DNA of 64,000 nucleotides from Candidatus Alcyoniella australis (GTDB lineage Bacteria; Lernaellota; Lernaellaia; JAVCCG01; Alcyoniellaceae): positions 15,933 to 79,932 of the forward strand of contig JAVCCG010000072.1 in NCBI GenBank assembly GCA_030765605.1, given 5' to 3'. Shown piece by piece: positions 1-64,000 of the stretch (within the stretch, counting starts at the first letter, position 1; each line of letters begins with the position of its first letter). The position numbers and the translations under genes were made by a program. Under the pieces are notes generated by a model, which did not search any database, was not told the origin of the DNA, and worked only from the letters and a program-made list of their open reading frames with translations.

Positions 1-542
1 AGCCCCTCGCGGTCGTCGATCGGCTGGAACACGTCGCCGGGCGCGCCGTAGATCACGTGCACCTTCTCCGGCGGCAGGCCGATGTGGCGCACGATGTCGG
101 CCTTGGTGTGCTCGCTTACCGCGATCACGCCCCGCGCCTTGCGCGCCGCGGCCGGCACCAGGCGCTGGATGATGTTGTTGGCCCGCTTGTGCACGCGCGG
201 CATCAGCGCCGAGGAGATGTCGTAGATCGTGGTTACGCTCGGCGTGCGTCCCCACAGCGGCACGATGAAGTTGGTGCCGTGAAACAGGTCCACGCCATCG
301 CGTTTGAGGGTCCGCGGCAGCCGGGTTTGCAGCCAAAGGTTGCTGATCGGCATCGGCTGCACTCGCTGCACGAAGTTTGGCTGGTCCACGAAGCTCAGGT
401 CGATCGGTCGGTTGGAATACAGGTAGTACAGGTTCTCGCGGTCGATGCGCGCCAAAGAACGGATCAGGCTGTAGGTCCAAAAGCCCACCCCGCTTTTATT
501 GCCGTCGCACGGACGCGCGTCGATACCGATCTTCAGCGTCAT
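1..542 (-). CDS. Glycosyltransferase, GT4-like, partial (C-terminus off window)
   Basis: Translation from the ATG at 542 gives an N-terminal segment of about 180 residues and then runs off the left edge. It opens with MTLKIGIDARP and has the early glycine stretch (SGVGFWTYSLIRSLA) of GT-B acceptor-binding domains, then DLFHGTNFIVPL and, near the edge, GVIAVSEHTKADIVRHIGL followed by a VIYGAPGDVF segment. These are the usual 'seer' and 'sentinel' motifs of GT4 retaining transferases. The donor-binding half is missing, so the sugar cannot be inferred. It lies 39 bp downstream of the O-antigen ligase gene on the same strand and belongs to the same surface-glycan operon. Confidence 0.85.
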   Translation of the reverse strand, partial: MTLKIGIDARPCDGNKSGVGFWTYSLIRSLARIDRENLYYLYSNRPIDLSFVDQPNFVQRVQPMPISNLWLQTRLPRTLKRDGVDLFHGTNFIVPLWGRTPSVTTIYDISSALMPRVHKRANNIIQRLVPAAARKARGVIAVSEHTKADIVRHIGLPPEKVHVIYGAPGDVFQPIDDREG

Positions 543-581
543 CTCATCCCTGTGATCATCGGTAAATGCTGATTATCGGCC

Positions 582-2183
582 TCAGCTCGATTTTTTCAAG
601 TTGGACGAGCCGCGTTCGCCGCGCGACTCAACCCCCAGCAGGGCGATCATCGTGGCGATCAGCACGCTGTCGCTGTAGTAGTCGAAGCTCAGCACGTCGA
701 AGGTGTTGGTGATCAGGTAGACGAACAGCGCGCCGAGCAGAGCCACGTGACGCGGCTCGAACAGCGGCCTGCGCCACATGCGCCAAGCCAGCCGCGCCAG
801 GGCCGCGAAAAACAGCAGCAGCGTCAGGCCGCCGGCCACCCCGCCCTCGGCGAGAAAGTTGAGCAGCAGGTTGTGCGGCCGGTAGATGCCTTTACTAATG
901 TACAAATCGTAGTTAAAGCGCTGCAACTCGCTATGGAACAGCATGCGGTAGTTGTCCGGCCCCACCCCGAGCCAGGGGTGCCGCAGAAACAGCCGCCAGG
1001 CCGCCTTCCACAGCTGCACGCGGGAGAACAGACTGCCGCCGGTCTCGAAGGTCATCGGGCTGGCGTCAGGCGAGCGCAGCTCGAAGCGTCCGGCCCACGC
1101 CGCGTCCTGCGCCGTGGGGCTCAACCCCTGATCGCCGCGCAGCTCGATATCGCGTAACGCCAGCTTGCGCTCAAGACTCAACGCCAGCCGATCCGCGTCG
1201 GCCCGTGCCTCATGCTCGATCCCGCCGTTGCTCGCCAGCGCCAGCAACTCGCCGAAGTTGGAGCCGATGCGCGCGAAGAAACCCAGGTTGATCAGCAGCA
1301 ACGCCGCAAGCACCGCCGCGGTCCAGCCCAGTTGCCGACGCAGCCCAACCGCGGCGCTGATGGTCGAGCGAAAGCGCGCCAACCCGATCAGTCCGCACAG
1401 CGCCAGGCTGATCAGTAGCGTGGCGAACGCGCCGCGGCTGAAGGTCAGCGTCAGCACGTAGAGGCAGAATCCGAGCCCGATCAGCCGGAATGGCGTGCGC
1501 TGCCTGGCTCGCTCGTCGCCGATTAAATAGAGAATGAAGAAAATGACCATCACCAGGAAGTAGGCCAGGCTGTTGCAGTAGACGAACACGCTCGAGGCGC
1601 GCACGATCAGCCGCTGGTCCTCCCAAAAAGCGCCGGAGGAGTAGCTGAGGTTGGCCGAGATGTCGGTGCCGATGAAGCGGCTGGACTTGAACAGCGCGAA
1701 GAATCCGTTGAGGTTCTCGTAAAAAAAGTGCTCGACCAGGCCCAGCGCTGCGATCACCAGGGTCGCGCCGAACAGCGTACGCAGAGCCAGCCGCCGGACG
1801 CGGCCGTCGCGAAACAAGTCGGACAGCGCCACGGTCAACGCCATCACCGCGAAGTAGCGCACCGTGTACTTCAACGCCAGGTCGCGGTGATAATCGCCGG
1901 CCAGGCTCGAGGCGGCCATCGCCAGTCCGACCAGCAGCAGCGCCGCGGCCATCGGTCGATCGACGCACGGCAGTCGTCGTTCGTAGAGCAGCTTCAGCGC
2001 GTAGAGTCCGACCACCAGGCCGATGATCAGCTCGGAGTCGGTCAGCCGCACCGGCCCCACCGGCAACAGCTCGAACTCCCACCACGACAGGCCGTAGAGC
2101 AAAATCAGCGCCGCGCCCAGCGCCCGGCGCAGAGCCCGCCCGCCGCGGTTCGTTCTGTGGACCCTCTGGTAGTCCGTGGGCAT
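582..2183 (-). CDS. O-antigen ligase / Wzy-type polymerase family membrane protein
   Basis: A 533-residue polytopic inner-membrane protein with roughly a dozen hydrophobic segments and a large hydrophilic loop at about residues 300-400. Near the C-terminus it has the loop GVGPDNYRMLFHSE followed by RPHNLLLNFLAEGG, the PHN...EGG signature of the O-antigen ligase (WaaL/Wzy) superfamily. Members join undecaprenyl-linked glycans to lipid A-core, or polymerise repeat units, on the periplasmic face. Ligase and polymerase cannot be told apart from sequence. It starts 11 bp after the preceding GT gene with AAGGAG just upstream of the ATG. With the flippase at 10036-11505 it points to a Wzx/Wzy-type assembly route. 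Confidence 0.85.
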   Translation of the reverse strand: MPTDYQRVHRTNRGGRALRRALGAALILLYGLSWWEFELLPVGPVRLTDSELIIGLVVGLYALKLLYERRLPCVDRPMAAALLLVGLAMAASSLAGDYHRDLALKYTVRYFAVMALTVALSDLFRDGRVRRLALRTLFGATLVIAALGLVEHFFYENLNGFFALFKSSRFIGTDISANLSYSSGAFWEDQRLIVRASSVFVYCNSLAYFLVMVIFFILYLIGDERARQRTPFRLIGLGFCLYVLTLTFSRGAFATLLISLALCGLIGLARFRSTISAAVGLRRQLGWTAAVLAALLLINLGFFARIGSNFGELLALASNGGIEHEARADADRLALSLERKLALRDIELRGDQGLSPTAQDAAWAGRFELRSPDASPMTFETGGSLFSRVQLWKAAWRLFLRHPWLGVGPDNYRMLFHSELQRFNYDLYISKGIYRPHNLLLNFLAEGGVAGGLTLLLFFAALARLAWRMWRRPLFEPRHVALLGALFVYLITNTFDVLSFDYYSDSVLIATMIALLGVESRGERGSSNLKKSS

Positions 2184-2194
2184 CTTCTCCTTGA

Positions 2195-3385
2195 TCAGAC
2201 CGGCAGCGGCGTTCTACTGCGGTCGAGAAACGCCGTCCAGACCTGCTCCACGTGCTGCGCCATCTCGTCCTTGAACCGCTCGCGGTTGAACGAAGTCGCG
2301 TGCTTGCGGATCGCCTGCGGATCGAATCGCCCCTCATGGGCCTCGAAATAACGCAGAGCTCGTACCAGGTGCTCGCTGCTCTGCTCGGCAAAGAACAACC
2401 CGGTGATCGCGTCCGTTTCGCCCTCAAGGGGATCGGGCCGGCCTGGAGCCGGCACGTGCCGGCCCAGGATCGTCTCCAGGGCTCCGCCGCGGCCAAAGGC
2501 GATCACCGGCCGGCCCGAGGCCTGGGCCTCGAGCGGAGTAATGCCGAAATCCTCTTCGCCGGGGAAGATGAACGCACGGCAGCCCGCGTAGAGCTCGCGG
2601 ATCTGTTCGTCTTCCTGCCAGCCGAGCATCTCGACGTTGGGCTTGGCGATCCGCCGCAGCTTCTCCAGGTCCTCGCCGATGCCGACGATCTTCAGCGGCC
2701 AGCCCAGTTCGTTGAAGGCCTCGATCGCCAGGTCGATCCGCTTGTAGGGCGTGAGCGCCGAGACCATCAGGAAGTAGTCGCCGCGTTCGCCGCCGATGTC
2801 GAACATCTCGGTGTCGACCGGCGGGTTGATCACGACCGAGGGCCGGTCGTAGTGCTTCTGGATTCGCCGCGCCACGTGCTTGGAGTTGGCGATGAAATCG
2901 TCCACCCGATGGGCCGAGGCCACGTCCCACATCCGCAGGTAGTTGCTGATCGGCGGAATCACCAACCGCCGCAATCCGCGGACCCGCTCGGGCCCGAAGT
3001 AGACGTCGTACATCTCCCAAACGTAGCGCATCGGGGTGTGGATGTAGCTTACGTGCAACGTGCTGGGCTGCGTGATGATCCCCTTGGCCACGCAATGGCT
3101 GGTCGAAATCACCAAGTCGTAGCCGCGCATGTCGAACTGCTCGATCGCCACGGGAAACAGCGGCAGAAAGTTGCGGTAGTAGCGCGCGGCCCGCGGCATG
3201 CGCTGGATGAAACTGGTCTTGATTTTGTGGCGTTCGATGGTCGGGCTGACCTTGCCCTTGACGTGCAGCAGGGTCAGCAGGTCGGCATCGGGCCACAGCT
3301 CGCACAGGCATTCGAGCACCTTCTCGCCGCCGCGCATGCCGGTCAACCAGTCGTGAACCAGTGCGATTTTCACGTTCTTGTTCAT
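2195..3385 (-). CDS. GT4-family glycosyltransferase (paralogue of 4521-5690)
   Basis: A 396-residue cytoplasmic or membrane-associated GT-B enzyme. The start is the ATG at 3385, which forms an ATGA overlap with the stop of the upstream GT; the frame is open 15 codons further but that extension lies inside the neighbour. The N-terminus reads ALVHDWLTGMRGGEKVLE, the acceptor-domain loop. The donor domain has YFLMVSALTPYKRIDLAIEA and the EX7E motif in FPGEEDFGITPLEAQASG. It is clearly related to the product of 4521-5690 across its whole length (both have HDWLTGMRGGEK and SPTIERH), so the two are duplicates separated by another GT. Donor and acceptor sugars are not predictable. Confidence 0.88.
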   Translation of the reverse strand: MNKNVKIALVHDWLTGMRGGEKVLECLCELWPDADLLTLLHVKGKVSPTIERHKIKTSFIQRMPRAARYYRNFLPLFPVAIEQFDMRGYDLVISTSHCVAKGIITQPSTLHVSYIHTPMRYVWEMYDVYFGPERVRGLRRLVIPPISNYLRMWDVASAHRVDDFIANSKHVARRIQKHYDRPSVVINPPVDTEMFDIGGERGDYFLMVSALTPYKRIDLAIEAFNELGWPLKIVGIGEDLEKLRRIAKPNVEMLGWQEDEQIRELYAGCRAFIFPGEEDFGITPLEAQASGRPVIAFGRGGALETILGRHVPAPGRPDPLEGETDAITGLFFAEQSSEHLVRALRYFEAHEGRFDPQAIRKHATSFNRERFKDEMAQHVEQVWTAFLDRSRTPLPV

Positions 3386-4521
3386 GATTGTGCCATCTGT
3401 TTGTAGATCTCCAACGTACTTTGCGCGCACTTGCGCCAGCTGAACTCGCGGCTGCGTTCCAATCCCCTGTTGCGCAGATCCGCGGCCAGTTCTCTATCGG
3501 ACAACGCGCGCTGGATCTGTAGGGCCATATCGTCGACGTCGTTGGGGTCGACCAGCAGCGCCGCGTCGCCCACCACCTCGGGCATGCTGGTTGTGTTGGA
3601 GCTGACCACCGGCACGCCGCAGCTCATCGCCTCGAGCAGCGGCAGGCCGAAGCCCTCGAACAGGCTGGGGAAGACGAACAGCTCGGCGCAATTGTAGAGC
3701 AGCGGAAGCTGCTGCTGGGGCAGCGATTCAATGAAGCGCACGCGCGCGGTAAGCCCCGAGCGTTCGACCTGGCTGAAGATCTCGTCGAAGATCCAGCCGC
3801 GTTCGCCGCAGATCACCAAGTCGTGCTCCACGGCCTTGCGCTGCACCAGCTCGGCGTAGGCGCGCACCAGGCCGGTCACGTTCTTGCGCGGCTGCAGCGT
3901 TCCCACGAACAGGATGTAGCGCTGGGGCAAATCGTGCTGCCTACGGAAGTCGGAGAGCAGCTTCTGGTCCTGAATTACGCGGAACTCGCCGTCAATCCCG
4001 TTGTACACGACGCTGACCTTGTCCGGGTCCGCGCCGGTGATCTCGAGCACCTCCTGCCGCGTGTATTCCGAGACCGCGATCACGCGGTCGGCGCGCCGAA
4101 TCGAGCGCGGCGAGACCAGGCTCTTGTAGATCCGGCGGCTGCGCGTGTACGCCTCGGGGTGGCGGAAAAATGCCAGGTCGTGGACCGTGATCGCTGTGGG
4201 CACCGGTTTGCCAATCATGCTCAGCGTGTGGTCGATGTAGTGGAACACGTCGAGCTTGCTGCGGCGCGCGCGGCCGGGCAGCCCCAGTTGCTCCCAGAGG
4301 ATGCGCCGCGGGTTCGAGCCCTTTGCGCCGTATTGATCGAGCTCGACGTTGGGCCCCGCGAGCCACGGCTCGCCCGCGTAGCACCCGGCGTCGCTGTGAA
4401 AGAACAGCACGTAACGATTGTCGCGGTCGATCTCGAGCAGGCCGCGCACCAGGTTGTAGGCGTAGCAGCCCACGCCGGTGGTGCGCTCGAGCACCTTCTC
4501 GGAGTTGAGCCCGATACGCAT
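3382..4521 (-). CDS. GT4-family glycosyltransferase
   Basis: A 379-residue retaining GT-B transferase. It begins MRIGLNSEKVLERTTGVGCYAYNLVRGL, and the glycine/tyrosine loop is typical of mannosyl- or rhamnosyl-transferases of capsule and O-antigen loci. The mid-region has ITVHDLAFFRHPEAYT and DRVIAVSEYTRQEVLEI. The C-terminal domain has YILFVGTLQPRKNVTGL and the EX7E segment FEGFGLPLLEAMSCG. Its ATG at 4521 shares one base with the stop of the upstream GT (TGATG), and its own stop overlaps the next ATG by four bases, so the genes look translationally coupled. The acceptor is unknown; the role in the glycan is inferred from context. Confidence 0.88.
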   Translation of the reverse strand: MRIGLNSEKVLERTTGVGCYAYNLVRGLLEIDRDNRYVLFFHSDAGCYAGEPWLAGPNVELDQYGAKGSNPRRILWEQLGLPGRARRSKLDVFHYIDHTLSMIGKPVPTAITVHDLAFFRHPEAYTRSRRIYKSLVSPRSIRRADRVIAVSEYTRQEVLEITGADPDKVSVVYNGIDGEFRVIQDQKLLSDFRRQHDLPQRYILFVGTLQPRKNVTGLVRAYAELVQRKAVEHDLVICGERGWIFDEIFSQVERSGLTARVRFIESLPQQQLPLLYNCAELFVFPSLFEGFGLPLLEAMSCGVPVVSSNTTSMPEVVGDAALLVDPNDVDDMALQIQRALSDRELAADLRNRGLERSREFSWRKCAQSTLEIYKQMAQS

Positions 4522-5690
4522 CAGCCGACCGCGCCTCCCGGACCGAAAAAACGCTCGACCTGCCCTTGGGCGTAGTCCGCAAACTCGCGCTTGAAGCGCT
4601 CGCGGTTGAAGCGCTGGGCGCGCTCGCGGATCACGGCCGGGTCGAAGCGCTCGACGTTGCCCTCGAAAAAGCGCACCGCCTCGATCAGCGATTGCACCGA
4701 CTGCTCGGCAAAGAACACGCCGGTGCGGTCGCCGCGCGCCAACTGCTCCACGGCGCGGTCCGGGTCGCCCGTGAGGTGCACGCCGTTGACGCTCTCGATC
4801 ACTCCGCCGCGGCCGTAGGCGATCACCGGCTTGCCCGAGGCCTGGGCCTCCACCGGCGCGATGCCGAAGTCCTCCTCCGCGGGGAAGACAAAGGCCCGGC
4901 AGCGCGAGTAGATCTCGGCCACCGCCTCGTCGGGTTGCCAGCCGAGGAACTCGATGTTGTCCGCGGCCATTTTACGCAGCCGCCGCGCGTCGGGCCCCAC
5001 GCCCACCAGCTTCAGCGGCAGGCCCAGGCGGTTGAAGGCCTCGATCGCCAGGTCGATCCGCTTGTAGGGGGCGAAGGCCGAGACGATCAGGTAGTAGCCC
5101 TCGTCGCGTTGACCCTCGCCGAACAGGTCGGTGGAGACCGGCGGGTGGATCACGTCCGACCCGCAGCGGTAGTGCTTGTAGATCCGCCGCCGGATGTGCT
5201 CGGAGATCGAGACGAAGCGGTTGACGCGGTTGCACGACAGCGCGTCCCACATCCGCAGGTAGTTCAGGAAGAACGGGATCACCGGCCGGGTCAGCCAGTG
5301 CCGGCCCTGGCCGAAGTAGATGTGGCTCATGTCCCAGACGTAGCGCATCGGCGTGTAGCAGTAGCACAGGTGGAGCTGGTCGGGCCGCGAGCGCACGCCC
5401 TTGGCCACGCAGTGGCTCGAGGAGACCACCAGGTCGTAGTCGCTCAGGTCGAAACGTTCCATGGCCGTGGGGAACAGCGGCAGGTACGAGCGGTACCACC
5501 AGCGGGCCATCGGCAGGCGCTGGACGACGCTGGTGAAAATCCGGTGGCGCTCGATGGTCGGGCTGACCGAGCCGGGCAGGTGCAGCAGCGTGTACAGGTC
5601 GGCCTCGGGCCACAGCTCGCAGAAGACCTCGAGGCACTTCTCGCCGCCGCGCATTCCGGTGAGCCAGTCGTGGATGATCGCAACCCTCAT
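4521..5690 (-). CDS. GT4-family glycosyltransferase (paralogue of 2195-3385)
   Basis: A 389-residue GT-B transferase starting MRVAIIHDWLTGMRGGEK. The start is the ATG at 5690, which overlaps the stop of the upstream gene as ATGA; the frame stays open far upstream, but only as a shadow of that neighbour. The donor domain contains YYLIVSAFAPYKRIDLAIEA and the EX7E element FPAEEDFGIAPVEAQASG. Most motifs match the gene at 2195-3385 almost word for word, including the CVAKG and YTPMRYVWDM segments, so this is an ancient or moderately recent duplication within the operon. Whether the two add the same sugar at different positions cannot be told. Confidence 0.88.
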   Translation of the reverse strand: MRVAIIHDWLTGMRGGEKCLEVFCELWPEADLYTLLHLPGSVSPTIERHRIFTSVVQRLPMARWWYRSYLPLFPTAMERFDLSDYDLVVSSSHCVAKGVRSRPDQLHLCYCYTPMRYVWDMSHIYFGQGRHWLTRPVIPFFLNYLRMWDALSCNRVNRFVSISEHIRRRIYKHYRCGSDVIHPPVSTDLFGEGQRDEGYYLIVSAFAPYKRIDLAIEAFNRLGLPLKLVGVGPDARRLRKMAADNIEFLGWQPDEAVAEIYSRCRAFVFPAEEDFGIAPVEAQASGKPVIAYGRGGVIESVNGVHLTGDPDRAVEQLARGDRTGVFFAEQSVQSLIEAVRFFEGNVERFDPAVIRERAQRFNRERFKREFADYAQGQVERFFGPGGAVG

Positions 5691-6883
5691 CTGCCCAGCT
5701 CCTCGATGCGCCGCTGTACGGAATCGCCGATCTGCTCGACCCGGCGCTCCCAGTCGTTGTCGCGCGCCACGTTGATGCGTTTCTCGATCAGGTCTTGGCG
5801 GCCGGCGTCCTGCAAGCTGTGTTCGATCATCTCGACGAACTGCTCGTGATTCGCGGCGATCCGGCACAGGTCCGGGTCGCGGCCGAACTCGGCCAGAGCG
5901 TCCAGCGCCGTGCTGACCACCGGCTTGCCCAGGGCCAGGTATTCGAAGAACTTCATTGGGAAGCTCGACTGGGTGCTCTCGGAGACGCGGAACGGAATCA
6001 GCGCCACGTCGAACGCCGCCACATAACGCGGCAGCCGCTCGTAGTCGATCCGGCCCAGCAGGTGGACGTTGGGCAGGCTCTGAAGCAATCGGGTGTCGGT
6101 GCCCGGGTCGCCCCAGCCCGTGGGACCGACCAGCACCAGCGACCACTGCGGTCGGCTGCGCGCCACATGCAGCAGCAACTCCAGGTCGGTCTTATAGGAG
6201 CTGATGTTGCCCTGATAGCCGATGATCGGTCCGGAAATCTGCGCCAGTTCATCCGGCGGCCCGTCCGCGCTTTTACTATCCTCGATAAAGTGCCCGACGT
6301 TGGCCACGTTGCCGTAAAGCTCGGTATGCGGGTTGTAGACGGACTTGTCGCGGTAGAGCTTGGGGCTGGTGACGAACGCCATGTCGGCCTGCCCGAGCAT
6401 CCGGCGCTCCATCTCGATGATCCGTTCGCGGGGCACCCCGGGGTTGGCCGAGTAGTCGTCCACGCAGTGGTAGATCACCAGTTTCTCGTCCAGGCCGCCG
6501 ACCAGCGAGACGGCCGTGGGCAGGAAGGCCCAGAGGATCGGCCGCTGCAACCCCAGGCGTCGCTGGTAGCGGCGCAGAGTCGTGCGCAGGGCCCAGCGGT
6601 TGAAGGCGCGCGCCACGGGCGACTCGTAGAACGGCAGGGAAATCGGGTCGTAGACCCACAGCGAGTCCTCGACCCGGCGTACCCCCCGAAACCACGAGCG
6701 CAGCCGTTTGAAAACCTGTTTGAGGTCGCGTTTCTTGGCCATCGACGGCGCGCGCAGGCCCATGTTGTTGATGTAGAACACCCTGTTTTCACGGGCCAGC
6801 CTGCTCATCAGGTGCTGGGAATTGACCCACATCGCCTCCCAGTTGCTGCTGGCGATACAGATGATGTTCTGGCCCTTTAGCAT
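5687..6883 (-). CDS. Glycosyltransferase, GT-B fold (TuaH-like)
   Basis: A 398-residue protein beginning MLKGQNIICIASSNWEAMWVNS, with the SQHLMSRLA..NRVFYINN segment seen in TuaH-type and related GT-B enzymes of exopolysaccharide loci. The centre contains VIYHCVDDYSANPG and MAFVTSPKLY. The C-terminal half has GYQGNISSYKTDLELL and ends the donor site with FPMKFFEYLALGKPVVST rather than a classical EX7E. A GTG codon precedes the ATG at 6883, but the GGAG ribosome-binding site spaces better to the ATG. A 51-bp gap separates it from the GT upstream, one of the few real gaps in this operon. Substrate unknown. Confidence 0.82.
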   Translation of the reverse strand: MLKGQNIICIASSNWEAMWVNSQHLMSRLARENRVFYINNMGLRAPSMAKKRDLKQVFKRLRSWFRGVRRVEDSLWVYDPISLPFYESPVARAFNRWALRTTLRRYQRRLGLQRPILWAFLPTAVSLVGGLDEKLVIYHCVDDYSANPGVPRERIIEMERRMLGQADMAFVTSPKLYRDKSVYNPHTELYGNVANVGHFIEDSKSADGPPDELAQISGPIIGYQGNISSYKTDLELLLHVARSRPQWSLVLVGPTGWGDPGTDTRLLQSLPNVHLLGRIDYERLPRYVAAFDVALIPFRVSESTQSSFPMKFFEYLALGKPVVSTALDALAEFGRDPDLCRIAANHEQFVEMIEHSLQDAGRQDLIEKRINVARDNDWERRVEQIGDSVQRRIEELGR

Positions 6884-6934
6884 CACTGCTCCGGGTCGAT
6901 GGCTGCTGCGGTTCGTCGGTCGATCAGGGGGTCA

Positions 6935-8119
6935 TTATAGGGGCGGTTGTGGAGGCTGTCCACGGAGCGGCTCCGCAGATTTATTGGCTTTTTTCCAAAG
7001 CTCCTCGTAGAGGTCCATGTAGCCGCCGACCATCCGCTGCAGGGTAAAACTCTCGCCGACCTTGGCCCGCCCCCGCTTTGACATCGCGTGGCGGCGATCG
7101 GGGTCGGCCAGCAACGCGGCGATGGTCTCGGCCACGGTGCGGTGGTCGTCGAAGTCCAGCAGCAGGCCGTCTACATCCTGGTCCACCACCTCGGCGGATT
7201 GCGGCAGGTAGTGGCAGACTGCGGGGCAGCCCGCGGCCAGCGCCTCGATCACCGCCGTGGGCAAACCCTCGCGGCGGCTGGGGAGCACGAACAGGTCCGA
7301 GGCCGCCAGCAGATCGTGAACGTCGTTGCGCTCGCCGAGCATCATCAGCTGATCGCTGACCCCCTTGCGCAGGGCTTGGCGTTCGATGTGCTCGCGCTCG
7401 GGCCCTTCTCCGGCGAGCACGAACAGCACGTCGGGCACGCGCATACCCAGTAGCGCCAGCGCATGGATGAACCCCGCGTAGCCCTTCTCCGGGATCAGCC
7501 GCGCCGCGCTGAACAGCACCGGCCGCTGTTGATCGATTCCCAGTTCGGCGCGCACCTGTTCGCGCGGCCGCGTGTTGCGGTACAGCTCGATCTCCAACCC
7601 GTTGTAGATCACGGTCAGCAGCTCGGGCGGCAGGCTTTCCTGGTTGATGGTGAAGTCCTTGACCGTCTGCGAGACCGCGACGATCCGCTGGCAGTGCTCG
7701 GCCAGTCGGCGGTCGATCGCCTTGTGCACCACGGTCTTGTCGTAGTAGGTCGAATGTTCGGCCGCGACCACCACCGGCACACCGGCGCGCGCCGCGGCGA
7801 GCCTGCCGATGGTGTTGCCCAGAAACAGCCGGGTCTGCACCACGTCGATCTCGAGCCTCTCGATCAGCCGCGCCAGCTCGATCACCCGGCCGGGTCTGAT
7901 CCACTTCAGCGGCCCGGCCTTGCTGATGCTGCGCACCACGTGCACGTCCACGCCCAGCTCGCGCAACGGCTCGACCAGTGGTCCGCCGGCGCAGACCAAC
8001 GCCAGGTGCGGCTCAAAGCGCTCGAAGTCCAGCCCGCGGAAATAGCCCAGGATGTTGCGCTGCACCCCGCCGATGAGCATGTCGTTGCTCACCACCATCA
8101 GCTTAAGCGGCCTGGACAC
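6935..8119 (-). CDS. GT4-family glycosyltransferase (GTG start)
   Basis: A 394-residue retaining transferase. The chosen start is the GTG at 8119: a GGAGG sits six bases upstream, inside the end of the preceding gene, giving a 17-bp overlap. The ATG at 8098 seven codons later has no comparable ribosome-binding site. The N-terminal domain has NDMLIGGVQRNILGYFRGL, followed by VVVAAEHSTYYD and RIVAVSQTVKDF. The donor domain has PVLFSAARLIPEKGYAGF and the EX7E segment REGLPTAVIEALAAG, with CPAVCHYLPQSAEVV after it. Family members transfer GalNAc, glucose or similar residues in capsule and O-antigen assembly; which sugar is used here is unknown. The C-terminal tail is proline-rich. Confidence 0.87.
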   Translation of the reverse strand: MSRPLKLMVVSNDMLIGGVQRNILGYFRGLDFERFEPHLALVCAGGPLVEPLRELGVDVHVVRSISKAGPLKWIRPGRVIELARLIERLEIDVVQTRLFLGNTIGRLAAARAGVPVVVAAEHSTYYDKTVVHKAIDRRLAEHCQRIVAVSQTVKDFTINQESLPPELLTVIYNGLEIELYRNTRPREQVRAELGIDQQRPVLFSAARLIPEKGYAGFIHALALLGMRVPDVLFVLAGEGPEREHIERQALRKGVSDQLMMLGERNDVHDLLAASDLFVLPSRREGLPTAVIEALAAGCPAVCHYLPQSAEVVDQDVDGLLLDFDDHRTVAETIAALLADPDRRHAMSKRGRAKVGESFTLQRMVGGYMDLYEELWKKANKSAEPLRGQPPQPPL

Positions 8120-9257
8120 CAATAACCTCCAATACGTTGCGCACGGTCTGGGACCAGCTTCCCGGCCCCTGGGCGTAGGCGCGTCCGCGCCGCCCCATTT
8201 GCCCACGCAATTGCTCGTCGCCCAGCAGACGCTCAAGCGCTTCGGCCAACGCCGTCGGATCCTCGGCAGCGGCGGTTAAGCCCAGCCCGTTCTCGGCCAC
8301 GATCTCGAACCCGGGAAGGTCCGAGACCACCACCGGCCGTCCGCAGGCCAAGTACTCGAACAGCTTGATCGGAGAGTAGCCCGAGGTCAATGGCCGCTTG
8401 GGCACCACGCAGACGTCCATCGCCGCGATGTGTTGTTCGACCAAATCGTGGGATACCGCGCCGGTGAATAGACAGCGCTCGTACACGCCGCGCTCGCGGG
8501 CCAGCGCCGTGACCTGCTCAAAGCGCGTGCCGCTGCCCACGATCAGCGCGGTAAATCGCACGCCGCGCCCGTTGAGCAGGGCCAGCGCCTCGATCAAGGT
8601 ATCCAGATCTTGGTAGGGCTCGAAGTTGCCCAAATAGCCCACCGCCAGCTCGTCCGGATCGATCTTCAGCGAACGCTTGGCCTCGGCCGCGTCTCTGGGT
8701 TGCAACCTCTGGGGGTCCGCGCCGTTGGGCACCACAAAAACTTTTGGTTCAGGCACGCTCAAATCATTCACCACATGTTGTTTGATTCCCTGGGTCACGG
8801 TCACTATCCACTGAGCCAGGGAGTAGGCCGTGCGCTCGAAACGCCGCTGCAGCGCGATCTCCCAGCGCGGCCGCCCGGCCATCTTCAGCTCGGCGGCGAT
8901 GACCCCGTTCTGTTCCACTGCCGCGGGCACGCGCAGTAGACGCGCGGCGACCAGCGGCAGCAGGCAGAACAGCCCGTGCCGCAGATAGACGCGCCGCGGC
9001 CGCTCCTTGGACGCCAGCCGCAGCATGGTAAAAAACGCGGCCAGCTCGAACAGCAGGTGCGCGGCCCAAAACGAGCGTCCACCGGAGGGCAGCAGGCTGC
9101 AATCGCACGGCAGCTCGGGCAGTTTGCCCACGGGCCGCGGCATAAACAGCCGCACCTCGTGACCCCGGGCGCAGACCTCGCGCACGAAGTGCTCCACGTG
9201 GGACGCCCCGCCCTTGCGCGAGCTCAGATCGACCCGGGCTACGACCCAGATCCTCAT
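8103..9257 (-). CDS. GT4-like glycosyltransferase
   Basis: A 384-residue GT-B enzyme that starts MRIWVVARVDLSSRKGGASH, with the KGGASHVEHFVREVCARGHEV loop of the acceptor domain. It continues with AAVEQNGVIAAEL and WIVTVTQGIKQHVV, and has the donor-domain segments AVGYLGNFEPYQDLDTLIEA and SPIKLFEYLACGRPVVVSDL. The usual EX7E is replaced by a K..FEYLACG version. Its ATG overlaps the stop of the upstream kinase-like gene (ATGA), and its 3' end carries the ribosome-binding site and start of the next GT. Placement suggests it extends the same repeat unit. Donor and linkage are not predictable. Confidence 0.85.
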   Translation of the reverse strand: MRIWVVARVDLSSRKGGASHVEHFVREVCARGHEVRLFMPRPVGKLPELPCDCSLLPSGGRSFWAAHLLFELAAFFTMLRLASKERPRRVYLRHGLFCLLPLVAARLLRVPAAVEQNGVIAAELKMAGRPRWEIALQRRFERTAYSLAQWIVTVTQGIKQHVVNDLSVPEPKVFVVPNGADPQRLQPRDAAEAKRSLKIDPDELAVGYLGNFEPYQDLDTLIEALALLNGRGVRFTALIVGSGTRFEQVTALARERGVYERCLFTGAVSHDLVEQHIAAMDVCVVPKRPLTSGYSPIKLFEYLACGRPVVVSDLPGFEIVAENGLGLTAAAEDPTALAEALERLLGDEQLRGQMGRRGRAYAQGPGSWSQTVRNVLEVIGVQAA

Positions 9258-10039
9258 TGGTCCACCATCAAACGCACGACCTCCAGCGCCCTTTGCGCGG
9301 GCTCGAGCTTTGCGCCGCGCCAGGCCGAGAGCGCGTTGGAGCCTTTGCGCAGACGGTTGAACGCCTCATAAAAATGCAGGCCGTACTGCGCGGATTTGAG
9401 CACATCGACGCAGCGCGTTGACTGCCGCGCGTAGCTGCGCACGAAGTACCCGCGCAGGGAGTAGCGGCCGTAGAGCCGCGCGCCGACCGAGGTCAGCAGC
9501 GAGTACGAGGCGTTGAGCAGGTCGTGCTCCAGGCTCAGCGCCTTGACCCCGGCGTAGTCGATCAGCACCAGGCCCGCGGGCGCGCGCAGCACGTTGCGCG
9601 CGTGCAGATCGTCGTGCACCAACGCCGCGAACATTCGCTTAGGCGTCAGCGCCATCAGCCGTTGCGCCAGTTGGTCCGCCTCAGACTGGTCGAGCAATCC
9701 GGCCTCGATGTAGCGCTGCAAATAGTTTGCGCTCTGCTCGCGATAGCCCGCCAGCCCCTGTTCAAGGGGCAGGTCGAGCTCGCGCAGACCGTGGATTTGC
9801 GCCATCAGCTCGGCCAACGTGCGTCTGCCCGATAGTCCCAAACGTCCGCTGAGCGGCTGGGCGTCCACGTATTCCATGATCAGACGCGCGCCTTGGCGTT
9901 CGATCAATCGCGGCGATCCGACCTTGGCCACGTTAAGCACCGACAGGTAGCGCTCGGCCCGGGCCGCGTCGCGTTCTGAGGCGAACTCGCGGATTTTATA
10001 TCGGCCGTCCGCACTGATCTCAAAACGCTGCTCGCTCAT
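9254..10039 (-). CDS. Kinase-fold protein, lipopolysaccharide core/Kdo-kinase-like
   Basis: A 261-residue protein with the catalytic core of small-molecule and LPS kinases. Residues 142-149 read HDDLHARN, matching the HxDxxxxN catalytic loop, and LIDYAGVK follows at about 159-166 as the metal-binding DFG equivalent (D161). An E at about residue 56 (IMEYVDAQPLS) fits the hinge. The N-terminal glycine loop is poorly conserved, as in InaA/WaaP/Kdo-kinase-like families. Sitting between flippase and GT genes with ATGA overlaps on both sides, it may phosphorylate the lipid-linked glycan or a core sugar; that role is inferred. The alternative is an aminoglycoside-phosphotransferase-like enzyme of other function, which the context makes less likely. 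Confidence 0.75.
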   Translation of the reverse strand: MSEQRFEISADGRYKIREFASERDAARAERYLSVLNVAKVGSPRLIERQGARLIMEYVDAQPLSGRLGLSGRRTLAELMAQIHGLRELDLPLEQGLAGYREQSANYLQRYIEAGLLDQSEADQLAQRLMALTPKRMFAALVHDDLHARNVLRAPAGLVLIDYAGVKALSLEHDLLNASYSLLTSVGARLYGRYSLRGYFVRSYARQSTRCVDVLKSAQYGLHFYEAFNRLRKGSNALSAWRGAKLEPAQRALEVVRLMVDQ

Positions 10040-11505
10040 CGGGCGCTGCGTCCCAGGGCATCGCGGATCAGGCTCAGCGCCCGGCGCGGATCGATCGCGC
10101 CCAACGCCTTGAGCAACCAGAAGTAGCCGACCAGCACCGCGGCCTTAATTGCCAGCGGCGCGAGCAGCTGGTCGGGCCGCAGCTGGATCAGGTGTACGCC
10201 CAGGCCGATGACCGCGTAGGAGCCCAGCACCAGGGCGACACGGCGCAGGCGGTACGGCATTGGGTTGAGCCGCTGGCTCCACAGATAGACGATCAGCGTC
10301 AGCAGCAGATAGCTGGCGCAGGTGGCGGCCGCCGCGCCGACAATGTTCCAACGCGGGATCCAATACAGGTTGAGCAGCACGTTGAGTCCGGCCGACGCGG
10401 CCGTGGCCAGGGGAATCATCCCCGTGCGTTTGAGCAGCAGCAGGTTGTTGATCAGCGGGTAGTACATGCCGTGGGCCAAATAGCCGCCGATGACCCAGGG
10501 CACCACGCGGTGCGCCTCGTAAAAGCGCTCGGGCGTGAGCAGCATGATCCCCTCGCGCGCGAACAGCACGCCAAAGGCCGCGGCCAGCCCCAGGTAGGCC
10601 CAGTAGTCCTCGGCCACGCGCGCCAGGTGCCGCTTGGCATCGGGATTGTTCTTGACCTCGCGCAGGTGGTAGGGCAGGAACGCGCGGTTGAAAGCCAGGT
10701 TGATCGCCGACATCAGCATGCCGATGTTGTAGCCCAGCGAGTACAGCCCCACGCGGTCCAGCGACGTCATCCGTTCGAGCAGCACGCGGTCCAGAAACGT
10801 CTGCGACCAGTTGGCCACGGCGTGAGCGGTCAGCGGCAGACCGTAGATCAACGAGCGTTTGAGCATCGGCAAATCCAGCGCCGGACGCGCCTTGCGCCAA
10901 ATCAGCACGCTCATGATTACGAAGAACACCGCCACCGCAATAAAACGCGCCCACAGCGCTGCCCGCGCCGAACGCTCGATTCCAACCAGCGCCAGCACCA
11001 CCAGCCCGGCGATCAGCAGGTATTCGCCGATCTGCAATATTGCGTAGAGCCCGGCGCGCTCGCTTGCACGCAGCATCGCCATCGGCACCACGTGGCTCAG
11101 CTGGCAAAAGGCAATCAGCACGCCCAGGGCCAGAAACGGCCAGAAACCCATGGACGTATCTTTGACCAGCAGCGGGCCCCAGTATTTGCCGGTAGCCAGG
11201 GCGGCCACGGTCAGCAGCAGACCGACCGCGATCAGAAATCCGGCGCTGGTCCCCAGAAAGCGCTTGAGACGCGCCGGATCGCCCTCGTAATCGAAATAGA
11301 AGCGCAGCACCGACGAGCGAAATCCCAGCTCGGTCAGCGCCAGCATGATCGCGGCCAGCGAGGTGACGTAGGTGACGATCCCGTACTGGCGCTCGCTGAG
11401 CAGGTAGGTGTAGATCGGGATCAGCGCCAGGGCCATCAGCTTGGGAGCCAGGTTGCCCAGCGCGTAAAATCCCGAGCCGCGCAACAGGCTTGCGGCCCTG
11501 CTCAT
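10036..11505 (-). CDS. Wzx-type polysaccharide flippase (MATE/MOP superfamily)
   Basis: A 489-residue inner-membrane protein with 12-14 predicted hydrophobic helices. It starts MSRAASLLRGSGFYALGNLA at the ATG at 11505, which overlaps the epimerase stop (ATGA); an upstream in-frame extension lies within that neighbour. The first helix pair (LAPKLMALALIPIYTYLLSERQYG) and the RAFLPYHLREVKNN loop resemble polysaccharide-biosynthesis (Wzx/RfbX) proteins. Such proteins move undecaprenyl-pyrophosphate-linked repeat units from the cytoplasmic to the periplasmic leaflet. Together with the O-antigen ligase/polymerase at 582-2183 it defines the assembly route. Substrate specificity cannot be read from the sequence. 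Confidence 0.87.
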   Translation of the reverse strand: MSRAASLLRGSGFYALGNLAPKLMALALIPIYTYLLSERQYGIVTYVTSLAAIMLALTELGFRSSVLRFYFDYEGDPARLKRFLGTSAGFLIAVGLLLTVAALATGKYWGPLLVKDTSMGFWPFLALGVLIAFCQLSHVVPMAMLRASERAGLYAILQIGEYLLIAGLVVLALVGIERSARAALWARFIAVAVFFVIMSVLIWRKARPALDLPMLKRSLIYGLPLTAHAVANWSQTFLDRVLLERMTSLDRVGLYSLGYNIGMLMSAINLAFNRAFLPYHLREVKNNPDAKRHLARVAEDYWAYLGLAAAFGVLFAREGIMLLTPERFYEAHRVVPWVIGGYLAHGMYYPLINNLLLLKRTGMIPLATAASAGLNVLLNLYWIPRWNIVGAAAATCASYLLLTLIVYLWSQRLNPMPYRLRRVALVLGSYAVIGLGVHLIQLRPDQLLAPLAIKAAVLVGYFWLLKALGAIDPRRALSLIRDALGRSAR

Positions 11506-12626
11506 CCAAGCCGCTCCAGCAGCTGTTCGAGGATCAGCCGCGAGGCGTCGCCCCGGCCGTAGTGGCGCTGCGGATCGCCGCGACTGAACCACGATTGATC
11601 GAGGACGCGGTCCGCGATCAACTGCGGATCGTCATCGGCCAGCACGTTGGCGCGATCGTCCACGGTCTCGACCCACTCGGTGTTCCCGCGCACCGTCACG
11701 CACGGCACGCCGAGCACGTAGGCCTCCTTCTGCATCCCGCCCGAGTCGGTGACCAACGCCGCGGCCTCTCCCAGCAGCGCCAGGGTTTGCAGATAGCCCA
11801 GCGGCTTGACGATCCGCAAGCCGGGCATGCTGCGCAGATCGGGCGCGTCGGGCGCGTCGAGCCGTTGCCTGGTGCGCGGATGGAGCGGCAGCAGCACCGG
11901 CATGCGCTGGGCCACGCTGCCCAGGCCCTGGAAGATCCGGCCCAGTCGCAGCGGGTCGTCCACGTTCTTGGCGCGGTGGCAGGTGGCCAGCACGTAGCCG
12001 CCAGGCTCGAGCCCCAGCTCGCTGATCAGCCCGCCGTACTGCCGCGCGCGCTCGGAGAAAATGCGGATCGCGTCGTACATCACGTCGCCCACCAGCTTTA
12101 CGCCGCGGGTGATTCCCTCGCGCTCGAGGTTTTGCACCGCGGCCGCGGTGGGCGCAAACAGCAGTGCCGAAAGCCGGTCGCACAGCACGCGGTTGAGTTC
12201 CTCGGGCATCGAATCGTCGAACGAGCGCAGCCCGGCCTCAACGTGGGCCACGGGGATGCGCAGCTTGGCCGCGGCCAATGCTCCGGCCAGTGTCGAATTG
12301 GTGTCGCCGTAGACCAGTACCGCGTCGGGTCGCCTGGCGAGCAGCTCGGCCTCCAGGGCGATCAACATCCGGCCGGTCATCTCGCCGTGTCCGCCGCTGT
12401 GCACTCCCAGGTTTACGTCGGGCGCGGGAATGCCCAGCTCGTCGAAAAACGTGCGGCTCATCTCGGGGTCGAAGTGCTGACCGGTGTGCACGATCACGTG
12501 CTCGATCAGCGGACCGGACTCCTGCTGCGCCAGTTGCAGTCGATGGCACAGCGCGGCAGCCTTGACGAACTGCGGACGGGCCCCGAGTACAGTCAGGACC
12601 CGCGGAATCGATTTGTCGTTACTCAT
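11502..12626 (-). CDS. wecB: Non-hydrolysing UDP-N-acetylglucosamine-type 2-epimerase (WecB/WbpI family)
   Basis: A 374-residue cytoplasmic enzyme of the UDP-GlcNAc 2-epimerase fold. Visible motifs are VLTVLGARPQFVKAAAL at the N-terminus, HTGQHFDPEMS, VLVYGDTNSTLAGALAA, VAHVEAGLRSFD, PEELNRVLCDR and VTDSGGMQKEAYVLG, the nucleotide-binding SGG loop. Classical WecB opens with G(T/A)RPEAIK. The RPQFVKAA variant here is the one I associate with WbpI-like enzymes acting on UDP-2,3-diacetamido-glucuronate. That reading fits the adjacent fused dehydrogenase/acetyltransferase gene, whose 3' end it overlaps by 8 bp. The symbol is a family name; strict substrate assignment needs a phylogeny. Confidence 0.85.
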   Translation of the reverse strand: MSNDKSIPRVLTVLGARPQFVKAAALCHRLQLAQQESGPLIEHVIVHTGQHFDPEMSRTFFDELGIPAPDVNLGVHSGGHGEMTGRMLIALEAELLARRPDAVLVYGDTNSTLAGALAAAKLRIPVAHVEAGLRSFDDSMPEELNRVLCDRLSALLFAPTAAAVQNLEREGITRGVKLVGDVMYDAIRIFSERARQYGGLISELGLEPGGYVLATCHRAKNVDDPLRLGRIFQGLGSVAQRMPVLLPLHPRTRQRLDAPDAPDLRSMPGLRIVKPLGYLQTLALLGEAAALVTDSGGMQKEAYVLGVPCVTVRGNTEWVETVDDRANVLADDDPQLIADRVLDQSWFSRGDPQRHYGRGDASRLILEQLLERLG

Positions 12627-14184
12627 CCTTTAATAACAGCAGGCCGTCCTCGATCTGGTAGTTCGCACCGCAGGCCTTGCACTGCAGCGTGAGGCCCTCG
12701 GGCAGGCGCACGCCGCAGGCGCAGGTCCAGCCCACGCGGCGCGCGGGATTGCCCATCACCAGCGCAAAATCCGGCACGTCGCGGGTGACCACCGCACCGG
12801 CGGCGATAAAAGCGTAGCGGCCTATTTTATAGCCGCAGAGGATCGTGCTGTTGGCCCCTAAAGTCGCTCCGCGCCCCACGGGCGTGGGCTTGAATTCATC
12901 GCGCCGCGACACGGCGCTGCGCGGATTGGTGACGTTGGTAAAGACCATGCTCGGTCCGCAAAAAACGTCGTCCTCGAGGGTCACGCCCTTGTAGACGCTG
13001 ACGTTGTTCTGGATCTTGCAGTTCGCGCCGATGGTCACGTCGGGTCCGATCACGCAGTTCTGGCCGACGTTGCAGCGCGGGCCGATGCTCGATCCGCCGA
13101 GCACGTGGGTGAAGTGCCAGATCCGCGTGCCCGCGCCGATGGTCACATCCGGGTCGATCACCGCGCTGGGATGCACGAAGACGCCCGCGTCCTGCGCGAT
13201 CACGCCCGCGACCTCCACCGGTCGGCCGCCGGCCTCCAGGCTGCGTTGGCAGGCTGTGAGCAGGGTCAAGACCTCGATCCCGGACGCGGCGTCGGTGCGC
13301 GGCTTGGTCCCGTTGGCGGCGCACTGGAGAAAGTGCAGGCACTCGTTGCGCAGTGGCTCGTCCTCGCCGAACTCGACGCTGACCACGTCCTTGGAGCGCG
13401 GCACTGGTTTGCGATCGACCCAGTCCACACCCTTGTCGTAGAGCATCAGCTTGTGCTCGCGCTGGGCCACATCGTCGAAGACCGCCATCTTCCGATCGCC
13501 GATCACGACCAGCCGCTGTTCCTTGTAGGGGTGCAGCCAGCTGACGTGGATGTGCGCGCGCACGCCGTGGGCGAACTCCAGCGTGCTCAGCGTGACGTCG
13601 GCCACGCGGTCGTCGAGGTAGGCGCCGCCGACCGAGGTCACGTTCAGCGGCATCTCGCCCAGCATCAGCAGGATCACCGACAGGTCGTGGGGCGCGAAGC
13701 TCCAGAGGATGTTCTCCTCGGTGCGGATTCGGCCAAGGTTCAGCCGGTTGGAGTAGATGTAGTTCAGCTTGCCCAGGACGCCCTCGTCCACCAGCTGCTT
13801 GAGCTTAAGTACGCCCGGATGGTAGGCCAGCAGGTGGCCGACCATCAGCGTCAGGCCGCGGGCCCGGCTTATCCGGGCCAGTTCGCGCGCCTGGCCCAGC
13901 TCGAGGCACAGCGGCTTTTCGACCATCACGTGCTTGCCCGCCTCGAGCGCGGCGCGGGCCAGCTCAAAATGCGTCGGAGCCGGCGTGGCGATCACCACGC
14001 CGCCGATCGCATCGTCGCCAAATACCTGCTCGGGGCTTTGCGCCACCGGCACGTTGAATTGCTCGACGATCCACTGTCTGCGCTCGGGATCAGTGTCCCA
14101 GACGCAGGCCAGTGCACCCAGCTCGTTGAAGTTACGCACCAGGTTCTTGCCCCAGTGCCCCCCGCCGAATACTGCTACCTTCAT
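12619..14184 (-). CDS. Fused Gfo/Idh oxidoreductase + left-handed beta-helix N-acetyltransferase + zinc ribbon (WbpB-WbpD-like)
   Basis: A 521-residue fusion. Residues 1 to about 325 are a Gfo/Idh/MocA oxidoreductase: FGGGHWGKN Rossmann loop at 6-14, VVIATPAPTH and EKPLC at 89-93. Residues 335-485 form hexapeptide repeats of a left-handed beta-helix acetyltransferase (VIGPDVTIGANCKIQNNV, then GNPARRVGW), close to WbpD-type enzymes. Residues 487-511 have CAC-G...C-KACG, a four-cysteine zinc-ribbon-like tail. In UDP-ManNAc3NAcA synthesis WbpB oxidises the 3-position and WbpD acetylates the 3-amino group; here both seem to be one chain. WbpA (6-dehydrogenase) and WbpE (aminotransferase) are not in the window. 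A strong promoter lies directly upstream. Confidence 0.88.
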   Translation of the reverse strand: MKVAVFGGGHWGKNLVRNFNELGALACVWDTDPERRQWIVEQFNVPVAQSPEQVFGDDAIGGVVIATPAPTHFELARAALEAGKHVMVEKPLCLELGQARELARISRARGLTLMVGHLLAYHPGVLKLKQLVDEGVLGKLNYIYSNRLNLGRIRTEENILWSFAPHDLSVILLMLGEMPLNVTSVGGAYLDDRVADVTLSTLEFAHGVRAHIHVSWLHPYKEQRLVVIGDRKMAVFDDVAQREHKLMLYDKGVDWVDRKPVPRSKDVVSVEFGEDEPLRNECLHFLQCAANGTKPRTDAASGIEVLTLLTACQRSLEAGGRPVEVAGVIAQDAGVFVHPSAVIDPDVTIGAGTRIWHFTHVLGGSSIGPRCNVGQNCVIGPDVTIGANCKIQNNVSVYKGVTLEDDVFCGPSMVFTNVTNPRSAVSRRDEFKPTPVGRGATLGANSTILCGYKIGRYAFIAAGAVVTRDVPDFALVMGNPARRVGWTCACGVRLPEGLTLQCKACGANYQIEDGLLLLKDE

Positions 14185-14193
14185 AGTGAGCGG

Positions 14194-14222
14194 ATTATAT
14201 TGGAAATACCGATGGGGGCCAA
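14194..14222 (-). promoter_or_regulatory. Predicted sigma70-type promoter, near-leaderless, for the WbpB-D fusion
   Basis: On the minus strand, TTGGCC (14217-14222) and a perfect TATAAT (14194-14199) are separated by exactly 17 bp. The -10 ends only 9 bases before the ATG at 14184, so transcription would begin about 3-5 bases before the start codon. No Shine-Dalgarno sequence is visible there, consistent with a leaderless or nearly leaderless mRNA. It would let the sugar genes and everything downstream be expressed independently of the two GT2 genes upstream. Confidence 0.6.
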
Positions 14223-14239
14223 CAAGCTCCCTGAAACGC

Positions 14240-15244
14240 CTACTTGGGAAACAGGTAGACGTCGAGGGACGAGCGCGTGGCGCTCATCCGCGACTGGATC
14301 TCGCGCCGCTTGCGCCTGATCTTGCCGCTGCCGCGCAACGATTGCCACAGCGCGGAGAGCGCGACGTGCAGGCCGTAGTGTTTGATGAAGCGTCCCAAGC
14401 CGCGCAGTTCCGAACGGATGATCCGCGCGCGGTGGACTTTCCACTGGCCCGCGGAGAGGTTCTTAAGCAGCATCCAGTAGCGGTTGCGCACGCTCCAGAT
14501 CAGGTACTGCCGACGGCGTTCGGCGTTATTGTGCCGGGTCGCCCCGCGGTAGTGCACGCCCGTGGCCTCGGGGGTGTAGACCGCGCGCCAGCCGCGCAGC
14601 CGCGCGCGCCAGGCCAGGTCCACGTCCTCGACAAACGCGAAGAAGTCCTCGTCAACGTACTGGCCTTGCAGGCGCAGATCCTCGAGCATCTCGCGGCTGT
14701 AGAGCGCCGCCGCGCCGCTGGGGCCGAACACGTAATCGGTCTCGTCGTAGCGGCCGTCGTCCTCCTCGCCCTGGCCGCGGTCGGCCATGAACAACTCGTT
14801 CATCACGATGCCGGTGGTGTCGATTATCCGCGGATCGCTTCCCGCAGAACTGCCCCACAGCTTGCCGCTGACCATCCCGATCTTCGGTCCCTTGTCAAAG
14901 GCGCTCAGCGCCCGATCGAGAAAGTCCGGCGCGAGCTCGACGTCGAAATTCAGCGCCAGCACGTATTGGCCATCGGTCTGATCGATGCCGCGGTTGAGCG
15001 CGGCCGAGTACCCGATGTTGTTCTTGAGCAAGATCACCCGCGTCTGGGGGTAGTGCGCCTGCACCTTGCGGATCGAATGATCAAAGCTGCCGTTGTCCAC
15101 GACCGTGATGTCGAAATCCTCGTCCAGACGCTGACCGTAGACGAAGTCCAGGCAACGCGGCAGCATGTCGCCGCCGTTGAGGTTGACGATCACCACCGAA
15201 ACTTTCGGCGGCGCGTCTAGAGCTTGCCTGTCCTGTGCATCCAC
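14240..15244 (-). CDS. Family-2 glycosyltransferase (rhamnosyltransferase-like)
   Basis: About 334 residues of an inverting GT-A transferase: KVSVVIVNLNGGDMLPRCLD at the N-terminus, ITVVDNGSFDHS, NNIGYSAALNRGID, the LNFDVELAP divalent-metal site (a DxD-like variant) and VDEDFFAFVEDVDLAWRARL, the ED motif with the catalytic base. This combination is usual for dTDP-rhamnosyl transferases (WbbL/RfbF type). The start is uncertain: no ATG is available, and the frame is open far upstream inside the neighbour. GTG at 15244 (or TTG at 15247) is the last start codon before the conserved domain and implies a 28-bp overlap with the upstream gene. A 55-bp gap with a promoter follows it. Confidence 0.8.
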   Translation of the reverse strand: MDAQDRQALDAPPKVSVVIVNLNGGDMLPRCLDFVYGQRLDEDFDITVVDNGSFDHSIRKVQAHYPQTRVILLKNNIGYSAALNRGIDQTDGQYVLALNFDVELAPDFLDRALSAFDKGPKIGMVSGKLWGSSAGSDPRIIDTTGIVMNELFMADRGQGEEDDGRYDETDYVFGPSGAAALYSREMLEDLRLQGQYVDEDFFAFVEDVDLAWRARLRGWRAVYTPEATGVHYRGATRHNNAERRRQYLIWSVRNRYWMLLKNLSAGQWKVHRARIIRSELRGLGRFIKHYGLHVALSALWQSLRGSGKIRRKRREIQSRMSATRSSLDVYLFPK

Positions 15245-15930
15245 CAAAGCGTAAGTACCTTCAGATAGCCGTCGATCAGTCTGCCGACGGTCAGTTCGCT
15301 GCTGCCGCGCCGACGCTCGACAAAGCGGATCGGCACCTCGGCGAAGCTCAGTCCGGCCAGCCGGGCGCGATAGTTGATCTCGTGCACGATGCTCGGCCCG
15401 GCCGAGAACAGCGCACGCGGATCGACCCGCTGGAAGACCCGCCTGTTGAACAGCCGATAGCCCGAGTTGATGTCGCCCACCGGCACGCGCAGCACGCTGC
15501 GCGCGTAAAAACAAGACAGCGCCGTGAGCATCCGTCTGAACCACGGCCGGCCCTCGTCGCGACCGCCGCGCACGGTGCGGCTGCCGATTATCACGTCGGC
15601 TTGCCCCGCGGCCGCGATCAACGTCGGCGCGTCCTCGGGACGGTGGCTCAGGTCGCCGTCCATCTCGATGATCAGCTCGGCCCCCATCTCGAACGCCTCG
15701 GCCAGACCCTCGGCCCCCGCATAACCGCGCCCCTTGCGCTGGGTGCGCAGCAACAGGTGAACGCCCGGATCGCTCTGCGCTCGCTCGCGTACGACCTGCG
15801 CCGTGCCGTCGGGCGAATTATCGTCAGCCACCAGCACCTCAACGCCCTGGGGCAGTCCGCGCAGGCGATCGATCAGCTCGCCGACGTTCTGGGCCTCATT
15901 ATAAGTCGGCACTACCGCGATAATTCTCAT
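15217..15930 (-). CDS. Polyprenol-phosphate mannosyltransferase-like GT2 (DPM1 type)
   Basis: A 237-residue GT-A enzyme matching dolichol/polyprenol monophosphomannose synthases. It shows AVVPTYNEAQNVGELIDRL, VADDNSPDGTAQVV, KGRGYAGAEGLAEAF, IIEMDGDLSHRPED (the DxD metal site), DVIIGSRTVRGG and INSGYRLFNRRV. Such enzymes load mannose or another hexose on a polyprenyl-phosphate carrier, which GT39/GT83-type membrane transferases then use outside; several such transferases occur in this window. There is no C-terminal membrane domain. The ATG at 15930 is preferred over a TTG just before it. It is the first gene of the minus-strand glycan operon and faces a divergent gene across 143 bp. Confidence 0.87.
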   Translation of the reverse strand: MRIIAVVPTYNEAQNVGELIDRLRGLPQGVEVLVADDNSPDGTAQVVRERAQSDPGVHLLLRTQRKGRGYAGAEGLAEAFEMGAELIIEMDGDLSHRPEDAPTLIAAAGQADVIIGSRTVRGGRDEGRPWFRRMLTALSCFYARSVLRVPVGDINSGYRLFNRRVFQRVDPRALFSAGPSIVHEINYRARLAGLSFAEVPIRFVERRRGSSELTVGRLIDGYLKVLTLWWMHRTGKL

Positions 15931-16008
15931 CAAATGTCGGCTTCCCCTGCGTTCGGCCCGCGATTGTAGCGATAATGCACGTCGGCGACCAGATTTTACG
16001 TATTTTAC

Positions 16009-16036
16009 TTGTCAGTCTTCCGCTACTGAGTATACA
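16009..16036 (+). promoter_or_regulatory. Predicted promoter in the divergent intergenic region 15931-16073
   Basis: On the plus strand, TTGTCA (16009-16014) and TATACA (16031-16036) are separated by 16 bp, 38 bases ahead of the ATG at 16074, which has AGGGG six bases upstream. On the minus strand, TACAAT at 15963-15968 is a possible -10 for the glycan operon but lacks a convincing -35. The region is AT-richer than the flanking genes, as expected for a shared divergent promoter region. No operator repeat was recognised. Confidence 0.45.
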
Positions 16037-16073
16037 TTACTTTCCCGACGACCTTTAACAACAGGGGCATTAG

Positions 16074-17378
16074 ATGGACGTGCTGGTTGTCGGCTCCGGA
16101 TACGCGGGACTCACGGCCGCGGCACTGCTTGCGCGGCGCGGTCTGGAAGTCGAGTTGATCGAACGTTCGCGGGTCTGCGGCGGCCGCGCTCGGGCAATCC
16201 AGCGCGACGGCTGGATTGTCGATTACGGCATCCACGGCCATCGGCTGGGCCAGAGCGGATCCGCGGCCCAGGCCCTTAATCTGGCGGGCGAATGCATCGA
16301 GTGGATCGAGGAAACGGTCCACGACAGCTACATTAAATTCGGAGACAATCGGCAACAGCAGTTCCACGGCATCGGCCCGTTCTTGCTCGGCGAGGACTAC
16401 AGCACGCTGCAAAAACTCTCCGTGGCCGGGGTCTTCGCCCATCTGCTGGCCATCGATCCTCAGCGCAACTCCGGGCGCAACGTGGCGCACTTCCTGCGCT
16501 GGCACAGCGACGAGCAGGTGCGCGGCCTGATGCGTTTCCTGTGCTTTGGCATGATCGCGCCCGAACTGGAGCGAGCGAGCCTGGGCGAGCTGGTCGACTT
16601 CGTGCGACGAATGATCCGCACGCCGGTCGAGCAACGGCTGGGCACGCCCGTGGGCGGCGACGCCCAGCTGATCGGCAAGCTGCGAGGGGCCATCGAGCAT
16701 GCCGGGGGCAAAATCAAACTCTCCGAACCGCTGAAAAGCTTGGAGATCCAGAACGGCCGCGTAACCAGGGCGCTGACCGGCAAGCGCGAACTCGAGCCGC
16801 GGGCTGTGGTCTTCACCCCGCCGTTGCAGCAGCTTCACAAATACCTGCCCCAGGGGGCGCTCGATGCACAATTCGTGGAGCGCGCCTCGATGATCGAGCC
16901 CACGGCCGGCGTGAGCATCGACTTCGGGCTCAAGCACAAGGTCAGCGATCTGTGCGGCACGGTTATCGACCTGGACCTGCCGAGCTTCGGCAAGTTCCCC
17001 AGCAACTCCGATCCGAGTCTGGCCCCCCCGGATAAGCAACTCGCCACGTTCCTGATCGTGATCCCGGCGCAACAGATCCGCAGCCGGCAAGCCGTGGCCG
17101 AGGCCGAGCACCGACTGCGCGAACACATCCGCAGCGAGTTCCCAGGATTCTTCGAAGCGGTCGAATGGGAGCGCCGCCTGGTGGTGCCGATCCTCGACGG
17201 CGCACTCTTGCGGCCGGGCCAATCGCGCTGGGATCGACCGGGTCTTCGTGCGCCGGGAGTGGACAATCTTTTCTTCGCCGGCGACACGACCTGCGGCGAT
17301 GGCTGCTCGGGCGATATCGCCTTTGACTCGGCGATCCGGGCCGACAAGATCGCGGCCGAATTTCTCCGATCCTGCTGA
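16074..17378 (+). CDS. FAD-dependent oxidoreductase, phytoene desaturase/amine oxidase-like
   Basis: A 434-residue flavoprotein. The N-terminus has the dinucleotide-binding loop VVGSGYAGLTAAALLARRG, the LIERSRVCGGRAR extension (the GGR motif) and VDYGIHGHRLG. Near the C-terminus FFAGDTTCGDGCSGDIAFDS is the second FAD-contact motif. This architecture is shared by carotenoid desaturases, protoporphyrinogen oxidase-like and amine-oxidase-like enzymes. No carotenoid or quinone genes are adjacent, so the substrate is unknown. The ATG is supported by AGGGG six bases upstream and by a promoter candidate. It is followed after 66 bp by pcnB on the same strand. Confidence 0.8.
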   Translation: MDVLVVGSGYAGLTAAALLARRGLEVELIERSRVCGGRARAIQRDGWIVDYGIHGHRLGQSGSAAQALNLAGECIEWIEETVHDSYIKFGDNRQQQFHGIGPFLLGEDYSTLQKLSVAGVFAHLLAIDPQRNSGRNVAHFLRWHSDEQVRGLMRFLCFGMIAPELERASLGELVDFVRRMIRTPVEQRLGTPVGGDAQLIGKLRGAIEHAGGKIKLSEPLKSLEIQNGRVTRALTGKRELEPRAVVFTPPLQQLHKYLPQGALDAQFVERASMIEPTAGVSIDFGLKHKVSDLCGTVIDLDLPSFGKFPSNSDPSLAPPDKQLATFLIVIPAQQIRSRQAVAEAEHRLREHIRSEFPGFFEAVEWERRLVVPILDGALLRPGQSRWDRPGLRAPGVDNLFFAGDTTCGDGCSGDIAFDSAIRADKIAAEFLRSC

Positions 17379-17444
17379 TTCTCTTGTAAACTCCTGTAAA
17401 ACGTTATAGAAATTCGATGCAAAGAGGGTAAGAGGACAGTCAAC

Positions 17445-18755
17445 TTGCGCATCATCCCCCGCTCCGAACATCCGATCTCCAGAAAAAACATTGATCCCGA
17501 CGCCCTGAAGGTTCTCTATCGGCTGCACCGTTACGGCTTTAAAGCCTACCTTGTCGGCGGCAGCGTGCGCGACATGCTGCTGAGCAAGCGGCCCAAGGAC
17601 TTCGACATGAGCACCGACGCTCACCCGTACGAGGTCAAGAAGCTGTTTCGCAACTGTCGCATCGTCGGCCGCCGCTTCCGGCTGGCCCACGTGTTCTTCG
17701 CCCAGAACAAGATCATCGAGGTCAGCACCTTCCGCCGCAAGGCGGAGTTCGACGCGGCACAAGTCGGCGGCGTGCAGACCGAGAATACTTTTGGCACTCC
17801 CGAGGAAGACGCGTTCCGCCGCGACCTGACGATCAACGGATTGTTCTATAACATCGCCGACCACACGGTGATCGACTACGTCAACGGCCTGCGCGATTTG
17901 CGCGATGGCGTGGTGCGGATGATCAACGATCCTTACGCAAGCATCGTCGAGGACCCGGTGCGGATGATCAGGGCCATCCGGCATGCGGCGCGCAGCAACT
18001 TCGTGATTCACGCCAAGACCTGGGAGGCGATTAAGGCCGAGCACGCCTTGATCAACAACTGCCCCGAATCGCGACTGCGCGAAGAGTTCCTGCGCGATCT
18101 GCGCGGCGGCGCAGCAGCCGTGGCGATCCGGCTGATGTCGCGTAGCGGACTGTTGTTCGAGCTGATCCCCGAAATGCGCTCGCTGGTGGGCGACGAGCCC
18201 GAGCCGGAGATGCCCGAGTCGGCCTTGGCCAACCTACGCGTAACCGACCGCATGATGCGCGAGGGGCGCGACGTCAGCGATTCGATTTTAGTCGCGGCGC
18301 TGCTCGCACCGCTGGTGCTGCAGACCCTGGGTCGGGCCAGGCTGCCCGAAAATCCAAGCCGCGCCGGCCGGGTCAACGTGCTGATCCGCGATCTGGTCAA
18401 ACCGCTGTCGCAGAAGCTGAACATGCCCAAGAGGGTCACCGAGCAGGCCTGTCAGATCCTGTTCGCCCAGCACCAGATTCACAGCGCCATCGACAGCGGC
18501 GGCATCCCCTCACGCCTGCGCGCCAAGCAGTACTTCAACGCCGGAATGCAATTTTTTGAGATCGAGAAGCGCGCCCAGGGCGCAGACGAGCCCTACTCCG
18601 CGGCCGGGGAGCCGGCCCACCCCCCGACGTCCCAACCGCGTTACGCGGCGATCTCGACACAGAGCAGCGGGCCGGACGGGAGCTCGCCCCAGCGCAGTCG
18701 GCGCAGGCGCAGGCGTCCGCGCAGACGCAACCCCGCAACGCCCCAGGATTCTTGA
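17445..18755 (+). CDS. pcnB: Poly(A) polymerase / class II tRNA nucleotidyltransferase-family protein (PcnB)
   Basis: A 436-residue enzyme starting at TTG (17445), with AGAGG nine bases upstream and no in-frame ATG nearby. The catalytic head has AYLVGGSVRDMLL at about 35-47 and KDFDMSTDAHPYEV, whose DFD carboxylates bind metal. IVGRRFRLAHVFF is the PcnB-style signature that separates poly(A) polymerases from CCA-adding enzymes, and RRDLTINGLFYN follows. The C-terminal roughly 60 residues are low-complexity, proline/serine-rich and end in an arginine cluster, probably an RNA-binding tail. The function would be 3' polyadenylation of RNA that promotes decay; a CCA-adding role cannot be fully excluded without a second paralogue to compare. 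Confidence 0.85.
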   Translation: MRIIPRSEHPISRKNIDPDALKVLYRLHRYGFKAYLVGGSVRDMLLSKRPKDFDMSTDAHPYEVKKLFRNCRIVGRRFRLAHVFFAQNKIIEVSTFRRKAEFDAAQVGGVQTENTFGTPEEDAFRRDLTINGLFYNIADHTVIDYVNGLRDLRDGVVRMINDPYASIVEDPVRMIRAIRHAARSNFVIHAKTWEAIKAEHALINNCPESRLREEFLRDLRGGAAAVAIRLMSRSGLLFELIPEMRSLVGDEPEPEMPESALANLRVTDRMMREGRDVSDSILVAALLAPLVLQTLGRARLPENPSRAGRVNVLIRDLVKPLSQKLNMPKRVTEQACQILFAQHQIHSAIDSGGIPSRLRAKQYFNAGMQFFEIEKRAQGADEPYSAAGEPAHPPTSQPRYAAISTQSSGPDGSSPQRSRRRRRRPRRRNPATPQDS

Positions 18756-18791
18756 CCCCACGTCCGATTACATTGACCATTGATCGATCCG

Positions 18792-20381
18792 ATGAACGCT
18801 GAACCTCAAAGCCCAAGCAGCGGCAGGCGCGGCCCAATAATCGCGCTGGCCGCGTTGTGTCTGGGATACGTCGCGCTGGTGCTGCTGTTCAACCTGGGCA
18901 ACCACGATCTGGTGTGGGCCAACTGCGAGGAGGACTTACACTTCCGCAACGCCTACTGGCTGTCCCACGGCCATCCGCTGCTCGACCCCAATCGGCCGCC
19001 TCTTTACTACTATCTGTCGATCGCCGCTTCCCTGGGTTGCGGCAGTACGTTTCGCGGCGGACAACTGATCAGTGCGATCAGCGCCGGGCTGCTGCTGCTG
19101 CTAAGCACGCTGCTGGTGCGCCGGTTGCTCGGCACACGCGCGGCAGCCGTTGCCCTGGCGCTGTGCGCGGTCAACTCCACGATCTTCGAGTACGCCGGAT
19201 CCAACTGTACCGACATGCTGTTCGCCGCATTGGCCGCGGGCGCGCTGCTTGCCGCATCGGGCAGGCCCGACGAGGTCCCGGCCACGGGCCGCAGCTTCGG
19301 CGCGGGCTGCCTGCTGGGGCTGGCCACGGCCGCGCGCTTTCAGGGCTACGTGCTGCTGGCGTGCCTGCTGCTGTGGCTGTTGCTGCGCCGCGAGATCAAT
19401 CTGCGGGAACGGCTGCGCCACGCCGGAGCCTTGATCGAGGGTTTCGCGTTGTTGTTCGTGCCCCTGGTGCTGCCCATGGTGCGCCTGGGCGGAGTGCAGC
19501 CGCTGGACGCCCTGGGGCTGGCCACGGTCTCGATCAACCTGGGCGAGCCCCAACGCTGGGCCGAGTTCGGGGCGCTGGGATTCGTACTGAACATTTTACG
19601 CTCCTATGGCCAGTCGTTTCTCAAGCTCGTCCAGGCCGGCGACCTGCTGGCGCTGGTGGGACTGGCCTGGCTGTTCAGCGCGCGTTCGCGACGCGTTCCG
19701 GCCGACGACCAGCGGCGGCTGCTGCTGGTGGTCTGTCTGGGAATGTTCGTCGGTCTGGGATTGTTCCGCGGCTCGGCCTGGGATCTGCGGCGCAGTTTCC
19801 TGCTGCTGCTGCCGCTGCTGCTGGGCCTGTTCGGCCAGGCGGCCGACCGCGCGCTTTCCCGTTTGGGTCGAGCCGTACCCGGCGCTGGTCAGCCGATGGT
19901 TGCTGGCCTGCTGTTGGCAGCCTTGACCCTGGGGCTGCTGGTGTTCAACGCCCGGCAGTTCCTCACCTGGCGCGAAAGCCAGGCGCGGCCCGCACTGGCC
20001 GCCTTCATCGAGTTTGACGAGCAGTGGCGCAGGCCGCACGCGGGCGATGGCCTGCTGCTGACCAACGTCCACCACTACCTGATCGAGGCGGGCAACGGCT
20101 TCCACAGCCAGCAGTGCTGCTTTGACGAGCAACAGTTCCGCTACTGGATCGCTTTGCTGGTCGAGCCCAACCCGGTGCGCGCGATCTTCATCGAACTTGG
20201 CGACAAGCCGTTGCCGAGCCTGGAGTGGCAGCGCGCCGACGACTACTTCCATTTGCGCCGCGTGCCCACCACGCCGGGCTTCGTCGGGTTCCTGGTGAAC
20301 TACAGCCAATACCCGGACGACGCCCTGACCCGCCTGTCCGAACGCGGGATCGATGCGCCCAAGCTGACCCCGGTCGAGTAG
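18792..20381 (+). CDS. GT39/GT83-like polytopic membrane glycosyltransferase
   Basis: About 529 residues, with roughly 10-12 hydrophobic helices and a soluble C-terminal portion from about residue 400. The first extracytoplasmic loop has the acidic pair VWANCEEDLHFRNAYWL followed by HPLLDPNRPPLYYYLSI, the DE/D...P pattern of ArnT/PMT-like enzymes that take sugar from a polyprenyl-phosphate donor. The ATG at 18792 is preferred to the TTG at 18780; neither has a clear ribosome-binding site. The acceptor is unknown. The DPM-like GT2 genes at 15217 and 41550 could supply its donor; this is inference from family logic. Confidence 0.72.
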   Translation: MNAEPQSPSSGRRGPIIALAALCLGYVALVLLFNLGNHDLVWANCEEDLHFRNAYWLSHGHPLLDPNRPPLYYYLSIAASLGCGSTFRGGQLISAISAGLLLLLSTLLVRRLLGTRAAAVALALCAVNSTIFEYAGSNCTDMLFAALAAGALLAASGRPDEVPATGRSFGAGCLLGLATAARFQGYVLLACLLLWLLLRREINLRERLRHAGALIEGFALLFVPLVLPMVRLGGVQPLDALGLATVSINLGEPQRWAEFGALGFVLNILRSYGQSFLKLVQAGDLLALVGLAWLFSARSRRVPADDQRRLLLVVCLGMFVGLGLFRGSAWDLRRSFLLLLPLLLGLFGQAADRALSRLGRAVPGAGQPMVAGLLLAALTLGLLVFNARQFLTWRESQARPALAAFIEFDEQWRRPHAGDGLLLTNVHHYLIEAGNGFHSQQCCFDEQQFRYWIALLVEPNPVRAIFIELGDKPLPSLEWQRADDYFHLRRVPTTPGFVGFLVNYSQYPDDALTRLSERGIDAPKLTPVE

Positions 20382-20408
20382 CCCCGGGGCCACAGCCCTG
20401 CCGCCGCC

Positions 20409-20648
20409 CTATATTTCAACAGTCCAGCAATCGGCGGTTGCATCGTAGATCAACAGCGCCCGCAGGCCGCAATCAGTATCAACGCGGAATTTCCGACGCT
20501 CCACGCCGCCCTCGTCGCGCTCGATCCACGAGCCGAGCACCTTGGACACCAAATATTCGCGCTGTTCGTCCTCGATAGTGAAGCGCAACGGAATGCGATG
20601 CAGGTCGCCCGCGCTGTGGGTTTGGGCGTGCGCGACGCGAACCCTCAC
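20409..20648 (-). CDS. Small conserved-looking protein of unknown function
   Basis: A 79-residue soluble protein with a GTG start at 20648. The sequence has a beta-strand-like pattern with regular charged and hydrophobic alternation (LRFTIEDEQREYLVSKVLGSW, then KFRVDTDCGLRALLIYD and a terminal CWTVEI). The layout, a short strand region followed by a Y-V-x-x-V-L-x-x-W core and a final aromatic strand, resembles small DUF6504-type proteins, but I am not certain. There is no signal peptide or membrane segment. It converges with the GT39-like gene across 27 bp and lies 117 bp downstream of the AlkD-like gene, where I see no other gene. Confidence 0.6.
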   Translation of the reverse strand: MRVRVAHAQTHSAGDLHRIPLRFTIEDEQREYLVSKVLGSWIERDEGGVERRKFRVDTDCGLRALLIYDATADCWTVEI

Positions 20649-20765
20649 TTGTTTCTCAGGTGCTTTTTCGATTCGTGTATTGATTCGCAGATCGGCAGCA
20701 AGACAGCCAATCTTCCGGTAAAGGCGCGCATCGATTCTCCCTTCACTGGAATCCGAACCAATGCC

Positions 20766-21485
20766 CTACTTCCGCATTGCCTGTGCTTTGAGTTCCTTGG
20801 GCATTTTCTCGATAGCGTAGCGCAGGGCCGTGCGGGGCATCTTCGCTTTATGGGCCATGACGTAATCAAAGACCTCGCGCTGATGCTCCCGGCTGGCCGC
20901 CTTAAGCATCCAGCCGTAGCCTTTGCGCACCATATCGTCCTGGTCGGTAAGCAGGATGTCGGCGATCTGGAAGACCGTGCTCAGGAAGTCCCCGCCCTTG
21001 GCCGGAACGATCAGCGACACGGCCGCGGCGCGGCGCATCCAGCGGTTGGACGATCTTGCCCAGCGTCCAAGCTGGGGCAGATACTCGGGGAAGGTTTGCA
21101 AAAACGCGCCCACCGTATGGTTGCAAAGGGTGTCGCAGGCCGCCCAGTTGCCGACGTAGCGCTCGACCCAGCGTTCGAACAGCGCAAAGTCCGCGGGCTC
21201 GTAGCGCTTGCGCAGGGCGTAGGACCACTGGCAGGCAATCGCCGCCTCCTCTAAATATCCCGAGCGCCAAAGCTCTTCGCACAGCGCGAAGACCTCCGTC
21301 TTGGACCGTTCCTTGAGAACCTTGAAGCGCTCCTTGGCGATCTTTCTCACGGCAGCCGTTTCCAGGCCGTGAACCTTGACCTGCTCCTTAAAGAATCGCT
21401 GTGCACTCTCCCGGTATTTCTCTCCAGCGTTGCGCTTAAACTCCTCACGAATCTCGCGGATCAGCGCCCTGCCCTGACTATTCAT
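20766..21485 (-). CDS. DNA alkylation repair protein, AlkD-like (HEAT-repeat fold)
   Basis: A 239-residue all-helical protein. Motifs such as RKIAKERFKVLKERSKTEV, ELWRSGYLEEAAIACQW, NWAACDTLCNHTVGAFL and SSNRWMRRAAAVSLIVPAK match the AlkD/AlkC superfamily of HEAT-like glycosylases that excise N3- and N7-alkylpurines. The WD..D..C pattern (NWAACDTLC) contains the aspartate at the position family members use for catalysis. It is cytoplasmic, overlaps the 3' end of the methyltransferase gene by 8 bp and is probably co-transcribed with it. Family members without glycosylase activity exist, so activity is likely but not certain. Confidence 0.85.
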   Translation of the reverse strand: MNSQGRALIREIREEFKRNAGEKYRESAQRFFKEQVKVHGLETAAVRKIAKERFKVLKERSKTEVFALCEELWRSGYLEEAAIACQWSYALRKRYEPADFALFERWVERYVGNWAACDTLCNHTVGAFLQTFPEYLPQLGRWARSSNRWMRRAAAVSLIVPAKGGDFLSTVFQIADILLTDQDDMVRKGYGWMLKAASREHQREVFDYVMAHKAKMPRTALRYAIEKMPKELKAQAMRK

Positions 21486-22227
21486 CTGATTCCTGCTGCG
21501 GCGTTGGCGTTTGCGATCCCAGGGGTCCGGTCATCGGCACGAAGCTCACGGGAATCAGATCGCGCGTGACCACGCCGTCCGCGCCCTTACGCACCAGCAC
21601 CAGCTTTTGAAATCCCTCGCCCACGGGCAGCACCATGGTGCCGCCCACTGCCAGCTGCTCGATCAACGGCGCGGGGATCGTAGGCGGCGCGGCTGTAACG
21701 ATGATCGCGTCGAATGGCGCGCGCTCAGGCCAGCCCAGATAGCCGTCGCCGCACCTGACATTGACGTTGTCGTATCCCAGGCGCGTCAGGTCGGCCCGGG
21801 CGCGGTCGGCCAGCTGGCAGAGGATCTCGATGGTGTAGACCTGCGGAACCAGGCGCGAGAGCACGGCCGCCTGATAACCCGAGCCGGTGCCGATCTCCAG
21901 CACCCGCTCGTGGCCGCGCAGTCCAAGCGCCTGGGTCATGTAAGCCACGATGTACGGCTGGCTGATGGTCTGTTCCAAACCGATGGGCAGCGGCGTGTCC
22001 CAATAGGCCATGGCGCGCACGTTGGCGGGCACTAACTCGTGGCGCGGCACCTCGCGCATCGCCGCGAGCACACGACCGTCGCGCACGCCGCGGTCCTCGA
22101 TCTGAAACTTGACCATCTGTAGGCGCTGCTGCTGCCAGTTCTCGACCGTGCGCGGCGAACCGGCGCAGCACAGTCCCCACAGCAGACAAGCCGCGGCCAG
22201 AGCAACGATTACAATTCGAGGACGCAT
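21478..22227 (-). CDS. pcm: Exported protein-L-isoaspartate O-methyltransferase
   Basis: A 249-residue protein. Residues 1 to about 22 are a signal peptide (basic start, then IVIVALAAACLLWGLCC). The mature part is a complete PIMT: QQQRLQMVKFQIEDRGVRD, RHELVPANVRAMAYWDTPLP, LEQTISQPYIVAYM, the SAM motif VLEIGTGSGYQAAVL and DAIIVTAAPPTIP. It repairs isoaspartyl residues in aged proteins using SAM. The leader is odd because SAM is cytoplasmic, although secreted PIMTs are known in some proteobacteria. Two adjacent cysteines lie at the end of the leader, but they do not form a clean lipobox. It is co-oriented with and overlaps the AlkD-like gene. Confidence 0.88.
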   Translation of the reverse strand: MRPRIVIVALAAACLLWGLCCAGSPRTVENWQQQRLQMVKFQIEDRGVRDGRVLAAMREVPRHELVPANVRAMAYWDTPLPIGLEQTISQPYIVAYMTQALGLRGHERVLEIGTGSGYQAAVLSRLVPQVYTIEILCQLADRARADLTRLGYDNVNVRCGDGYLGWPERAPFDAIIVTAAPPTIPAPLIEQLAVGGTMVLPVGEGFQKLVLVRKGADGVVTRDLIPVSFVPMTGPLGSQTPTPQQESDE

Positions 22228-22283
22228 GGGACGATTATTTCAGATCGGCGGCTGATGACAAGCCGCTTTAATCGACGCGCAAA

Positions 22284-24404
22284 TCAGACCACGGTCAGAT
22301 CGTAGTTGTTGACCAGCTTCGAATCGCCGATACGCAGCACGATCTCGAACTTGTAGTCGCCGATACGCTCGACCTTACCGTCGAACAGCGCCAGGCGCAC
22401 GGCCTTGCTGTCGGCAGGCAAGTCAACCTTGAGCGTCTGGGACCACAGCTCGTTCCCCGCCGGATCGCTGAAACGCACGTCGACCTCGCCAACCATCGGC
22501 TCGAACTTATCGTTGACCGCGTAGACCGGCAGCGGCGCGATCTGGCCACGATTGAACGCCGGGCGCTCGAACACGGTGAAGGCGTACTGCGGACTCATCG
22601 CGCGGGCAAAGGGCTCGAAGCTGCCCTTGGGCACGCGCCAATAGTCGACGATCGACCAGAGGATCGCCGGGTTGGGATCGCTGAACATGAACGGCACCAG
22701 GCCGCCGGCGGGCTCGTATTTGGCCAGGCGGATGCGGTCGATGTAGAAACGATTGAGCTTGGACTGGTAGTCCTGACTGGCCTCGATCAAGCGGTCGAGG
22801 TCGGCAAACGGTGCATCGCCAAGCCAGTGCCGCAGCAGCTCGGGCTGGGCGCTGTGGCGCAGTTCCAGATGGTCCCAGTCGATCTTGGACGCGTCGCCGT
22901 CGGGCGCGATGAACTTCAGCGCCGACTCGCGGTTGGGCAGGCTCTGGGCGCCGAACTCCGAGATCAGCCGCAGGTTGCGCGGCGCGTATTTGCGCACCTT
23001 GTCAAAGGTCCACATGCTCTTGCCCATGGCGCGGTACCAGCCGAAATAGAAATGCGTGTCGCCACCGCGTTTGAGCAAATCCAAATCGCCCGATGAGCGG
23101 AACGTCTCGCGCGTGGGGTCAATCCGCCGCAGCTTGTCGGCCATGGCGCTGTCCATCACATCGCGGTTCCACGAGTAGACCGTGGCCGAGAAACTCAGCC
23201 GCAGCTTGCTCCAGGTGTCCTCGTCCTTGGTATCGACGATGTGCACCGGCTCGTTGTGGCAGCACCAGATCACGATGCTCGGGTGGTTGTAGAGCAGCCG
23301 CACCATCTGCTCGGACTGGCGCAGGCACTCGGGCATGATCGACTTGTCGTAGAGCCACTGCAGGGGGAAGTCCTGCCACAGCAAAATCCCCGCGCGGTCG
23401 GCCGCATCGTAGAGCAGCGGGTGATCGATATGGGCATGCACGCGCAGCAGATTGAGGTTGGCGCGCTTGGCCAGCTCCATGTCGGTCTGCACGCGCTCGG
23501 CCGTGGTCGTGGCCAGGCGCGTGTCCGACGGCGGATAGTTGTTGCCGCGCAGGAAATAGCGGTGGCCGTTGATGTAGGCGATCAGGTCGTTCATCTCGAA
23601 CGTGCGCACGCCGAACAGGGTCGAGCGCTCGTCGCACTTGGTGCGGCCGCGACTGAGCTTGAGCTTGGCGCTGTAGAGGTTGGGCTCGCCCACGTCGTGG
23701 GGCCACCACAGCTTGTAGGGCGCAAGCTGCACGGTCTGGCGCACCACGTTCTCGCCCTGGTGCAGCGCCACGTCGAACTCGAAGCGCTGCGCCTCGCCCT
23801 TGAAATTCTCCGGCGCGAAATCGAGCGCCAGCTTGGCCGCGCCGGGCTCCAGCGCGTCGATCCGCGCCGAAACCTCGATCGTGGCTTGCTGCTCGTCAAA
23901 GTTGCGCGTGGCCAGCATCAGCTCCGAAATCCGCGCGGCCTTGAACGGCTCGATGGTCACCGGCAGCCAGATCCCGCCGGGGTTGGTCAGCGGGTCGAGG
24001 CAGTCCCAGTGGCTGAACACGCCGGTGATCAGCTTCTTGCCGACCTTGACCTTCTCGTCCGGGCAATCGAGCTCCACGATCAGCTCGTTGTCAGCCTTGA
24101 GCAGATCGGTCACCACATACTCGCGCGGCGTAAAGTAGCCCTGGTCCGAGCCCTGGTCCGCGCCGTTGAGCAGCACCCGCGAGTAGTAGAAGACTCCCCC
24201 AAGCCGCAGCAGATATTGACTGCCCTTGGCCTTTTTATGCTTGAAACGCTTGCGATAGACCGCCTTGCCCGCGTGGCGCTCGAGCCCCTCGCATAGCTGC
24301 CAGTGCCCAGGCACCTGCGCCGCGACCCAGCCCTGCTGCTCGCTGTAGCTTGGGTTAAAACCCTCGACGGGCAGGACTTCCCATTCGCCGCTAAGATCGA
24401 TCAT
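22284..24404 (-). CDS. Glycoside hydrolase family 2, beta-mannosidase-like
   Basis: A 706-residue protein without a signal peptide. Domain order is an N-terminal jelly-roll (about 1-155, GEWEVLPVEGFNP...VPGHWQL), an Ig-like domain, then a TIM barrel from about 275. The acid/base glutamate is E385 in WCCHNEPVH and the nucleophile E483 in LISEFGAQSLP. HFYFGWYRAM between them resembles the aromatic HxxxW segment of beta-mannosidases rather than beta-galactosidases. Likely activity is cytoplasmic hydrolysis of beta-mannosides or related oligosaccharides. It is transcribed from its own strong promoter and followed 56 bp later by pcm. Exact substrate uncertain; GH2 also includes glucuronidases. Confidence 0.82.
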   Translation of the reverse strand: MIDLSGEWEVLPVEGFNPSYSEQQGWVAAQVPGHWQLCEGLERHAGKAVYRKRFKHKKAKGSQYLLRLGGVFYYSRVLLNGADQGSDQGYFTPREYVVTDLLKADNELIVELDCPDEKVKVGKKLITGVFSHWDCLDPLTNPGGIWLPVTIEPFKAARISELMLATRNFDEQQATIEVSARIDALEPGAAKLALDFAPENFKGEAQRFEFDVALHQGENVVRQTVQLAPYKLWWPHDVGEPNLYSAKLKLSRGRTKCDERSTLFGVRTFEMNDLIAYINGHRYFLRGNNYPPSDTRLATTTAERVQTDMELAKRANLNLLRVHAHIDHPLLYDAADRAGILLWQDFPLQWLYDKSIMPECLRQSEQMVRLLYNHPSIVIWCCHNEPVHIVDTKDEDTWSKLRLSFSATVYSWNRDVMDSAMADKLRRIDPTRETFRSSGDLDLLKRGGDTHFYFGWYRAMGKSMWTFDKVRKYAPRNLRLISEFGAQSLPNRESALKFIAPDGDASKIDWDHLELRHSAQPELLRHWLGDAPFADLDRLIEASQDYQSKLNRFYIDRIRLAKYEPAGGLVPFMFSDPNPAILWSIVDYWRVPKGSFEPFARAMSPQYAFTVFERPAFNRGQIAPLPVYAVNDKFEPMVGEVDVRFSDPAGNELWSQTLKVDLPADSKAVRLALFDGKVERIGDYKFEIVLRIGDSKLVNNYDLTVV

Positions 24405-24448
24405 GCCATGGCTCCATTGATGGGTCTTGAACAGAAGTCGGGAAGGGA

Positions 24449-24478
24449 ATTATCGTGTCCGCAGCGCAGAAATGTCAA
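24449..24478 (-). promoter_or_regulatory. Strong predicted sigma70 promoter for the GH2 gene
   Basis: On the minus strand, a perfect TTGACA (24473-24478) is followed after 18 bp by GATAAT (24449-24454). It sits about 45 bases before the ATG at 24404, so the leader would be roughly 38 nt. Across the same 143-bp region, TTGCAA (24501-24506) and GATAAT (24526-24531) with a 19-bp spacer could serve the divergent pentapeptide-repeat gene, with less support. Confidence 0.65.
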
Positions 24479-24547
24479 ACCTCCCTATTTATTCCGGGGC
24501 TTGCAAACATTATCAGGGCGTAGTAGATAATACGTTTATACTCTTGA

Positions 24548-25975
24548 ATGAAAAATGAGAGCTGCCCAATGTCCAATGAAAATAAATCAGAACAGGCCCG
24601 GAGGGGTCGAATTGAACTCGATCAAAAAATAATCGCCAAGACTATCGGCCTTGGGGTTATTATTGGTGTCGGCCTTGTTATTGACCTTTTATTCGCTATT
24701 TGGGATTTAAGTCTTCTTTGCGATTGCTCAGCGCTTCCGAAATATTTTAATCTGTGCGCGATCCCAATGATGGTCAAAGAGAATCCGCCCTGGACCGTTA
24801 TTACTGCCCTTGTTACTGCCCCTGCTTTGATTCTGCTTTGGTATTGGCGCACAGTGCATAGTCGGGCCAATCTTTGTAATACTCAAGAGCAAATTGTACT
24901 TGACAGAGAACGTAACACTAATGACCTCAAGAGACAGTTTAACGACCGTTTCTTAATTGCCATAGATTTATTAGGTAAAGATAATGAAGATACACAACGG
25001 GGGGCCATTTATGCACTTGAGCTTTTAATGAGAGATGCCCCGAGTTATCAACCAACAATAATCGAGACTCTTTCAGATTTTATCCGCCGAAACGCACCAT
25101 ATCCCCCAATCGATGGAAAAGACAAAAAAGACGAGGAAGGGCATCTAGAGAACCGATCTTCAAACATTCGCACGGATATTCAAGCAGCACTGACAGTAAT
25201 AGGAAGGCGAAACGTTAAATTCGATCGTACGAACTATGTGATAAATCTCTCTCATGTATGTTTAGAAGGATATAATTTCGATAATGGTATGTTTAATAGC
25301 GCGACTTTTTATCAATCTAATTTAAAGAATGCGTCTTTGTGTAAAACCAATCTAATAAATGCATCCCTCGTCAGGGCGAAAGTCAACAATGCGTATCTTA
25401 TCGCCGCTAATCTCCAAAATGCGAACCTTTCGGTTGCCGATTTACAAGAAGCAACCCTTGAAGGGTCCGATCTCGAAAAGGCAATATTATCCGGAGCAAA
25501 CTTATATAATGCAAGCCTTACATACACCAATTTCCGGGGGGCTAGGCTATTAAGAGCCAATCTACAAGAGGCGACTCTTGAAGGAGCCCAGCTCCAAGGC
25601 TCGAACCTCCAAGAGGCCAACCTCCAAGAGGCGTTTCTTGTTGACGCCAGTCTCCAAAACGCAAATCTCTCAAGAGCCGACCTCCAAAACGCGGATCTTG
25701 GTCTTGCCAATCTTCAAAATGCCAACCTTAATAAAGTTAACCTCAGAGATGCCATACTATACGGAGCCCGTTTTGTTGGAACACGTCTAGGAGGAGCAGA
25801 TATTAGCAACGCTCAAATATCAGAGGAGACATTATGGTCTAGTGCTATATATAATACTGACACAAAGTTTCCTGACGGTTTCGATCCAAAGACACATCAA
25901 ATGATTAATACGGCTGTTAGCAAAGTTCCATTTATGTCGATAGAATTTAAAAATCAAAATCAAGAAGGAGAATGA
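24548..25975 (+). CDS. Membrane-anchored pentapeptide-repeat protein, AT-rich
   Basis: A 475-residue protein. Two hydrophobic helices (about 32-57 and 82-100) anchor the N-terminus. Residues about 130-225 form a soluble region with RFLIAIDLLGKDNEDTQRGA and IQAALTVIGRR, a segment that often precedes pentapeptide repeats in membrane versions. From about 238 to 437 there are some 35-40 A(N/D)LxxA pentapeptides that should fold as a right-handed quadrilateral beta-helix. Function is unknown; such folds serve as scaffolds. Codon use is strikingly AT-rich (AAT, AAA, TTA, ATA) compared with both neighbours, suggesting recent transfer. ATG at 24548 or 24569 are both possible starts. Confidence 0.85.
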   Translation: MKNESCPMSNENKSEQARRGRIELDQKIIAKTIGLGVIIGVGLVIDLLFAIWDLSLLCDCSALPKYFNLCAIPMMVKENPPWTVITALVTAPALILLWYWRTVHSRANLCNTQEQIVLDRERNTNDLKRQFNDRFLIAIDLLGKDNEDTQRGAIYALELLMRDAPSYQPTIIETLSDFIRRNAPYPPIDGKDKKDEEGHLENRSSNIRTDIQAALTVIGRRNVKFDRTNYVINLSHVCLEGYNFDNGMFNSATFYQSNLKNASLCKTNLINASLVRAKVNNAYLIAANLQNANLSVADLQEATLEGSDLEKAILSGANLYNASLTYTNFRGARLLRANLQEATLEGAQLQGSNLQEANLQEAFLVDASLQNANLSRADLQNADLGLANLQNANLNKVNLRDAILYGARFVGTRLGGADISNAQISEETLWSSAIYNTDTKFPDGFDPKTHQMINTAVSKVPFMSIEFKNQNQEGE

Positions 25976-26116
25976 TGGACAGTCCTCGTCTATTTATTCT
26001 CCAACCATCAAATTCGTACGCAGGTTTTGAGTCGTATTAAACACCTAAAATCCTAATAATTGTTTACCCCGTCCATGGCATTGGATAGGATGATTCCTCA
26101 AACTAGGGGGTGTCCC

Positions 26117-28531
26117 ATGGGCTCAGCGGAAAAGGGCGTGCAGCAGGCTCAGCCGCGGCGCAGGAAGTTCGTCTGGCGTGTTGCGATCGGCACTTGTCTG
26201 CTGATCGTGGCGCTGTTCTTCGGCATGCGGCTTTACGTGGCTCGCGGCTACCCGCAGACCAGCGGAACCTTCGAGCTGCCGGGATTGCTGGCCGAGGTCG
26301 AGGTATTGCGCGACCAGTGGGGCGTACCGCACGTCTACGCGCAAAACGAGCACGACGCGCTGTTCGCCCAGGGCGTGGTCCACGCCCAGGACCGCCGCTT
26401 CCAGATGGAGGGAATCAGCCGCACGGTGTTCGGCGAACTCTCGGCCCTGGCCGGGCCCATCGCTCTGGAGCAGGACAAGATTTTCCGCTCCTACGACATG
26501 CGCGGCATTGCGCGACGAGTGGTTGGGGAAATGCCCGAGCGGCTGCGCGAGGGCATGCAGGCCTATTGCGACGGGGTCAACGCGGTGCTCGCGGACGATC
26601 CGACGCGCCTGCCGCTGGAATTTCGCATGATGGACGCCCAACCCGCGCCCTGGACGCCCGAGGACGTGGTCGGCGTGTTCCTGCTCAACTGCTGGTACCT
26701 CTCGCTGAACTTCCCGGAGGAGCGCCTCGCCGCCGACCTCTCGGCCACGCTGACCCAGCAGGAGATCGAGCTGTTGTTCGGCTTTGAGGAACCCGGCGCC
26801 ATCGAGCCCGGCGCGCCGCCCGATCAACAGGAGCTGGCCGCGCTTGAAACCCTGTTGCGCTTCTCCGGGCCCGCGGCGAGCAACAACTGGGCCGCGGGCA
26901 TGGGCAAGACCAAGAGCGGCGAGCCGATTTTGGCCAACGACCCGCATTTGGGGCTGACCCTGCCCTGCATCTGGTATGAGGTGCATATCCAGTGCCCGCA
27001 GTTTCGCTTTGCCGGGTTCTCGATCCCGGGCGCGCCGTTCGTTGCCATCGGCCGCAACGCGGGTGTGGCCTGGGGCTTCACCAACGTGATGACCGACAAC
27101 GCCGACCTGGTGCTCGAAAAAGTTCGGCTCGAAACAGGCGAGGTGCTGACCCCCGATGGCTGGCAGGCGCTGGAGCAGCGGAGCGAATCCTTTGAGGTGC
27201 GCGGCGGCGAGACCTTGGTGCGCAAGATGTATCGTGGGCCCAACGGTCCGATCGTGCGCATGCCAAAGCAAGAGAATCTGGACGCCGAGGGCATGGGCAT
27301 CGCCTATGCCCTGCGCTGGGTCGGCCAGGATGAGCGCGACAGCCTGGCGGCGTTCGAGGCAATGGTCCGTTCGCGCAACTCCGCGGAGTTGATCCAGGCC
27401 GTGCGGCTGTTCCAGGGCCTGAGCCAGAACCTGGTCTACGTCGATCTCGAGAGCCACTACGGCTGGCAGCCGTTTGGCAGCGTGCCGCGGCGCACGGGAT
27501 ACTCGGGCAAGTATCCGGTGCCGGGCTGGGAGTCGGACACCAAGCGCTGGACCGGCTACGTGCCGTTCGAGATGCTGCCGCACGAACGCGATCCGGGCCG
27601 GGGCTACGTGCTCTCGGCCAACACCGACTCGGACGATGGCCTGGACTACACCATCAGCCACAGCTTCGTGCGGCCCTATCGCTATAACCGAATCAACGAG
27701 CTGCTCGACAGCGGCCACCAGCTCGACCTCGAGGCGATGGCCAAAATCCAGGGCGATACGCAGAGCCTACAGGCGCCGGTCTACCTCGCGGTCGTGTTCG
27801 CCGAGGCGGGCGACGATCCGCAGCTCAGCGGGATGGTCGAGCTGCTCGAGCAGTGGGACCGCAACCTGGCACCGGACTCGGCGGCAGCCGCGGTGTACGA
27901 GGTGTTCCTAGGCAAACTGTGGCGGCTGTGGATCGGCGATGAGCTCGGCGAGCTGTTCGAACCGTTCGCCCGGCGCAAGATGCCGCTGGACAGCCCGCTG
28001 GACGCGCTGGTGGGCGATCCGTCCAATCAGTTCTGGGACGACCGCAACACCGAGGGCGTGGTGGAGACCCGCCGCGAGATCGTGCGCGCGGCCCTGATGC
28101 AGACCAATGACGAACTCAGCGCGCTGCTGGGTCCGGATATGTCCAAGTGGAGCTGGGGCGCGATCCACGGTGCGATCTTCCAGCACCCGGCGGGCGCGGG
28201 CGGACTGGCCGGACGGCTGCTGGACTTCGGCCCGCTGATCGTGGGCGGCGACGCTCACACGATCAACGCCAACGCCTGGTCGATCGGCAGCGGCTGGCGC
28301 GTGGCGCACTACCCGAGCCTGCGCTTCCTGTTCGACGCGGCCGACCCGGACCATCCGCGCAGCGCGATCACCACCGGCCAGTCGGGCCATCCAGGCAACG
28401 AGCACTACTCGGACCAAGCTCCGTTGTGGGCCGAGGTGAGCTACAAGACCCAATTGTGGAATCGCGAGGAGATCGAGCAGGCGAGCAAGTCCAGACGCCT
28501 GCTGCTGCGGCCCGTTGAAGAAGCTCAGTGA
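26117..28531 (+). CDS. Penicillin acylase-family N-terminal-nucleophile hydrolase
   Basis: An 804-residue protein. The ATG at 26117 is chosen because AGGGGG lies six bases upstream; an earlier in-frame start at 26060 has no such site. A signal anchor follows (FVWRVAIGTCLLIVALFF), so it acts in the periplasm. The alpha-subunit part has DQWGVPHVYAQNEHDALFAQG and HAQDRRFQME. The cleavage site and nucleophile lie in SGPAASNNWAAGMGKTKSG: S255 would become the N-terminal catalytic serine of the beta chain after autoprocessing. PILANDPHLGL and GHPGNEHYSDQ are further family motifs. Relatives hydrolyse penicillins, acyl-homoserine lactones or other amides; the substrate is unknown. It overlaps the GH36 start by four bases (GTGA). 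Confidence 0.88.
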   Translation: MGSAEKGVQQAQPRRRKFVWRVAIGTCLLIVALFFGMRLYVARGYPQTSGTFELPGLLAEVEVLRDQWGVPHVYAQNEHDALFAQGVVHAQDRRFQMEGISRTVFGELSALAGPIALEQDKIFRSYDMRGIARRVVGEMPERLREGMQAYCDGVNAVLADDPTRLPLEFRMMDAQPAPWTPEDVVGVFLLNCWYLSLNFPEERLAADLSATLTQQEIELLFGFEEPGAIEPGAPPDQQELAALETLLRFSGPAASNNWAAGMGKTKSGEPILANDPHLGLTLPCIWYEVHIQCPQFRFAGFSIPGAPFVAIGRNAGVAWGFTNVMTDNADLVLEKVRLETGEVLTPDGWQALEQRSESFEVRGGETLVRKMYRGPNGPIVRMPKQENLDAEGMGIAYALRWVGQDERDSLAAFEAMVRSRNSAELIQAVRLFQGLSQNLVYVDLESHYGWQPFGSVPRRTGYSGKYPVPGWESDTKRWTGYVPFEMLPHERDPGRGYVLSANTDSDDGLDYTISHSFVRPYRYNRINELLDSGHQLDLEAMAKIQGDTQSLQAPVYLAVVFAEAGDDPQLSGMVELLEQWDRNLAPDSAAAAVYEVFLGKLWRLWIGDELGELFEPFARRKMPLDSPLDALVGDPSNQFWDDRNTEGVVETRREIVRAALMQTNDELSALLGPDMSKWSWGAIHGAIFQHPAGAGGLAGRLLDFGPLIVGGDAHTINANAWSIGSGWRVAHYPSLRFLFDAADPDHPRSAITTGQSGHPGNEHYSDQAPLWAEVSYKTQLWNREEIEQASKSRRLLLRPVEEAQ

Positions 28532-30546
28532 GCCTGCTTCCGCTGAAGGTCCTGCGCCGCCCGGACAACGGCCCGTGGCGCATTGAGGCTGACGGCGATC
28601 GGGCAGCCTACATCCAGTTCCCGCAGATCAGGCTGACCTACCAGACCGAACACGGCCGCGTGGAGTTGCGCAGTCCGGACGCGGCCCAGGACCCGATCGA
28701 TGGCATGCAGCGCTGGTGTTTCGAGAATTGCGGAGTGCGGGTGGACGCCAAACTGCGCATCGACGAACAGCGCAACTGCCTGCTGATCGAAGCCCAGGTA
28801 CACAACGATTCCGACGCGTCCCTGCGCCTGCAAAGCCTTGACCTGCTGCACCTGGACGGCGATCACGGGGCCGACCTGGTGCTCGGCGAATCGCGCAATG
28901 ATTGGGCCGTGTTCCAAAACGGCTGGCAGTCGTGGTCCGCGTCCGAGACGCTCTCCATGGATGACGCGGACACCAGCCCGCGCATCGGCCTGATCCGCGT
29001 ACAGGAGGAGGACTACCTCAACCCCGGCGCGGCCAAGCCCGGGCGTGTGCGCTCGGACGGCGTGACCGCAATCGTCGATCGCCAAAGCGGCTGCGGCCTG
29101 CTGCTGGGCTTTATCAGCGGTGCGCGCCAGTTCGGCGACATGCTGCTCGAGCTGGGGCGTCCGCGGCTGCTGCTCAAACGGCTGAGGGCCACGTTGCGTT
29201 TCGACGGCATGCTGCTCGAGCCAGGGCGCAGCGTGCGCTCCGAGACGCTGATGCTCGGGTTTTTCGGCCCGGGCGCGCAGCCGCTGGAGCTGTGGGCCGA
29301 GCTGTGCGGCGAGCGGATGGCGGCGCGCGTGCCTAAGCGTAAACCCGTGGGCTGGTGCTCGTGGTACCACTATTTTCGCAATATCGACGAGCAAGAGATG
29401 CGGCTGAACATCGAACGTATCGCCGCGTTGCGCGACCGGCTGCCGATCGAGATCATTCAGCTCGACGACGGCTACCAGGACCGCCTGGGCGACTGGCTGG
29501 AGATCAACGACAAGTTCCCCGCAGGCCTCGACGATCTGGCGCAACGCATCGACCAGGCCGGGTTCACGCCGGGCATCTGGACCGCGCCCTTCTCGTGCAT
29601 GCGTAAAAGCCGCGTGTTCCGCGAGCATCCCGAATGGGTGCTGCGCGACGCGCGCGGCAAACCGATCAGCGGCGGGATCAACCCAATGTGGGGCGGGCGC
29701 TACTACGGCCTGGACATGACCCATCCCGGCGCGCTGGAGTACGTGGAGCGCTGCCTGGGGCAGATGCGGCAATGGGGATTCCGCTTCTTCAAGATCGACT
29801 TCCTGTTCTGCGCCTGCCTCGACGGAGTGCGCCACGACCCGACCAGCACGCGCGCCGACGCCCTACGTCGCGGTCTCGAGGCAGTGCGACGCGCCATTGG
29901 CGACGGATTTCTGCTCGGCTGCGGCTGCCCGCTGCTGCCCGCGGTGGGGATTGTCGACTGCATGCGCATCGGCCCGGACGTCACGCCGCTGTGGGACCGG
30001 CCGCTGGTGCGCAGACTGCTCAGCGACCGACACATGCTCTCGGCCAACAACGCGCTGCGCAACACGATCACGCGCGCGTTCATGCATCGCCGCCTGTGGT
30101 TCAACGACCCGGACTGCCTGATGATCCGCCGCGTGGACAACAAACTGAGCGAGGACGAAACGCGGACCCTGGCCGCGATCATCGCCGCCTCGGGCGGAAT
30201 GCTGCTGGTCTCGGACAACATGTCCAAGGTCGATCCCGACCGTCTCGAGCTGGCGATTGCCGCGGCTGCACTGCAAAGCGAGAACTTCCTCGCGGTCGAC
30301 CTGTTCGCACGTCGCAGACCCGAGCTGATGTTGGCGCAAACTCCCGAGGGTCCGCTGGCCGTGCTGGCCAACTTCGAGGAGCGCAGCCGCGAGCTGAGTT
30401 TCGATGTGGCGACCCAGCTGGGCTGCTCCGGGCGCGAGCTTTGCGGTCGCGAGTTGTTCGACGGCCGCGAGGTCCGCGCGCCGGGCGGAGTGCTGCGCGC
30501 AAAGCTCGAGCCGCACGCCTGCCTGGCCGTGGTATTTGATCGCTAG
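28528..30546 (+). CDS. Alpha-galactosidase-like glycoside hydrolase, family 36
   Basis: A 672-residue protein with GTG start at 28528, overlapping the acylase stop (GTGA). An N-terminal beta-sandwich (about 1-270) is followed by a TIM barrel beginning VGWCSWYHYFRNIDEQEM. IIQLDDGYQDRLGDW and PGIWTAPFSC are typical GH36/melibiase segments. The nucleophile is D424 in FFKIDFLF, and the acid/base is D484 in MRIGPDVTPLWD. There is no signal peptide, so it probably cleaves alpha-galactosides taken into the cell. GH36 also contains raffinose- and alpha-N-acetylgalactosaminidase-type specificities that cannot be separated here. Translational coupling to a periplasmic amidase is unusual. Confidence 0.85.
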   Translation: MSLLPLKVLRRPDNGPWRIEADGDRAAYIQFPQIRLTYQTEHGRVELRSPDAAQDPIDGMQRWCFENCGVRVDAKLRIDEQRNCLLIEAQVHNDSDASLRLQSLDLLHLDGDHGADLVLGESRNDWAVFQNGWQSWSASETLSMDDADTSPRIGLIRVQEEDYLNPGAAKPGRVRSDGVTAIVDRQSGCGLLLGFISGARQFGDMLLELGRPRLLLKRLRATLRFDGMLLEPGRSVRSETLMLGFFGPGAQPLELWAELCGERMAARVPKRKPVGWCSWYHYFRNIDEQEMRLNIERIAALRDRLPIEIIQLDDGYQDRLGDWLEINDKFPAGLDDLAQRIDQAGFTPGIWTAPFSCMRKSRVFREHPEWVLRDARGKPISGGINPMWGGRYYGLDMTHPGALEYVERCLGQMRQWGFRFFKIDFLFCACLDGVRHDPTSTRADALRRGLEAVRRAIGDGFLLGCGCPLLPAVGIVDCMRIGPDVTPLWDRPLVRRLLSDRHMLSANNALRNTITRAFMHRRLWFNDPDCLMIRRVDNKLSEDETRTLAAIIAASGGMLLVSDNMSKVDPDRLELAIAAAALQSENFLAVDLFARRRPELMLAQTPEGPLAVLANFEERSRELSFDVATQLGCSGRELCGRELFDGREVRAPGGVLRAKLEPHACLAVVFDR

Positions 30547-30575
30547 TTGTACGGCTTGGGGGGCGCAGCTAGAAT
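30547..30575 (+). promoter_or_regulatory. Predicted promoter for the Lon-like protease gene
   Basis: TTGTAC (30547-30552) and TAGAAT (30570-30575) are separated by exactly 17 bp, immediately after the GH36 stop codon. The start codon at 30611 follows 35 bases later with GGAGG at 30601-30605. The -10 matches the consensus at five of six positions, the -35 at only three. I saw no heat-shock (CIRCE or sigma32) motif. Confidence 0.48.
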
Positions 30576-30610
30576 GAGTGCGGTCATCTTCAACTGAACC
30601 GGAGGTATTC

Positions 30611-33139
30611 ATGCCGGGCAAAAAAGTTTCCAAAAAGCCGTCCGTCGATCATCCCGAGCTGACCACCGAACAGTTGCGCTGGCGCTGCGATCACACTTGC
30701 CTGGATTTCACCACCACGGCCAAGGCCGAGCCGCTGGACGGGATCCTCGGTCAGAAGCGCGCGGTGGAGGCTCTCGATCTGGGGCTGGACCTGTGGAGCC
30801 CGGGATACAACATCTACGTCGCGGGCATGGCCGGCACCGGCAAGATGACCACGATCCGCGCGCTGCTGGCCAATCGTGCGCGATCCGACGTGAACCTGCA
30901 GGACATCTGCTACGTCAACAACTTCAAGGACCAGAACAAGCCCTGCGTACTCAAGCTCCCGGCGGGCAAGGGCAAGCTGCTCAAGCGCGAGATGGCCGAG
31001 CTGGTGGACTTCCTTAAAAAGACCGTGCCCGAGATCTTCGAGTCGGACGACTTCAAGACCAAACGCGACGGCCTGGTCTCGGCCCACCGCGAGGCGCAGA
31101 AGCAGCTTTTTAAAGAGCTGGAGACCAAAATCAAGGCCGAGAACTTCGTGCTGGTCCAGGTACAGATGGGAACGATGGTCCAGCCGATGGTGATGCCGGT
31201 AATCGAGGAACAGCCAGTTGCCTTTGACAAGCTCGAATCGCTGGTCGAGCAGGGGAACTTCCCCAGAAAAAAATTCGACGAGCTCAAGAACAAGCACCAG
31301 GAGCTGCACGTCCATCTCGAGACCGTGATGACCCAGGCGCGCAACATCGAGAAACAGATCAAGACCGACCTTAAAACCCTCGAACGCTCGTACATGCACG
31401 AGATGATCCAGCGGCTGATCGCGGAAATCGCAGAGAAGTTCGTCAACGGCCAGATCAAGCAGTACCTCGACGCGGCGTTCGAGTTCATCCTGGACAACCT
31501 CGACCGCTTCCGCGAGGGCGAGCAGCAGACCCCGGCCAACCCGATGGCCGCGATGATGATGCAGGGGCAGGCGGCCGAGGATCTGTTCACCGAGTTCGCG
31601 GTCAACGTACTCGTGGACCGCGACGGCGAGAGCGGTCCGCCGGTGATCGTCGAGAACGTGCCGACCTACAGCAACCTGTTCGGCACGATCGAAAAGACGA
31701 TCTCACGCGGCGGGATCTGGATGACCGACTTCACCAAGATCCGCGCCGGCAGCATCCTCAAGGCCGACGGCGGCTACCTGGTGATCAATCTGCTCGACGC
31801 CGTGACCGAGCCCGGAGTATGGAAGAGCCTCAAACGCACGCTCAAGACACGCAAGCTCGAAATCGAGGGATACGACCCCTACTATTTCCTCTCGGCCTCG
31901 GCGATGAAGCCCGAGCCGCTGGGAATCGACCTCAAAATCGTGGTCGTGGGCGACAACCACCTGTACAACCAATTCTACGCCTGGGACGAAGATTTTAAGA
32001 AGATCTTCAAGATCAAGGCCGAGTTCGACCACGAGCTCGACCGCTCCAAAATCGAGATCGCCAAGTACGCCGGCTTTGTCAAGAAAATCGTCGAGGACGA
32101 GGAGCTGCGGCACTTTAACCGCCAGGCCGTGGCCCTGTTGGTCGAGGAAGGCGTGCGGATGTCCGGACGCCAAAAGAAGATGACCGCGCGCTTCACCGTG
32201 CTGGCCGACATCATCCGCGAGGCCGACGCCTTTGCCGCGCGCGCACGCAGCAAAGTCGTGAGCACCAAACACCTAGAAACGGCGATCGAGGCTCGACGCT
32301 TTCGATCCTCGCTGATCGAGGAAAAGATGCAGGAGTACATCGACGAAGGGATCATCCGCGTCGAGGTCAAGGGCAAGGTCGCGGGGCAGGTCAACAGCCT
32401 GGCGGTCTACCAGGTGGGCAGCATGCGCTTCGGCAAGCCCGGCCGGGTCACGGCCCAGGTCGGAATGGGGCGCGGCGGCCTGACCAACATTGAGCGCGAG
32501 GCCAAGCTCTCGGGCAGCACGCACGACAAGGGCGTGCTGATCCTCTCCGGGTTCCTGCGCAGCCGCTTCTGCCAGGACAAGCCGCTGGCGATCAGCGCCT
32601 CGATCTGCTTCGAGCAGAGCTACTCGCACATCGACGGCGACTCGGCGAGCAGCACCGAGCTCTACGCCCTGCTCTCCGCGCTGTCCGGCAGGTCGATCAA
32701 GCAATCGATCGCGGTCACCGGCTCGGTCGATCAATACGGCAACGTCCAGGCGATCGGCGGGGCCAACGAGAAGATCGAGGGCTTCTTCGACACCTGTAAG
32801 GCCCGCGGACTCAGCGGTCGCCAGGGGGTGATGATCCCGCGTAGCAACGCCGGCGACCTGATGCTCAAGCAGCAGGTGGTCGACGCGGTGGCCAAGGGCC
32901 GCTTCCACATTTGGCCGGTGGAGCACGTCGACCAGGGGATCGAGATCCTCACCGGCGTACCCGCGGGCAAACGCGAACGCGACGGCTCGTGGACCAACGG
33001 TTCGATCATGGCCAAGGTCGACCAACGGCTGGTTAAACTGGCGCGCGGGCTGCGCGATTTCGAGCGCACCAAGTCGGGCAAGAACAATAAATCCAAATCA
33101 AACGCCGACAACAATCAGAGTAAGGACAACGCCGAATAG
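30611..33139 (+). CDS. Lon-like ATP-dependent protease (LonB/COG1067-type)
   Basis: An 842-residue soluble AAA+ protease with serine-lysine dyad. GGAGG five bases upstream fixes the ATG at 30611. The Walker A is GMAGTGKMT at 72-80. A long charged helical insertion (about 120-300) precedes the rest of the ATPase, where GGIWMTDFTKIRAGSILKAD and DGGYLVINLLDA follow. The protease domain ends the protein: S678 in HIDGDSASSTEL and K721 in GGANEKIEGFFD, 43 residues apart exactly as in Lon. Domain order, with ATPase interrupted by a helical insert and no N-terminal Lon substrate domain, fits the archaeal-LonB-like family common in bacteria. It probably degrades damaged proteins. The C-terminus is lysine/asparagine-rich. 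Confidence 0.88.
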   Translation: MPGKKVSKKPSVDHPELTTEQLRWRCDHTCLDFTTTAKAEPLDGILGQKRAVEALDLGLDLWSPGYNIYVAGMAGTGKMTTIRALLANRARSDVNLQDICYVNNFKDQNKPCVLKLPAGKGKLLKREMAELVDFLKKTVPEIFESDDFKTKRDGLVSAHREAQKQLFKELETKIKAENFVLVQVQMGTMVQPMVMPVIEEQPVAFDKLESLVEQGNFPRKKFDELKNKHQELHVHLETVMTQARNIEKQIKTDLKTLERSYMHEMIQRLIAEIAEKFVNGQIKQYLDAAFEFILDNLDRFREGEQQTPANPMAAMMMQGQAAEDLFTEFAVNVLVDRDGESGPPVIVENVPTYSNLFGTIEKTISRGGIWMTDFTKIRAGSILKADGGYLVINLLDAVTEPGVWKSLKRTLKTRKLEIEGYDPYYFLSASAMKPEPLGIDLKIVVVGDNHLYNQFYAWDEDFKKIFKIKAEFDHELDRSKIEIAKYAGFVKKIVEDEELRHFNRQAVALLVEEGVRMSGRQKKMTARFTVLADIIREADAFAARARSKVVSTKHLETAIEARRFRSSLIEEKMQEYIDEGIIRVEVKGKVAGQVNSLAVYQVGSMRFGKPGRVTAQVGMGRGGLTNIEREAKLSGSTHDKGVLILSGFLRSRFCQDKPLAISASICFEQSYSHIDGDSASSTELYALLSALSGRSIKQSIAVTGSVDQYGNVQAIGGANEKIEGFFDTCKARGLSGRQGVMIPRSNAGDLMLKQQVVDAVAKGRFHIWPVEHVDQGIEILTGVPAGKRERDGSWTNGSIMAKVDQRLVKLARGLRDFERTKSGKNNKSKSNADNNQSKDNAE

Positions 33140-33160
33140 CCACCGGCACGGAGGGATCGA

Positions 33161-33652
33161 GTGAGGCGTACACTGACAATCTTCCTGATGCTCGGGCTGC
33201 TGGGCCTGCTGCTGGGCCTGGCCTGCGAGGAGGGGGAGCCCGCCGAGGTGATCGAGTACCCTGTGGGCGAGCCCTCCGACGACCTTGGCGACGACGACGA
33301 TGACGACGACGATGGTGAGATCGCCTGCGGCGAACAGGCCTACGACTACAGCATGATGCTGGTTCAGCTGGACAACGACGGCGACGGCCTGCCCGACATC
33401 GACGATCCGGACGACGACAACGACGGCGTTCCCGACGCCGACGACAACTGCCCGCGGATTGCCAACCAGGATCAGGCCGACTCGCTGGGCGATGGCGTGG
33501 GCGACGCCTGCCGCGACGGCGACGCGGCGCTGGGGCTGACCTCGGCGGTCGCCCTGCCCCCGCGGAGTTTGAGCCTCGAGCTCGGAGCTCTGCTGATCGG
33601 CCTGGCCGCGCTGCTGTTGACGCGCCGTCTGTTCAGGACCGACGCAGGGTGA
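33161..33652 (+). CDS. Small Asp-rich surface protein: signal, Asp run, thrombospondin type 3 repeats, C-terminal membrane anchor
   Basis: 163 residues from a GTG with GGAGGG 5 bases upstream. Residues 1-22 are a signal sequence ending LLLGLACEE; the cysteine suggests lipidation, although GLAC is not a canonical lipobox. An eight-aspartate run (about 44-51) is followed by thrombospondin-type-3-like calcium-binding repeats ([19 protein letters not shown] and [16 protein letters not shown]). The C-terminus is a hydrophobic helix plus basic residues ([21 protein letters not shown]), which resembles the sorting tails (MYXO-CTERM-like) of surface proteins. Function is unknown; a calcium-dependent outer-surface protein is likely. 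Its stop overlaps the GTG of the next gene. Confidence 0.75.
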
Positions 33653-34776
33653 GCGTCGAAATCGTTCCGGTGCGCACCTGCGCCCAGCGCCGGGCTTTCA
33701 TCCGCCTGCCTTTCGATTTTTACCGCGACGATCCGCACTGGGTGCCGCCGCTACTGATGGAGATGCGCGAGCGGATCGATCCGAAAAAAAATCCGTTCCT
33801 CGACCACGGCCGCACCGCGTATTTCCTCGCCCGGCGCCACGACATGGTCCTGGGCCGCATCAGTGCCTCGGTCGACGATAACTTCGTCGAGTTCCAGCAG
33901 ACCAAGACCGGCCAGTTCGGCTTTTTCGAGTCGATCCGCGATCCACAAGTGGCCGCGGCGCTAATCGAGGCGGCCCGCAACTGGCTGCGCGATCAGGGCA
34001 TGGAACGCGCCACGGGTCCGCTGGCCTACAACGGCAACGACAACGACTACGGCTGCCTGATCGACGGCTTCGACGGCCCGCCGGTAATGATGTACAGCTA
34101 CAACCCGCCGTGGTACGCCGACCTGCTCGAGGGCTGTGGCCTGACCAAGGCCCGGGACGTCTACGGCTATCGCATGGACACCACGGCTCAGGCGCCGGAG
34201 ATCGTGCATCAGGTCGCCGAAGAGTGCCTGGCGCGGCCCGAGGTCGTGGTGCGGCCGGTGAACCTGCGCGACTGGAACAACGAGCTAGATCGTTGGGTCG
34301 AGGTCTACAACGAGGCCTGGGCGCGCAACTGGGGCTTCTCGCCGATGACCCCCAAAGAGTTCCGGCACCACGCGGCGCTGCTCAAATACGTGATCGACCC
34401 CGAGTTGATGATGTTCGCCCATGTCGACGGCGAGTTGGCCGGAGCCGCGCTGACGATCCCCAACATCAACGAGGTGCTGATCCGCAACCGCGGGCGGCTG
34501 TTCCCACTGGGTTGGCTGACCATGCTCTGGATGATCAAAGGCCACCGCGTCCGCTCGTGCCGCGTGACAACCCTCGGGGTCAAACGGCCTTACAGACGGC
34601 TGGGCATCGGCGCCGTATTTTACCTGCGCACCCTTGAGGCAGGACGCCGCCTAGGCTACCAATGGGGAGACATGGGCTGGATTATCGAGGACAACGACGC
34701 GATGAACCGCGCGATCATCCTGATGGGCGGCCGTCGCTATCGCACCTGGCGCGTCTATCAAACCGATTTACCCTGA
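33649..34776 (+). CDS. GNAT-like acyltransferase family protein of unknown substrate
   Basis: A 375-residue protein, GTG start overlapping the preceding stop (GTGA). It opens with [20 protein letters not shown] and has [19 protein letters not shown]. The middle holds [24 protein letters not shown], and the C-terminal half a GNAT-like core with [21 protein letters not shown], where RRLGIG is the pantetheine-pyrophosphate loop. I recognise the family as a widespread conserved bacterial protein with two GNAT-like halves, but its substrate is not established. It is cytoplasmic with no signal. Its neighbours (surface protein and PHP phosphatase) suggest housekeeping or envelope modification, without proof. 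Confidence 0.7.
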
Positions 34777-34792
34777 TCCCGTTTCGGCACTA

Positions 34793-35512
34793 ATGATTAA
34801 AGTCGACCTTCACTGCCACACGCACCACAGCCCCGATTGCTGGACCAGCCCGCGTCAGCGTGTGGAGCAGGCGCTTGCAGCCGGACTGGGCGGCCTGGCA
34901 ATCACCGACCACAACACTATCGACGGCGCGCTGGAGGCCGCGGCCTGGGCCGATGGCCGCTTGCGGCTGATCGTCGGCCAGGAGACCAGCACGCGCCAAG
35001 GCGAGCTGCTCGGGCTGTTCCTCCAGCAAGAGGTGCCCTCCGGCCTTGAGCTGCGAGACACAGCCGAGCTAATCCGCGAACAGGGCGGCCTAGTCTATCT
35101 GCCGCACCCGATGGCAATGCTGGCCTGGGACCGGGTCAAGCGCCGCGACCACGGTCGGATCATCGACCTGGTCGACATTGTCGAAGCGGTCAACGGCCGC
35201 AACTTCATCCCGCGCCACGACGCCATGGCCTGGGCCTGGGGCGCGGCCGCACAAAAGGCTCTCGCCGCGTCCACCGACGCCCACACGTCCAACGCATTGG
35301 GCCGGATCTACCAGCGCATCGAGCCCTTCGAGGGTCCGGCCGATTTTCTCGATAAAATGCAGCGAGCCCAGCTGGTGATCGAGCGTCGCGCCAACCCGTT
35401 GTACACGGCGCTGACCGTGCTCTACCTCTACCCCAACCTGTGGTACCGCAGGCTCTATCGCATGCTTTACGGCCGCTCGCCGGTCAGGCCCGAGACGCCC
35501 CCGCCTCAGTAA
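34793..35512 (+). CDS. PHP-domain metal-dependent phosphoesterase
   Basis: A 239-residue protein with the four PHP motifs in order: DLHCHTHHSPDC (H7, H9), AITDHNTIDGA, the central GQETSTRQGELLG with PHPMAML, and the terminal ASTDAHTSNALG. These residues bind a trinuclear metal centre in PHP phosphoesterases and nucleases (TrpH/YciV-like). The likely role is hydrolysis of phosphodiester or monoester bonds in nucleotides; the substrate is unknown. The C-terminus (YTALTVLYLYPNLWYRRLYR) is aromatic and hydrophobic and might touch the membrane. It runs tail to tail into the radical SAM gene on the other strand, with a 7-bp overlap of their ends. Confidence 0.82.
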   Translation: MIKVDLHCHTHHSPDCWTSPRQRVEQALAAGLGGLAITDHNTIDGALEAAAWADGRLRLIVGQETSTRQGELLGLFLQQEVPSGLELRDTAELIREQGGLVYLPHPMAMLAWDRVKRRDHGRIIDLVDIVEAVNGRNFIPRHDAMAWAWGAAAQKALAASTDAHTSNALGRIYQRIEPFEGPADFLDKMQRAQLVIERRANPLYTALTVLYLYPNLWYRRLYRMLYGRSPVRPETPPPQ

Positions 35513-36969
35513 TCTTTGCCGAACGCCAGCTCAAAGGCCCACTTGGCCAGCGGCAGTCCCAGCCGGTGGCGAAACAGCCTATAGCGCGCCACGGGCCGAA
35601 ACAGGCGCGCGGCCAGGCGCACCAGCGTGTTGGAATGGTAGTGGGCAATTTTGCCGTCGATGAAGATCGAATAGAAGTACAGCCGTCCCAACTCGCGCCG
35701 CGTGCGCTCGTCGATCCAGGGAACCTGGGGGTTGGACCAGTGGAATCCGGCCATCCCCTCGATGTCCTCGGGGTAGCTCGCGCCGAGCTCGCGCGCACGC
35801 TCAAAGAGCTTGGTGCCGGGGTATGGCGTGTAGGAGTAGATCGGGCTGATCTGGGTCTGCGGGTTGATCCGTAGCGCGTCGCGAGCAAAGAGCACGGTGG
35901 AGCGTCGCTCCTGCGCGGTCTCGTCGGGAAAGCCGAGGATCAAGTTGCACCAGGGGATAATCCCGGCGCGCCGCAGACGGACAAGTTGCGTTCGGGCCGA
36001 CTCCAGGTCGACTCCCTTGTTGATCAGCTTCTGCACGCGGTCCGAGCCGCTCTCGACTCCGAGGTCCACGCGCCTGACCCCGGCGCGCGCCAGCAGCGCC
36101 AGCTGCTCGTCATTCATGAGCGCAACGTTGCGCACCTCGACCCCTTGCAGTTGCATCGGCACCTGCGGCCCGCGCTCTATCTTGAGTTCCATGATCCGCA
36201 GCCCGCGCTGCAGATCGTGGAAAAACGAATCGTCGACCACCTCGAGCAGACCGAGGTTTGGAAACTCGCGCTGCACCGCCAGCATCTGCTCCACCGCGCG
36301 CTCGGGCTCCAGCGCGCGCCACTTGGTGGTGCCCGCGCCTGAGTGGTAGCAATAGCCGCAGCGCTTGAGACAGCCGCGGCTGGTCTCGACAAACACCGTG
36401 GTGCTCTTGCCCGGCGGGCTGTAGATCGCCTTATCCAGAAGGTTGTAGGGCACCTGGGGCAGCTCGTTCAGATCGACGTAGGGCGCGTCGGGGTTGCGCA
36501 CCACCTCGTTGCCTCGCTTGAACGCCACGCCGGGCACGTCGGCCAAATCGCATTGTCCGCGCAGCGCCTCGATCAGCGAGGGGAGCACGGCCTCGGCCTC
36601 CCTGCGCACGGCCACGTCCACGTGCGGGGAACGCGCGGTCTGCTCGGGGAACAGCGTGGGATGCTTGCCACCCCAGACTACGCTTACGCCCGGCGCGCGT
36701 TGACGCACAAAGCGCGAGATCTCCAGCGCCGGCGCAATCGGATGACCGGTGAGCACCGAAAGCCCCACGCCGATCACGTCCCCACGCTCGAGGATTGCGG
36801 CCAGCCGGGCGCGCCAGTCGGGCTCGAAACGCTGGTCGATCAGCAGCGGCTCCACGTCCGGCGGCAACCCGCGGCAGGCCGCGAGAATCGGCAACGGAAC
36901 CGTGGGCGCCTGCTTGAAACGGTCGAGCAGCGTGGTACGCGGGAAGATCAGCACGAAGCGCTCGGCCAC
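35506..36969 (-). CDS. Radical SAM protein with N-terminal B12-binding-like domain (1 of 3)
   Basis: 487 residues from the GTG at 36969. AGGGGG lies seven bases upstream; the TTG at 36975 overlapping the previous stop has no usable spacing. Residues about 40-180 form a Rossmann-like cobalamin-binding domain (GDVIGVGLSVLTGHPIAPAL, SVVWGGKHPTLFPEQTA) without the canonical DxHxxG. ETSRGCLKRCGYCYHSG gives the [4Fe-4S] motif C200-C204-C207. AGVRRVDLGVESGSD and LILGFPDETAQE are SAM-contact regions. The C-terminal about 100 residues are conserved with RFARLF-type basic helices. Members are methyltransferases or cyclases of lipids, hopanoids or antibiotics; the substrate is unknown. Confidence 0.85.
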   Translation of the reverse strand: MAERFVLIFPRTTLLDRFKQAPTVPLPILAACRGLPPDVEPLLIDQRFEPDWRARLAAILERGDVIGVGLSVLTGHPIAPALEISRFVRQRAPGVSVVWGGKHPTLFPEQTARSPHVDVAVRREAEAVLPSLIEALRGQCDLADVPGVAFKRGNEVVRNPDAPYVDLNELPQVPYNLLDKAIYSPPGKSTTVFVETSRGCLKRCGYCYHSGAGTTKWRALEPERAVEQMLAVQREFPNLGLLEVVDDSFFHDLQRGLRIMELKIERGPQVPMQLQGVEVRNVALMNDEQLALLARAGVRRVDLGVESGSDRVQKLINKGVDLESARTQLVRLRRAGIIPWCNLILGFPDETAQERRSTVLFARDALRINPQTQISPIYSYTPYPGTKLFERARELGASYPEDIEGMAGFHWSNPQVPWIDERTRRELGRLYFYSIFIDGKIAHYHSNTLVRLAARLFRPVARYRLFRHRLGLPLAKWAFELAFGKDY

Positions 36970-36971
36970 GG

Positions 36972-38294
36972 TCAAGCCCCCTTGCCTGTCAGCAGCGCCA
37001 GGCCGCCGCGCAGCAGCCCCCGCGCTCCGGCGGGTGATGTCGCGGCCGCACGGCGCCAGGTCCGCGGCCGTAAATAGAAGCGTCGATTGGCCCGGCGCAC
37101 GAACTCGAGCACCTGCGGCAACATGGGTTGCACTGCGTGCGATCCGTCCATCTGTTCCAGTCCTCCGCCGGGCTCGAGCCGCGAGCCGTAGCGCGGCGTG
37201 GCCAGGTTGAACGAGGCGTAGACCAGGGGCAACTCCAGCGCCAGCCGCAACGTGGCCGCGCGCTGGGCGTCGCTCTCGCCGGGCAGTCCGACCACGAAGT
37301 GCCCGCCGATAGGCACGCCCGCGCGATCCAACTGCGCACAGCCGCGCCTGATCGCCGCCAAGTCGATCCCCTTGCCCTGGCCCGCGAGCAGCTCGTCCGA
37401 CCCGCTCTCGATCCCGAGCTGGGCCACAACGCATCCGGCCTTCCGGAGCAGCCGCGCCAGCCCGTCGTCGATGCGGTCGGGGCGCAGATACGCGGCGAAA
37501 CGAAAACCGTAGTTGCCGGCAATCATCCGCTGCAACAGATCAGCGCAACGCTTGGGATCGGCGTTGAACGTCATGTCCTTGATGAACAGCCAGCGCAATC
37601 CGCGCTCGGCCAGGGCCTCGAGCTCGGCAAACAGATCGTCGGGTTCGCGTTGCATCCAGCCCGGGCGACCCGAGTTGCAAAACGCGCAGCCAAAGGGGCA
37701 GCCATGATCGGTCAGCAGCGAGGCGAAGGGCCAACCAAGGAACGGATGTCGATAGGGCAGCGGCCAGAACAGTTCGTGCAGGGGCAACGGATAGCGAAAC
37801 TCTCCTTTGAGCGGACCATCGTCCAACGGTCCCCCTCGCAGCCACAGCCCCTGGCCCGGCTCTTCGTCGGCGAGCCTTCGCGCCAGGCCATCGGAGGCCA
37901 GGTCGCGCAGGATCCCCTCGGCCGTGGGGATTGCGGTAAACACCTCCTGGGGCCGAAAGCGCGCCACGTCACCCGAGAGAAACAGCCTGCCCGCGGCCGC
38001 GCCCAACTCGTTGTAAAATTGCACGTCCGAGTCCAGCGCCGCCGCACCGATCAATCCCAACGTGGCCTGCGGTTTGAGGCGCTCGATCTCCCGGAGCACC
38101 TTTTGCGCGGTTTGTCCGCTGATTGCCGCGTCGATCAACGTCAGTTCACGCGCGCCGCGCAGCCAGCCGCTTTGCACCACTAGGTCCAGCGGCTGCCAGA
38201 CCGTGCGTCCTTTGCTCGAGGACGAGCAATAGTAATCGCGCATGGTCGGCCTGTCGGCCGGTGGATTGAGCAGCAGCAGCCTGTCTCTGGACAT
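36972..38294 (-). CDS. Radical SAM protein with N-terminal B12-binding-like domain (2 of 3)
   Basis: A 440-residue protein starting MSRDRLLLLNPPADRPTMRD. Residues 1-140 are a cobalamin-type domain with YYCSSSSKGRTVWQPLDL, found in COG1032-type proteins, but again no DxHxxG. SLLTDHGCPFGCAFCNSGR gives C199-C203-C206 for the [4Fe-4S] cluster, and LGIESGSDELLAGQGK is the SAM-binding strand. The PPDRDYYCSSSSK-like start differs from the other two radical SAM proteins, so they are not recent duplicates. The stop lies 2 bases before the start of the first radical SAM gene, so both must be co-translated. Product unknown. Confidence 0.84.
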   Translation of the reverse strand: MSRDRLLLLNPPADRPTMRDYYCSSSSKGRTVWQPLDLVVQSGWLRGARELTLIDAAISGQTAQKVLREIERLKPQATLGLIGAAALDSDVQFYNELGAAAGRLFLSGDVARFRPQEVFTAIPTAEGILRDLASDGLARRLADEEPGQGLWLRGGPLDDGPLKGEFRYPLPLHELFWPLPYRHPFLGWPFASLLTDHGCPFGCAFCNSGRPGWMQREPDDLFAELEALAERGLRWLFIKDMTFNADPKRCADLLQRMIAGNYGFRFAAYLRPDRIDDGLARLLRKAGCVVAQLGIESGSDELLAGQGKGIDLAAIRRGCAQLDRAGVPIGGHFVVGLPGESDAQRAATLRLALELPLVYASFNLATPRYGSRLEPGGGLEQMDGSHAVQPMLPQVLEFVRRANRRFYLRPRTWRRAAATSPAGARGLLRGGLALLTGKGA

Positions 38295-38379
38295 GCACGA
38301 ATTCTAGCAGAGTGTCGCGGCGCATGATAACCGCGCACGTGCCCCGGCCCTCTTGCGCGTGCTACCATGCTTGCTCGAT

Positions 38380-40095
38380 ATGAACGAGCAGCACGCGCCC
38401 AAACGATTGCTGGTCGTCCTCTGGGCGGCAGTGGCCCTGGTTGGTCTAGGGGTCCGTTTTTACCTGGCCTGGGAAACGCCGCTAAACGAGGACGAGCTGC
38501 GCAACTGGGTCGGCGTGGCCCGCCTCGGGGCCGATTGCACGCTGTGGCCGGTCCTGCTCTACACCACGGTCAACTCCGCACTGTACTACTACGGGGCCGC
38601 ACTGTACTGGCTGCTCGGGCCACGCGACGATTTGATGTGGCTGCTGCGCTTGGCCTGGGTGCTTTCGCTGATCCCCGCGGGCTGGGCGCTCAAGCGCATT
38701 GCCGACCTGCTGCTCGGACGCGGCAGCGGCTGGGCCGCGTTGGCCGTGGGCTCGGGATTCAGCTACCTGCTGTGGAAAACCGTCGAGGCGCGCCAGGTGA
38801 TTCCGGCCCTGGTGCTGGGGCTGATCGGCCTGTGGCTGGCAGCCCAAACTTACGCCGGTGAACGGCCGGACACGCCGCGACGCTTCGGCCTGATCGGGCT
38901 GGTGCTGGGCACGGCGCTGTTTCATCACTACGACGCGGGCCTGATCGGCCTGGCTCTAGGGCTGTACGAGATCACGCTGCTGTTGCGCGGCCGCCGCAGC
39001 TTTGGAGCATTCGCCGCGCGCATCGCCTGTCTGGCCGCGGGCTCGCTGGCCGCGTTCATGGTCGGGCCGCTCTCCTACGGCTTTCCCCACGGCACACGGC
39101 TGATGCTGCACGCGATGTTCGTCTCGGGCCTGAGCTACGTCACGTCCGCGCCGCTCCAGGTACCCGAGGTGTTCGACACCGCCTGGTACGATTTCGTGGC
39201 CTGGGCCGCGGCCGCGGTGGGGCTGATCTGGTTCTGGTACGCGGCCCGGGGCCGACGCGATCTGCCGGGCGCCGGGCTGTTGCTGATCTTCACCTTGCTC
39301 TCGCCGCTGCAGATTTTCGGCCGCACCGAGGTCTGGGAGCACACCTTCATCACGCCGATGCTCGCCGCGAGCCTCTGGGCCGGCTGGCTGCTGACGCGCC
39401 TGGCACGCAGTTGGATCGGCGCCCTGGCCTCGCTGGCCCTGCTGACCACGATCTGCCTGTGCGGACCGCGGCTGATTATGGAGCGCCTGGGCGAGGTCGA
39501 GTTCGCCAACGGCAAGTACCATCAGCAGATACAGGAAAGCTTCAGCCCCGGCATGCGCGGTCCGTTCACACTCAACCAGCTGCGCGATCTGACCGAGCCC
39601 GAGCGCGGCGCACAGGCATCGCCGTTCAGCTTCTTCGTACCCTACTCCAAGGCCGATCAGCAGGCGGTTGTCGGCTGGAGCCTGGAGACGTTCGGCACTG
39701 ACGCGCGCGCCTGGGACAGCACGGGCTACGCGCCCTACCTCCGACCGCCGCTGCACTACCAGCACAGCTTTTACATGAACACCGTCCAGTACGTGGACCT
39801 GTGTATGAGCGTGGCTGCGCGCCGCCTGCTGCAACCTCAGGTCGGACTGCCGTGCTCCGACCGGCTGCGAGCGCTGGGCGAGGACCCGGGCGGCGAGGCG
39901 CTGATGCGCGCCGAGCTCGAGCTGTTCCCGCCTGACTTGGTGATCTACGATCGCTATGCCGAGAACCTGCTCAACGCCTGGCCCACGGTGGCCGATTTTC
40001 TGGCCCGCGATTATCGCTACTACGTATTGCCCGGCCCGGACTTTTTCGTCGGCGTGCGCGCCGACAACGACCCGTTCGACGGCCGATCTCCCTGA
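38380..40095 (+). CDS. GT39-like polytopic membrane glycosyltransferase
   Basis: About 571 residues, with ten or more hydrophobic helices and a soluble C-terminal region after about residue 370. The first periplasmic loop has YLAWETPLNEDELRNWVGVAR; the NEDE cluster is the catalytic acidic motif of PMT/ArnT-like enzymes that transfer sugars from polyprenyl phosphates. The ATG at 38380 is chosen; a TTG at 38353 opens the frame nine codons earlier without a ribosome-binding site. It is divergent from the radical SAM pair (85-bp gap) and is followed by a radical SAM gene and a dolichyl-phosphate-type GT2 on the same strand. Probably linked to a glycolipid or glycan modification. Confidence 0.72.
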   Translation: MNEQHAPKRLLVVLWAAVALVGLGVRFYLAWETPLNEDELRNWVGVARLGADCTLWPVLLYTTVNSALYYYGAALYWLLGPRDDLMWLLRLAWVLSLIPAGWALKRIADLLLGRGSGWAALAVGSGFSYLLWKTVEARQVIPALVLGLIGLWLAAQTYAGERPDTPRRFGLIGLVLGTALFHHYDAGLIGLALGLYEITLLLRGRRSFGAFAARIACLAAGSLAAFMVGPLSYGFPHGTRLMLHAMFVSGLSYVTSAPLQVPEVFDTAWYDFVAWAAAAVGLIWFWYAARGRRDLPGAGLLLIFTLLSPLQIFGRTEVWEHTFITPMLAASLWAGWLLTRLARSWIGALASLALLTTICLCGPRLIMERLGEVEFANGKYHQQIQESFSPGMRGPFTLNQLRDLTEPERGAQASPFSFFVPYSKADQQAVVGWSLETFGTDARAWDSTGYAPYLRPPLHYQHSFYMNTVQYVDLCMSVAARRLLQPQVGLPCSDRLRALGEDPGGEALMRAELELFPPDLVIYDRYAENLLNAWPTVADFLARDYRYYVLPGPDFFVGVRADNDPFDGRSP

Positions 40096-40137
40096 GACAC
40101 ATCCCGGGCAATCGATTTGGGATATATTAGGGGATAG

Positions 40138-41553
40138 ATGGCCAACGTCCTGCTACTCCGACCCGGTCCCGACAAACTTGCGTCGCGACGCAAGTTCGTG
40201 CCCGACCTGGGCATCGGCTATTTGAGCTCGACGCTCAAGGCTCACGAGCACCGGGTGTGCTTCGTCGATCTCAATGCTCCGGGATTAGGCCCCGACGCCC
40301 TGGCCAACGTACTGCGCTCGGAGTGCTTCGACCTTGTCGGGATCAAGGCCTTTAGCAACGAGACCCCGCACGTGGTCGACTGTCTGCAAACCGTGAAAAG
40401 CCTCAGCCCGCAAAGCGTGAGTATCCTCGGCGGTCCGCATCCCTCGGGAATGGGCGTGCGCGTGCTCGAGCAATTCCCGCAGCTCGACCTGGCGCAGGTC
40501 AGCGAGGCCGAGAGCGGCCTGCCGATGCTGGCCGCCCTGGTTGCGGAACACGGCCGCGACGCGCTGGAGCGCGCCGACGATCTGGCGTCGATCCCGGGCC
40601 TAGTCTATCGCAGCGACAACGGAGCGCAGGCCAACGAGCGCGCGCTGGTCGAGGACCTGGACAGCCTGGGCCTGCCCGACTTCGAGGCGATGAACCTGCG
40701 CTGGTTCGTCAAGCATCCGGCGTGCTTCTTCGGCCAGTACATCCCGCTGATGACCGGCCGCGGCTGCCCCATGCCCTGCACCTACTGCGCGGCGCGGCTG
40801 ATCAGCGGCAGGCAACGCCGGGTGCACGGGCTGGACTATCTGCTCGAATACCTGCGCCGCGTGCGCGACGACTACGGCGCGTCGAGCTTCTCGCTGATCG
40901 ACGACCACTTCCTGGCCGAGTCGCAGTTCGCCCTGGCGTTCTGCAACCGGCTGGTCGATGAACAGATCGGCCTGCGCTGGCAGTGCGCGTCCAACGGCGT
41001 GCGCGCTGAGATGCTCAGCGAGGAGCTGGTGCGCGCCATGGAGCGCTCGGGCTGCCGCTTTATCTCGGTGGGCATCGAGTCCGGCGCGCCGCGGGTACTC
41101 GAGCTGATGAAACGCCGGGTCGACGTGCAAACCCTCTACGAGAAGATCGCGATGGTGCGACGCGTCAGCTCGATCCGCGTCTGCGGCTTCCACGTGCTGG
41201 GCTTCCCCGGCGAGACCGAGCAGGAGCGCGAGCAGACCCTGCGCGGCTCGTTGCGCAGTCGGCTGGACTACGCCGACTTCCTGATCTTCCAGCCCTTCCC
41301 CGGCTCGGTAATCGGCGATCGCATGCTGGGCTCGATGGCGCTGGAGACCCTGGCCAACATCGACTACGACCGGCCGACCACCGCGATGGACCCGCAGACC
41401 GCGCTCCAGGTCAAGCGCTTTCAGCGCAAGGCCTATTTGCGCTTCTACCTGCGACCGCGGGTGCTGTTCGGCGCGCTGGTGCGCGGGCCCTCGCTACGGA
41501 TCATGTTTAAAAATTTACTCTCGGTATTCATGCCCAGCCGGGGCGGCCGATGA
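40138..41553 (+). CDS. Radical SAM protein with N-terminal B12-binding-like domain (3 of 3)
   Basis: A 471-residue protein with AGGGG four bases before the ATG. The N-terminal half starts MANVLLLRPGPDKLASRRKF and includes FDLVGIKAFSNETPHVVDCL and SILGGPHPSGMG, the cobalamin-binding-like fold. TGRGCPMPCTYCAARLISG supplies C210-C214-C217. ISVGIESGAPRVLELMKRR and HVLGFPGETEQEREQT are the SAM and substrate segments. The C-terminus (FQRKAYLRFYLRPRVLFGAL) is basic and aromatic and resembles the tails of the other two family members. It overlaps the GT2 gene downstream by four bases (ATGA), which suggests a joint pathway in which a modified sugar or lipid is then glycosylated. Confidence 0.85.
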   Translation: MANVLLLRPGPDKLASRRKFVPDLGIGYLSSTLKAHEHRVCFVDLNAPGLGPDALANVLRSECFDLVGIKAFSNETPHVVDCLQTVKSLSPQSVSILGGPHPSGMGVRVLEQFPQLDLAQVSEAESGLPMLAALVAEHGRDALERADDLASIPGLVYRSDNGAQANERALVEDLDSLGLPDFEAMNLRWFVKHPACFFGQYIPLMTGRGCPMPCTYCAARLISGRQRRVHGLDYLLEYLRRVRDDYGASSFSLIDDHFLAESQFALAFCNRLVDEQIGLRWQCASNGVRAEMLSEELVRAMERSGCRFISVGIESGAPRVLELMKRRVDVQTLYEKIAMVRRVSSIRVCGFHVLGFPGETEQEREQTLRGSLRSRLDYADFLIFQPFPGSVIGDRMLGSMALETLANIDYDRPTTAMDPQTALQVKRFQRKAYLRFYLRPRVLFGALVRGPSLRIMFKNLLSVFMPSRGGR

Positions 41554-42281
41554 GCGAACCGCGCAAGCTGAGCATCGTCATCCCCTGCTACAACGAGCAG
41601 CTCTACGTCTACGAGGTGCTGCGCCGCGCCTGCCACGTCGATCTGGACGAGCCGAACATGCAACGCGAGGTATTGATCGTGGACGACGGCTCCAGCGACG
41701 GATCGGTGGAGCAGATCGAAGCGTTCATCGCCGAGCATCCAAGCGCGCCGGTTAAGCTGCTGCGCCACGAGCGCAACCGCGGCAAGGGAGCCGCAATCCG
41801 CAGCGCCCTGGCACAGGCGACCGGCGATTTCCTGATCGTGCAGGATGCGGACCTCGAATACTCGATCGAGGACTACCCCAAGCTGCTGCGGCCGCTGCTC
41901 GAGGGCAAACCCGTGGTCTACGGCACGCGCCACTCGGGGCGCATCTGGCGTACGCACATCTCGGGCACGATCTTCGCCCTGGGCGGAGCGCTGGAGAACA
42001 TCTTCTTCCGCCTGCTCTACCCACGCGGCCCGACGATGACCGACATCGCCACCTGCTATAAGTGCTTCCGCATGGACGTGATCAAGAGCCTGCCGCTGCG
42101 TTGCGAGGGGTTCGAGTTCTGCCCCGAGGTCTCGGCGATGCTCGCCAACCGCAAGCTGCCGATCCACGAGGTGCTGGTGAGCTACACCCCGCGCAAAGTC
42201 TGGCAGGGCAAGAAGATCCGCACCCGCGACTTCTTCATCGCCATCGCCACCCTCTGGCGCGTGCGCACACGGCGTTTGTAG
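41550..42281 (+). CDS. Polyprenyl-phosphate glycosyltransferase-like GT2
   Basis: A 243-residue GT-A enzyme with KLSIVIPCYNEQLYVYEVLR, EVLIVDDGSSDGSVEQIE, NRGKGAAIRSALAQATGDFL, IVQDADLEYSIEDY (DxD-like site) and YGTRHSGRIW. MTDIATCYKCFRMDVI and the CEGFEFCPEVSAML segment are typical of dolichyl-phosphate glucose/GtrB-like transferases, here without a C-terminal membrane anchor. It would load a sugar on a polyprenyl phosphate for a GT39-like enzyme such as the one at 38380-40095. Its ATG overlaps the stop of the radical SAM gene (ATGA). It differs from the second family member at 15217-15930. Confidence 0.84.
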   Translation: MSEPRKLSIVIPCYNEQLYVYEVLRRACHVDLDEPNMQREVLIVDDGSSDGSVEQIEAFIAEHPSAPVKLLRHERNRGKGAAIRSALAQATGDFLIVQDADLEYSIEDYPKLLRPLLEGKPVVYGTRHSGRIWRTHISGTIFALGGALENIFFRLLYPRGPTMTDIATCYKCFRMDVIKSLPLRCEGFEFCPEVSAMLANRKLPIHEVLVSYTPRKVWQGKKIRTRDFFIAIATLWRVRTRRL

Positions 42282-42341
42282 GCACCTTTGAGGTGTCCGC
42301 AAAACTCGCGCATCACGATCTTCATTTAACAGCGATAGACC

Positions 42342-42360
42342 CCGCGACGCGGAGATTTTC
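42342..42360 (+). terminator. Weak possible terminator after the GT2 gene
   Basis: CCGCGACGCGG (42342-42352) can form a short stem of four to five pairs, followed by AGATTTTC with a modest T-run. It lies about 60 bases after the GT2 stop and 29 bases before the inverted-repeat element. The stem is short, so support is thin. No other gene or signal is visible between 42282 and 42380. Confidence 0.28.
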
Positions 42361-42380
42361 TTTACGCCAACGCTGCGTGT

Positions 42381-42564
42381 TAGCCCGGATTATTAATGGA
42401 GATTCGTATACGAGGCGTGCAAGATGCCGCAAGAACTAGGAAGCCGAGTCGATACTCCGCAGGCGTACCCGCTGAGGTACGTCGAGGATGGATCGACGAG
42501 GATGACAAAGTTATTGCGCGCAGATTGTGCGCCGCAGTAGAAGCCTCATTAATATTCCGGGCTA
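42381..42564. repeat. 184-bp MITE-like structured inverted-repeat element
   Basis: Terminal inverted repeats of 18 bp bound the element. The left end 42381-42398 reads TAGCCCGGATTATTAATG; the reverse complement of the right end 42547-42564 is identical except for one base (position 10). TA dinucleotides at both outer ends could be a TA target duplication or part of the repeat. Inside are further perfect stems: CGTACC/GGTACG at 42464-42469 and 42476-42481, CGTCGA/TCGACG at 42480-42485 and 42493-42498, and GCGCA/TGCGC at 42518-42522 and 42528-42532. There is no transposase. The element has no matching second copy that I could see in this window. It could be a MITE, a REP-like or a structured-RNA element. 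Confidence 0.72.
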
Positions 42565-44805
42565 CCGCACCCAGCCGTGGTAGCGTCCGCCCCAGTAGAC
42601 CATCAGCCACTCGGCCCCGGCATAGCGGTTGTACGGCCCGCCGCGAGGCGTGGCTTTCCAGTCCGGCGCGTAAGACCAGTAGTACTCTTTGGCCGGCCGG
42701 CGCTCGATGGGGATGTAGACGTCTCCGGCCGAGTAGTCCTGATTGACCGTGGCATACCAATAGCCGTTATCGAGCATCGGCACGTCGGTGCGCTGCAGTT
42801 CGTTGAGCGCGATCAGCCCGCCGTTGGAATCCGGGTTGTGCGCGCGATGGGTCAGGTTGGCCGCCGCGTTGCCGAAGTCGTGGCTGCCGGCGTAGATGTA
42901 GTCCAGCACCCGCGCCAATTCGCCGTAGATCTGCGGATCCTCCTCGTAGGCCAGCAGGTGGTAAAACCCCGAGTCGAGGAAGTGCTGGCCGCCGTACTTG
43001 CGCGCGATGTTGTGCATCGCGTAGTAGACCAGCAGCGTGGCCTGATCCATCCGTTCGCCGTAGTAGATATCGAGGAACTTATCGCGGAAGCGCTGCTCGC
43101 CGGTGATGTGCCAGGCGATCTGTAAAAAGCACAGTGCCAGCGAGGGCGAGGCGCGCAGGTTGCCGAAGGTGGCGTTCTGGCCGTCGAACTGCACGGCCCG
43201 TAGGCCGTTATCCACGATCAACGTCATGATCTCGTGTACGTCCTGGCGGATGGTGGCGCGCTCCTGCTCGTCGGCCACCAGGTCGTAGTAGTTGGCGATC
43301 CCCGGCAGATAGCCCGCGAGCTGGTCGATCGAGATGTCCCCCACCCAGTACAGCTCCTTGACCGGGTGGCGGTGCCAACGCTTGATCGTGTCCGAATTGG
43401 GTTGCAGCGGCACGAGCTGCTCAAAGAAGTATGTGGTGTAGTTGCGCACTACCTCGCCGGGCAGCGGCGTGGTGTGCGACATGTTGTGCAGGGTCTGCCA
43501 GGCGCGTCGCGCATACTCCGCGGCCTCGGGATCGCCCGTGACCGCGTAGCGGAAGCTCTGGGCCGAGCAGTAGATCCCGGTCAGCCAACAGGCGTCCTCC
43601 TGCCACCAGTTGGAGCCCGCGTCCACCGGCCACTGGCCGTCGCGCACCGTGACGATCTGACCGTCGCGCCAGCACTTGGCGTGTAAATGCTCGTCGATCC
43701 ACAGCGCGCTGTCCTCGAGTTCGACATCGGCCGCCAGGGCCGTGTCGGGCTGCTGCGCCTGCTCGTCGAACAGATCCCAACTATAGCCCACGGCGCGCCC
43801 CGTATAGCGTTGCGCAAGCTCGATCTGTTGCTCCACGCGCTCGGGGTCGGCCGGTCCGGGCCAGGGACGCAGCGTCCCTTGGTCCACCGTGTCGAACAGC
43901 TCGACCTGCGCGGCCAGCTCCACTTGTGCGCCGAGCATCGTGCGCGCCTCGAGCAGCGAGGCGTAGTCGCGCTCGAGGGTAATCCAGTTGTTGCGATGTG
44001 CGCCGATCCGGTCGGCGATCAGCAGCACGTCGACCCCGCAGGCCATCGCCGCCTCGATCCAGCTGCGCGCCCAAAACGCGCGAAATTGCGAGTCGTCGAT
44101 TTCTTCAATCTGCACGTCGCTGTCGCGTCGCAAAATCTCATCGACCATCAGGGTCAGCGGCGGTCCGGGGTAGCACGCGCTGATCCACAACTGTTGGTCG
44201 GGCGCCGCGTCGTGGCATGCGTCAGCGACCTTGGTCAGCAGCGAGAGCCACTGCGGTCCGGGCTCGGCCGTCAGCTCGTAGTTGAGGTAGAACCCGAGCA
44301 GCGCCGGATGATCGGCGTACAACGCGCTGAGTTCCTGGACCAGCGCGGTCTGGCGCGCGACCTCCGCGGCCTCGGGATCGAGGTTGATCTCCGCGGCGTT
44401 GCGCGCGGCGCTCAGGCCGATCACTACTTGCATCTGGTTTTCTTGCGCAGCGTCGAGCAGCGCGGTCACCAAATCGTCCACTGCCAGACCGTCCATCCGC
44501 TCGAAGCGCGACGAGGCGTAGAGCGCCTCGTCGTGCAACAGGGTCCAGGGCAAAATCACAATCTTGGCTTGCAGCTCCTGTTTCGCGCGACCGAGCTTGG
44601 CCGACAGCTCGTCGGCCTCGAGCCCGGTGTTCCACAGCGGATCGAGAAACACGCCGTCGAGCTGCAACACGATCGTCTCGTCGTCATCGTCAGCGTGGTC
44701 GCCGCCGTCGTCGTCGTCATCGTCAGCGTCGCACGCGGCAAGGCCCGCGACGATCAGGCACAGCAAGGCGAGCAACAGCCAGCGTAAAATCGCGCGCGCG
44801 CTCAT
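42562..44805 (-). CDS. Large Asp-rich-linker lipoprotein with DUF4434-like TIM-barrel and alpha/alpha-barrel-like domains
   Basis: A 747-residue outer-envelope lipoprotein. The signal peptide ends IVAGLAAC, a perfect LAAC lipobox at C25. The linker behind it is CDADDDDDDGGDHADDDDE, an aspartate-rich spacer like that of the 33161-33652 protein. Residues about 45-370 resemble DUF4434-type glycosidase-like TIM barrels (VFLDPLWNTGLEADEL, GFYLNYELTAEPGPQW). Residues about 380-740 are helical with many tryptophans and tyrosines (GSNWWQEDACWLTGIY, SYAPDWKATPRGG), probably an alpha/alpha barrel. The catalytic role is inferred, with no active residues I can name. The stop codon TAG is the last three bases of the adjacent inverted-repeat element. 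ATGA overlap with the next gene. Confidence 0.75.
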   Translation of the reverse strand: MSARAILRWLLLALLCLIVAGLAACDADDDDDDGGDHADDDDETIVLQLDGVFLDPLWNTGLEADELSAKLGRAKQELQAKIVILPWTLLHDEALYASSRFERMDGLAVDDLVTALLDAAQENQMQVVIGLSAARNAAEINLDPEAAEVARQTALVQELSALYADHPALLGFYLNYELTAEPGPQWLSLLTKVADACHDAAPDQQLWISACYPGPPLTLMVDEILRRDSDVQIEEIDDSQFRAFWARSWIEAAMACGVDVLLIADRIGAHRNNWITLERDYASLLEARTMLGAQVELAAQVELFDTVDQGTLRPWPGPADPERVEQQIELAQRYTGRAVGYSWDLFDEQAQQPDTALAADVELEDSALWIDEHLHAKCWRDGQIVTVRDGQWPVDAGSNWWQEDACWLTGIYCSAQSFRYAVTGDPEAAEYARRAWQTLHNMSHTTPLPGEVVRNYTTYFFEQLVPLQPNSDTIKRWHRHPVKELYWVGDISIDQLAGYLPGIANYYDLVADEQERATIRQDVHEIMTLIVDNGLRAVQFDGQNATFGNLRASPSLALCFLQIAWHITGEQRFRDKFLDIYYGERMDQATLLVYYAMHNIARKYGGQHFLDSGFYHLLAYEEDPQIYGELARVLDYIYAGSHDFGNAAANLTHRAHNPDSNGGLIALNELQRTDVPMLDNGYWYATVNQDYSAGDVYIPIERRPAKEYYWSYAPDWKATPRGGPYNRYAGAEWLMVYWGGRYHGWVR

Positions 44806-46010
44806 GGTTCGACCTCCTCGATCACGGCTAAATACACGTCGTAGTCGCCCCCGCGGTCATCCTGCCAGACCACGTAGGCCCGACCCTGATCCACGTCCAC
44901 CGCGGGCCAGGTCTTCTCGGCCCGGCGCTCGTCGTCGTCCAGGCGCTGCTCCTGATCAAGGTCGCTACGCCAAACGTAGATGTGGAAATCCCCCACCTCT
45001 CGGTCGTCACTGAACGCCACCACCGCGAATCCGTCCTGCGCATCCACGTCGGGCCGCAGTTGATACATCAGCTGCGTGGGATTAACGCGGAAATCCGCGC
45101 CCCAGTTCTGGCCGTTGTCGACGCTGATGTCGGCGTAGACGTCCAGCGGGGCGTAGTTGCTAAATACCAACGTCGGATCGCGGCCGGCCGCGGCCTCGCG
45201 GCTGTCGGACCACACGGCCCAAACCTGATCGCCATCCACCGCCACCCGCGGCTGGACGTGCCCGCCACCGCCGTCCGACACGGCCTTTGCCGCGCCGAAG
45301 CTCGCTCCGCCATCGAGGCTTGCGGCGTGGAGGATCGCGCCGCTGTAGTCACGATAGAGCACGTGGATCGTGCCGTCGTCGCCCACGGCCACGTCGGGCC
45401 ACAACGCGTAGCTGTAGGCCGCGTTGTCCACGCGCACCGCCGGAGCAAAGCTCGCGCCATTGTCAATGCTCAGCGCAGCGTAGACGTTCCAGACCACGCC
45501 ATAGTCGTACTCGGTAGTGTCGCGATTGTCGGCCCAGACCACCACCAGCTCGCCCGAGGGGCCGCGGGCGATGCGCGGATCAAGCTGGCTGTTGCGCGCC
45601 CCGGCTGCGAGCAACACTTCGCGCTCGAAGTTACGGCCACCGTCAGTGGAGCGCGCGCAGTACACGTCGTAATTGAGTTCCGAACGGCGGTCGGCCCAAA
45701 CCACCCAGACCGCGTGGCCGTGTGCCGCCACGTCGGGCCGCAGCTGCGGCTGGGGCGTGCTCTCGCCCACGCGCACGGACTCGCCGAAGCTTATGCCGCC
45801 GTCGATCGAGCGCGCAATACGCACCTCGGGCTCGTAGTTCGACCAGTCCTCCCAGACCACGTAGACCTTGTCGCCGTCCGCCGCCACCTGCGGCCGCACC
45901 TGCTGGTGGGCGGTCACATCGCAAACCAACACGTTGTCCGGCGGGTCGGCCGCCAGACAGTAAGCTGCCATCAAGATCACGGTCAACGCCGAAATCAGGA
46001 TTGTTCTCAT
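44802..46010 (-). CDS. Exported Asp-box (BNR) beta-propeller protein
   Basis: 402 residues beginning MRTILISALTVILMAAYCLAADP, a Sec signal peptide. The ATG at 46010 overlaps the stop of the upstream gene (ATGA); an in-frame extension lies inside that neighbour. Five Asp boxes (S-x-D-x-G-x-x-F/W) repeat about every 55-65 residues: SIDGGISFGE, STDGGRNFER, SIDNGASFAP, SLDGGASFGA, SVDNGQNWGA. Each is preceded by a V(W/V)VWxD strand (YVVWEDWSN, WVVWADRRS), which gives a six-bladed propeller like sialidases. The catalytic arginine triad and tyrosine of true sialidases are not identifiable, so it is likely a binding or structural propeller. It is transcribed with the lipoprotein gene. Confidence 0.8.
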   Translation of the reverse strand: MRTILISALTVILMAAYCLAADPPDNVLVCDVTAHQQVRPQVAADGDKVYVVWEDWSNYEPEVRIARSIDGGISFGESVRVGESTPQPQLRPDVAAHGHAVWVVWADRRSELNYDVYCARSTDGGRNFEREVLLAAGARNSQLDPRIARGPSGELVVVWADNRDTTEYDYGVVWNVYAALSIDNGASFAPAVRVDNAAYSYALWPDVAVGDDGTIHVLYRDYSGAILHAASLDGGASFGAAKAVSDGGGGHVQPRVAVDGDQVWAVWSDSREAAAGRDPTLVFSNYAPLDVYADISVDNGQNWGADFRVNPTQLMYQLRPDVDAQDGFAVVAFSDDREVGDFHIYVWRSDLDQEQRLDDDERRAEKTWPAVDVDQGRAYVVWQDDRGGDYDVYLAVIEEVEP

Positions 46011-47653
46011 GGTTCCTCCAAGCTTTGTCTCGGCGCGAAAAAGCGGATCGCGCCGATGCGTCCCGCGGGCTGATATCCCGCCTGCGCCAGTTGCCGCGCC
46101 AGTCCGTCCGGCCTCAGCTCGGGCGGCACCGGGAACTCGTCGTAGGCCTCCCGCGACCAAAATCCCACGGCCACTTGGATGTCGCTGGGCCAAAACGTCA
46201 GCACCAGATCGACCGGCCGCCCGATATCGAGCTGCACGTCGATGTCGTTGACCATTCGCACCAGGCGCAGCCGCGGATCGCGGACCATCACGCAGTACGA
46301 TATCGGATCGAAATCGTAGTTGGGATACTTGGCCAAGCCGATACGCAGCGGATCGCGGTCAGGATAGAGTTCGCGAGCGCGTTGGACGATCTGTTGACCG
46401 ACGTGCTGATAGAGCAGACCGTCGCGCGGCGCTTCGATCGGCCAGTCGTAGCGATCGACGTTGAGCGGCAGCATGCTGCGTTTGATCGTTGACGGGCCGC
46501 CGCCGGGCTCGAGGGTGCGTTGCAGCCCGAGCAGCAGCAGCGCGCAGAGCGCCACCGCACTCAGCCATGCTTTCCAGCGCCCGCCGGGGATCCGCTCCCA
46601 GCCCACGGCGGCCAGCAGGGCCAACGGCGGCAGAAAGCCGATGCCGTACATGTCCTGCTTCTTGCTCAGCGCCAGCAGCACAAACCACGGGACCAACAGC
46701 CAGATCGCCAACAGCCGTCGACCCGGCGCGCGACGGACAAAGGCCCAGGGCGCGCAGGCCGCCACGCACAGCAGGCCCCACAATCCGACGTGCGAGACGA
46801 GCATTGCGTAAGGGTAGTACAGCAGCGCGTAGAACGGATGAGCGGTCAGCGACGTGACCTCGTACTCGGGGTTGGCGAACGCCTCGTTCGTATAGTAGCC
46901 GGCCAGGGACGCCAGCTGATCGCGCAGCTCGGCCTGGATCGAGCCCAGGCAGATCACCGCCGCCCCGAGCGCCGCAGCCGCGGTCCAGGCCAACGCTCGC
47001 AACCGCAACGGACGTTCGCGCATCGCAGGGAACAGCAACGCCGCGACCATCGCCGGTCCCACGAACAGCAACTGGATGATCAGGTAGGTGATCTCCTTGG
47101 GCCACAAATAGTCCAGCACCAGCAGCGCGCACAGTGGCACGGCCCAAGCCGCGCCCGGTCGCCGCGCCAATCCCAATGTGCAGACCACGGTCCAGACCGC
47201 CAACGCCGCGTCGGGCACCTGCTCCTCGAGCAGACGCGACAGGCCCCAAACCATGGGGAACGACGAGAGCAGCGCCGCGGCCGCCAGTCCCGCGCGCTCC
47301 GAGGCGAGCATCGAACCCAAAACGTATACGCCGATCAGCAGCGCGATCAGCCCCAGGCTCGAGATCAGGCAGACGCTGAGGTAGCTCGGGCCCAGGGCGC
47401 GCACGATCAACGCGGCCGCGCCGATCATCAGGTTGAAGCGCCGGTTGGTCGACCAGACCTGGTCCGCGCTCAGTTGCTCGCCCAGGGTGTAGGCCTTGAG
47501 CAGCACCGCGCTGTGGGTAAAGTGCGGATAGGACGCCGGGGGATAGTCGATGCTGAGCAGCACCAGCACGTTCTGCGCCAGCAAAAAGGCGATCAGCAGC
47601 GCCAGCAGCAGACGCCACCGCGCTTTACCGGGATTATCGCCGCCGGGGTTCAC
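46007..47653 (-). CDS. GT39-like polytopic membrane protein (paralogue of 47672-49354)
   Basis: A 548-residue inner-membrane protein with about ten to twelve helices and a soluble C-terminus from about residue 400. It begins at GTG 47653; upstream the sequence is poor in ribosome-binding signal. The first loop LSIDYPPASYPHFTHSAVLLKAYTLGEQ and the helices ALGPSYLSVCLISSLGLIAL match the family of PMT/ArnT-like glycosyltransferases, and the same region of the next gene (47672-49354) is nearly parallel, so they are tandem duplicates. The acidic catalytic pair is less clear here than in classical members. It overlaps the propeller gene by four bases. Substrate unknown. Confidence 0.7.
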   Translation of the reverse strand: MNPGGDNPGKARWRLLLALLIAFLLAQNVLVLLSIDYPPASYPHFTHSAVLLKAYTLGEQLSADQVWSTNRRFNLMIGAAALIVRALGPSYLSVCLISSLGLIALLIGVYVLGSMLASERAGLAAAALLSSFPMVWGLSRLLEEQVPDAALAVWTVVCTLGLARRPGAAWAVPLCALLVLDYLWPKEITYLIIQLLFVGPAMVAALLFPAMRERPLRLRALAWTAAAALGAAVICLGSIQAELRDQLASLAGYYTNEAFANPEYEVTSLTAHPFYALLYYPYAMLVSHVGLWGLLCVAACAPWAFVRRAPGRRLLAIWLLVPWFVLLALSKKQDMYGIGFLPPLALLAAVGWERIPGGRWKAWLSAVALCALLLLGLQRTLEPGGGPSTIKRSMLPLNVDRYDWPIEAPRDGLLYQHVGQQIVQRARELYPDRDPLRIGLAKYPNYDFDPISYCVMVRDPRLRLVRMVNDIDVQLDIGRPVDLVLTFWPSDIQVAVGFWSREAYDEFPVPPELRPDGLARQLAQAGYQPAGRIGAIRFFAPRQSLEEP

Positions 47654-47671
47654 CTGGCACCGAGCATAGCG

Positions 47672-49354
47672 TCAGCGCACGCGCCGGAAAAATGTGAACG
47701 GGCCGGCCGCGCCCGCGGGCTCGAAGCGCCCGTCATCGCGCACCCAGCCCAGCATCTGCTCGCGCGTCGGCGGGTCGATGATCTCGCCGAAGTGCGGCTG
47801 ATGATCGCGCGCGCCCGAGCGATAGACCAGGTCGCCGGGCCAGACCACCACCAGCAGGTCAAAGGGGTCGAACGGCGCGAGCTCGCCGCTGTGCTCGTCG
47901 ACGGCCGATTCGATCCGCGCCCGTTTCTCGCCGTGCAGCTTGAGGTAGTACTCGATCAACGAGGTGCCAAAGCCCGGCACCTTAAGCATGCCGATGCGCG
48001 TGATCCCCGCGGGCCGTTGCAGACCATCGAGCTCATCCTGGATCAGGCCCGCGGCGTGGGAGTACAGCGCGTTCATCGGATCCTGCGTCGGTTGCCGCAC
48101 ATAGGGATTGGGGTGGTAGTAGTTCACGCCGAGCACCTCGGGCCAGTGGAACGGATCGATGCTGAAGCTGCGCAGCTGCATCATCACGCAGCCGCAGAGC
48201 ACCAGCAGCACGCCCAGCCCCACGCGCAGCCAACGCGGCCGCAGCGCGGCCACGCCCAGGGCCGTGATCAGCGCCATCGCCGGGTAGACGTTGCACAGGT
48301 AGTAGCCCCACTTCTTGACCGACAGATTGAGCACGACAAACGGCACGATCAGCCACAGCAACAGCGTGTCGCGCTGCCTGGCACGCCGGTCGAGGAGCAT
48401 CAGCAGCAACGCAGGGAGCAGCGCCACACTCGCCAGCAACCCCACTGTCTCCCAGGCCATCTCCCGCGGGTACGACAGCAATCCGGCCCAGCCGGGCAGC
48501 CCCATGCCCAGATCGCCCTGGCCCGCGGCCTCGGCGCCGTAGTACTGCATCGGCAGCTTGCGCCCGGCCAGCACGTAGTCCGGATAGTAGAGCACGGCTG
48601 TAATCGCCGCGATCCACAACCCGAGCAGGACCACGATCAGCACCCGCCGCAGCCTGCGTTGCGCGTTGCCGCGCAAAGCCGCGATCAAGGACTTGAGCAG
48701 CAGCCAGCCGATCACGGTCCAGCCCACCAGCCAGAACAGAAATACGTAGGTCATCTCCACCGGCGTGAGGAACGCCAGAGGCCAGCCGAGGGCAAGTAAA
48801 ACCGCGAGCACTATTTCCCGCGTGCGCATCGACGCCTCGTCGTCGGCCAGGGCCGCGCTAAGCTTGATTGCCAGCAGCGCCAGCCAGACTGTCCACATCA
48901 TCTCCTGGATCTGGCCCTGAAGGATGCGCGAGAAGGCATAGCTGATCGGGTAGAACGAGATCAGCGCCGCGGCCAGCAGCCCGGTCCACTCGTCGCGCAG
49001 CTCGCGGCCGAGCTCGAAGCAGCCGATCATCAGCATAATCAGCGCGATGGTCGAGGCCAGCGACAGCGTCAGATAGCTCGGCCCGAGGGCCACGGCAATG
49101 CTCCCGGCGAAATCGAGCGCCAGAATCCGCACGCGGTCGTAGTTCCACTCCACCAGCTGCGGCGGGTAGTCGGCGAGCAGCACCAGGCCGCGGTCCATCG
49201 CCCCGGGGTAGTCGTTGTGCGGGTAGTGCGACGGCGCGTGGGTGCAAAAGCTCATCCAAAGCAGGTTGGTGCACAGGTGGATCAGGATCAGCCCGCAAAG
49301 CAGCAGCAACACAGTGCGCGAGCGTCTCGATGCGGGTTGGTCGTGTGCGTTCAT
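47672..49354 (-). CDS. GT39-like polytopic membrane protein (paralogue of 46007-47653)
   Basis: A 560-residue membrane protein. The ATG at 49354 overlaps the xylulokinase stop (ATGA); an upstream extension belongs to the shadow of the kinase gene. Helices include VLLLLCGLILIHLCTNLLW and ALGPSYLTLSLASTIALIML. The first loop (HAPSHYPHNDYPGAMDRGLVLLADYPPQ) carries D and E residues as in polyprenyl-phosphate sugar transferases, and WTVWLALLAIKLSAALADDE resembles the equivalent region of the paralogue. A soluble C-terminus of about 150 residues follows the last helix. It is 18 bp from the next gene downstream. Whether it glycosylates proteins, lipids or glycans cannot be told. Confidence 0.7.
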   Translation of the reverse strand: MNAHDQPASRRSRTVLLLLCGLILIHLCTNLLWMSFCTHAPSHYPHNDYPGAMDRGLVLLADYPPQLVEWNYDRVRILALDFAGSIAVALGPSYLTLSLASTIALIMLMIGCFELGRELRDEWTGLLAAALISFYPISYAFSRILQGQIQEMMWTVWLALLAIKLSAALADDEASMRTREIVLAVLLALGWPLAFLTPVEMTYVFLFWLVGWTVIGWLLLKSLIAALRGNAQRRLRRVLIVVLLGLWIAAITAVLYYPDYVLAGRKLPMQYYGAEAAGQGDLGMGLPGWAGLLSYPREMAWETVGLLASVALLPALLLMLLDRRARQRDTLLLWLIVPFVVLNLSVKKWGYYLCNVYPAMALITALGVAALRPRWLRVGLGVLLVLCGCVMMQLRSFSIDPFHWPEVLGVNYYHPNPYVRQPTQDPMNALYSHAAGLIQDELDGLQRPAGITRIGMLKVPGFGTSLIEYYLKLHGEKRARIESAVDEHSGELAPFDPFDLLVVVWPGDLVYRSGARDHQPHFGEIIDPPTREQMLGWVRDDGRFEPAGAAGPFTFFRRVR

Positions 49355-50859
49355 CGCTCGGCGTAGAGCGGCTCGAGCAGCGAGCGCACCCTCTTCCAAT
49401 GCTGGAACAATTCGTCGTACGCGGCGACTTCCGCGGGATCGGGATCGATGGTCGGCCCCAAGCGCACGGCCCGCGAGCAGGCATCCGACAGATCGGCGTA
49501 GACCCCGGCCCCAACCCCGGCGAGCAGCGCAGCGCCAAAGGCCGGTCCCTGCTCGGTCGCGAGCCGGGTGATGGGCAAGCCCAGGGTCTGGGCAATGATC
49601 GTACTCCACAGCGTCGAGCGTGCGCCGCCGCCGCAAAGCCGCACAAATTGGGCCTCCACGCCCAGCGAGCGCACCAGGTCCAGCGCCTCGCGCAAGCCGA
49701 AGGCCACGCCCTCGAGGCAGGCGCGCACCAAATGGCCGCGTCCGTGACGCAGGGTCAGGCCGTAGAAGCTGCCGCGCGCGCCCGGCGCATTGAGTGGCGT
49801 GCGCTCGCCCATCAGGTAGGGATGGAACATCAGCCCCTCGGCCCCGTGCTCGACCTGCGCGGCCTCGGCCAGCAGCCGCCCGTAGCTCACGCCTCCCAGG
49901 GTTTGGCGCAGCCAGCTCAGCGCGCCCCCGGCGTTGAGCATCACGCCCATCAGGTGCCACAGGCCCGGCGCGGCGTGGCAAAAGGCGTGCAGCCGTGCGC
50001 GTCGCTCGTAGCGATAACGGTCGTCAGCCGCGAACACCACGCCCGAGGTGCCCAGGCTGATCATCAGCCCGCCGCGCTGCACAACACCCGCGCCCACCGC
50101 TCCGGCCGCCTGATCACCGCCGCCGCCGACCAGCGGCGTGCCCGCGGCCAGGCCGCACAGCGCGGCTGCGCGCGCCGAGACCTTGGCGCAGACCTCGGTC
50201 CCCTCGTAGACCGGCCCGAACAGCTCGGGCGAGAGATCCAGCGCATCAAGCACCTCGGAGCTGAAGCAACGTTGCCTGACGTCGAACAGGCCCGTGCCGC
50301 TGGCGTCCGAGCACTCCAGCGCCTTGACCCCGGTCAGCACGTAGCGCAAATAATCCTTGGGCAACAGCACCGAGCGCAGCCGCGCGAAGCGTCGCGGCTC
50401 GATCTGGCGCAGCCAGATGATCTTGGGCGAGGTGAATCCGGTCAGCGCGCGGTTGCCGGTGAGGCGAATCAGCCGCGAGCGGCCCACCGTCTCCTCGATC
50501 CAGCGCGCCTGCTCGGCCGTACGCTGGTCGTTCCAAAGCAGCGGCGGCCGGATCACGCGATTGCGACTGTCAAGAAACACGCTGCCGTGCATCTGGCCGG
50601 TGAGCCCCACACCGACGATCGACCGTCCGCGCGCCTTTTTCACCACCGTGGCCACGGCCGACAGCGCGGCGTCGCGCCATTGCCGCGCATCCTGTTCGGC
50701 CCAGCCCGGACGCGGCACGCTCAACGGATATTCGGCCGCAGCCTGGGCCGCGATCCGACCCGCAGGGTCGATCAGCAGCGCGCGCGCCGATCCGGTGCCC
50801 AGGTCCAGCCCGAGCAGCAGCGGCTTACGAGCGCTTGCGTTCGACGATCCGGCGCTCAT
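49351..50859 (-). CDS. xylB: Xylulokinase-like FGGY carbohydrate kinase
   Basis: A 502-residue cytoplasmic kinase. The N-terminal phosphate-binding loop is LLLGLDLGTGSARALLID. VGVGLTGQMHGSVFLD is the xylulokinase-specific TGQMHG motif, which contacts the sugar in this subfamily. GGGGDQAAGAVGAGVVQRGG and SLGTSGVVF form the second ATP-binding part, and FVRLCGGGARSTLWSTIIAQTL the third. The ATG at 50859 overlaps the upstream isomerase gene by 35 bp. It would phosphorylate D-xylulose or a similar ketose made by that gene product. FGGY substrate specificity drifts, so another pentulose is possible. Confidence 0.83.
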   Translation of the reverse strand: MSAGSSNASARKPLLLGLDLGTGSARALLIDPAGRIAAQAAAEYPLSVPRPGWAEQDARQWRDAALSAVATVVKKARGRSIVGVGLTGQMHGSVFLDSRNRVIRPPLLWNDQRTAEQARWIEETVGRSRLIRLTGNRALTGFTSPKIIWLRQIEPRRFARLRSVLLPKDYLRYVLTGVKALECSDASGTGLFDVRQRCFSSEVLDALDLSPELFGPVYEGTEVCAKVSARAAALCGLAAGTPLVGGGGDQAAGAVGAGVVQRGGLMISLGTSGVVFAADDRYRYERRARLHAFCHAAPGLWHLMGVMLNAGGALSWLRQTLGGVSYGRLLAEAAQVEHGAEGLMFHPYLMGERTPLNAPGARGSFYGLTLRHGRGHLVRACLEGVAFGLREALDLVRSLGVEAQFVRLCGGGARSTLWSTIIAQTLGLPITRLATEQGPAFGAALLAGVGAGVYADLSDACSRAVRLGPTIDPDPAEVAAYDELFQHWKRVRSLLEPLYAER

Positions 50860-51883
50860 ATTCCTCGTCCAGCCCCAGTGCGCGGTAGACCTCGGTCAGC
50901 GCGGCAACCGCGTCCGACTCTGCGCGTGCCGCGCGCAGCCGTCCACTGTCGATCTGTTCGGCGCGGTCCCAGATCCACTCCCAATTGAGAATGCTGCGCC
51001 GTACCGCGGCCACCGGGTCCTCGGTGTAGGGGAAGAGGTCGAAGCCCACGCGCTCGCCGCCCGAGCCGTAGTCGCCCAGTTGCAGCTCCTTGGCCAGCGC
51101 CAGGGTCTGCATGAAGCACAGCGCGCCGGTCATATTGTCGTCGTCGAACGTGCCCCAACCCGAGTTGCTGTGATGGTGCCCCAGCTTGCCCTCGGCCATC
51201 AGCAGCGCCGCGTACTCGGGCAGGTTCTCGCCGTTCATCACCAGGTGCTGCCAGTCCATGTTGACCAGCAGGTTCGCGGTGTCCACGCCGCGTTGCCCGA
51301 CCTTCTGGATCGTGTAGAGCGTCATGCCGATGTCGCGCATCAGGATCTTCATCGCGGGCTCGGAGTTCTTGTGCTCCAAAAAGACCGTCACGTTCTTGTC
51401 CGCGGCGTACGCGGTGATCTCGGCCAGCGCGTCGATAAACCAGGTCCAGGCATTGACGAAGTCGACCTGGAACGGATAGTTGTACCCCTCGCCGCCGGGC
51501 CAGACGATCAGCCGCGCTCCCACCGCTTGGGCCATGTCCACGGCGCGCCTGGCGACGTTGATCGCCTCGCGGCGCAGATCGGCGCTGGGATTGATAAAGC
51601 TGCCCTTTGCGTAGCGCGGATTGGAGAAAAGCCCCAAGGCCAGGCAGTAGAGGTCGACCGAGCCGCCCAGTGCGCGCTGGATTTGCGGCAGGTTGTCCTC
51701 GTTGCACTCGCCGGGATAGTGGAACTCCAGGCCGTCGAGCAGGTCGCCCAGACCGTCCACCGCGCGTTTGGTCCACTCCACGACGCTCTGCTGATGCGCC
51801 GCAGGATGGTAGCCGCCGGGCATGAAGCGCGTGGCCGTGGGCCCGAAACCCCAGATCCCCACGCTGTTCCTGGGTCTGATCAT
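50825..51883 (-). CDS. Xylose isomerase-like TIM-barrel sugar isomerase/epimerase
   Basis: 352 residues from the ATG at 51883, with GGAGG six bases upstream; an earlier in-frame ATG at 51928 has no such site. It has the fold of xylose-isomerase-like TIM barrels: SVGIWGFGPTATRFMPGGYH, LEFHYPGECNEDNLPQIQ, RLIVWPGGEGYNYPFQ, VTVFLEHKNSEPAMKI, LVNMDWQHLVMNGENL and HHHSNSGWGTFDDD. Glutamate, aspartate and histidine residues in these loops would bind the metal. Coupled with xylulokinase it may isomerise an aldose to the ketose. Sequence is not close to classical XylA, so the true substrate is open. First gene of a six-gene operon. Confidence 0.77.
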   Translation of the reverse strand: MIRPRNSVGIWGFGPTATRFMPGGYHPAAHQQSVVEWTKRAVDGLGDLLDGLEFHYPGECNEDNLPQIQRALGGSVDLYCLALGLFSNPRYAKGSFINPSADLRREAINVARRAVDMAQAVGARLIVWPGGEGYNYPFQVDFVNAWTWFIDALAEITAYAADKNVTVFLEHKNSEPAMKILMRDIGMTLYTIQKVGQRGVDTANLLVNMDWQHLVMNGENLPEYAALLMAEGKLGHHHSNSGWGTFDDDNMTGALCFMQTLALAKELQLGDYGSGGERVGFDLFPYTEDPVAAVRRSILNWEWIWDRAEQIDSGRLRAARAESDAVAALTEVYRALGLDEEYERRIVERKRS

Positions 51884-52024
51884 CCTGCCCTCCGTGCCTT
51901 CAAATTTTAATTTGCCATTGTACTCCATGGCAGGACGCTCTTCCCAGGTCTACATTCTTAACCCCTGTAGGGATGGGAATATTTTTGAATAACATTATTT
52001 GGTGAAAGCTCGCGCCACACACAA

Positions 52025-52042
52025 AGATCGATTTTTCGATCT
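52025..52042 (-). terminator. Hairpin at the end of nuoN, possible terminator
   Basis: On the minus strand AGATCGA and TCGATCT form a perfect 7-bp stem around AAAA, starting inside the TAG stop codon of nuoN. It is followed by TTTGTG, only a short T-run, so termination may be weak or factor-dependent. The loop and arms are AT-rich and unlike the flanking DNA. Between it and the isomerase start (51883) lie about 140 bases with a possible CCC...GGG hairpin near 51960-51975 and no gene. Confidence 0.42.
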
Positions 52043-53516
52043 AGAAAAAGACCCCGAGGGATTCGGCGATCAGGCGCAGCAGGCTGTTGGGGAAGAGCCC
52101 CAGCAGCAGCACGGCCACGGCGCACAGCCCCAGGGCCAGGGAGAGCCCCCAGTGGCGGTTGGTCGGCGGCTGCTCGGCAACGGGCTCGCGCATGTACATC
52201 AGGTAGACAATACGGATGTAGAAGTAGACCGAGAGCGCCGAGTTGAGTACGGCGACGATCACCAGCCCCACCAGCCCGGATCGCATCGCGGCGATGAACA
52301 GGTAGTACTTGCCGAAGAACCCGGCCAGCGGTGGAATCCCGGCCAGGCTGAACAGGCAGACCGCCATGGCCAGCGCCACACCGGGCCTTCGCGCGGCCAG
52401 TCCGGCGTAGCCCTCGATGTCGAACGACTGCTCGTTGCGGCCGCTGACCACGATCACCACGGCGAACGCGCCGATGTTCATCAGGGTGTAGGCCGTCAGG
52501 TAGTACAGCAGCGAGCCCGCGCCGTCATTGGGGTTGGTGAACAGCGCGGCCAGTCCGACCAGCATGTACCCGGCGTGGGCGATGGAGGAGTAGGCGAGCA
52601 TGCGCTTGATATTGCGCTGGACCAGCGCCACCACGTTGCCGTAGGTCATGGTGATCACGGCCAAGGCGGTCAGCGTGTAGACCCAGACGTTGTGCACCGG
52701 CGCGGGGAACGGTCCGAGCAGCTCGCCGATCACGCGCAGCAGCGCGGCAAAGGCCGCGATTTTGACTACAGCGGCCATCAGCCCGGTGACCGGTGTGGGC
52801 GCGCCGTCGTACACGTCGGGGGTCCACATGTGGAACGGCACCGCCGCGATCTTGAAGCCCAGGCCGACAATCAGCAGGCCGATCCCGGCCGTGCCGACGA
52901 TCGTCTCGCGGGGCATGGAGCGCGCGATCTCGCGCAAATGCGTGCTGCCGCCCTGCCCGTAGAGCAGCGCCATGCCGTAGAGCAAAAACGCCGTGGCGAA
53001 CGCGCCGAGCAGGAAGTACTTCAGCGCGGCCTCGCCCGAGCGCCGCTGGCGTTGCAGCAGTCCGGCCAGCACGTAGATCGAGATCGACATGATCTCCAGG
53101 CCCAGGAAGATAATTAAGAGGTCGTTGGTCGCGACCATGCAGATCGCGCCGAACAACGCCGAGAGCAACAGGAAGTAGTATTCGCCGGACTCGATCCGCT
53201 CCAGTTCGAGGTAGCGCGGGCTGATCAGCGACACCAGCAGGGTCGCGCCCACCAGCAGGAAGCTCAGCAGCAGGCCGTAGTGGTCCAGGGCCACGCAGCG
53301 GCCGAAGGCCTCGATCCCCGCGCGATCCCAGACCAAAACCAGCAGCACGAGGGTCGCGGCCAGCCCGGCGCTGGTCAGCATTGCGGCCAGCTCGGCCTGC
53401 TCGCGTCGCGGCTTATGCGCCAGGGCGATGATCGAGAGCAGCACCACGGTCATGGTCACCAGCACCAACAGGTGCGGGGCAACGGCGATCCAGACCATGT
53501 CTCCTGGCAGCCTCAT
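52041..53516 (-). CDS. nuoN: NADH-quinone oxidoreductase subunit N
   Basis: A 491-residue antiporter-like membrane subunit with about 14 helices, close to the usual length. Family motifs visible are IIFLGLEIMSISIYVLAGL, EAALKYFLLGAFATAFLLYG, the KIAAVPFHMWTPDVYDGAPTPVTGLMA segment (lysine and histidine of the proton path) and RMLAYSSIAHAGYMLVGLAAL. One of three Mrp-type proton-pumping subunits of complex I. The ATG at 53516 has AGGGGG upstream. It is the last gene of the nuo cluster, and its stop codon is part of a terminator-like hairpin. Confidence 0.93.
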   Translation of the reverse strand: MRLPGDMVWIAVAPHLLVLVTMTVVLLSIIALAHKPRREQAELAAMLTSAGLAATLVLLVLVWDRAGIEAFGRCVALDHYGLLLSFLLVGATLLVSLISPRYLELERIESGEYYFLLLSALFGAICMVATNDLLIIFLGLEIMSISIYVLAGLLQRQRRSGEAALKYFLLGAFATAFLLYGMALLYGQGGSTHLREIARSMPRETIVGTAGIGLLIVGLGFKIAAVPFHMWTPDVYDGAPTPVTGLMAAVVKIAAFAALLRVIGELLGPFPAPVHNVWVYTLTALAVITMTYGNVVALVQRNIKRMLAYSSIAHAGYMLVGLAALFTNPNDGAGSLLYYLTAYTLMNIGAFAVVIVVSGRNEQSFDIEGYAGLAARRPGVALAMAVCLFSLAGIPPLAGFFGKYYLFIAAMRSGLVGLVIVAVLNSALSVYFYIRIVYLMYMREPVAEQPPTNRHWGLSLALGLCAVAVLLLGLFPNSLLRLIAESLGVFF

Positions 53517-53525
53517 CCGATCCCC

Positions 53526-55103
53526 CTACGGCGCCAGCATCGCGGCGGCGTGACGCAACGCGGGCCCGGCCTGGGCCGCGGCGCCGCCATCGGTCACGCC
53601 GATCTGTTGCAGCAGCGCGTTGACGCTGGGCTCGATCAACGCCAGGAAAGTGTTGGGATGCAGGCCGATCCAGAAGACCATCAGCACCAGCGGCAGCATG
53701 TAGGCCCACTCCCGCGGGCGCATGTCCTCGATCTCGGCATTGGCCTCGTTGGTCACCTCGCCGAACATCACGCGCTGGTACATCCAGAGCATGTAGACCG
53801 CGGCCAGCACCACGCCCGTGGCCGCGGCCACGGTCAGCGGTACGCTGTTGCGGAAGCTCCCGAGCAAAATCAGGAACTCGCCGGTAAAGCCGTTGGTGCC
53901 CGGCAGGCCGATCGAACTCAGGGTGAGGATCATCAGAAACACGGCGAACACCGGCACCACGCGGCCCAGGCCGCCGAAGTCGCGGATCATCCGCGTGTGT
54001 CGCCGCTCGTAAAGCATGCCCACCAGCAGAAACAGCCCGCCGGTGGAGATGCCGTGATTGATCATCTGCAACACCGAGCCCTGCATGCCCATGGTGTTGA
54101 AGGCGAACATCCCGAGCATCACGAATCCTAAATGGCTCACCGAGCTGTAGGCCACCAGCTTCTTGACGTCGGGCTGGACCATCGCCACCAGCGCGCCGTA
54201 GACGATGCCGATCACCGCCAACATGCTGATCAAGGGCGCGGCCTGGAACGCGGCGCCGGGGAACAGGCCGATGGCGAAACGCAGGAAGCCGTAGGTCCCC
54301 ATCTTGAGCATCACGCCGGCCAGAATCACCGAGCCCGCCGTGGGCGCCTCGACGTGGGCGTCGGGCAGCCAGGTGTGGAACGGGAACATCGGCACCTTGA
54401 TCGCGAACGCCAGGGCGAACCCGGCGAACAGCACGAGCTGCGCGGTCGCTCCGAGCATTCGCGTGCGCGCGGCGAGCTCGAAGTAATCGAAGCTCGAGCC
54501 GCACGACTTATACAGATAGAGAATCGCGGCGAGCATCAGCACCGAGCCGACCATCGTGTAAACGAAGAACTTGACCGCCGCGTAGATCCGGCGCGGCCCG
54601 CCCCAGACCCCGATGATCAGGTACATCGGGATCAGCATCAGCTCCCAAAACACGTAGAACAGGAACATGTCCAGGGCCACGAACACGCCGGTCATGCCGA
54701 ACTGCAGCAGCAGCATCGCGATCATGTACTGCTTGACGCGCACCGTGATGTAACGATAGGCGCTCAGCGCGCAGATCGGACCCAGGAACGTGGTCAGCAG
54801 CACCAGCAGCAGGCTGATGCCGTCCACGCCCACCAGGTAGTGCACGGAGAAGGCGCTGATCCATTCCAGCGGCACCTCGAACAGGAACAGCCCCTTCACA
54901 CCGGCCGCTGGCGAGGCGTGGGCGATCAGCCGCGCGTACTCAAAATACAGCGGCAGCGAGAGCACGAAGGTTGCCAACGTTGCGCCCAGAGTGAAGTGGC
55001 GCACCAAGCGCTCGCGGCGCGAGGGGATCAGCAGCAGCGCCAGGGCCGCCAGCAGCGGCAGGAAAGTCACCAGGCTGATCCAACGCTGATCGAGGTAGTG
55101 CAT
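53526..55103 (-). CDS. nuoM: NADH-quinone oxidoreductase subunit M
   Basis: A 525-residue antiporter-like membrane subunit. Typical segments are the conserved glutamate-containing FYVFWELMLIPMYLIIGVWG, VPMFPFHTWLPDAHVEAPTAGSV, KKLVAYSSVSHLGFVMLG and LSSIGLPGTNGFTGEFLIL. It pumps protons during electron transfer to quinone. Start ATG at 55103 shares its first base with the stop of nuoL (TGATG), so the two are translationally coupled. Length and motif order are normal for NuoM (chain M). Confidence 0.93.
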   Translation of the reverse strand: MHYLDQRWISLVTFLPLLAALALLLIPSRRERLVRHFTLGATLATFVLSLPLYFEYARLIAHASPAAGVKGLFLFEVPLEWISAFSVHYLVGVDGISLLLVLLTTFLGPICALSAYRYITVRVKQYMIAMLLLQFGMTGVFVALDMFLFYVFWELMLIPMYLIIGVWGGPRRIYAAVKFFVYTMVGSVLMLAAILYLYKSCGSSFDYFELAARTRMLGATAQLVLFAGFALAFAIKVPMFPFHTWLPDAHVEAPTAGSVILAGVMLKMGTYGFLRFAIGLFPGAAFQAAPLISMLAVIGIVYGALVAMVQPDVKKLVAYSSVSHLGFVMLGMFAFNTMGMQGSVLQMINHGISTGGLFLLVGMLYERRHTRMIRDFGGLGRVVPVFAVFLMILTLSSIGLPGTNGFTGEFLILLGSFRNSVPLTVAAATGVVLAAVYMLWMYQRVMFGEVTNEANAEIEDMRPREWAYMLPLVLMVFWIGLHPNTFLALIEPSVNALLQQIGVTDGGAAAQAGPALRHAAAMLAP

Positions 55104-57052
55104 CAGGCCCCCATCAGCAGGGCCAGCAGCAGGCCCACCGCGCCCAGGGCCACGGCCAGGGCGTAGCTGGAGACCCGGCCGTCCTGCAGCCGCCGCAGCT
55201 GCCCGCCCAGGGCTTGCGCCAGCCAGGCCGCGCCGTTGACCGCGCCATCGATCACCGCTTCGTCGATAAAGCGCCAGAGAAAGTTGGTGCTGGTGCGACG
55301 CAGCGGCTGAACCACGGCCGCGTCGTTGAACTCGTCGATGTAGTACTTATTGAACACCACTCGGTGCAGGCCTTTGATCTTGGCCACGATGCGACCCGCG
55401 CGCTGAAGCCCGCTGCGGTAGATCACGATCGCGCTCAGTGCGCCGATCAAGGCCACGGCCACGGAGAGCGCCATCAGCCCATACTCGACCGCGTGTCCGA
55501 AGGTATGGCCCGCGTGGGGCAGCGCGGATGTGGACTGTGCGAGGAAGTGGTGGATGCGATTGCTGCCGCCCAGGGCTTCGGGCACGCCCACCAGTCCGCC
55601 GACCACCGAGAGCACGGCCAGGATCGCCAGCGGCACCCACATCAAGGCCGGCGCCTCGTGGGCCTGCTCGTGCAGCTCGGCGTCGCGCGGCGGCCCGGAC
55701 CAGAAGGTCAGCAGCAGCGCGCGCCAGATGTAGAACGCGGTCATGCCCGCGGTGATCAGACCCACGGCGTAGAGCACGTAGTACAGCGCCCCGCCGCTGG
55801 CCCCACGGTTAAAGGTCATCCAGAGGATCTCGTCCTTGCTGAAGAACCCCGAGAGGCCGGGGAAGCCCATGATCGCCAACGTGGCCACTAGGAACACCGC
55901 GTGGGTGATCGGCAGCTTTTTGCGCAGGCCGCCCATCTTGTGCACGTCCAGCTCGCCGTGCAGCGCGTGCATCACTACGCCGGCGGCCATGAACAGCAGC
56001 GCCTTGAAAAAGGCGTGGGTCACTAGGTGGAAGATCCCGGCCGAAAACGCGGCCACGCCCACGCCGAGGAACATGTAGCCCAGCTGGCTGATCGTCGAGT
56101 AGGCCAGGATGCGCTTGAGATCGCGTTGGGCAAAGCCCATGGTCGCGGCATAGAACGCCGTGGCCGCGCCCACCGTGGCCACCACCGCCAGGCTCGTGGG
56201 CGAGAGCACGTAGAGGAAGCTCAGCCGCGCCACCATGTAGACGCCGGCGGTGACCATCGTCGCCGCGTGAATCAGCGCGCTGACCGGGGTCGGGCCCTCC
56301 ATCGCGTCGGGCAGCCAGAAGTAGAGCGGAATCTGCGCGCTCTTGCCCGTGGCGCCGATGAAGAACAGCAGAGTGATCGCGGTGATCATCCCGCCCGAGA
56401 CCCCGCCGAGCTGCACCTTGGCCTGAAGCTGGTCGAACTCCAGTACGCCGAAGCACCAGAAGGTGAGAAAGATCCCGAGCAGGAAACCGAAGTCGCCGAT
56501 GCGGTTGACGATGAACGCCTTCTTGCCCGCATCGGACGCGCTCTTCTTTTGGTAGTAGTAGCCGATCAGCAAATACGAGCAGAGCCCCACGCCCTCCCAG
56601 CCCACGAACATCAGCAGCAGCGAGTTGCCCGAGACCAGCAAGAGCATCGAGAACACGAACAGGTTGAGGTAGGTGAAGTAGCGCCGGAATCCGCGCTCGC
56701 CCGCCATGTAGCCCATGGAGTAGATGTGGATCAGCAGGCTCACGCCCGCGACCACCAGGCACATCACCGCGCTCAGCGGATCGAAGATGAACTGCACCGG
56801 GATCGACAGCGGCCGCGAGGTAAGCGTGGCGGCCGAAATCCATTGGTAGAGCGGCTGCGTGGCCAGGGCATGTTGGCCCTGTGGCAAGCCCAGCAGCTCG
56901 GCAAACGCCAGCAGCGTGACCACCAAACTCCCGAGCACCGCCGCGCAGCCGATCAGGCCCACCAGCCGCTCGGAAAAGCGCCTGCCCGCCAAACCGTTGA
57001 CCAGCACGCCGATCAGCGGAAACAGCGGGATCAGGAACAGGTAGTCGCCCAT
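55103..57052 (-). CDS. nuoL: NADH-quinone oxidoreductase subunit L
   Basis: A 649-residue antiporter-like subunit, the largest membrane subunit of complex I. Motifs include LFVGWEGVGLCSYLLIGYYY, KKAFIVNRIGDFGFLLGIF, the ATGKSAQIPLYFWLPDAMEG/PTPVSALIHAATMVTAGVYM pair and RILAYSTISQLGYMFLGVGV. The C-terminal end has the amphipathic lateral helix and a final membrane helix. The ATG at 57052 has AAGGGA upstream; the preceding TTG is in frame but less suited. Four bases separate it from the nuoK stop. Confidence 0.93.
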   Translation of the reverse strand: MGDYLFLIPLFPLIGVLVNGLAGRRFSERLVGLIGCAAVLGSLVVTLLAFAELLGLPQGQHALATQPLYQWISAATLTSRPLSIPVQFIFDPLSAVMCLVVAGVSLLIHIYSMGYMAGERGFRRYFTYLNLFVFSMLLLVSGNSLLLMFVGWEGVGLCSYLLIGYYYQKKSASDAGKKAFIVNRIGDFGFLLGIFLTFWCFGVLEFDQLQAKVQLGGVSGGMITAITLLFFIGATGKSAQIPLYFWLPDAMEGPTPVSALIHAATMVTAGVYMVARLSFLYVLSPTSLAVVATVGAATAFYAATMGFAQRDLKRILAYSTISQLGYMFLGVGVAAFSAGIFHLVTHAFFKALLFMAAGVVMHALHGELDVHKMGGLRKKLPITHAVFLVATLAIMGFPGLSGFFSKDEILWMTFNRGASGGALYYVLYAVGLITAGMTAFYIWRALLLTFWSGPPRDAELHEQAHEAPALMWVPLAILAVLSVVGGLVGVPEALGGSNRIHHFLAQSTSALPHAGHTFGHAVEYGLMALSVAVALIGALSAIVIYRSGLQRAGRIVAKIKGLHRVVFNKYYIDEFNDAAVVQPLRRTSTNFLWRFIDEAVIDGAVNGAAWLAQALGGQLRRLQDGRVSSYALAVALGAVGLLLALLMGA

Positions 57053-57056
57053 CAAT

Positions 57057-57368
57057 TCATCCCTTGAGCAGGTTGATCCGCTCGACGTCGATGGTCGCCG
57101 AGTTGCGGAACAGCGAGATGATGATCGCCAGCCCCACCGCGGCCTCGGCCGCGGCCACGGCCATCACGAACAGCACGAAGGCGTGCCCCGTGACCTGTCC
57201 CATGCGCGTGGCCAGAGTTACCAGGGTCAGGTTGACCGCGTTGAGCATCAGCTCGATGCAGATAAAAATCACGATCGCGTTGCGCCGCACCAGCACTCCG
57301 GCCATCCCGATCACGAACAGCAGCGCGGCCAGCAGCAGGTAGCCGTTAAATACGGTCTCAGCCGACAT
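57057..57368 (-). CDS. nuoK: NADH-quinone oxidoreductase subunit K
   Basis: A 103-residue subunit with three helices. The conserved glutamates of the proton path lie in [19 protein letters not shown] and [16 protein letters not shown]. The ATG at 57368 is chosen because AGGAGG lies six bases upstream; an upstream in-frame ATG at 57395 has no such site and lies deep in nuoJ. It overlaps the end of nuoJ by 11 bp. Normal length for NuoK (about 100). Confidence 0.93.
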
Positions 57369-57918
57369 CGTCGCCCTCCTGTTTCTCGTGGGCATCGCCC
57401 TCGTCTTGTGGTTTGCGCGTGAGGATCACCGCGCCGACAATCGCCACCAGCAGCAGCACCGAGGCGATCTCAAAGGCGAACACGTAGCGCGTGAACAGCA
57501 GCTCGGCCAACGCCGTGGGGTCGCCGAAGGTGCTCGCGGGCACGTCGCCCGTGCGCGGATCGAGGTCGGTCAGCACGTAGAGCACCTCGACCAGCAGCAG
57601 CACCGCGGCCAGCAGTCCGGCCAGCCGCGCGGGCCCGCGCAACACGAAGAAGCCGGGCTTCCCCTCCTCCTTGAGGTTGAGCAGCATGATTACGAACACG
57701 ATCAACACCAGGATCGCACCGGCGTAGACCATCACCTGGAACAGCGCGATCAGCTGGGCGTTGATCAGGATGTAGAGCCCGGAGAGCCCGATGAATGCGA
57801 ACAGCAGCGAGATCGCCGAGTTGATCGGGTTGCGCTGCAGCACCACCGACAGCCCCGAGCCCAGGGTCAGCAGCGCCAGGACGGCGAAGACTACGCTGGA
57901 GGCCGCGCCGAACTCCAC
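57358..57918 (-). CDS. nuoJ: NADH-quinone oxidoreductase subunit J
   Basis: A 186-residue membrane subunit with five helices. GTG start at 57918 with AGGAGAG just upstream, inside the end of nuoI. Core motifs are [53 protein letters not shown] (the pi-bulge helix 3) and the C-terminal [20 protein letters not shown]. The C-terminal tail is charged ([12 protein letters not shown]). Forms the membrane arm junction near the quinone site together with NuoH, A and K. Confidence 0.92.
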
Positions 57919-57919
57919 C

Positions 57920-58378
57920 TTAACTCTCCTGCGCCCGGGCCGCGGGATCGGGCTCGGTGAGTCGATCCTTGTCCCACAGCAAATCGGCCTTGTTGTATTC
58001 GGCCATCTCGTAGTCCCCGGTCATCACGATCGCGTCGTAGGGGCAGGCCTCGACGCAGAACCCGCAGTACACGCAGCGCATGGCGTTGACCTCGTAGACC
58101 TTGGCAAAGCGCTCGCCGTACTGGGTCTCGCCGGGTTCGATGTAGATCGCGGCCGCCGGGCAGACCGCCGCGCACATCCCGCAGGCCACGCAGCGCTCCG
58201 AGCCGTCGTCCCAGCGCCGCAGGCGATGTCTGCCGCGGAAGCGCTCGGCCACCTCCCGGCGCTGTTCGGGGTAGCGCAGGGTCACTGGTTTACGCAGCGC
58301 GTGACGCATGGTCAGCGCCAGCCCTTTCCAGATATCCCAGAGGGTCACGCTACGCAGGAAGCGTCCCAGCGCGCCCAT
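57920..58378 (-). CDS. nuoI: NADH-quinone oxidoreductase subunit I (2[4Fe-4S])
   Basis: A 152-residue peripheral subunit that carries clusters N6a and N6b. Two ferredoxin motifs are complete: CVACGMCAAVCP and CVYCGFCVEACP. ATG at 58378 shares its A with the TGA of nuoH (TGATG); a longer frame upstream is a shadow of nuoH. It passes electrons to NuoB and the quinone. The N-terminal amphipathic helix lies against the membrane arm. Confidence 0.93.
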   Translation of the reverse strand: MGALGRFLRSVTLWDIWKGLALTMRHALRKPVTLRYPEQRREVAERFRGRHRLRRWDDGSERCVACGMCAAVCPAAAIYIEPGETQYGERFAKVYEVNAMRCVYCGFCVEACPYDAIVMTGDYEMAEYNKADLLWDKDRLTEPDPAARAQES

Positions 58379-59430
58379 CAGGCCCCCCACCCCAGACGCT
58401 GCCAGGCCAGCATGTAGATTGCCGTCAGCATCAGGTTGGCCAGGCCGATGGGCACGAAACGCTTCCAGCCCAGCTCCATCAGCTGGTCGTAGCGGTAGCG
58501 CGGCAGGGTCCAGCGCACCCAGAAGTAGGTAAAGATCAGCACCGCGACCTTGGTCAGCATCACGGCCAGGCCGATCAGCATCCGCACCCAGTAGGCGTCG
58601 ATGGCCGCGACCTTGGCCTGCAATCCCAGGGGCAGCTGGTAGCCGCCGAGAAACAGCACCGCGGTGATCGAGGCCGCGGCGACCATGTTGCCGTACTCGC
58701 CGATGTAGAACCCGGCGAACTTCATCGCCGAGTACTCGGTGTGGAACCCGGCCACCAGCTCCTGCTCGGCCTCGGGGAAGTCGAACGGCGCGCGGTTGGT
58801 CTCGGCGAGCATCGCGATGTAGAACACAAAGAAGCCGATCAGCCCCAGCGGCGGGTACTTCCACAGGTTCCAGTGCACCTGCTGTTCGGCGATCACCTGG
58901 CTGAGGTTGAAGCTGCCCGAGAGCATCACCACCAGCGCCACGGACAAACCGATGGCCAGCTCGTAGCTGATCATCTGCGCGCTGGAGCGCAGGCCGCCGA
59001 GCAGGCTGTACTTGCTGTTGGAGCTCCAGCCGGCGAGCACGATGCCGTAGACCGCCAAGCTCGAGACCGCCAGCAGGTAGAGCAGGCCAACGTTGAAATC
59101 GGCGATCACCGCGTTCTCGGTAAACGGAATCACGGCGATGATCGCCAGGGTGCAGCTCATGGTGATGCTCGGCGCAAGGAAGTACAGAAAACGGTCGACC
59201 ATCGCCGGCGTCAGGTCCTCTTTGAAGATCAGCTTGACGCCGTCGGCGATCGGCTGGAGCAGGCCCAGCGGCCCCACGCGGTTGGGACCCACGCGCTGCT
59301 GCAGCGCCGCGGCCACGCGCCGCTCATAGAGCGTGTTGTAGGCGGTGACCGTCAGGAAGCCGGCGAAGATCAGCAGCATTTTAAATGCGAAAATCAGCCA
59401 GCTGAATTGCTCCACACCGCTTGCCGTCAT
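58378..59430 (-). CDS. nuoH: NADH-quinone oxidoreductase subunit H
   Basis: A 350-residue membrane subunit with eight or nine helices. ATG at 59430 overlaps the nuoD stop (ATGA); an earlier frame start seven codons upstream is not needed. Motifs are ERRVAAALQQRVGPNRVGPLGLLQPIADGVKL (the quinone-channel loop) and LAETNRAPFDFPEAEQELVAGFHTEYS, the E-rich loop. It joins the peripheral arm to the membrane arm and lines the quinone tunnel. Next to nuoD without E, F or G between. Confidence 0.93.
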   Translation of the reverse strand: MTASGVEQFSWLIFAFKMLLIFAGFLTVTAYNTLYERRVAAALQQRVGPNRVGPLGLLQPIADGVKLIFKEDLTPAMVDRFLYFLAPSITMSCTLAIIAVIPFTENAVIADFNVGLLYLLAVSSLAVYGIVLAGWSSNSKYSLLGGLRSSAQMISYELAIGLSVALVVMLSGSFNLSQVIAEQQVHWNLWKYPPLGLIGFFVFYIAMLAETNRAPFDFPEAEQELVAGFHTEYSAMKFAGFYIGEYGNMVAAASITAVLFLGGYQLPLGLQAKVAAIDAYWVRMLIGLAVMLTKVAVLIFTYFWVRWTLPRYRYDQLMELGWKRFVPIGLANLMLTAIYMLAWQRLGWGA

Positions 59431-60605
59431 TTGTCCACGTCCGCCAGGCAAATGTCGGTTGTGCCCACCAGCGCCGAGATGTCGGCGATCATGTGTCCCT
59501 TGCTGATCAGCGGCAGGCCCTGGAGGTTGCCGAAGCTCGGCAGCCGGATCTTCAGCCGCCAGGGCTTGGCCGTGCTGTCGGAGACGATGGTGAACCCCAG
59601 CTCGCCCTTGGGCGCCTCCACCGCCTGGTAGACCTCGCCGCGCGGCACGTCAAATCCCTCGGTCATCAGATGGAAGTGATGGATCAGACTCTCGATGTTG
59701 TGGTTAACCTCGGCCTTGGGCGGCGGCACCACCCGCGGCAGGTCGGCATTGATCGGGCCGGGGCGCAACAGGTCGAGACACTGTTTGACGATCTTGTTGC
59801 TCTCGCGCATCTCCTTGATGCGCACCAGGTAGCGGTCGTAGGTATCGCAGGCCGCGCCAGCCAGCGCCATCTCGAACTCGAGGTCGTCGTAGCCCGAGTA
59901 GGGATAGGTCTTGCGCACGTCGTAGGGCACGCCCGAACCGCGCAGCATCGGGCCGGTAAAGCCCATGGCCACCGCGTCCTCGGGCGGCAGCACGCCGATG
60001 CCCTTGGTGCGCCGGTGCCAGATGCGGTTGTCGGTCAGCAGGGTCTCGTAGTCGTCGATCTTGCGCGGGAAGAGCTCGACGAACTCGCGCAGCTTCTCCT
60101 CGGCGCGCGGTGTCAGGTCGTAGGCGCAGCCGCCGATGCGAATCCAACTGACCATCAGCCGACCGCCAGCGACCTCCTCGAAAATCTCGTAGGTCAGCTC
60201 GCGCTCGCGGAAGGTGTAGAGGAAGACGGTCATCGCGCCGATGTCCATCGCGTGCGAGCCCAGCCACAGCAGGTGGCCCTCGATCCGGCCCAACTCGTTT
60301 AGCAGCACGCGAAGCAGGCGCGCGCGCGCGGGCACGTCGGTCCCCAGCAGCTTCTCCACGGCCAGGGCGTAGCCGAAGCTATTGCAGATCGGCGCGGTGT
60401 AATCCAGGCGGTCGGTAAGCGGGATGATTTGATGATAGGTCTTGTGCTCGGCGATCTTCTCGATCCCGCGATGCAGATAGCCGATGACCGGATCGAGATC
60501 GAGCACAGTCTCGCCCTCGAGCTTGAGCACCAACCGCAGCACCCCATGGGTCGAGGGGTGCTGGGGGCCCATGTTGAGGGTCATCTCGTGAAAGCGCTCG
60601 CCCAT
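59427..60605 (-). CDS. nuoD: NADH-quinone oxidoreductase subunit D (49-kDa)
   Basis: A 392-residue peripheral subunit forming the quinone-reduction site with NuoB. It starts with MGERFHEMTLNMGPQHPSTHGVLRLVL, the GPQHPSTHGV signature, and contains HRGIEKIAEHKTYHQIIPLTDRLDY. PRGEVYQAVEAPKGELGF and the C-terminal DIVFVLDKDR-like end (ALVGTTDICLADVDK) are complete. The nuoC stop is two bases before its ATG. NuoC and D are separate genes here, unlike the fused NuoCD of enterobacteria. Confidence 0.94.
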   Translation of the reverse strand: MGERFHEMTLNMGPQHPSTHGVLRLVLKLEGETVLDLDPVIGYLHRGIEKIAEHKTYHQIIPLTDRLDYTAPICNSFGYALAVEKLLGTDVPARARLLRVLLNELGRIEGHLLWLGSHAMDIGAMTVFLYTFRERELTYEIFEEVAGGRLMVSWIRIGGCAYDLTPRAEEKLREFVELFPRKIDDYETLLTDNRIWHRRTKGIGVLPPEDAVAMGFTGPMLRGSGVPYDVRKTYPYSGYDDLEFEMALAGAACDTYDRYLVRIKEMRESNKIVKQCLDLLRPGPINADLPRVVPPPKAEVNHNIESLIHHFHLMTEGFDVPRGEVYQAVEAPKGELGFTIVSDSTAKPWRLKIRLPSFGNLQGLPLISKGHMIADISALVGTTDICLADVDK

Positions 60606-60607
60606 AC

Positions 60608-61102
60608 TCAGCCCTTGCCCCGCAACGGGAAGTCCTTGCGCAACGGATGCCCGTCGAAGTCGTCTGGCATGTAGATCCGCCTCAGCCGCGGGTGCCCCTC
60701 GAACTCGATGCCGTACATGTCAAAGGCCTCGCGCTCGTGCCAGTCGGCCCCTGGGTAGAGGCTGCAAATCGAGGGGACTTTATCGCCGTGGGCCGGAACC
60801 CGGATGCGCATCCGCAGCCGCAGCTCGATCGAGTGCACGTTGTACAGCACCCAAAAGCGCGGCTCGCCCGCCATCGCCTCGAGGCCGACCAGGTCGCTGA
60901 GGAAGATAAAGCGCAGGCGCTCGTGGTCGCGGATCAGGGTCATGAACTCCAACAGCTCGCCAGGCTCGATGGTCCAGACGACCTCGCCGCGGAAATGCTC
61001 GTGGTCCAGGCGCTCCTCGCCGAAGCGCTCGGCGATGATCTGCAACGCCGGATGCTCGAGGTCCGTTGCGAACGGCAGGCCCTGGTCGAGTTCGTCGGAC
61101 AC
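60608..61102 (-). CDS. nuoC: NADH-quinone oxidoreductase subunit C (30-kDa)
   Basis: A 164-residue subunit, GTG start at 61102. It has the C-terminal family signature DWHEREAFDMYGIEFEGHPRLRRIYMPDDFDGHPLRKDFPL, which packs on NuoD. The N-terminal part carries the mixed alpha-beta fold. It helps assemble the peripheral arm; no cofactor. Three bases separate it from the end of nuoB upstream. Confidence 0.93.
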   Translation of the reverse strand: MSDELDQGLPFATDLEHPALQIIAERFGEERLDHEHFRGEVVWTIEPGELLEFMTLIRDHERLRFIFLSDLVGLEAMAGEPRFWVLYNVHSIELRLRMRIRVPAHGDKVPSICSLYPGADWHEREAFDMYGIEFEGHPRLRRIYMPDDFDGHPLRKDFPLRGKG

Positions 61103-61105
61103 GCC

Positions 61106-61585
61106 CTACTCCCTGTCGTGCACCGATTCCTCGGCGATCTTCTGCTGGAGTTTCATCACGCCGTAGATCAAGCCCTCGGGCGTCGGCGGGCAGCCCGGCA
61201 CGTAGACGTCCACGGGCACCACCTTATCCGCTCCCTGGACCACGGCGTAGGAGTCGAAAATTCCGCCCGAGCAGGCGCAGCTGCCCATGGCGATCACCCA
61301 CTTGGGCTCGGGCATCTGGTCGTAGACCTTACGCAACACGCTGGACATCTTCTTGGTCAGGGTGCCGGCCACGATCAACAGGTCGGCCTGGCGCGGCGAG
61401 GCGCGGAAGATCTCCCAGCCAAAGCGCGAGGCGTCGAAGTTGGCCTGAAACGCGGCCATCATCTCCATCGCGCAGCAGGCCAGGCCCATGGTGACCGGCC
61501 AGATCGAATTACTCCGCGACCAGTTGATCACGCCATCGAGCGTGGTGGTCAGGAAGCCCTCGGGTATCTTGTTTTCTAATCCCAC
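61106..61585 (-). CDS. nuoB: NADH-quinone oxidoreductase subunit B (cluster N2)
   Basis: A 159-residue peripheral subunit with the tandem cysteines of the terminal [4Fe-4S] cluster N2: C37-C38 in [11 protein letters not shown]103 in GSCACSGG and C132 in [12 protein letters not shown] start at 61585, overlapping nuoA by 10 bp. It donates electrons from N2 to quinone at the NuoB/D interface. All four ligands are present, so the enzyme should be functional at this step. Confidence 0.94.
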
Positions 61586-61962
61586 TGTAGCGCTCCCTTG
61601 CGCCAGGCGTAGACCAGCCCGAGCACCAACACCAAGCTAAACAGCAGCATCTCGACCAGCAGAAACACGCCGGCCGAACCATCGAGGCTCTGGCGGTAGA
61701 TCCGCACCCACGGATAAATGAACACCACCTCGAGGTCGAACAGCAGAAAGAGCATGCCAATCACGTAGAACTTGATCGAGAACCGCTCGCGCGGGCTGCC
61801 CACCGGGGGCACGCCGCACTCATAGGGCGAGAGCTTCTCCGCGCTGGGTTTGCGCGGTCCGAACAACGAGGTCAGGCCGATGATTCCACCGACCACCACC
61901 AGCAGCACGAAGCCGATGTAGACGAACAATGGCAGGAATGCGCTGGAGGTGTTGGGGTCCAA
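61576..61962 (-). CDS. nuoA: NADH-quinone oxidoreductase subunit A
   Basis: A 128-residue subunit with three helices. It starts at TTG (61962) with GGAGG seven bases upstream. The central loop [43 protein letters not shown] is the family hallmark (ECG and the FD-E pair). It is the first gene of the nuo cluster, and its promoter probably lies in the 222-bp gap to the methyltransferase gene. Anchors the junction of peripheral and membrane arms. Confidence 0.93.
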
Positions 61963-62031
61963 ACTCAGACCTCCGTGACTGTTAATTTGGCGATAGTAAC
62001 ACAGAGCAAGACGCAGCTATTAGCCGACCGG

Positions 62032-62060
62032 CATTTAGCATCAGCAGCCTAAAAAGTCAA
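62032..62060 (-). promoter_or_regulatory. Predicted promoter of the nuo operon
   Basis: On the minus strand TTGACT (62055-62060) and TAAATG (62032-62037) have a 17-bp spacer, with TG one base before the -10 (extended -10 type). The nuoA start codon is about 70 bases downstream, giving a leader of roughly 60 nt. The -35 is good, the -10 hexamer poor. The 222-bp gap 61963-62184 holds no gene that I can support. Confidence 0.42.
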
Positions 62061-62184
62061 GTTGCAGATGCGGCTGTTCTCTTATGTTTTCCGTAGCTTA
62101 CCCCTCTATTTAGCCTGTGGCCGCAGTGCAAACTTCACAAGATGCAAAGAATCGCCTACTTTGCACGGGGAGTACGACCAAGCC

Positions 62185-63084
62185 ATGGCCAACCTTATCG
62201 ACCTGATCGGCCGCCTGCGCCAAATCGCGCCGGCCTCAGCCGCGGACGCGGTGCGCCGCATTGCCGCTCGACGCGCGCGCCCCTCGCCGTTCGAGGTCGC
62301 CTACCGCCTGCCTTGGGGCGATGCGCGTTTCGGCCGTCGGATGGTCGAGGTACACCTCGACCAATCCACCGACCGCGGCACCAGAAAAATGGAGCGCTTG
62401 CTGGCCGAGGCCCACTGGATCGCGCACATGGCGCAGATCGGTCAAGGCTCGCGGGTATTCGAGCCCGCCTGCGGCCCGGGTCTATACCTGCGGCAATGGG
62501 CGCGGAGCGGCGCTGCGGTGTTCGGCGCGGATATCAACCGCGCGGCGTTGCGCTACGCCGCCGGGCTGTTCGACGGTCTGCCGCGTCCGTGTCTGATGTT
62601 GGCCGACGTGCAGCGCATCGGCCTGGCCGCGAACAGCCTGGATTGCATCTGCTACACCTACGGCGAGCCGAGCACCTGGCCGCCGGACGAGCTGTCGCAG
62701 CTGGTCGAGCGTTTCGCAAGCTGGCTGCGTCCCGGCGGCACGCTGATCCTCGAATGCTGCTCGGACCACGGGTTGCGCTCAGACGCCGGAGCGTTTTGCG
62801 ATATCGTGCCGCGCAGCGTGTTCTGCGCAAGCCCGCAGGTCTACTGCGAGGAGCTTAGCTGGCACAGGCAAAGCCGTTCGCGGCTGGACCGCTACTGGAT
62901 CATCGAGCTGCCCAGCGGCAAGCTCAGCGAATACAGCCTGGCTCACCGGGCATACGGCCCGGACGAGTTGCGCGCGATGCTGGCCCACGCCGGGCTCGAG
63001 CCGCGGCAGGTGTATGGCAATCTGCGCGGAGCGCAATGGACGAAAATGTCGGATTGGACCATGGCTGTGGCCGTTCGCCATTGA
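62185..63084 (+). CDS. Class I SAM-dependent methyltransferase
   Basis: About 299 residues from the ATG at 62185; the frame extends upstream to 62062, but that part has no domain features and includes the promoter region of the opposite operon. The SAM-binding core is at about residues 90-125: GSRVFEPACGPGLYLRQWAR (motif I, E-x-A-C-G-x-G), then VFGADINRAALRYA and the acidic ADVQRIGL. SLDCICYTYGEPSTWP is motif IV-like and SWLRPGGTLILECCS is the strand after it. The substrate is unknown; it does not look like a nucleic-acid methylase. No operon partner is visible. Confidence 0.72.
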   Translation: MANLIDLIGRLRQIAPASAADAVRRIAARRARPSPFEVAYRLPWGDARFGRRMVEVHLDQSTDRGTRKMERLLAEAHWIAHMAQIGQGSRVFEPACGPGLYLRQWARSGAAVFGADINRAALRYAAGLFDGLPRPCLMLADVQRIGLAANSLDCICYTYGEPSTWPPDELSQLVERFASWLRPGGTLILECCSDHGLRSDAGAFCDIVPRSVFCASPQVYCEELSWHRQSRSRLDRYWIIELPSGKLSEYSLAHRAYGPDELRAMLAHAGLEPRQVYGNLRGAQWTKMSDWTMAVAVRH

Positions 63085-63494
63085 CACCATTGTGCCGCGG
63101 GTACAAATCAAGCACTGGTCGCTACGCAGTCTGTGGTCAAGCTGATCAAGGTCGAAGTGAAGATGGTGAAGAGCAATCGTTATAAAACGTTCCCGATGAC
63201 GGGGGATGGCCGTCAATCGGGAAACATTCCTTGACCGGATCGACCGATTGCGATATTGCGCGACGTGATCTCTGTAACCGCTTAGACACCGAACTGTAAT
63301 TAGAGGCACAAAGTTATCTTCAGATTCCGGGATTCCGGTAATTCAGATTGACAGCGCTTCACCGGAAGCGGTATGTATGGCCATCGTCACGAAAATAAGC
63401 TGCCGTTTCACTGCGTCGAGGCGGTTTCTGTCACGTGAAACGTCCCATATCAGCGCTTGATATAGGGATACCGGAAACATTAGGGAGATAACCC
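63085..63494. other. 410-bp intergenic region with several inverted repeats, no gene seen
   Basis: No convincing reading frame. Dyads are CGCTTC-accg-GAAGCG (63355-63370), CGTTTCAC (from about 63405) paired with GTGAAACG about 20 bases later, and ATATCA-gcgct-TGATAT (63447-63463). TTGACC at 63231-63236 has a 17-bp spacer to TATTGC (63254-63259), a weak promoter. The final dyad ends about 30 bases before the ATG at 63495, where a regulator or hairpin could act on the next gene. AGGGAG serves as that gene's ribosome-binding site. Confidence 0.5.
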
Positions 63495-64000
63495 ATGAAC
63501 TTTGATATCCAATTATTTCTTGACGAAGTCAGAAGTGGGAAACGCCTACCAACCAACAAAAAATTGGATAGTAAGGATGAAAAAGGTAAGCCTTACTGGG
63601 TCTTTTCTTTTCCTGAACTACAAGCACAAATTCACGTCCACTTCGCAAACGATCAATTTGAGCAGGTAACCACTTCTCATATAGTGCCCTTTGATCGTAC
63701 AAAAAAAGAAAAAGAAATATATATCGACAATGCTACGGTTGCCCTTCTAAGACATTACGCGATTGAGCGCGAAGCCAATAAGTCGATTCAGATGAGCCAA
63801 CCCGAGGACCAGAACACCGAGCAACAGCCCGAGCAGCCGCAAGGGGCCGCCCCCCCGCCTCCGCCTCCGCCGCCGCCGCCTCCCCCTCCGCCTCCTCCGC
63901 CGCCGCCTCCCCCTCCGCCTGCGAACGAAGCTGCGGAGCAGTCATCGGACAAGCTCAAAGAGGATGAGAAAGTCTTGGGACTGTTGGCCCACTTGTTCTA
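63495..64000 (+). CDS. Partial gene: N-terminal domain, 23-proline run, then possible DUF4870-type membrane domain
   Basis: 168 residues are visible before the window ends. Residues 1 to about 95 (MNFDIQLFLDEVRSGK..., KPYWVFSFPELQAQIHVHF, EIYIDNATVALLRHYAIER) form an AT-rich, soluble unknown domain. A Gln/Glu-rich linker precedes 23 consecutive prolines (63852-63920), then AANEAAEQ and an acidic helix ending DEKVLGLLAHLFY at the edge, similar to the (D/E)E+xLAxLAHL opening of DUF4870 membrane domains. No classical signal peptide. Function unknown. The proline run would need EF-P for translation. Identity of the C-terminal domain is tentative since only about 10 residues are visible. Confidence 0.65.
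   Translation, partial: MNFDIQLFLDEVRSGKRLPTNKKLDSKDEKGKPYWVFSFPELQAQIHVHFANDQFEQVTTSHIVPFDRTKKEKEIYIDNATVALLRHYAIEREANKSIQMSQPEDQNTEQQPEQPQGAAPPPPPPPPPPPPPPPPPPPPPPPANEAAEQSSDKLKEDEKVLGLLAHLF

Follow-up and report, generated by a model that had tools for sequence, protein, structure and literature searches.

An intergenic 184-bp hairpin in Candidatus Alcyoniella australis and a probable IS1380-mobilised MITE family with a conserved fold

Between two convergent genes, a glycosyltransferase-like gene and a 747-codon gene, the window analysed here (the whole stretch of 64,000 nucleotides from Candidatus Alcyoniella australis) carries a 184-bp inverted-repeat element. An earlier note on this DNA, made from the sequence alone, proposed that it could be a MITE mobilised by a transposase elsewhere, or a structured RNA. 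Which of these is it? The features of the locus are collected in Table 1. As the note had it, the first 18 nt of the terminal repeats match at 17 of 18 positions; the repeats themselves are 25 nt long and 84% complementary. The absence of coding content was also confirmed: no protein-coding gene uses the element, and only its last three bases serve as a neighbour's stop codon. Two radical-SAM-like proteins with CxxxCxxC motifs are encoded nearby (window positions 36972-38294 and 40138-41553) and are unrelated to the element.

Table 1. Features of the element and its neighbours, in window coordinates.
Feature	Position	Strand
Whole element, 184 bp, one rod-like hairpin	42381..42564	+
Left terminal inverted repeat, IS1380 type, TAGCCCGGATTATTAATGGAGATTC	42381..42405	+
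Right terminal inverted repeat	42540..42564	-
Target site, left 4-bp copy: TTAG (family consensus CTAG)	42380..42383	.
Target site, right 4-bp copy: CTAC, decayed	42562..42565	.
Left internal-loop signal, conserved: TTCGTATACGAGG (family form TTCGTNGCGAGG)	42403..42415	+
Apical core CCGCAGGCGTACC-loop-GGTACGTCGAGGA, common to many phyla and to differing terminal repeats	42457..42488	+
Right internal-loop signal, conserved: GCCGCAGTAGAAG	42531..42543	+
747-codon gene; its TAG stop (42562-42564) is the element's end	42562..44805	-
Glycosyltransferase-like gene, neighbour, ends 99 bp before the element	41550..42281	+

Copies in the Alcyoniella genome

About 40 copies, 76-91% identical to the window copy, are present in the same genome. 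A covariance model built there recognises 31 full-length copies of 182-184 bp, together with longer, shorter and truncated forms, and many solo ends are left as well. Sites matching the terminal repeat number 89, against 0 for a reversed control pattern. Because of these copies and end sites chance is excluded. Being short, non-coding, multi-copy and bounded by terminal inverted repeats, the element meets the criteria for a MITE; a single copy without relatives anywhere, which would have refuted the earlier reading, is not what was found, since relatives also exist in other genomes (see below).

The longer forms (L033, L035, L036 and L042; 262-274 bp) exceed the others by about 80-100 bases, which lie between positions 64 and 75 of the element, and copies of about 121 bp (L040 and L029:148-268) have the middle missing. 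Solo left ends at five loci (L037, L052, L056, L066 and L069) are followed by a second shared sequence, which looks like another composite repeat family; several of these sequences end in GGCGGCTCAAAGCCGCC, a terminator-like hairpin.

According to a simple codon-usage gene model, all 36 copies checked are intergenic, and nine of the 36 supply, with their terminal TAG, the stop codon of a neighbouring gene. The orientation to the neighbouring genes is not fixed (++ 12, -+ 12, +- 6, -- 5).

Target site and IS1380-type ends

The TA flanks had been considered compatible with a TA target duplication. This proved incorrect: the actual duplication is 4 bp with the consensus CTAG, of which TA is only the centre. 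Of 109 ends, 95 have Y (C or T) at position -1, just outside the element. The 4-mers that flank an Alcyoniella copy on its left and right agree in 9 of 39 cases (3.7 by permutation, p 0.0036), with TTAA/TTAA, CAAG/CAAG and CTGG/CTGG among the equal pairs, and foreign elements with the same ends have identical flanking 4-mers in 23 of 38 cases by our own count, CTAA/CTAA included. An empty site could be shown only for a Nitrospira homologue, not for the window copy. That element (L113:6448-6641) is absent in G397, where a single CTAG occupies the place and provides the adjacent gene with its stop codon, and the insertion is present in G409 and G386; insertion is polymorphic among these related species.

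CTAG is rare inside genes. The insertions collect at gene ends because CTAG occurs there as C followed by a TAG stop, and the duplication restores the stop. This bears on the possibility that the element serves the host as RNA, i.e. as a 3′ untranslated or processing signal that was spread by transposition and kept for mRNA stability or termination, as is reported for ERIC in Yersinia. The strictly intergenic position of the 36 checked copies, often directly at stop codons, would suit such a role, as would the more RNA-like character of one strand (see below) and the RNA effects of ERIC and Correia elements, which have been reviewed (PMC2229807, PMC10969869). However, the placement at stop codons follows from the CTAG target, the copies take no fixed orientation to neighbouring genes, and the Nitrospira insertion differs between related species; we regard a host-serving RNA element as quite unlikely.

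The element ends (TAGCCCGGATTATTCATGA) together with the 4-bp duplication match IS1380-family insertion sequences, including intact cyanobacterial, alpha- and betaproteobacterial elements, and satisfy the criterion for an IS1380-derived element, namely ends of the form CCYG.ATT..TCA adjoining a 4-bp CTAG-like duplication. The terminal-repeat sequence is found across phyla. At two cyanobacterial loci (L100 and L103) an IS1380-family transposase of 449 residues (PF13701, 2e-129; NF033539, 370 bits) is flanked on either side by the same end, and a Granulosicoccaceae contig (L132) holds an IS1380 gene with the same end. Annotated plasmid IS1380 copies from Acidovorax, Bradyrhizobium, Rhizobium and Pseudanabaena have the same kind of end, with CTAG or CTAA duplications. 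In four genomes (G277, G361, G209 and G353) the variant of the element's end matches that beside the same genome's IS1380 genes or relics. With multiple copies, terminal repeats, a target duplication and autonomous IS1380 elements in other bacteria that share these ends, the suggestion of a MITE mobilised by a transposase elsewhere holds up: the element is a MITE of IS1380 type, and its mobilisation by an IS1380 transposase is inferred from sequence.

The transposase with the same ends, which that suggestion calls for, was found as IS1380 elements in other bacteria but not at home. No IS1380 gene (PF13701) was detected in the Alcyoniella genome (the assembly is a 98%-complete draft), and none in the complete genome of N. 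moscoviensis. The Alcyoniella copies look orphaned, or else the draft has lost their mobiliser; genomes with the element often have no mobiliser of their own, as in these two cases. Within the class, PF13701 is represented by a single gene (L077), the ends of which are unrelated, and a 763-bp pair of weak ends (L057) holds ordinary genes and was rejected as an autonomous partner. In G048 a non-IS1380 terminal repeat occurs in one element only, and no partner was found for it.

A MITE of the IS630/Tc1-mariner group with a TA duplication, as the pneumococcal RUP, could also be envisaged, given the TA at the target centre and the preference of IS630 for CTAG. Neither a 2-bp TA duplication nor a DDE_3 partner, the criteria for membership, was found: the duplication is 4 bp, CTAA/CTAA and TTAA/TTAA included, the Alcyoniella genome has no DDE_3 gene, and the full-length elements with matching ends are IS1380. 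We consider an IS630 origin extremely improbable.

Fold, covariation and homologues

The 184-bp strand folds at -89.1 kcal/mol (z -8.5, with 0 of 200 shuffles as low); for the minus strand z is -6.7. Three tandem stems had been described inside the terminal repeats. Short local stems do exist, but both the minimum-energy and the consensus structure are one continuous rod-like hairpin with internal loops. When the 31 Alcyoniella copies are aligned freely (alignment A1), 96% of cells pair, and the check for covariation that had been proposed gives compensatory changes in 28 of the 59 pairs of the whole-element hairpin, as compared with 11.3 in shuffles (0 of 500 reach the observed count) and at most 10 when slid. 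In the foreign element set all 59 pairs covary (score 0.718 versus 0.195). One-sided changes in A1 produce G.U more often than A.C (56 versus 21 cells), an excess that is not significant when distinct events are counted (28 versus 17, p 0.14); in the interior of a broader set the numbers are 116 G.U and 27 A.C. This excess suggests that one strand is the folded one. Only A1 and a short core alignment (A3) are free, while alignments A4, A6 and A7 were fitted to a model and their pair counts lean to it. The second possibility of the earlier note, a structured RNA, is thus supported as regards structure, by whole-length covariation and strand-polar use of G.U; that the folded molecule is RNA and not single-stranded DNA has not been shown.

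A blastn search of 60 relatives had pointed to a distribution limited to the one genome, a view overturned by the structure model. This covariance model, built from Alcyoniella copies only, detected homologues with values of 1e-19 to 1e-7 in Nitrospira, Desulfobacteraceae, Gammaproteobacteria, Acidobacteriota and others. Of 386 genomes drawn from across the bacteria, 27 (the Alcyoniella genome included) contain homologues, and some of these elements have unrelated terminal repeats. Such a model rewards any long hairpin (antisense matches reach 54-65 bits), and therefore only positions outside pairs were tested. Conserved unpaired positions match at about 23 of 38, about twice the 11 expected by chance; the left-hand signal is conserved as TTCGTNGCGAGG, the tip as CGGAGGCGTA..TACGTYGAGGA and the right-hand signal as GCAGNAGAA. 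Most of the genomes are drafts, and the model E-values are rough. No copies were found by blastn against plasmids, no Rfam family exceeded its curated gathering score (only tRNAs lie near homologues), and a literature search for the element's sequences returned unrelated papers only.

Some homologues have quite different outer ends that are constant within a genome (GAGCCAATTGCAAAA in G262, GGGGTTGTGAAAT in G093 and GGAGCCTGTCGGAGTA in G299), and N. moscoviensis has two element families with the same core and different outer stems. The 36 model matches in this complete genome are mostly short elements covering model positions 33-152 only. We observed that in these elements of about 120 bp (L262-L281) the outer arms (GGCTGCTCAAAA...) vary between copies yet remain complementary, and so offer a transposase no constant terminal repeat; such varying arms fit poorly with recognition by one transposase. 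On an IMG/VR contig filed as viral (L199:760-860), the conserved core sits within another hairpin with ATTTCGGGT ends. Our inference is that the core persists as a unit, with ends that are exchanged or refitted. For the IS1380-like end variants, gradual divergence of the ends along with their transposases is an alternative.

These data also bear on whether the element is merely an ordinary IS1380 MITE, that is, an internal-deletion relic with a functionless hairpin, the arms of which are complementary only via replication template switching. The ends and target duplication are indeed the same as those of IS1380, and imperfect palindromes are known to mutate by template switching. Yet correction of the arms would also erase the mismatched internal loops, which are among the most conserved positions across phyla, and the interior is common to elements with other ends. 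We therefore view a functionless relic as unlikely.

Proposed mechanism and comparison with known systems

The explanation we favour, with a probability of roughly 0.75, is a SINE-like MITE family that is mobilised by IS1380 and selected for its structure; the role of the conserved fold is not shown. IS1380-family DDE transposases would recognise the ~20-bp ends of the non-autonomous element, which would be inserted at CTAG/YTAR sites with a 4-bp duplication; up to this point the sequences support the proposal. In contrast to a simple deletion relic, its interior is a conserved fold, made up of a long hairpin, purine-rich internal loops and a conserved apical core, that selection keeps while the stems change by compensation. 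From the excess of G.U over A.C we infer that only one strand is read in folded form, either as RNA or as single-stranded DNA. We further infer that the outer 20 bp are fitted to the transposase carried by the host genome, which would be why related elements elsewhere have different terminal repeats. The fold might serve the spread of the element in a SINE-like manner, e.g. by binding a protein or protecting an intermediate, though this is inferred and not shown; no expression or transposition data stand behind these readings of mobility and fold.

Only tentatively can the proposal be widened to a bacteria-wide superfamily of mobile structured elements, SINE-like and acting through RNA or DNA in single-stranded form. 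In such a superfamily the folded core would be inherited and not the terminal repeat, with ends borrowed from the host's DDE transposons (IS1380 and others); long-known orphan repeats such as ERIC might be distant members.

The MITEs of bacteria are generally regarded as degenerate remnants, confined to narrow groups and for the most part lacking an identified mobiliser. In the present case, a single conserved and covarying fold occurs in elements of many phyla with differing ends, and a transposase family can be named for one large branch. If true, this would provide a covariance model for annotating numerous intergenic repeats that are so far unexplained, would point to a mobiliser that can be tested and would account for the position of such insertions on stop codons. 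The conserved fold also raises the question of what cell component recognises it.

The IS1380 insertion sequences (NF033539/PF13701) share with the element the repeat CCYG.ATT...TCA and a 4-bp CTAG/CTAA target duplication. In contrast to them, the element has no transposase gene, is 184 bp rather than ~1.6 kb long, and has as its interior a conserved hairpin that is not seen at the ends of the autonomous IS1380 elements read. The ERIC/IRU/RU-1 repeats of enterobacteria are likewise intergenic (ERIC, ~127 bp) and fold on themselves as a whole; by eye, ERIC also has a similar apical CC..GGAGC-UUAC..GUAA stem and GCGAACGCAGC arm, but it differs in its TATAC ends and short terminal repeat. Two E. 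coli ERIC repeats (L230 and L334) resemble the short N. moscoviensis elements by eye, in their GGCAAGCGA and GCGAACGCAGC arms. Membership of ERIC in the family was rejected, as two models of this family gave background scores (12.4 bits; rank 2 of 40 kb, E 0.25). Long-hairpin MITEs have been described from bacteria before, in most cases with no mobiliser identified (PMC2229807, PMC10969869). Pneumococcal RUP and the Correia/NEMIS elements of Neisseria resemble the present family in being structured MITEs of bacteria, with terminal repeats at targets that contain TA, but each has been described from a single species or genus, RUP is linked to IS630, and no core common to several phyla is reported for them (PMC2229807).
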